A stretch of DNA of 18,922 nt from Lachnospiraceae bacterium UBA3850 (GTDB taxonomy: Bacteria; Bacillota; Clostridia; Lachnospirales; Lachnospiraceae), in contig DGHK01000021.1 of the NCBI GenBank assembly GCA_002392655.1, positions 1 through 18,922 on the forward strand, in the 5' to 3' direction. The notes beneath the pieces are model-generated. The model saw only the letters and a list, made by a program, of their open reading frames with translations. It ran no database searches and had not been told where the DNA came from. The translations under genes were made by a program, and so were the position numbers. Positions 1 to 18,922 of this stretch are shown here, piece after piece. Positions within the stretch are counted from its first letter, which is position 1, and the number at the start of each line of letters is the position of its first letter.

Positions 1-2
1 TG

Positions 3-548
3 TCATCATTATATGTGGATAGTGATGGTAATTCCTGTGATTATCCGAAGTTTTACAAACAGGCATTAGACAGACTGGCAAGAGAGCAGAGAAAACTCTC
101 AAAAATGGAAAAGGGTTCAAACAACTATTACAAACAAAGAAAAAAGGTAGCCAGACTACATAAACATATATCTAATCAGAGAAAAGATTTTCTACATAAG
201 CAATCAACCGAGATAGCCAATCGAGTTGATACTGTATGTATAGAAAATCTTGATATGAAAAAGATGTCACAAGAGTATAATTTTGGAAAGACTATATCTG
301 ACAATGGATGGGGACTGTTTACGAACTATCTCGAGTATAAACTGCGAGATAGAGGCAAACACTATGTAAAGATAGATAAATTCTATCCTTCAAGTCAGAT
401 ATGTCATTGTTGTGGCTTCAAGAATGAAGAAATAAAGGATTTTGCAATAAGAAAATGGACATGTCCAAAGTGTAAAAATGAACATGACCGTGACGTAAAT
501 GCTGCAATAAATATACGAAATGAAGGAATCAAATACTTAAGCATTTAA
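3..548 (+). CDS. tnpB: TnpB, IS200/IS605-family RNA-guided nuclease (5' truncated by window)
   Basis: This is the C-terminal part of a TnpB (OrfB) protein. The frame is open to the window edge, so the true start lies upstream; the GTG at 15 is only an internal codon. Visible signatures are the IENLDM stretch, which carries the RuvC-II glutamate, followed by the FYPSSQ block that normally precedes the zinc ribbon. Next come a four-cysteine ribbon (CHCC at about 402-413 and CPKC at about 462-473) and the terminal HDRDVNAA motif with the third RuvC aspartate. TnpB proteins are omega-RNA-guided DNA nucleases encoded by IS200/IS605 and IS607 elements. What is visible looks intact and the reading frame ends naturally at TAA. 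Whether a tnpA partner exists cannot be seen. The family call is firm; activity is not shown. Confidence 0.93.
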   Translation, partial: SSLYVDSDGNSCDYPKFYKQALDRLAREQRKLSKMEKGSNNYYKQRKKVARLHKHISNQRKDFLHKQSTEIANRVDTVCIENLDMKKMSQEYNFGKTISDNGWGLFTNYLEYKLRDRGKHYVKIDKFYPSSQICHCCGFKNEEIKDFAIRKWTCPKCKNEHDRDVNAAINIRNEGIKYLSI

Positions 549-663
549 GTATAGATAGAACCGTCGGGCAGACGGGGATAGCTCGTGTATGCTGTGATCG
601 TTAGATCGCTCGAACGAGAAGCCCCCACTTCTTAGCGAAGCGAAAGTGGTGGGAGTATGTCAC
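549..663 (+). ncRNA. Probable omega RNA / right end of the IS200/IS605 element
   Basis: Directly after tnpB lies a run of stem-loops with no coding capacity. CCGTC/GACGG forms a small hairpin at about 561-577, a GATC-centred structure covers 597-620, and a strong hairpin pairs CCCCCACTT with AAGTGGTGGG at about 622-653. This is followed by GAGTATGTCAC. In this family the RNA guide is transcribed from the 3' end of tnpB through the right end, and the terminal hairpin is the site recognised by the Y1 transposase. I place the element boundary near 663 by analogy, so the next 16-20 bases would serve as guide. The exact 5' end of the RNA (probably inside tnpB) and the boundary are inferred. Confidence 0.55.
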
Positions 664-691
664 TTAGGTACATTTTGCATAGTAGCACATT

Positions 692-1696
692 TTAATCGGA
701 TGTTATGTACTTATTATTATTCGGGAAGAAATATATCGAATACCTACTGCTATCGTTTGATCCGCTGACATCATATGTAGATATAATTGTGTCGCTAAAG
801 TCTGGGTAGTATTGACTATAAACTTCATTATTATTAACTTTTTTCCAGTTTTTTAAAACCTCTGTTGGGGTTTTATTGTTTTTAACGAGGTAATTATACT
901 CCATAACGGAGGCTGCGAATTTTTCGTTTCCTTTTACGTAATAATAAATGATATGTGTATTTTTGTCCTTGACTATATGGTTGTATGCGCCTTTTAATCC
1001 TCCAACTACAACGCCTTCTTCTGCATATTCAATTATGCCGTCGATACCTTTTTTAAATTTTCCTTTGATGCCTTCTCCCTCGCTTAAAGCATCAACAGCG
1101 ATATCAGTTGCGTTTTCTTTTACATTTCCTGCGCCTTCCTTTGTGGCACCGTCAAATACATCCTTAATGAATGGAACAAAGCCGCTGTTTTTTTTATCCT
1201 TTATCGCTATGGAAACGAGTATGCAGTCACCTTCTTCGGATACGGTAGGAGAATACCCGTTAGCTTTGAGATACTTCACCAGATCGTCCTTGGCGAGGAA
1301 AGTGGCTTCAGATAGATTGCTTGCGGATGATGTATCGACAATGGGAGTATTTATTGTGTATGAGCGAGATTCTGAAGATACATGGTTCTTGTCAGTTGCA
1401 ACAGCCCTGATCTCAAAGGGCAACTTGTATTTGTTGCCAACTTTTTCGAAAAAGCTTCTATGAATAAAAAACCTGTTAGAAGGGGGATTGTATGTTTTAT
1501 TACCAATTTTAACTTCATACTTTCCGGCGTAGCTTACTTTGTCCCAAGTGAGACACAGGTATTCGCCACTCCAATAAACACTTAGATTTGTCGGATTCTG
1601 CAGCTTCTTTGTTGCCGCATATGCGTCAACATTTACAGATGCAAGAACTAATATTACTGATAAAAGTATAGTCAGTATTTTCTTCATTTTTTTCAC
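692..1696 (-). CDS. Secreted protein of unknown function with an N-terminal Fn3-like segment
   Basis: The 334-residue product has a clear Sec signal peptide (MKKMKK, hydrophobic core, likely cleavage after AYA at residue 27). Residues about 33-115 resemble a fibronectin type III fold: NPTNLSVYW, a LTWDKVSYAGKYEV block and an EIRAVA strand. The remaining ~215 residues contain a Gly/Ala/Glu-rich stretch, ILVSIAI and HIIYYYV strands, and no recognised catalytic motif. The start is supported by a GAGGGGTG ribosome binding site just upstream and by a promoter at 1726-1754. Its stop lies only about 28 bp from the inferred end of the tnpB element, so the insertion sits in its 3' flank without obviously cutting the gene. 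Likely exported; function not recognised. Confidence 0.8.
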   Translation of the reverse strand: MKKMKKILTILLSVILVLASVNVDAYAATKKLQNPTNLSVYWSGEYLCLTWDKVSYAGKYEVKIGNKTYNPPSNRFFIHRSFFEKVGNKYKLPFEIRAVATDKNHVSSESRSYTINTPIVDTSSASNLSEATFLAKDDLVKYLKANGYSPTVSEEGDCILVSIAIKDKKNSGFVPFIKDVFDGATKEGAGNVKENATDIAVDALSEGEGIKGKFKKGIDGIIEYAEEGVVVGGLKGAYNHIVKDKNTHIIYYYVKGNEKFAASVMEYNYLVKNNKTPTEVLKNWKKVNNNEVYSQYYPDFSDTIISTYDVSGSNDSSRYSIYFFPNNNKYITSD

Positions 1697-1725
1697 CCCT
1701 CATTTGTTTTTTGCCACATAGTGAT

Positions 1726-1754
1726 ATTTTACAGCTTTTGTAATTTAAATACAA
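1726..1754 (-). promoter_or_regulatory. Sigma-A-type promoter for the secreted protein at 692-1696
   Basis: On the minus strand TTGTAT (1754-1749) and TAAAAT (1731-1726) are separated by 17 bp. The predicted start site is about 25 bp upstream of the GAGGGGTG ribosome binding site. Sequence match only. Confidence 0.5.
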
Positions 1755-1789
1755 TGGATTGTTTTGGCATAAATGGTGAAGTGATTGAT

Positions 1790-1852
1790 GGTACCTGGCA
1801 CCTTTTTGCGAAAAGGTACCGTGTACCAAAACGGCAAAAGGTACCGTGTACC
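1790..1852 (+). repeat. Palindrome array A (three 13-bp units, 63 bp)
   Basis: The order is GGTACCTGGCACC, spacer TTTTTGCGAAAA, GGTACCGTGTACC, spacer AAAACGGCAAAA, GGTACCGTGTACC. The first two units plus the T4/A4 spacer ends form a 17-bp imperfect hairpin. The array lies between two minus-strand genes, starting six bases past the stop of the gene at 1859-2482, yet it keeps the same + orientation as all the other arrays. Confidence 0.95.
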
Positions 1853-1858
1853 TATATG

Positions 1859-2482
1859 TTACCAAGGTTTCCATTCACTATGGGACGGGCTGTCGTAGCA
1901 GTAGTAGATGGTTTTTTGATCTACACTAATAGTCACGGAAACATTTCGACATAGTCCTTGATGTATGATTTCGATTTCATTAACAGGTGTATATGGATCG
2001 TCCCAGAAAACTCCACTGTATGGGAAGTCTGTTCCCCAAACTATATCCAGACTGTATGCGAACATCACATAATCTCCGGAGATCCAAAATTCATCTACGC
2101 CCATTGCTTCGTTTGTGTGTCCATCTAATAGTTCCCAATTGCCCAATATATAGGTTCCATCTGGATTTATACCGGTTATTTTTCTTCCATAAAAATTGGA
2201 AATCTTCGCTAGATATGCTCCACCGTGATAGATATCAACCTTGATCTGTTTGGTTTTTATATTTTCTATCATCGTAGCCTCTGTTTTAAATGGAGGGATT
2301 AACGATGCTTTCATATTTGCTTCTTCAGCTTTCTCTGCTAGCTCGGCGTTATTGGCCGGTTTTACTGCATCATTTCTAGCTGCCAGCACAGCTGGTGCTT
2401 TCTGAAAAGCTACTAACGAAAGGGCAAAAACAGTGGTTAGAGTTACTGCTATAGTTTTTTTATAAATACTAGTTTTTTTCAT
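1859..2482 (-). CDS. Secreted hypothetical protein
   Basis: The 207-residue product has a long N-terminal signal peptide (positively charged MKKTSIYKK, hydrophobic core, predicted cleavage after VLA near residue 34). The mature part is about 170 residues with alternating beta-type segments: KTKQIKVDIYHGGAYLAKI, TGINPDGTYILGNW, DYVMFAYSLDIVW, VNEIEIIHQG and VSVTISV. It has a single free cysteine and no motif I can assign to a family. The start is well supported by an AAAGGAGG site 8-9 bases upstream on the minus strand. The C-terminus ends directly against repeat array A. It is probably exported and may share a surface role with its downstream minus-strand neighbour, but function is not recognised. 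Confidence 0.8.
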   Translation of the reverse strand: MKKTSIYKKTIAVTLTTVFALSLVAFQKAPAVLAARNDAVKPANNAELAEKAEEANMKASLIPPFKTEATMIENIKTKQIKVDIYHGGAYLAKISNFYGRKITGINPDGTYILGNWELLDGHTNEAMGVDEFWISGDYVMFAYSLDIVWGTDFPYSGVFWDDPYTPVNEIEIIHQGLCRNVSVTISVDQKTIYYCYDSPSHSEWKPW

Positions 2483-2536
2483 GGTTTTGTCCTCCTTTAC
2501 ATTCTCTATTTATGTTTGCATTTTACTAAAAATATA

Positions 2537-2596
2537 GTCACATCTATGACAAACTCTATGCTAATTGAATCAAAAATAATTGGACACATCTGTGAC
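2537..2596. promoter_or_regulatory. Two 14-bp palindromic operator-like sites in a divergent intergenic region
   Basis: GTCACATCTATGAC (2537-2550) and GACACATCTGTGAC (2583-2596) are near-identical dyads. The first is followed after 6 bp by TATGCTAAT (2557-2565). The same palindrome-gap-TATGCTAAT arrangement recurs at 16256-16284. The region separates the minus-strand secreted gene from the + strand XRE-RAYT pair, so the sites could control either or both. The binding protein is unknown. Confidence 0.45.
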
Positions 2597-2648
2597 GGAT
2601 TTCTTTTATTCGCATATATGAATTCTATCGAAAAAGTAAATTTTGTTA

Positions 2649-2677
2649 TTGATATATTTTTGCTTAAGTGATATTCT
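2649..2677 (+). promoter_or_regulatory. Sigma-A-type promoter for the XRE-RAYT pair
   Basis: TTGATA (2649-2654) and TATTCT (2672-2677) are separated by 17 bp. The predicted start falls near 2684, four or so bases before array B, so the array would form the 5' end of the transcript. Confidence 0.5.
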
Positions 2678-2687
2678 TTTTTCAGAT

Positions 2688-2750
2688 GGTACCTGGCACC
2701 TTTTCGCCAAAAGGTACCGTGTACCAAAACGGCAAAAGGTACCGTGTACC
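2688..2750 (+). repeat. Palindrome array B (three units, 63 bp) upstream of XRE-RAYT
   Basis: The order is GGTACCTGGCACC, spacer TTTTCGCCAAAA, GGTACCGTGTACC, spacer AAAACGGCAAAA, GGTACCGTGTACC. It ends four bases before the AAAGGAGG ribosome binding site of the XRE gene and forms the left flank of the XRE-RAYT unit. Confidence 0.95.
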
Positions 2751-2771
2751 TAGGAAAGGAGGTTGATAACT

Positions 2772-3161
2772 ATGACAATAAGTGAACGTATATTTTTAAA
2801 GCTGGAAGAACTAAATATGTCGCAGAAAGTATTTTCGGAAAAGACAGGTATTTCGCAGAGCACAATAAGTGAGTGGAAGTCTAAGAAGACGAATCCGTCA
2901 GCGGATAAGATCATGATCATCTGCAAGGTTCTGAGTGTCAGTCCTGAGTGGCTGCTTTCCGGGATTGAGAAGGAAGGGAAGCGAGGAAATAAGCCTAGTT
3001 TTATTGTTGTCGATAAAAAAACAGAGACTGGTGAAATGCTGACTACATTCAATGGACTGTCAAGGGATAAGAGAGAGCGTCTTCTTGGTTATATGTACGC
3101 GTTAATGGAAGCTCAGAAAAAGAGTGAAAAGAGTGAAAAGCATAAGGATGACAAAAAGTAG
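2772..3161 (+). CDS. XRE-family helix-turn-helix transcriptional regulator
   Basis: The 129-residue cytosolic protein has an N-terminal HTH_3/XRE domain (residues about 2-62): the LNMSQKVFSEKTGISQSTISEWKS recognition region followed by PSADKIMIICKVLSVSPEWLLSG. Beyond this are about 65 charged residues ending in a Lys/Glu-rich tail, possibly an oligomerisation segment. I choose the ATG at 2772, which has an AAAGGAGG site nine bases upstream, over the TTG at 2763 that overlaps the site. The gene lies 60 bp upstream of the RAYT transposase on the same strand, and the two are bounded by arrays B and C, so it may regulate the transposase. That role is inference; XRE proteins of this size are common in mobile-element and phage contexts. 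Confidence 0.9.
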   Translation: MTISERIFLKLEELNMSQKVFSEKTGISQSTISEWKSKKTNPSADKIMIICKVLSVSPEWLLSGIEKEGKRGNKPSFIVVDKKTETGEMLTTFNGLSRDKRERLLGYMYALMEAQKKSEKSEKHKDDKK

Positions 3162-3221
3162 GGGAGGGCATTTTTATACAATTAAAATTCGCATATATGA
3201 AAATATTCAGAAAGGAGATAC

Positions 3222-3845
3222 ATGTCTAGGAGGAGAAGGGTTTGGTATCCCGGAGCCTTTTACCACGTTATGAGTAGAGGGAACGGGAGAAATGTTATTT
3301 TTAATGAAAGAGGTGATTTTCATCGTTTTCTTGATATTATGAAGGAGGAAAAGGAAAAGCATCCATTTACGATGCATGCTATGTGTTTGATGTCAAATCA
3401 TTTTCATTTTTTGATTGAGTGTCATGATACAGAATTATCTGTGATTATGCGGAAGATTCTTGTAACATATGCAAAGGATTATAATTTCAGATATGAGCAT
3501 ACGGGACATGTGTTTGAGAACAGATATAAGGCATATCTGATAGATGATGATAGTTATTTTCTTGAGGTGAGCAGGTATATACATTTGAATCCAGTTAATG
3601 CATATATGGTTGCCAAGCCTCTCGATTATGACTACAGCAGCTATCATTGCTATTGTGATAATATTCCGGTCAGCGCTGATCAAAGGGCACGGAAGTTAAT
3701 TTCTGATATGGTTACAACTGATCGAGTGCTTGGATATTTCAGGAATAAGTCAAAAGAAAAATATCGCTACTTTGTAGAAGATATGCCTTTACATGAAAAA
3801 TACGAACAACAGATACAGAAGGATATAAAGGAAGATGATATGTGA
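3222..3845 (+). CDS. REP-associated tyrosine transposase (RAYT, Y1_Tnp / HUH family)
   Basis: The 207-residue protein matches the RAYT branch of IS200-like Y1 transposases. It has an N-terminal basic PGAFYHVMSRGNGR block and the MSNHFHFLIE segment with the HUH pair H60-F61-H62. Candidate nucleophile tyrosines are Y83 and Y87 in TYAKDYNFRY, followed by GHVFENRYKA (residues 95-104) and the typical RYIHLNPVNAYMV block (118-130) with a YSSY motif. RAYTs cleave and join single-stranded DNA at REP-type palindromes and are thought to mobilise repeats in trans rather than themselves. The start is supported by AAAGGAG 5-11 bases upstream. All recognised motifs are present and the gene looks intact. 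Array B lies upstream of its XRE partner and array C begins two bases after its stop, which makes the GGTACC palindromes its likely substrate. Confidence 0.93.
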   Translation: MSRRRRVWYPGAFYHVMSRGNGRNVIFNERGDFHRFLDIMKEEKEKHPFTMHAMCLMSNHFHFLIECHDTELSVIMRKILVTYAKDYNFRYEHTGHVFENRYKAYLIDDDSYFLEVSRYIHLNPVNAYMVAKPLDYDYSSYHCYCDNIPVSADQRARKLISDMVTTDRVLGYFRNKSKEKYRYFVEDMPLHEKYEQQIQKDIKEDDM

Positions 3846-3847
3846 TA

Positions 3848-3910
3848 GGTACCGTGTACCAAAACGCAAAATGGTGCCAGGTACCTTTTTGGGAAAAGGT
3901 ACCGTGTACC
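3848..3910 (+). repeat. Palindrome array C (three units, 63 bp) with a flipped middle unit
   Basis: The order is GGTACCGTGTACC, spacer AAAACGCAAAAT, GGTGCCAGGTACC, spacer TTTTTGGGAAAA, GGTACCGTGTACC. The middle unit is the exact reverse complement of the GGTACCTGGCACC unit that leads arrays A, B, F, G and H. The 13/12 register is kept exactly. It is the copy closest to the RAYT stop codon. Confidence 0.95.
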
Positions 3911-3940
3911 TTGTTCTAATATGTCAGTTTATGGTATTAT
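3911..3940 (+). promoter_or_regulatory. Probable promoter for the small membrane protein at 4017
   Basis: TTGTTC (3911-3916) and TATTAT (3935-3940) are separated by 18 bp and lie in the 59-bp gap between arrays C and D. The predicted start would precede array D, placing that array in the 5' UTR. Confidence 0.4.
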
Positions 3941-3969
3941 TTTAGCGTATTTCTTGATGGTTTAGAGTA

Positions 3970-4007
3970 GGTACCGTGTACCAAAACGTTAAAAGGTACC
4001 GTGTACC
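3970..4007 (+). repeat. Palindrome array D (two units, 38 bp)
   Basis: This is the shortest array: GGTACCGTGTACC, spacer AAAACGTTAAAA, GGTACCGTGTACC. It lacks the GGTACCTGGCACC leading unit and ends one base before the AAGGTGG ribosome binding site of the gene at 4017. Confidence 0.93.
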
Positions 4008-4016
4008 TAAGGTGGG

Positions 4017-4451
4017 ATGATGAATACTAAATTAAAAGCCTTTATTTTCGGAGCGTTGAGTGCGTTAGCAGTATGGGCAGTTCTAACGGTTGCTGACTCA
4101 ATTGATGAATATGTTATTAATACTGGAACAATGCTGGGGGCGATTGTGTATTTTACAATGCCCATAGCTATGGTTGTTATTTATATTAAGCATTGTATTA
4201 TATGTGATCCGCCTGGTAAGCAACTGATTCTTTGGTTTGCAGGATATTACATTTTATATATTCCTATATGGATGATTATATATAATAGCGTAAATCATCG
4301 CGATTTCTTTATTACTCAGAAAACTAGGGGCTCTTTTTTAGATTTTAATGGAATAGAGTATATGATGTACGGGATCAGTACACTCATCATGTTTACTTTG
4401 TTCTGCTTAATATTCCACGTAATTAAAAGGTACCGTGTACCAAAACGCTAA
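4017..4451 (+). CDS. Small four-helix integral membrane protein, hypothetical
   Basis: The 144-residue product has four predicted membrane segments: about 8-25 (AFIFGALSALAVWAVLTV), 40-60 (LGAIVYFTMPIAMVVIYI), 70-90 (LILWFAGYYILYIPIWMII) and 113-132 (MYGISTLIMFTLFCLIFHV). No family was recognised. There are two adjacent start codons; the second (4020) is better spaced from AAGGTGG at 4009-4015. Its last residues (KRYRVPKR) and its TAA stop are encoded by repeat array E, so the native C-terminus was probably altered when the array arrived. A promoter and array D precede it. Confidence 0.7.
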   Translation: MMNTKLKAFIFGALSALAVWAVLTVADSIDEYVINTGTMLGAIVYFTMPIAMVVIYIKHCIICDPPGKQLILWFAGYYILYIPIWMIIYNSVNHRDFFITQKTRGSFLDFNGIEYMMYGISTLIMFTLFCLIFHVIKRYRVPKR

Positions 4452-4491
4452 AAGGTACCGTGTACCAAAACGGCAAAAGGTACCGTGTACC
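4429..4491 (+). repeat. Palindrome array E (three units, 63 bp) overlapping a gene's 3' end
   Basis: Three GGTACCGTGTACC units are separated by AAAACGCTAAAA and AAAACGGCAAAA. There is no TGGCACC variant unit. The first spacer supplies the TAA stop (4449-4451) of the membrane protein gene, making this the only array that clearly invades a reading frame. Confidence 0.95.
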
Positions 4492-4493
4492 TT

Positions 4494-4545
4494 TGTGACG
4501 ACTATGTGACGATTGAATTGATATCCTTTGGTTATTAAATATAAA
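4494..4545 (+). promoter_or_regulatory. Promoter and operator-like direct repeat upstream of the VanY-type gene
   Basis: TTGATA (4518-4523) and TATAAA (4540-4545) are separated by 16 bp. Just upstream TGTGACGA occurs twice with an 11-bp period (4494-4501 and 4505-4512), one helical turn apart. GACGACTATGTGAC at 4497-4510 resembles the palindromes at 2583 and 16256 with two differences. The regulator is unknown. Confidence 0.4.
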
Positions 4546-4576
4546 TTATATGAATAACTCTAGGAGGATTTTTTCA

Positions 4577-4762
4577 ATGACTAAATTTACTACTTCTATT
4601 ATAATTGTTGCAATGTTATGTACATTGGTGGGCTGTGGCTCTGATAAGAAGGATGGGGCTACAACTGCGTCTACAACTGAGGTTACAACCGAGGCAGTAT
4701 CTGAGGCTGTTAAAGAGACTGAAACTGAGGTTGAAAAGGCACTGCTGAGGATGCATCTATGA
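4577..4762 (+). CDS. Lipoprotein signal peptide and linker of a frame-disrupted VanY-type protein
   Basis: This 61-residue reading frame starts at the ATG at 4577, nine bases after AGGAGG; the ATG at 4550 lies before that site and is unlikely. It encodes a lipoprotein signal with lipobox LVGC (C20), then a Thr/Glu/Val-rich linker (TTASTTEVTTEAVSEAV). It runs out of frame at ATGA (4759-4762), where the catalytic domain frame opens. Restoring one A in the AAAA run at 4734-4737 would fuse the two frames and read EKGTAEDAS then MNDS, a natural linker. I therefore read this as the N-terminus of the D,D-carboxypeptidase below, split by a one-base deletion, a sequencing error, or less likely recoding. 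Confidence 0.75.
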   Translation: MTKFTTSIIIVAMLCTLVGCGSDKKDGATTASTTEVTTEAVSEAVKETETEVEKALLRMHL

Positions 4763-5667
4763 ATGATTCAACAAAAAAAGCTGAAGGCACCATTGATTAT
4801 ATGGCGCTTGTTAACAAATTGAATGAGCTGCCTGAGGGCTGGGAGGAAGCTCTTGAGACTGTAAAAATCACAAATTCTGTTGGTGATGAAGTTGAGGTTG
4901 AGAAGAAGGCATATGATGCTTATCTCAAGCTGAAGGAAGATCTCGAGAAGAATGATGGGATATATCTGGAGCTTGATTCTGCCAGACGAAGTGTTGAGGC
5001 ACAGCAGAAGATAATGGATGATTTTACTGAGAAGTATGGTGCTGACTATGCAGCCAAGACCGTTGCAACGCCTGGCTTTTCTGAACACCACACAGGACTT
5101 GCACTCGATTTGTATTTTATCCTTGATGGTAAGGAAGTGTACTATAATGAGGATCTTGTTCAGCATCCAGATGTTTGGAAGAAAATCCATGCTAAGCTTG
5201 CTGATTATGGCTTCATTCTTCGTTATCTCGAAGGAAGAGAGTACATCACGGGCTATTGTTACGAGCCATGGCACATTCGTTATATAGATGATGTTGACAT
5301 TGCAAAAGAAATAATGACAAAGGATATTACATTTGAAGAGTACCTAGGTCAGGCTAAGCAGACCGATGTTAAGATAGACCTCGGCAAGTCTGAGAAGTAT
5401 ACTGAAGAACAGTTGAATGAGGCTGTTATTCAGCTTAAATGTAAGTTTGCAACATTTGCCGGAGCTGAGCTTGAAAGCATCCGCTATGCCGGTGATGACC
5501 AGATAAACGAGGACGGAGAAATCCTCTTCCTGATGGATTTCCGAGGTGGTGATGCGGGCGACACGGGTGACACGGTCATTGAGCCGGGCAAGGAAAATAA
5601 GGATTACCAATGGTGGCTTAAAATGAATGATGATGGTGGCTGGGAGATAACGAACTTCGGCTACTAA
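4759..5667 (+). CDS. D-alanyl-D-alanine carboxypeptidase, VanY-like (M15B), catalytic part
   Basis: The 302-residue frame carries a VanY/DacB-type metallopeptidase domain (residues about 55-190). It has the YLELDSARRSVEAQQKIMDD approach region, the zinc-binding SEHHTGLALD motif (residues 108-117; H111 and D117 likely ligands) and the EPWHIRY motif (169-175; E169 catalytic, H172 ligand). Enzymes of this family remove the terminal D-Ala from peptidoglycan stem peptides outside the membrane. A C-terminal domain of about 90 residues starting EKYTEEQLNEAV is a type often attached to Clostridia exported proteins; I cannot name it confidently. As written the frame has no signal peptide. It overlaps the upstream frame by ATGA and has GAGGA at 4747-4751, so coupled translation is possible, but the product would stay in the cytosol. 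A frameshift in a former single lipoprotein is the likelier explanation. Confidence 0.88.
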   Translation: MNDSTKKAEGTIDYMALVNKLNELPEGWEEALETVKITNSVGDEVEVEKKAYDAYLKLKEDLEKNDGIYLELDSARRSVEAQQKIMDDFTEKYGADYAAKTVATPGFSEHHTGLALDLYFILDGKEVYYNEDLVQHPDVWKKIHAKLADYGFILRYLEGREYITGYCYEPWHIRYIDDVDIAKEIMTKDITFEEYLGQAKQTDVKIDLGKSEKYTEEQLNEAVIQLKCKFATFAGAELESIRYAGDDQINEDGEILFLMDFRGGDAGDTGDTVIEPGKENKDYQWWLKMNDDGGWEITNFGY

Positions 5668-5690
5668 TAAAAATATAAGATGAAAATAAT

Positions 5691-5828
5691 GGTACCTGGC
5701 ACCTTTTCTCAAAAAGGTACCGTGTACCAAAACGGCAAAAGGTACCGTGTACCAAAACGGCAAAAGGTACCGTGTACCAAAACGGCAAAAGGTACCGTGT
5801 ACCAAAACGGCAAAAGGTACCGTGTACC
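5691..5828 (+). repeat. Palindrome array F (six units, 138 bp), the largest array
   Basis: GGTACCTGGCACC leads, with spacer TTTTCTCAAAAA, followed by five GGTACCGTGTACC units separated by four identical AAAACGGCAAAA spacers. The perfect identity of the last four 25-bp periods points to recent tandem amplification. It fills most of the gap between the VanY-type gene and the next coding sequence, ending one base before the AAGAAAGGA ribosome binding site. Confidence 0.97.
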
Positions 5829-5843
5829 AAGAAAGGATGGGTT

Positions 5844-8090
5844 ATGAGAAAGAGTATTTTAAGCAAATTGGCAGCAACTGTGCTTGCCGGTTTTCTTGCG
5901 GTCGGAGCTTTTCCGTCTGCCGGCAGCGAGGTTTATGCCGGTAGCGAGGGCGGCGGAAGTATTGTGCTCAAAGCAAGTGAGTTAAATAAACAGATAAAGA
6001 ATGAAGGCGGAACTTATATTGATTCCGAAGGACATTTAAATCTTCAAAAAGGGATGTTTGATTCTGTTGAGTTAGTTCTGGATGAGGACCTTCATCTTGA
6101 CGAATCGATAATCTTTGCTGATGTCACGCTAAGCGGTAATTATTCGCTTTATATGGACCGCGGTTTTAAAAACTGTGATCTGACTATAGAGGGTGATTTT
6201 ACTATAAAGCAGGATGCTGAGTTAGTTATTGACAGCGATGATTGTGATATAAATGTTTATAAATATAATTCAGCGGGCGGAAATCTCAATGTATATGGAT
6301 ATATCTCTTTTTGCTGGGGCAACGATATATATGCAGCTCATAATATAAATGTTTATAGCGGGCGTATCGCTACTGAAATGAGTTCAGATACAAAAACTGA
6401 AGATAAGAGAAATAAGAGTTATATTCTTAACTCTGAGTATGACATTAATATCAGTGGTGGTTGCTTTGAATGTAAAGATAAGGTGAACAGCTTTTTGTCA
6501 GCATTAAATAATATCAAAATATCAGGTGGAGAGTTTGATGTGAAGTCAAGCAATTCAGCCATTTATGCTGATAATGATTTGTCTATAACTGGTGGAAAAC
6601 TTAATGTTGAATCAGAAACTGAAAATGCAATAATTACTCCGTCGCTTTCTATATCAGACTATGCAAATGTAACTGCTAATTCTAATTATTTTACAGTCAG
6701 TTGTAATAAATTTGCTTTTGATGGCGGATATTTTGAAACAAATTATCTCGGTGATGGTAATTATCCTCCAATAAACGTTGGTTCTGACGATATCAAGATA
6801 GGCGATGATTGTCAGATATCTCAGCCTGAAAATGGAATGGTGAAACTAGGTGAGGGCTATTATTCTATCTTTGATGAAGATGGTAATATTCCTCGGCGGG
6901 TAATTCTTGAGGAAAAGTCCCCTGAGGGTGTGACTCCTCCGGAGCCGATAACTGGTCTTGTATATAATGGCAAGGAGCAGGAGCTTATTAAGCCGGGAAT
7001 GGCCGGAGACACACCGCTCGAGTATCAGGTAAAAACAGTATTTGATGGTTACAAATATCCTTGGACTGATAAGATACCAACTGCTCTCGATGCGCTTGAT
7101 TATGAGGTCAGCTACAGAGCTAAAGGAAAATCAAAGGTCCTCGGTAAGTTCGATGTAAGAATCGAGTGTAAGGATGTTACTGTTACAGCAGATGATATAG
7201 AGTCATACGTAGGTGAAGATTTAAAGGAGCTTACCTATAAGATAGAGGGGCTGGCAGAGGGTGATACAGAAGAGGATCTCGGTCTGGTTGAGCCTTCGTG
7301 CGAAGCAGATAAGTATAAGGCCGGAACCTATCCTATCATTATAAGAATGAATGATACCTATGTCAGCTACAGAGTTACAGAGGTAAATGGAACCTATACG
7401 GTTAAGAATAAATCTTACACAGTTGATTTTGACACTGACGGTGGAAGCAAGATAGATCCTGTCATAGTGGAGATGGGAGAGAAGCTCGCAAAACCGGCTG
7501 ATCCGGTTAAGGATGGTTTTGCATTTGACGGCTGGTACTATAAAGACAGAGCTTATGATTTCAGTCAGCCTGTTATAACAAGCTTTACACTTACTGCAAA
7601 GTGGAAGAAGAACGAGACCCCAGATGATCCAAAGGATGATCCGGATGATAAGAAATATTCCAATGAATGGGTAGATGGCAAGTGGTACGATGCAGATGGC
7701 AAATGTACCTACGACGGAATTCTTTCATGGAAGCAAAATGCTACCGGCTGGTGGGTTGAGGATTCAAAGGGCTGGTACCCTGTTAGCCAGTGGCAGAAGA
7801 TAGACGGCAAATGGTATTACTTCACAGCCGATGGCTACATGGATTACAGTGAATACAGAGATGGCTACTGGCTCGGCGCTGATGGCGCATGGGATGAGAA
7901 GTACTCAGGCGGTCATTGGATGAATGACTCTACAGGCTGGTGGTACGAAGATGCGTCAGGCTGGTATCCACAGAATCAGTGGGTATGGATCGACGAATCC
8001 TGCTACTACTTTGGTGCTGACGGATATATGCTCACAAATCAGTATGTTGACGGCTGCTGGGTAGGAGAGGACGGAGCCTGGGTTAAGTAA
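5844..8090 (+). CDS. Secreted wall-binding protein with beta-helix-like, InlB-type and glucan/choline-binding repeats
   Basis: The 748-residue product starts at the ATG at 5844, six bases after AGAAAGGA; upstream in-frame codons are translated repeat array F and are not credible. Residues 1-32 are a Sec signal peptide (cleavage after VYA). Residues about 40-350 contain recurring short beta segments (INISGGCFE, IKISGGEFDV, LSITGGKLNV) like a right-handed beta helix or carbohydrate-binding solenoid. A linker and two beta-rich segments follow. An InlB B-type repeat occupies about 526-588 (VDFDTDGGSKIDP to FTLTAKW). After an acidic Pro/Asp spacer, residues about 606-748 hold aromatic wall-binding repeats (WYDADGK, GWYPVSQWQKIDGKWYYF, GYM), the type that docks proteins on cell-surface polysaccharide. 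It has no promoter of its own, so it is probably read through from the VanY-type gene. Confidence 0.9.
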   Translation: MRKSILSKLAATVLAGFLAVGAFPSAGSEVYAGSEGGGSIVLKASELNKQIKNEGGTYIDSEGHLNLQKGMFDSVELVLDEDLHLDESIIFADVTLSGNYSLYMDRGFKNCDLTIEGDFTIKQDAELVIDSDDCDINVYKYNSAGGNLNVYGYISFCWGNDIYAAHNINVYSGRIATEMSSDTKTEDKRNKSYILNSEYDINISGGCFECKDKVNSFLSALNNIKISGGEFDVKSSNSAIYADNDLSITGGKLNVESETENAIITPSLSISDYANVTANSNYFTVSCNKFAFDGGYFETNYLGDGNYPPINVGSDDIKIGDDCQISQPENGMVKLGEGYYSIFDEDGNIPRRVILEEKSPEGVTPPEPITGLVYNGKEQELIKPGMAGDTPLEYQVKTVFDGYKYPWTDKIPTALDALDYEVSYRAKGKSKVLGKFDVRIECKDVTVTADDIESYVGEDLKELTYKIEGLAEGDTEEDLGLVEPSCEADKYKAGTYPIIIRMNDTYVSYRVTEVNGTYTVKNKSYTVDFDTDGGSKIDPVIVEMGEKLAKPADPVKDGFAFDGWYYKDRAYDFSQPVITSFTLTAKWKKNETPDDPKDDPDDKKYSNEWVDGKWYDADGKCTYDGILSWKQNATGWWVEDSKGWYPVSQWQKIDGKWYYFTADGYMDYSEYRDGYWLGADGAWDEKYSGGHWMNDSTGWWYEDASGWYPQNQWVWIDESCYYFGADGYMLTNQYVDGCWVGEDGAWVK

Positions 8091-8396
8091 CGAAGTATTC
8101 GTTTCTGTTATACCCCGTGGTTGTCAGGTATGAGCTTTCCTCTATCGATGTAGCGAGCCTCGTCAGGTAGTACTGGCGGAAGGAGGACAGCACGGAATTA
8201 CTGTCAACTATATTGTCTATATTACCGGTGTCACGGATTTATTATCCTGACGCCGGTTTCTTCTGTTATAAGGGTACATTCTGCATTTCAGCTTTCTCAG
8301 ATACATTTTCTGCTTTATCAGCATGAGTGAATCCTGTAGTAGCTTCGGAGATAGCCCTGCATCGTTGCTGATGATGAGGCGGTTTTTTGATTCTGT
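8091..8396. other. Intergenic stretch without a convincing gene
   Basis: No well-supported coding region is seen. An imperfect hairpin at about 8224-8257 (ACCGG... paired with ...CCGGT) followed by TTTCTTCTG may terminate the wall-binding protein transcript. On the minus strand a 63-codon frame (8217-8408) lacks a ribosome binding site and resembles no protein. A second minus-strand open stretch of about 48 codons (roughly 8083-8230, ending SYLTTTGYNRNEYFVT) has protein-like composition but no start, and could be a gene remnant. Confidence 0.5.
8224..8257 (+). terminator. Weak rho-independent terminator candidate
   Basis: ACCGGTGTCACGGAT pairs imperfectly with ATCCTGACGCCGGT (one mismatch and one bulge), followed by a broken T tract (TTTCTTCTG). 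It lies 134 bp after the wall-binding protein gene. Confidence 0.35.
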
Positions 8397-8425
8397 TTGA
8401 TTTTTCATATGAATATAATTATAAT
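8397..8425 (+). promoter_or_regulatory. Strong sigma-A promoter for the aldolase-TAXI-gltS operon
   Basis: TTGATT (8397-8402) and a perfect TATAAT (8420-8425) are separated by 17 bp. The predicted start near 8432 is about eight bases before array G, which would therefore be the first structure in the mRNA. Confidence 0.65.
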
Positions 8426-8439
8426 TTTACTATTATGAA

Positions 8440-8502
8440 GGTACCTGGCACCTTTTTGCAAAAAGGTACCGTGTACCAAAACGGCAAAAGGTACCGTGTA
8501 CC
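8440..8502 (+). repeat. Palindrome array G (three units, 63 bp)
   Basis: The order is GGTACCTGGCACC, spacer TTTTTGCAAAAA, GGTACCGTGTACC, spacer AAAACGGCAAAA, GGTACCGTGTACC. It sits between a clear promoter and the AAAGGAG ribosome binding site of the aldolase-like gene. Confidence 0.95.
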
Positions 8503-8521
8503 TAAAAAAAGGAGACGAAAA

Positions 8522-10090
8522 ATGGGAAAAGTATATTTACTGGATTGTACGCTCCGCGACGGAGGATATATCAATGACTGGAATTTTGGTGAGGAGACCA
8601 TCAAGGGCTTCGGAAAGAAGATAGCACTGACCGGTATTGAGTTTTATGAGGTTGGTTTCATCAAAGGTGATATTTATGATCCGAATAAGTCTGTATTCCC
8701 TGATATTCAGTCTATCGGTCCTATGATATGTCCGAAATCGCCTAATATGAAGTACGTTGGAATGCTCGATATGAGCGCTCCGATTCCGCTTGACAGAATA
8801 GTTCCCTGTGATGGAACTTCGATTGACGGAATCCGCGTGATTTTCAAGAAGAATAAGGTCGATGAGGCTTATGAATACTGCAAGAAAATTCAGGAGCTGG
8901 GTTATTTTGTTTCCGCAAATATAGTCGGCACGGATCTCTACTCCGATGCTGAGTTCATAGAGGTTATCGATAAATTCAATCAGCTGCATCCATATGCAGT
9001 GTCGATTGTGGATACATTCGGTCTTATCAAGAGGAAGCAGTTCCTCAGACTCGCATATCTGGCTGACAACAATCTGGCAGAGGGTATCGTGCTTGCATAT
9101 CATGCGCACAACAATCTGCAGCAGGCTTATGGAAATGCGGAAGCGCTCGTTGAGATGAATCTGAACAGGGATATCCTGATCGATGCTTGTGTTTTCGGAA
9201 TGGGCCGCGGTGCGGGCAATCTGAACCTTGAGCTTTTTGCCGAGTATATGAATGAAAACTTCGGTACTCACTACAAGATTGAACCGATGCTTGAAATCAT
9301 GGACGAGTACCTGAATGATATCTACAAAACCAAGTTCTGGGGCTATTCGGTACCGCTTTATCTGTCGGCCACCACGGGCAGCCACCCGAACTACGCCATC
9401 TATCTGGCAGAGAAAAATTCACTTACAGTCAAGTCCTTTAATGAACTGCTTCAGAGCATTCCGCCTGAGGACAAGGTCAGCTTCTCCAAGGACAAGGCGG
9501 AGCAGTATTACCGCTCATATCAGGAGAATTACATAGATGATAAGGAAATGTTAGACAGGCTGAGAGATGAGATTGGGGATAAGCCGGTTGTGATTCTGGC
9601 ACCGGGCAAGACCCTCAGCACTCACAGCGAAGCAGTCAGAGCTGTTACCAAGGACAGCGTGGTGATCGCCGCCAATTTCCTCGCAACCGAGTTCGAGCCG
9701 AATTACATTTTCAGCAGCAATATGCGTAGATTTGTGAAGATACAGGGTAAGACTTCAGCCAAATGTATAATAACCTCAAACATGAAAGAAGCCACCCAGC
9801 GCGACTTCGTTGTGAACTTCTCCAGCTATGCGTCAAAGAATGCGGATATCATCGATAATTCCGCACTTATGCTGCTCAAGCTCCTAAACGACGTGGGCGT
9901 AAAAGAAGTGAAGATTGCCGGAATGGACGGTTACTCCGAGGCTTCAGTTGTTTACTACGATAACGAGTTAAATTATGACTTCTCTAAGGAAGCCAAGAAA
10001 CGTAATAAGCTCATTTCAGACGAACTTAGAGAAATCGGAAGACACATAAAACTCGAGTTTGTGACTCCGACTGAGTACCGACTTAGCTGA
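8522..10090 (+). CDS. DRE-TIM (HMGL-like) aldolase-domain protein with an extra C-terminal domain
   Basis: The 522-residue cytosolic protein starts at ATG 8522, seven bases after GGAG. In-frame codons upstream are translated array G. The N-terminal ~300 residues form a DRE-TIM metallolyase barrel as in 4-hydroxy-2-oxovalerate aldolase. They carry DCTLRDGGY at 8-16 (R12 catalytic, D13 metal ligand by family analogy), SIVDTFG, and HAHNN at 194-198 providing the metal-binding histidines. Then comes GMGRGAGNLNLE, typical of aldolases of this group. Residues about 350-522 are a separate domain with VVILAPGKTLSTH and PNYIFSSNMRRF, a pattern seen in nucleotide- or sugar-handling proteins of polysaccharide gene clusters. 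I infer a 2-keto acid lyase or condensing role, substrate unknown. It heads a probable four-gene operon with TAXI, gltS and a TSCPD gene. Confidence 0.85.
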   Translation: MGKVYLLDCTLRDGGYINDWNFGEETIKGFGKKIALTGIEFYEVGFIKGDIYDPNKSVFPDIQSIGPMICPKSPNMKYVGMLDMSAPIPLDRIVPCDGTSIDGIRVIFKKNKVDEAYEYCKKIQELGYFVSANIVGTDLYSDAEFIEVIDKFNQLHPYAVSIVDTFGLIKRKQFLRLAYLADNNLAEGIVLAYHAHNNLQQAYGNAEALVEMNLNRDILIDACVFGMGRGAGNLNLELFAEYMNENFGTHYKIEPMLEIMDEYLNDIYKTKFWGYSVPLYLSATTGSHPNYAIYLAEKNSLTVKSFNELLQSIPPEDKVSFSKDKAEQYYRSYQENYIDDKEMLDRLRDEIGDKPVVILAPGKTLSTHSEAVRAVTKDSVVIAANFLATEFEPNYIFSSNMRRFVKIQGKTSAKCIITSNMKEATQRDFVVNFSSYASKNADIIDNSALMLLKLLNDVGVKEVKIAGMDGYSEASVVYYDNELNYDFSKEAKKRNKLISDELREIGRHIKLEFVTPTEYRLS

Positions 10091-10091
10091 T

Positions 10092-10179
10092 GGTACCTGG
10101 CACCTTTTCACAAAAAGGTACCGTGTACCAAAATGGCAAAAGGTACCGTGTACCAAAACGGCAAAAGGTACCGTGTACC
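10092..10179 (+). repeat. Palindrome array H (four units, 88 bp)
   Basis: GGTACCTGGCACC leads with spacer TTTTCACAAAAA, then three GGTACCGTGTACC units with spacers AAAATGGCAAAA and AAAACGGCAAAA. It begins one base after the aldolase stop codon and ends ten bases before the TAXI gene's ribosome binding site. No array is found downstream of this point. Confidence 0.96.
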
Positions 10180-10200
10180 ATTTTCTTCAGGAGATTGTAA

Positions 10201-11199
10201 ATGGGAAAAAATACTTCATTTAGGGTAATTAGAATTGTTAGTATCCTTCTTTTGATTGCGGCTGTTGTTCTGACGATGGCTTTGCTTGGAAAAAAGGATA
10301 AGAACAGCATTACGATTGGAACCGGCGGCACGAAGGGTATGTACTATAAGTACACGCAGGTGCTTGCGGATATCGAGAAGGGTAATCTGAATATAAGGAT
10401 TAAGGAGACAGAGGGCTCGCAGGCGAATCTGAGGCTCATCCGCCAGAAATATCTGGATGTGGCGATCGTTCAGAATGATACGCTTTATGATGCTGCCAAT
10501 GGATTTGATGAGTATATAGATAACAGTCTAGGCGACGAGCGAAGCTTCAGTGCGGTTTGTACGCTTTATACAGAGTCTGTAAATGTAATTGTCAGGAAGG
10601 ATTCCGGAATAAGGAACATATCCGACCTGAAGGGCAAGACTGTTTCCGTCGGAAAAGAGGAATCCGGAGTCAAGCATAATGCGAAAGAGGTTCTGTCAGT
10701 TTACGGTATGACTTTGGAGGACATCAAGCCTGAGTATCTGAGCTACGAGGAATCGTCAGATGCATTGGTGGCTGGAAACATAGATGCTTTTTTCTGTAAC
10801 TGCGGAAACCCAGCGGAGGTGCTTACTGATCTTGCGAATAAAGCTGATGTGGAATTTTTGTCCATCTCAGACGAAGATGTAAAAAGGCTTAAAACCATAA
10901 ATCCGGCATATGTAAATGTAACTATACCCGCTGGTACCTATAAGGGACAAGACAGCGATGTAAAAACTGTAGGTATATATGCAGTACTTGTTGCCCAGAA
11001 TGATCTGGATGAAGACACTGTTTACGAGCTGACAAAGGATATATATGAAAAATCAGATGAGATAAATCAGGCGCTTGGAACCGCCGGTGAGCTTAAGCCG
11101 AGCGAACAGCCTGACAGAATGGTGATCCCTTTCCATAAGGGTGCAGCCAGATATTACCGCGAATTGAACGTGTCGGTAGATGAAGATAAGGCAGATTAG
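10201..11199 (+). CDS. TAXI-family (TRAP-type) solute-binding protein
   Basis: The 332-residue protein has an N-terminal hydrophobic segment (about residues 8-30) acting as an uncleaved anchor or signal; no lipobox is visible. The mature domain begins with ITIGTGGTKGMYYKYT, the hallmark start of TAXI (TRAP-associated extracytoplasmic immunogenic) receptors. It continues with ETEGSQANLRLIRQKYLDVAIVQNDTLYDAANG and LKGKTVSVGKEESGVKHNAKEVLSVYGM, as in the NMT1/TAXI fold. The start at 10201 has GGAG eight bases upstream. It would capture a small ligand outside the membrane. TAXI receptors normally work with DctQM-type subunits, but here the next gene, 11 bp away, is a GltS-type symporter. From memory some TAXI proteins bind glutamate, which would fit. 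Partner and ligand are inferred. Confidence 0.92.
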   Translation: MGKNTSFRVIRIVSILLLIAAVVLTMALLGKKDKNSITIGTGGTKGMYYKYTQVLADIEKGNLNIRIKETEGSQANLRLIRQKYLDVAIVQNDTLYDAANGFDEYIDNSLGDERSFSAVCTLYTESVNVIVRKDSGIRNISDLKGKTVSVGKEESGVKHNAKEVLSVYGMTLEDIKPEYLSYEESSDALVAGNIDAFFCNCGNPAEVLTDLANKADVEFLSISDEDVKRLKTINPAYVNVTIPAGTYKGQDSDVKTVGIYAVLVAQNDLDEDTVYELTKDIYEKSDEINQALGTAGELKPSEQPDRMVIPFHKGAARYYRELNVSVDEDKAD

Positions 11200-11210
11200 G
11201 GGGAAGCCGG

Positions 11211-12398
11211 ATGCTTATAAAACTAGACATGTATCAGACCCTCGGACTTGCAACGGTAGTTCTGCTTATCGGTGCATGGATGAAGAAAAAAATCAGAGTT
11301 CTTGAAAAATTCTGTATCCCCGCGCCGGTCGCCGGTGGTCTGTTTTACGCCATACTTATGTATGCGCTATACGAAAATAACATACTTGAATTTGAATATG
11401 ATGAGACACTTAAAAATGTATGCATGGTCATATTCTTTACCTCAGTAGGATTTCAGGCAAATGTAAGAGTGCTCAAAAAGGGCGGAACGAGTATGATCAT
11501 ATTTCTCATACTTGTTATCTCGCTTGTATTTTCACAGAATGGTCTGTCAATACTGATTGCGAAGCTAATCGGAGTGGATCCGAAGGTCGGACTCTCCACA
11601 GGCTCGATTCCGATGATCGGTGGACACGGTACTGCAGGTGCCTTCGGTCCTATACTTGAAGACTTCGGACTGAAGGGAGCAACAACGCTTTGTACAGCCG
11701 CAGCCACCTATGGACTTGTGGCTGGCTCTCTGATGGGTGGCCCGATCGGACAGAGACTTATAAAGAAGTACAACCTGCTGGAAAAAGATGAAAACAGCGA
11801 TGCAACTACGCTTCTTGAAGAAGAGAGGAAGCATCAGCACATGGCGTCGAATTATGCATCAGCTGCATACCAGATAGCAATTGCGATGGGTGCAGGAACT
11901 GTTATATCATGGCTTTTGTCACTTACCAAGATGACATTTCCTGTCTACATAGGCGCTATGATTGTGGCAGCTATCATGAGGAATATCGGAGAGTATACCA
12001 ACAAGCTGACCATACATATAGGTGAGATCAACAGCCTTGGCGGTATCTGCCTCTCGCTGTTTTTGGGAATCGCCATGATAACTCTCAAGCTCTGGCAGCT
12101 TGCGGATCTGGCGTTGCCACTGATCATACTGCTGGCCGGTCAGACGGTGCTCATGTTTATATATGCATACTATCTGGTTTTCATCCTCATGGGCAGAGAC
12201 TACGACGCAGCCGTGCTGTCAGCCGGTGTCTGCGGCTTCGGAATGGGAGCAACGCCAAATGCAATGGCCAACATGCAGGCTGTGACTGATAAATATCAGC
12301 CGTCAGTCAAGGCATACATCCTTGTTCCTATAATAGGAAGTATGTTCGCAGACTTCATAAACAGCCTCGCAATAACGATGTTTATCAACTTTATCTAG
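11211..12398 (+). CDS. gltS: Sodium/glutamate symporter, GltS family
   Basis: The 395-residue polytopic membrane protein is close to the usual GltS length (about 400). It has two glycine-rich hairpin motifs typical of the family: STGSIPMIGGHGTAGAFGP (about residues 127-146) and GVCGFGMGATPNAMANMQAV (about 337-356), one in each inverted half. Other matches are CIPAPVAGG near residue 41 and VFFTSVGFQ-type sequence near residue 80. About ten membrane helices can be drawn, with a charged cytosolic loop (ENSDATTLLEEERKHQH) between the halves. GltS proteins couple glutamate uptake to sodium. It starts 11 bp after the TAXI gene with an AGGGGGA site overlapping that gene's stop codon, so the two are almost certainly co-expressed. 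Confidence 0.94.
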   Translation: MLIKLDMYQTLGLATVVLLIGAWMKKKIRVLEKFCIPAPVAGGLFYAILMYALYENNILEFEYDETLKNVCMVIFFTSVGFQANVRVLKKGGTSMIIFLILVISLVFSQNGLSILIAKLIGVDPKVGLSTGSIPMIGGHGTAGAFGPILEDFGLKGATTLCTAAATYGLVAGSLMGGPIGQRLIKKYNLLEKDENSDATTLLEEERKHQHMASNYASAAYQIAIAMGAGTVISWLLSLTKMTFPVYIGAMIVAAIMRNIGEYTNKLTIHIGEINSLGGICLSLFLGIAMITLKLWQLADLALPLIILLAGQTVLMFIYAYYLVFILMGRDYDAAVLSAGVCGFGMGATPNAMANMQAVTDKYQPSVKAYILVPIIGSMFADFINSLAITMFINFI

Positions 12399-12419
12399 CA
12401 TTTAAGAAAGGAAGTAATC

Positions 12420-12743
12420 ATGGATAATCAGAATCTTCATATATCATTTAATTCGGAGAATCTCGCATTTCCCGAGGTGCTTGTGGAAAATGACCTTCAG
12501 CACGTGAGCTATACTCCTAAGGGAGTGTGCTCGACCAAGATAGATTTCGATCTTGACTCAGAGGGTAATCTTCACAACGTGAAGTTTGTTCGTGGCTGTA
12601 ACGGAAATCTGAAAGCCATCGGAAAACTCGTTGAGGGGAAAAATGCAAAGGAAGTTGCGGACATACTTCGCGGCAATGACTGTAACGGAAGAGGTACTTC
12701 TTGTGCAGATCAGCTCTCGCGAGCAATCGACGAAGCTCTGTAA
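12420..12743 (+). CDS. TSCPD domain protein (TIGR03905-type)
   Basis: The 107-residue cytosolic protein matches the small TSCPD family: YTPKGVCSTKIDFDL (31-45), NVKFVRGCNGNLKAIGKLVEGK (53-74) and NGRGTSCADQLSRAI (89-103). Four conserved cysteines (C37, C60, C88, C95) suggest a metal or redox site. The domain also occurs at the C-terminus of class II ribonucleotide reductases and in stand-alone proteins of unknown role. An N-terminal extension of about 28 residues precedes the domain. AAAGGAAG supports the start. It is the last gene of the aldolase-TAXI-gltS operon, 21 bp after gltS, and is followed by a hairpin with a T tract. Confidence 0.88.
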   Translation: MDNQNLHISFNSENLAFPEVLVENDLQHVSYTPKGVCSTKIDFDLDSEGNLHNVKFVRGCNGNLKAIGKLVEGKNAKEVADILRGNDCNGRGTSCADQLSRAIDEAL

Positions 12744-12814
12744 AAAATAAAAATGTATCGTCCTCGCTTATATTTAGCAAGATATGTTAAAAAGGACGCA
12801 CGAATTGTTAAGTA

Positions 12815-12861
12815 ATACATCTCACACAGTGATATTATAAATTGTGTGAGGTGTATTTTTT
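12815..12861 (+). terminator. Rho-independent terminator of the TAXI-gltS operon, containing the next gene's RBS
   Basis: ATACATCTCACACA (12815-12828) pairs with TGTGTGAGGTGTAT (12843-12856) as a 14-bp stem with one wobble, followed by six T residues that run directly into the ATG at 12862. The 3' arm contains GAGGTG, the only Shine-Dalgarno candidate for the GGDEF gene. Confidence 0.75.
12830..12838 (+). promoter_or_regulatory. Extended -10 promoter inside the terminator loop
   Basis: TGATATTAT matches an extended -10 element (TGn plus TATTAT, 12833-12838). No good -35 is seen at 17 bp; TTGTTA lies 22 bp away. Initiation near 12845 would give a short leader with the GAGGTG site free of the stem. 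Confidence 0.4.
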
Positions 12862-14742
12862 ATGAAAATAGCACTTTTTATAGGAGACTCAATTCAGTCC
12901 TATGAGATGGAGATGATAAGTGAAGCCTGTAAAATTATGGGTGAGAGAGGTCACAGGCTTGACATTTTCGCAAACTGTTGTGTCCCGGCAGGCGATTATC
13001 TGCATATCGAAGGACTGAAGAAGGTATTCTATCTATCGGATTTGGAAAAATACGACGGCATCATCACAGCTGATGACACGCTGAATAATTTCGGGATGAA
13101 CATGGATCTCCGCAGGCACCTGGATAAGCATGCCAAGTGTCCTGTTGTATGTCTGCGAAATTCTGCACCTAATTATATAAATGTAACGTTTGACGATCGT
13201 CATGAGATGTATAACATGACGAAGCATATCATAGAGGTTCATGGCTGCAGACATATCGGTTTTGTGACAGGCTCCTTCAAGCTGAACGATTCCATCTGTC
13301 GTCTGAATGGATTCAAGGATGCCATGGAAGAAGCCGGACTTCCGGTTGAAGAGAAACTTATATTTCACGGAAATTACTGGAATGATCAGGGTGATGAAAC
13401 GGCTGAATTTTTCATGAATAGTGATGGCGGCCTTCCTGAGGCAATCATCTGTTCCAATGATTATATGGCTCTCGCACTTATCGATTCCCTCAAGAAGCTT
13501 GGAGTGAGGTGTCCGGAGGATATCATAGTGACCGGTCTTGATAACATACCTGAGGGAGAGGGAAACATCCCCGGCCTTACAACCATAGGTTTTGATATGC
13601 ATGATATGGTTAAGGAAGCGGTCGATATACTTGAAGGGCTTAGTGCCGGCGATGAGACTTCGGTTCAGCTGAAAAGAAGACTTGCAGAAAATGATAACAC
13701 TAAGCTGCTTCACGGAAGATGTATCTTCAGATCAAGCTGTGGCTGTCAGGATATAAACGATATTCTGATTAGAAATTACAAAATGATGCGTGATCTTATA
13801 GCAGATGACCGTGAAAATGCATTTACCTGTGTTAATATGAACATGGATCTGGGTGGAATCCTCGAGGTGGATGAGTGCCTTAGAACGAGCCTGCAGATAC
13901 TAAGAGATTCCGGACTGTTTGAGCATATATATCTGGTATATAACGGAAGGCTTTATGGTGAGGCTTCTCCCGGCGAAAGCCTGATGATGTATAGCGATGC
14001 TGAAGATGACACAAGCTACGCTGTATCGAAGGAATATCCGATATCCAGAGCCAGAGATGGCGAGTTAGATGGAAGGTGCAATGCATTTCTTCCAATCAAT
14101 TATCAGGATGAGCTATATGGTTATCTAGTTCTTCGCCTGTCAGATAATAGACAGAAATACTTCAATATAGTTCTGGCACAGCTTCTGATCATACTCGGAA
14201 ATACACTGAAGAAGCTCGAGCTTCTTTCTGTGCAGGGTGAGCTTCAGGATCTGAAGACACTTTATCAGCAGGATCCGCTTACAGGATTATTTAACAGAAG
14301 AGGGCTTGAGAGAAATCTCAGGAGACTCTATGAATCTGATCTCAGAAATAAAAAAGTCGTCATATCAAGTATCGACATGGACGGCCTTAAGTATATAAAT
14401 GACCATTTTGGTCATGGGGCAGGAGACGAAGCTTTAGTTGCAGTTTCTGACTGCCTCCTCGAGGTTCTCGACTCGGGCGAGTTTGCCGCAAGAATCGGCG
14501 GAGATGAATATGTCGCTGTAGTCGTTATGGACGCTAAGGAAGATATTACAAGCTTCCGTGAGAAACTATATCAATGTATTAATCGTAAAGCAGAGAGCTT
14601 TACTGATTATAAATTCTCGGTTAGTGTAGGCCTTGCAGAAGCCAAGACCTATCGTCATATTCCCGAAGCTATGAAGAAAGCCGACAAGGATATGTATCGC
14701 GAGAAAACCCTCCATCATAGGCAGCTAGAGGCGGACTTGTAA
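12862..14742 (+). CDS. Cytosolic PBP1-sensor/GGDEF diguanylate cyclase
   Basis: The 626-residue protein lacks a signal peptide or membrane helix. Residues 1-285 resemble a LacI/PBP1-type ligand-binding domain without the HTH: IALFIGDSIQSYEMEMI, NVTFDDRHEMYNMTKHIIE, HIGFVTG, LNGFKDAMEEAGL, AIICSNDYMALALIDSLKKLG and IIVTGLDNIPEG. Residues about 300-450 look like a GAF-type module ending in a helix (LGNTLKKLELLSVQGELQDL). Residues about 466-620 form a GGDEF domain with DPLTGLFNRRG, SIDMDGLKYINDHFGHGAGDE and the active-site motif GGDEY (546-550); Tyr at the last position is a tolerated variant. There is no RxxD inhibitory site at the usual position. It should make cyclic di-GMP in response to a cytosolic ligand, perhaps a sugar. 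The start is fixed by GAGGTG eight bases upstream. Confidence 0.9.
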   Translation: MKIALFIGDSIQSYEMEMISEACKIMGERGHRLDIFANCCVPAGDYLHIEGLKKVFYLSDLEKYDGIITADDTLNNFGMNMDLRRHLDKHAKCPVVCLRNSAPNYINVTFDDRHEMYNMTKHIIEVHGCRHIGFVTGSFKLNDSICRLNGFKDAMEEAGLPVEEKLIFHGNYWNDQGDETAEFFMNSDGGLPEAIICSNDYMALALIDSLKKLGVRCPEDIIVTGLDNIPEGEGNIPGLTTIGFDMHDMVKEAVDILEGLSAGDETSVQLKRRLAENDNTKLLHGRCIFRSSCGCQDINDILIRNYKMMRDLIADDRENAFTCVNMNMDLGGILEVDECLRTSLQILRDSGLFEHIYLVYNGRLYGEASPGESLMMYSDAEDDTSYAVSKEYPISRARDGELDGRCNAFLPINYQDELYGYLVLRLSDNRQKYFNIVLAQLLIILGNTLKKLELLSVQGELQDLKTLYQQDPLTGLFNRRGLERNLRRLYESDLRNKKVVISSIDMDGLKYINDHFGHGAGDEALVAVSDCLLEVLDSGEFAARIGGDEYVAVVVMDAKEDITSFREKLYQCINRKAESFTDYKFSVSVGLAEAKTYRHIPEAMKKADKDMYREKTLHHRQLEADL

Positions 14743-14745
14743 GTT

Positions 14746-14801
14746 AAAAAAGAACGGGGACGATTTTGTGAACTGACACAGAACCGTCCTCGTTCTTTTT
14801 T
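14746..14801 (+). terminator. Strong terminator after the GGDEF gene
   Basis: AAAAAAGAACGGGGACG (14746-14762) pairs with CGTCCTCGTTCTTTTTT (14785-14801), allowing one bulge. The loop has an inner TGTG/CACA pairing. The symmetric A and T tracts would also end transcription from the minus-strand gene. The GGGGACG... palindrome resembles a repeat type I recall from Clostridia, so it may have a REP-like origin. Confidence 0.8.
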
Positions 14802-14863
14802 ATTTCTTCATCTAAGCTTTCGCAACATCTGATTCGTAGCAAATATCAAAGCTTTCGCAGTCT

Positions 14864-15115
14864 TTAAGCAGTCACTGCAACTGCATCCCAGTATTTTGTG
14901 ACATAAGGGATATTATCCTTCTTAATCCTGAGGCCACCTTCCTCAACTTCTTCCTTTGTGATCCCCATAACCTTTGCAACACGTATGTTCAGTACGACAC
15001 TTTCCTTAAGAGCTTTGCTTAAGTAGAAGTCGCTCCCTTCAAACATAGATGTATCGATTGTAGGTTCTTTGATTTTTTTACTAGTACTCTTAACAATAAT
15101 CGTATTTACTCCCAT
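14864..15115 (-). CDS. Small hypothetical protein, divergent to its neighbours
   Basis: The 83-residue frame begins VNTIIVKS, has a charged amphipathic helix (SKALKESVVLNIRVAKVMG, ITKEEVEEGG) and ends YVTKYWDAVAVTA. It has no cysteine, signal peptide or membrane segment, and no family is recognised. Support for it being real comes from a GAGGGA ribosome binding site, a good promoter (TTGACT-17-TATTCT), protein-like composition and a bidirectional terminator after its stop. It might be a small regulator or a peptide gene, but nothing in the sequence decides this. Confidence 0.6.
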   Translation of the reverse strand: MGVNTIIVKSTSKKIKEPTIDTSMFEGSDFYLSKALKESVVLNIRVAKVMGITKEEVEEGGLRIKKDNIPYVTKYWDAVAVTA

Positions 15116-15164
15116 CTTTTTTCCCTCACTTAATTATATATTTGGTTTTTTGCAAAACCGGATT

Positions 15165-15193
15165 AGAATATCACAGTAGCTATAATCAGTCAA
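15165..15193 (-). promoter_or_regulatory. Sigma-A promoter for the small gene at 14864-15115
   Basis: On the minus strand TTGACT (15193-15188) and TATTCT (15170-15165) are separated by 17 bp. A short palindrome, GGTTTT-TTGC-AAAACC (about 15144-15159), would lie in the leader. Confidence 0.55.
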
Positions 15194-15218
15194 GCTGAAA
15201 ATTCACCAATAATATGTA

Positions 15219-15247
15219 TTGACATAGCATATTTCTTGTGATAATAT
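15219..15247 (+). promoter_or_regulatory. Sigma-A promoter for the single-pass protein at 15357
   Basis: A consensus TTGACA (15219-15224) precedes the TGATAATAT region; TAATAT at 15242-15247 gives 17-bp spacing and GATAAT at 15240-15245 gives 15. The leader to the start codon is about 105 bases, and no recognised riboswitch is visible in it. Confidence 0.5.
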
Positions 15248-15356
15248 CCTTTGGTTTTGCTTAAAAACATAGCTTTTATACAAGTACTTAATATAAGAAA
15301 ACCGGTAATGTTTGTAGTTTTTGATTAATACTAGATGAAAGGTGACGGTGATCTCT

Positions 15357-16229
15357 ATGCAGCTTAAAAGAGATGATAATGATCAAAATGATGTCCCTCA
15401 GAGCGGTGAAACAAGCTTTGAAGGCGAGTACTATAATAACAGACCGGATATGGGTGGTACTGTTGTAGGTAATCCTTACGGTGGACCACAGCCTGATCCG
15501 ATTCCTGAAAGTCCTTATGGAGGACCAGGTGCAGGCCCGGGACAATTCGGAGGTCCTTCTGCTATGCTTGATCGTCCTGGTATGCCACAGTACAGCCAGG
15601 CGCCCGATACCGGAGTTGCAGTAAATAGAAATCGTATCAATCCCGTATTCATAATTATAGGGGTGCTTTTAGTTTGTTTCGTTGTTTTTCTCTTTATCTT
15701 TATGAGCGAAGATTATAAGCCTGGTAAAACTTCCGGTAACACCTATACAAATGAGTATTTTGGAATAAAGATACATTTTGATGCTGACTATATCGTTCAG
15801 GGACGTGTAGGTTCTGATAGATCAGAGATGCACAATCTTAAGTCTAGAAAAGTTCTTGTAACAGAAGTTACAGCAAAGGACTTCAACGAAGAAAACAGCT
15901 TAGCTTTCAGTGTGGATTATATGGGCGAGAGTCTGGAGAGTAAAGGAAAAACTGAAGAAGATGTAATCGATGAGATGAACGGAGAGTTCCTTATGGAGCT
16001 TCAGGATCCAACCTATGACTTTTCTCTTGAAAAGGAAACTCTTACAATAGGTGGCAAAGTGTGTTATGGTTATATGATAGATGCATCAGCAAATGGAGTG
16101 CATATGTACTGTGCACAGTTCTATATGTTTAAAGGAAAATATATGGCCGGCATAACTTCATTTAACACCAGCAAGCAGAAGGCCAGAGAGATGATAACCG
16201 AGCACGTGACCAAGTACGACGGTAAGTAA
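15357..16229 (+). CDS. Single-pass membrane protein with a Pro/Gly-rich cytosolic tail and an extracytoplasmic domain
   Basis: I choose the ATG at 15357, six bases after GGTGA, over GTG codons at 15342 and 15348. The 290-residue product has a disordered Gly/Pro/Tyr-rich N-terminus (residues about 1-92, with repeated NPYGGP and SPYGGP). One membrane helix spans about 96-116 (NPVFIIIGVLLVCFVVFLFIF). An extracytoplasmic domain of about 170 residues follows (YTNEYFGIKIHFDADYIV, TAKDFNEENSLAFSVDYMGE, SFNTSKQKAREM). The outer domain resembles small lipoprotein-like or PsbP-like folds in overall pattern only. There is no enzyme motif. Its layout (Pro/Gly tail, helix, outer domain) mirrors the zinc-ribbon protein at 17986, so the two may belong to one surface module around the GG-leader peptide. 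Function not recognised. Confidence 0.8.
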   Translation: MQLKRDDNDQNDVPQSGETSFEGEYYNNRPDMGGTVVGNPYGGPQPDPIPESPYGGPGAGPGQFGGPSAMLDRPGMPQYSQAPDTGVAVNRNRINPVFIIIGVLLVCFVVFLFIFMSEDYKPGKTSGNTYTNEYFGIKIHFDADYIVQGRVGSDRSEMHNLKSRKVLVTEVTAKDFNEENSLAFSVDYMGESLESKGKTEEDVIDEMNGEFLMELQDPTYDFSLEKETLTIGGKVCYGYMIDASANGVHMYCAQFYMFKGKYMAGITSFNTSKQKAREMITEHVTKYDGK

Positions 16230-16255
16230 TTTACGAAATAGTCAGTTAAGCTTGT

Positions 16256-16284
16256 GACACATATGTGACAGAATGTATGCTAAT
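16256..16284 (+). promoter_or_regulatory. Palindrome plus TATGCTAAT motif upstream of the GG-leader peptide
   Basis: GACACATATGTGAC (16256-16269), a 6-bp gap, then TATGCTAAT (16276-16284). The same arrangement with the same gap is found at 2537-2565. It lies about 55 bp upstream of the AAAGGAGA ribosome binding site, a plausible operator/promoter distance. TATGCT could be a -10 with TGTGAC (16253-16258) as a weak -35. Confidence 0.45.
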
Positions 16285-16341
16285 CTCTCTTTAGAAAAAT
16301 CATAAAAGAAATAATGTTTATGAAAAGGAGATGTAAGAAAA

Positions 16342-16656
16342 ATGAAAGAGATAAGTGAGAAGTCAGTAAGACTGAATATGAATGATCTCGATGGAGTAGC
16401 AGGCGGTAACTACAATGAGACTACTGAGATAATCAATGCTATTGATAATAACCCGAATCTTTCGAGTATATGGTACAAGGCACTTGATAACGTTCATGGT
16501 ATAGAGGACGAGGACGTTGATGTTATAGCAGCGCAAAATGTTCTTGCCACCCTTGGAATAAAGGCCAATATGGATTTCAGAACCGCAAAGAACAACAACT
16601 ACGGCGGTATGAGCCATGCTGAAGTTCTGAAGAGAATAAAGGGATATAAGAAATAG
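16342..16656 (+). CDS. Double-glycine-leader peptide, possible secreted bacteriocin-like or signalling peptide
   Basis: The 104-residue product begins with a leader matching the GG class cleaved by C39 peptidase ABC exporters: LNMNDLDGVAGG ending at G22. Hydrophobic residues occupy the canonical -12 (L11), -7 (L16) and -4 (V19) positions and an acidic residue sits at -8. The mature part would be about 82 residues, polar, rich in Asn and Asp, free of cysteine, with NNNYGGMSHAEVLKRIKGYKK at the C-terminus. That is longer and more polar than typical class II bacteriocins, so it could be a signal, adhesin or effector peptide. The start has AAAGGAGA 11 bases upstream. No C39 exporter or immunity protein is recognised in the window. 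A terminator follows directly. Leader class is seen; function is inferred. Confidence 0.75.
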   Translation: MKEISEKSVRLNMNDLDGVAGGNYNETTEIINAIDNNPNLSSIWYKALDNVHGIEDEDVDVIAAQNVLATLGIKANMDFRTAKNNNYGGMSHAEVLKRIKGYKK

Positions 16657-16704
16657 CCGCTTATTCTGAGCAGTGAATCTGAGCAGAGTACAGTGTAAAA
16701 AAAT

Positions 16705-16771
16705 AAAAAAAGGTGCATTCTGATATGAAAATGTGTACAATAGTATGCGTATGAGAATGGCACCTTTTTTT
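16705..16771 (+). terminator. Terminator after the GG-leader peptide gene
   Basis: AAAAAAGGTGCATTCTGATA (16705-16724) pairs with the segment 16750-16771, which ends in GGCACCTTTTTTT, with a bulge. The loop of about 25 bases contains TGTGTACAAT, a possible -10 for the aminotransferase gene. A/T symmetry makes it potentially bidirectional. Confidence 0.75.
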
Positions 16772-16804
16772 GTGCCCAAAAATATCAGATGGAAGTAAAC
16801 GGAT

Positions 16805-17974
16805 ATGGATTTTATACCATTATCGATTCCCTGTTTTGAGGGAAATGAAAAAAAGTACGTTGATGATGCGTTGGAGCAGGGCTGGGTCTCTACCGGCGGA
16901 GCATATATAACGAGGCTTGAAAAGGAGCTTTCGGAATATTTATGCGTCCCGAGTGTGGCTGCCTGCCAGAGCGGAACATCGGCGATTCATATGAGCCTTA
17001 TTGAGTGCGGAGTGCGTCCCGGAGATACGGTGATCGTTCCGTCTCTTACATTTATAGCTGCAGTAAATCCCGTGAGCTATCAGTTCGCCAATCCTGTCTT
17101 TATGGATTGTGATGACAGCCTGTGTATGGATCCTGCTAAGCTTAGAGCCTTCTGCGAAGAGGAATGCGATTTTGATGAGGGTGTGCTTAAATATAATGGA
17201 AGTGCTGTTAAGGCGGTAGTTGTAGTTCATGTTTTCGGAAATATGGCTGATATGGAATCAATCATGGATACTGCAGAAGCCTATAATCTGAAGGTTATCG
17301 AGGATGCGACTGAAGCGCTTGGCACCAGGTACATAGAGGGCAGATATGCCGGACGATTCGCCGGAACCATAGGAGATTTCGGTTGCTACAGCTTTAATGG
17401 AAATAAAATAATCACGACAGGCGGCGGAGGTGCGGTAACATCCCGAGATCCTTCCGGAGCAGATCATATCAGATTTCTGTCCACCCAGGCGAAGACAGAT
17501 CCGCTTTTCTATCTTCACGATGAGATAGGTTATAATTATAGGATGACTAATCTTCAGGCGGCACTTGGTGTAGCTCAGCTTGAAGAACTTGAGACATTTA
17601 TAGAAAGAAAAGAAAGAAATTATAAGCTTTACAGTGAGCTCTTAAGTGGCTTTGAATATGGCTCGCTTCTCAGCTTTCGCGAGAATACGCGTTCAAACAG
17701 ATGGCTCTATGGTTTGAAGCTTGATATGGATAAAATATCTAAATCGGTGAGAGATATAGTTCTTGCTCTTCAGGATAGGAAGATACAGACGAGACCTATA
17801 TGGGGACTGATTAATGAACAGACACCGTATAGGAATTGCTATGTATATAAACCCGAAAAAGCAGAGTACTATGCTGAAAGGATTCTTAATATTCCTTCAG
17901 GAGTACAGCTTACCGGGGAAGAGATAAAATATGTAGTGAAAGCGCTGTCAGATGTACTGTCTGATAGTAAGTAA
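16805..17974 (+). CDS. DegT/DnrJ/EryC1-family aminotransferase, LegC-like
   Basis: The 389-residue PLP enzyme has a full sugar-aminotransferase fold. It carries IPLSIPCFEGNEKKYVDDALEQGWVSTGG at the N-terminus, the CQSGTSAIHMSL cofactor loop, VIEDATEALG with D167 (pyridine nitrogen contact) and SFNGNKIITTGGGG with the Schiff-base lysine K201. The IPLS...GNE...GWVSTGG opening and the FNGNKIITTGGGGA block fit the LegC subfamily, which aminates a UDP-4-keto sugar on the way to legionaminic-type nonulosonates. No other nonulosonate gene (synthase, epimerase, cytidylyltransferase) is in the window, so the exact substrate is open. GGAAG at 16791-16795 is a modest ribosome binding site. The zinc-ribbon gene starts 11 bp after it and is probably co-transcribed. 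Confidence 0.9.
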   Translation: MDFIPLSIPCFEGNEKKYVDDALEQGWVSTGGAYITRLEKELSEYLCVPSVAACQSGTSAIHMSLIECGVRPGDTVIVPSLTFIAAVNPVSYQFANPVFMDCDDSLCMDPAKLRAFCEEECDFDEGVLKYNGSAVKAVVVVHVFGNMADMESIMDTAEAYNLKVIEDATEALGTRYIEGRYAGRFAGTIGDFGCYSFNGNKIITTGGGGAVTSRDPSGADHIRFLSTQAKTDPLFYLHDEIGYNYRMTNLQAALGVAQLEELETFIERKERNYKLYSELLSGFEYGSLLSFRENTRSNRWLYGLKLDMDKISKSVRDIVLALQDRKIQTRPIWGLINEQTPYRNCYVYKPEKAEYYAERILNIPSGVQLTGEEIKYVVKALSDVLSDSK

Positions 17975-17985
17975 GGGGGAGTAGT

Positions 17986-18888
17986 ATGAAGTGTCCTATA
18001 TGTTATCAGGAGAATCCAAACGGAAGTATGTTCTGTCAGTTCTGCGGAGCAGATCTGTCACAGACTCAGGTAAGTCAGGAACCGTATAAACAGAATAACC
18101 AAGGAAGGCCTTATCAGCCGGGAAATCCGTACCAGCAGGGAAGCCCATATCAACAAGGAAATCCGTACCAGCAGGGATGGCCTTATCAGCCGGGAAATCC
18201 ATATCCACCTCAGGGCTTTAATCCTCAGGGACAGCAGTTTGGACCTCAGGGACCTGAAGATATAAAGAGCGGTTCAAGTAAAACAGCAATTATTGTTGCT
18301 ATAATTATAAGTGTGGTTGTTGCGTTAGGCGTAGCGGCTTTTTTGATATTCTTCGTATTTAATGATGACAAAAAAAGTGACAAGAAGGTTTCCAGAAATG
18401 ATATAACTACTGAAGCTACGACAGAGGTTACTACAGAAGCTACGACAAGAGCAACAACGGAGGCAACTACAAGAGCAACAACGGAGGCAACCACGGAAGC
18501 TACCACGGAGGCTGAGACTCCTGAGGGTCCCTGGACTATATCAGAAATAGTTGTAAATGACAGCAAGGATGATTATACAACAGATTATTCAGATTTATAT
18601 GATGTGAGCTCTGTATATTTTCATTGGAGTGTGTTGGATGGTCCGTCAAATGATTATCTGAAGTTTTATGTCGAGATAGATGACAGGGCAGTGGATAAGC
18701 CCGGACAGAATACCTATACATTTGACAATGATAATAAAATCGGAGACATAGTCTGGTATAATGAGTATAGCTATAATACTTCTACAAAGGCGGCTCAGAA
18801 CTTCAAGAATGGTACCATAACCATAAAGGTATATAATGCATATACCATGGACTATCTGGGTGAGAAGACTGTACATATGCATAATTAA
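17986..18888 (+). CDS. Zinc-ribbon single-pass membrane protein with Thr-rich linker and extracytoplasmic domain
   Basis: The 300-residue product opens with a zinc ribbon (CPICYQENPNGSMFCQFCG; Cys 3, 6, 17, 20). A six-residue tandem repeat of the NPYQQG type follows (about residues 42-76), reflected in 18-bp DNA repeats. One membrane helix spans about 100-125. A Thr-rich low-complexity linker with repeated ATTEATT/ATTRATT (about 141-176) leads to an extracytoplasmic domain of about 120 residues with beta-rich segments (WTISEIVVND, VYFHWSVLDG, YLKFYVEID, GTITIKVYNAY). AGGGGGAG overlaps the upstream stop codon and supports the start. The topology predicts a cytosolic ribbon and an outer domain of unknown ligand. 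Repeat-rich regions may vary in length between strains. Confidence 0.85.
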   Translation: MKCPICYQENPNGSMFCQFCGADLSQTQVSQEPYKQNNQGRPYQPGNPYQQGSPYQQGNPYQQGWPYQPGNPYPPQGFNPQGQQFGPQGPEDIKSGSSKTAIIVAIIISVVVALGVAAFLIFFVFNDDKKSDKKVSRNDITTEATTEVTTEATTRATTEATTRATTEATTEATTEAETPEGPWTISEIVVNDSKDDYTTDYSDLYDVSSVYFHWSVLDGPSNDYLKFYVEIDDRAVDKPGQNTYTFDNDNKIGDIVWYNEYSYNTSTKAAQNFKNGTITIKVYNAYTMDYLGEKTVHMHN

Positions 18889-18903
18889 CAGGAGCTTTGA
18901 GAC

Positions 18904-18922
18904 ATGAAAACAACTAATATGA
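18904..18922 (+). CDS. Start of a further gene, cut by the window end
   Basis: ATG at 18904 lies nine bases after AGGAG (18890-18894) and opens MKTTNM before the window ends. The 15-base gap to the previous stop suggests an operon with the zinc-ribbon protein. Product unknown. Confidence 0.5.

Follow-up and report, generated by a model that had tools for sequence, protein, structure and literature searches.

The best-known systems that resemble the one considered here are the REPtrons of E. coli, Stenotrophomonas and Pseudomonas, in which a single-copy gene for a Y1 HUH enzyme (TnpAREP, or RAYT) is bracketed by cognate REP palindromes of 20–50 nt that recur through the genome. RAYT-like genes have also been described, under the name TIRYTs, that are flanked by non-GTAG repeats (TIRs) bearing the motif GGGGWSAS, some of which form families, dimers and clusters (PMC3733652; the words Firmicutes and Clostridi are absent from its main text). 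TnpAY1 subclass 2.1, which corresponds to group 1 of Bertels, is characterized by the motifs NH[YF]H, FQ or W[EQ], and Y[IV]HLNP and by a C-terminal extension, and the portions of PMC6006769 used here report no REP-like sequences near its genes. Finally, elements of the IS200/IS605 family transpose strand-specifically on single strands, according to the sections of PMC8266576 drawn upon, which also call TnpAREP domesticated and housekeeping-like and place the experimental work on RAYTs in groups 2 and 3. These three papers and PMC2817692, each in part, are the literature with which the present system was compared.

The window, by which I mean the whole stretch of DNA that was analysed, is 18,922 nt long and makes up the entire contig C27 of genome G000, from a gut bacterium of the family Lachnospiraceae (assembly of 2.69 Mb in 65 contigs, 97% complete, 5.4% contamination). 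It contains an XRE–RAYT pair: an XRE reading frame from the ATG at 2772 to 3161, a gap of 60 bp, and a RAYT gene at 3222–3845 with its TGA stop at 3843–3845. Around the pair lie arrays of two imperfect palindromes of 13 nt, unit A (GGTACCTGGCACC) and unit B (GGTACCGTGTACC), which with spacers of 12 nt recur at a period of 25. The original prediction had put one 63-bp array four bases 5' of the ribosome binding site of XRE and another array two bases past the stop codon of RAYT, a spacing that is read directly from the sequence: four bases separate the array at 2688–2750 from AAAGGAGG (2755–2762), part of that binding site, and the array at 3848–3910 begins two bases past the stop. The features are as follows.

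1790–1852, + strand: array A+ B+ B+, 63 bp, from the unit catalogue
2608–2623, no strand assigned: candidate XRE operator ATTCGCATATATGAAT, 5' of xre, from shared words and from the Gibbs motif of XRE–RAYT gaps, found again here at 16.1 bits
2688–2750, + strand: array A+ B+ B+, 63 bp, lying 3' of the candidate operator of xre and 5' of its ribosome binding site
2772–3161, + strand: xre, HTH_3 repressor-like protein, DicA-like, under the DicA family cut-off
3187–3202, no strand assigned: second candidate XRE operator ATTCGCATATATGAAA, inside the xre–rayt gap, from shared words and the Gibbs motif
3222–3845, + strand: RAYT/TnpAREP-like Y1 HUH transposase, 207 aa, with H60, H62 and Y119
3848–3910, + strand: array B+ A- B+, 63 bp, 3' of the RAYT stop
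3970–4007, + strand: array B+ B+
4429–4491, + strand: array B+ B+ B+
5691–5828, + strand: array of A+ and five B+, 138 bp, just 5' of the Shine-Dalgarno sequence of a choline-binding-repeat gene
8440–8502, + strand: array A+ B+ B+, just 5' of the Shine-Dalgarno sequence of an HMGL-like gene
10092–10179, + strand: array A+ B+ B+ B+, just 5' of the Shine-Dalgarno sequence of the gene at 10201

Three other features of the window may be recorded: the 3' part of an IS605-type TnpB gene (1–548, + strand; PF07282, PF01385), truncated by the start of the contig; an inverted repeat at 14745–14802 with 26-nt arms and the core GGGGACG, which may be a terminator or the relic of another palindrome family; and a 104-aa peptide (16342–16656, + strand) with a leader of the double-glycine type (LNMNDLDGVAGG), which I take to be bacteriocin-like.

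The RAYT protein matches the Pfam family Y1_Tnp (PF01797, E 7.7e-13) and scores 78.7 bits, just under the curated cut-off of 80, against the NCBIfam model for REP-associated tyrosine transposases (NF047646). Its reading frame is open, and the residues H60 and H62, the HUH pair, and Y119, within the motif YIHLNP, are invariant in all 32 of the RAYT sequences aligned. A search of the PDB with the single sequence (phmmer) gave no match, and one with a profile of the 32 sequences gave a single match at E ≤ 0.01, to E. coli TnpAREP (4er8). The same structure, that of TnpAREP with a REP hairpin, was the top structural match in the PDB to an AlphaFold model of the protein (pLDDT 85.6; E 1.7e-7, TM 0.58/0.72). 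Y119 aligns with Tyr115 of 4er8, presumably the catalytic residue of that enzyme, and Y83 and Y87 do not. Because of this alignment Y119 is the likely nucleophile, and so, of the residues proposed earlier for mutation, H60/H62 are kept and Y83/Y87 give way to Y119. By eye, and against Table 1 of PMC6006769, the protein has the NHFH and YIHLNP motifs and the C-terminal extension of subclass 2.1 (group 1), with FE (in GHVFENRY) in place of FQ or W[EQ] as its middle motif; it differs from the subclass in having palindromes beside its gene.

Exact copies of unit B number 53 in the genome, on 12 contigs, and those of unit A number 28. The reversed patterns gave none, in the case of A even with one mismatch allowed, and 0.08 copies would be expected of a random 13-mer; the palindromes are therefore not due to chance. 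The repeats had been said to cluster around the RAYT gene, and this describes the 21 copies of B that lie on the RAYT contig but not the 32 on 11 other contigs. Within the stretches of the genome that were fetched, 30 arrays or single units were catalogued, commonly built on the plan A+ B+ (B+)n, and the B units within one array are nearly identical. In single-stranded DNA, the hairpin predicted for an A–B pair is long and imperfect (−8.1 kcal/mol, z −3.1), and that for B alone has a stem of 5 bp with a loop of 3 nt; for A alone no fold was predicted.

Thirteen of the 30 arrays or units stand just 5' of a Shine-Dalgarno sequence and start codon, a placement shared by 428 of 2299 intergenic sites picked at random (p 0.0016), and the end of B is followed by TA in 11 of 21 cases, where 9.8% would be expected (p 1e-6). 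The orientation of the arrays agrees with the sign of the GC skew in 22 of the 24 that are oriented (six arrays without clear orientation were excluded) and in 10 of 11 contigs, contigs C27 and C30 dominating these tests. Orientation also agrees with the local coding majority in 20 of the 24, but the orientation of genes is itself linked to GC skew, so the two tests are not independent. At 11 congener loci of the gene at 10201 the A and B units are absent, the base-exact empty site not being readable, and a genus-wide search for orthologues that might show one found proteins at most 57% identical.

The system is like a REPtron in having one RAYT gene in the genome, in recurrent palindromes that bracket it on both sides (the 5' array precedes the xre of the pair), in the fold that the RAYT model shares with 4er8 and in the similarity of the palindromes of its nearest relatives, described below. 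It differs in its Lachnospiraceae host, in its 13-nt palindromes arranged in 25-bp modules, shorter than REPs, and in counting an XRE gene and candidate operators as part of the unit. No regular GT[AG]G foot was found by eye in the unit flanks and spacers of the catalogued arrays, and for this reason I do not place it among the canonical REP systems, although it would work like a REPtron. Nor do the units of the window carry the GGGGWSAS of TIRs, starting instead with GGTACC or GGTGCC. Repeats of the GGGGWSAS type do fit at other RAYT loci, where the motif agrees with the palindrome half GGGGTCAG/GGGGACAG in several relatives, but an XRE partner, an operator and 13+12 modules do not appear in the parts of PMC3733652 that were compared. 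With IS200/IS605 elements the system would share Y1 HUH catalysis, folded single-strand ends and a strand bias; it differs from them in that the genome has one RAYT rather than several near-identical transposase copies, no tnpB adjoins it, and the repeats far outnumber the gene. The original prediction had considered both the XRE partner and the modular substrate unfamiliar. Titles and the beginnings of abstracts, searched in one library, yielded no description of an XRE-linked RAYT or of such repeats in Lachnospiraceae or Butyrivibrio. Non-GTAG repeats beside RAYT-like genes were already in print (PMC3733652, in the parts compared). What is added to a known kind of system is the repressor-like partner, the candidate operator and the modular palindrome.

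Within the genus, some RAYT match is present in 21 of 61 genomes, and five congeners (G022, G016, G056, G035 and G024) have relatives at 47–54% identity. Genome G000, with its 53 copies of GGTACCGTGTACC, stands against 60 others that have five or fewer each. One of these, G037, has five copies and no RAYT match in the genus search, and another, G041, has four and a distant RAYT that falls outside the clade of the window.

It is conceivable that these are the remains of a fossil system, in which a RAYT once spread the palindromes and is now either inactive or kept for some host function. The single RAYT copy would suit such a history, as would the domesticated, housekeeping-like character ascribed to TnpAREP in the sections of PMC8266576 drawn upon. 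I consider it rather unlikely, since the open frame with its three invariant residues, the near identity of the B units and their high number in this one genome of the genus all suggest recent activity.

To see the system in its relatives, I compared 81 RAYT loci, consisting of the window and the best 80 of 528 confirmed in a contig scan. A palindrome was counted when it fit the 13-nt pattern [GA]GnnnC[AT]GnnnC[CT], paired correctly in five or more of its six positions and lay no more than 300 bp from the RAYT gene or the XRE–RAYT pair. Other 13-mers of a single design (GGnnnCAGnnnCC) adjoin the related RAYTs, and with the window counted in, palindromes are present at 34 of these 81 loci, as compared to 2, 1 and 2 with permuted centres (any side), and the criterion found none at the other 47. 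Palindromes occur on both sides of the RAYT at 12 of the 81 (permuted: 0, 0 and 1). Of 753 other genes from these loci, taken as controls, 17 have them on both sides (p 4e-6 against RAYT) and 108 on either side, because palindromes are also scattered through these loci. Two tests were set aside as too loose, the centre-specific criterion taking the place of both: the longest words common to the two flanks, and generic palindrome density (2.7 per kb in the flanks, 1.9 in the rest of the locus, 1.0 in shuffled flanks).

The sequences of the palindromes vary between genomes (GGGGTCAGACCCC, GGTGACAGGCACC, GGTGCCAGGCACT and others), and those of nearest RAYT neighbours are more alike than others (a mean of 1.59 mismatches vs 2.99; 0 of 5000 permutations, n=34). 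The Mantel correlation between palindrome and RAYT distances was nil (r 0.05, with 438 of 2000 permutations as high), so a global coevolution of the two is rejected, the nearest-neighbour comparison being the one positive result. Applied to 24 of the 57 regions upstream of XRE-less RAYTs, a Gibbs search arrived unprompted at the palindrome GG...CA(T)G...CC (162 vs 131–141 when shuffled).

The modular layout itself is found again at L045, an XRE-linked locus whose RAYT is a near relative of that of the window in the tree. Its elements have the form 13-12-13-12-13 with sequences of their own; among ten that were inspected, 8 have both ends, and one copy folded gives a perfect hairpin. They surround the XRE–RAYT pair from 2307 to 18947, and the copy at 12817 abuts AAGGAGGAG and an ATG. 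Locus L067 has the same geometry, in 25-bp steps and again with its own sequences, and at other loci the palindromes follow one another at about 23 to 40 bp. The 25-bp module is common to some RAYT relatives, not general. At L201 (G139), pairs of GGGGTCAGACCCC 23–24 bp apart lie on both sides of the RAYT, and the genome has 112 pattern matches. The same layout filled with different palindromes suggests that the RAYT moves or copies them. As far as comparison of sequences can establish it, RAYTs of this kind are shown to associate with families of 13-nt imperfect palindromes.

A survey of the family, covering 396 Lachnospiraceae genomes at least 80% complete, made use of the A1 RAYT profile and the palindrome pattern GGKGNCAGNCMCC. 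A RAYT match was present in 79 genomes. At least 20 matches to GGKGNCAGNCMCC were present in 16, of which 15 are among the 79 with a RAYT match and one (G338) among the 317 without (Fisher p 1e-10), the cut of 20 having been chosen after the table was seen; at a cut of at least 15, the proportion with a RAYT match is 17 of 23 (p 1e-8). Among the 15 palindrome-rich genomes, G200 has only a fragment of a RAYT, with a stop; the RAYT match of G275 likewise contains a stop. The 23 matches in G000 itself are not A or B units, 21 of them being GGGGACAGGCACC, and with that genome excluded 14 of 15 palindrome-rich genomes have a RAYT match (p 6e-10). Of the 79 genomes with a RAYT match, 64 have fewer than 20 matches to the pattern, so either the pattern covers the palindromes only partly or many RAYTs are without abundant repeats.

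The GGGGACAGGCACC sequences, 21 exact copies on contigs C40, C41, C49 and C60 (L228–L249), some of them paired about 29–36 bp apart, are a separate matter. The exact B unit is absent from these contigs, and no second RAYT that might serve the family was found in genome G000. They may be an orphan family or may sit on contigs of another organism in the bin, given its estimated contamination. Abundant arrays in the absence of a RAYT of this clade would, according to the original prediction, count against it, and the instances encountered are mild: the few B copies of G037 and G041, and the GGGGACAGGCACC family. The claim that the arrays are cognate to the RAYT has mostly held up, through the palindromes that flank its relatives, their similarity between nearest neighbours and the RAYT matches in 15 of the 16 palindrome-rich genomes.

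The same results bear on the supposition that the arrays are tandem repeats produced by replication slippage, or terminators or leader hairpins, that lie near the RAYT by chance. The near-identical B units of each array, multiplied in 25-bp steps, are what slippage would produce, and the excess of arrays just before Shine-Dalgarno sequences might point to a role in leaders. Slippage fails to account for the 30 separate sites, for the rarity of the unit in the 60 congeners and for the association with RAYTs in other genomes, and I regard this account as improbable, though slippage may well lengthen arrays after insertion.

The pairing of RAYT with XRE, pointed out in the original prediction, proves to be conserved. 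Among the 81 loci (the window and the best 80 of 528) there are 35 matches of at least 100 bits to the XRE profile, and 24 of these, at 24 loci, lie directly 5' of the RAYT on the same strand. The XRE and RAYT trees are correlated (r 0.46, 0 of 2000 permutations, n=24). Palindromes are near the RAYT at 11 of these 24 loci and at 23 of the 57 without XRE, again within the window and the best 80 of 528. In part of the clade RAYT has XRE as a conserved partner, and the palindromes do not track XRE.

A Gibbs search of the 24 XRE–RAYT gaps produced a palindrome of a different sort, the candidate operator motif ATTCGTATATACGAAT (164 vs 116–123 when shuffled). The score of 162 obtained from the XRE-less regions might be mistaken for a failure of the control, but the motif behind it is GG...CA(T)G...CC and not the AT-rich operator. 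At p ≤ 0.02 the operator motif recurs before xre, a region not used in its construction, at 12 of the 24 loci and upstream of 6 of the 57 XRE-less RAYTs (p 0.0002); the gap site of the window, 3187–3202, belongs to the building set. The two sites in the operon have the top motif scores in 91 kb of G000, and the two arrays tested score at most 3.0. Of four XRE loci outside the building set, L115 and L134 have the motif in both places, and it was found at neither L120 nor L121; L112 and L185 repeat L047 and L034. The RAYT frame of L120 and L121 (G017 and G009) is about 236 aa long, and GGGGACAGTCCCC occurs there some 930 bp 5' of the RAYT start and again 9 bp past the RAYT end. Judging from the motif, XRE probably acts on its own 16-bp AT-rich palindromes (2608–2623 and 3187–3202), not on the arrays.

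XRE dimers bind palindromes of about the size of the units, 13 bp, and an array stands directly before xre, but the notion that the GGTACC units are XRE operators, spread by other means with the RAYT as a bystander, is highly improbable, and the array unit is rejected as the operator, in view of the separate AT-rich motif before both genes, which the two arrays tested do not match, and of the XRE-less RAYTs flanked by palindromes about as often as the XRE-linked ones (23/57 and 11/24 among the best 80 of 528 and the window).

The explanation I favor, and think probable, is that the locus represents a REPtron-like system belonging to a clade of RAYTs from Lachnospiraceae, in which the RAYT spreads the palindromes and XRE represses both genes. 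The RAYT, with H60/H62 and Y119 as nucleophile, would bind the palindromes when these are folded in single-stranded DNA, the lagging-strand template being the likeliest place, and would cut and rejoin them, so that they spread and the arrays grow in steps of 25 nt (13+12). Acting at the 16-bp AT-rich palindromes that precede the two genes, XRE would repress both xre and rayt, and mobilisation would then normally be off. The arrays would be the substrate of a nuclease and not the operator of a repressor, and insertions, often just 5' of a Shine-Dalgarno sequence, would become hairpins in 5' leaders.

A broader and decidedly more tentative proposal is that RAYTs of group 1 (subclass 2.1) do have substrates, 13-nt palindromes centred on CAG, and that in Lachnospiraceae they have come to be part of a prophage-like operon under repressor control, whose modules, inserting into the lagging-strand template just 5' of Shine-Dalgarno sequences, make it a mobile supplier of 5'-leader hairpins. 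The function and regulation of a RAYT clade other than the groups 2 and 3 treated experimentally in the sections of PMC8266576 drawn upon are made open to test by a candidate substrate, a probable nucleophile and a candidate operator. If the dedicated repressor is real, then the mobilisation of REP sequences would be something that these bacteria can switch on and off, rather than a constitutive housekeeping activity.
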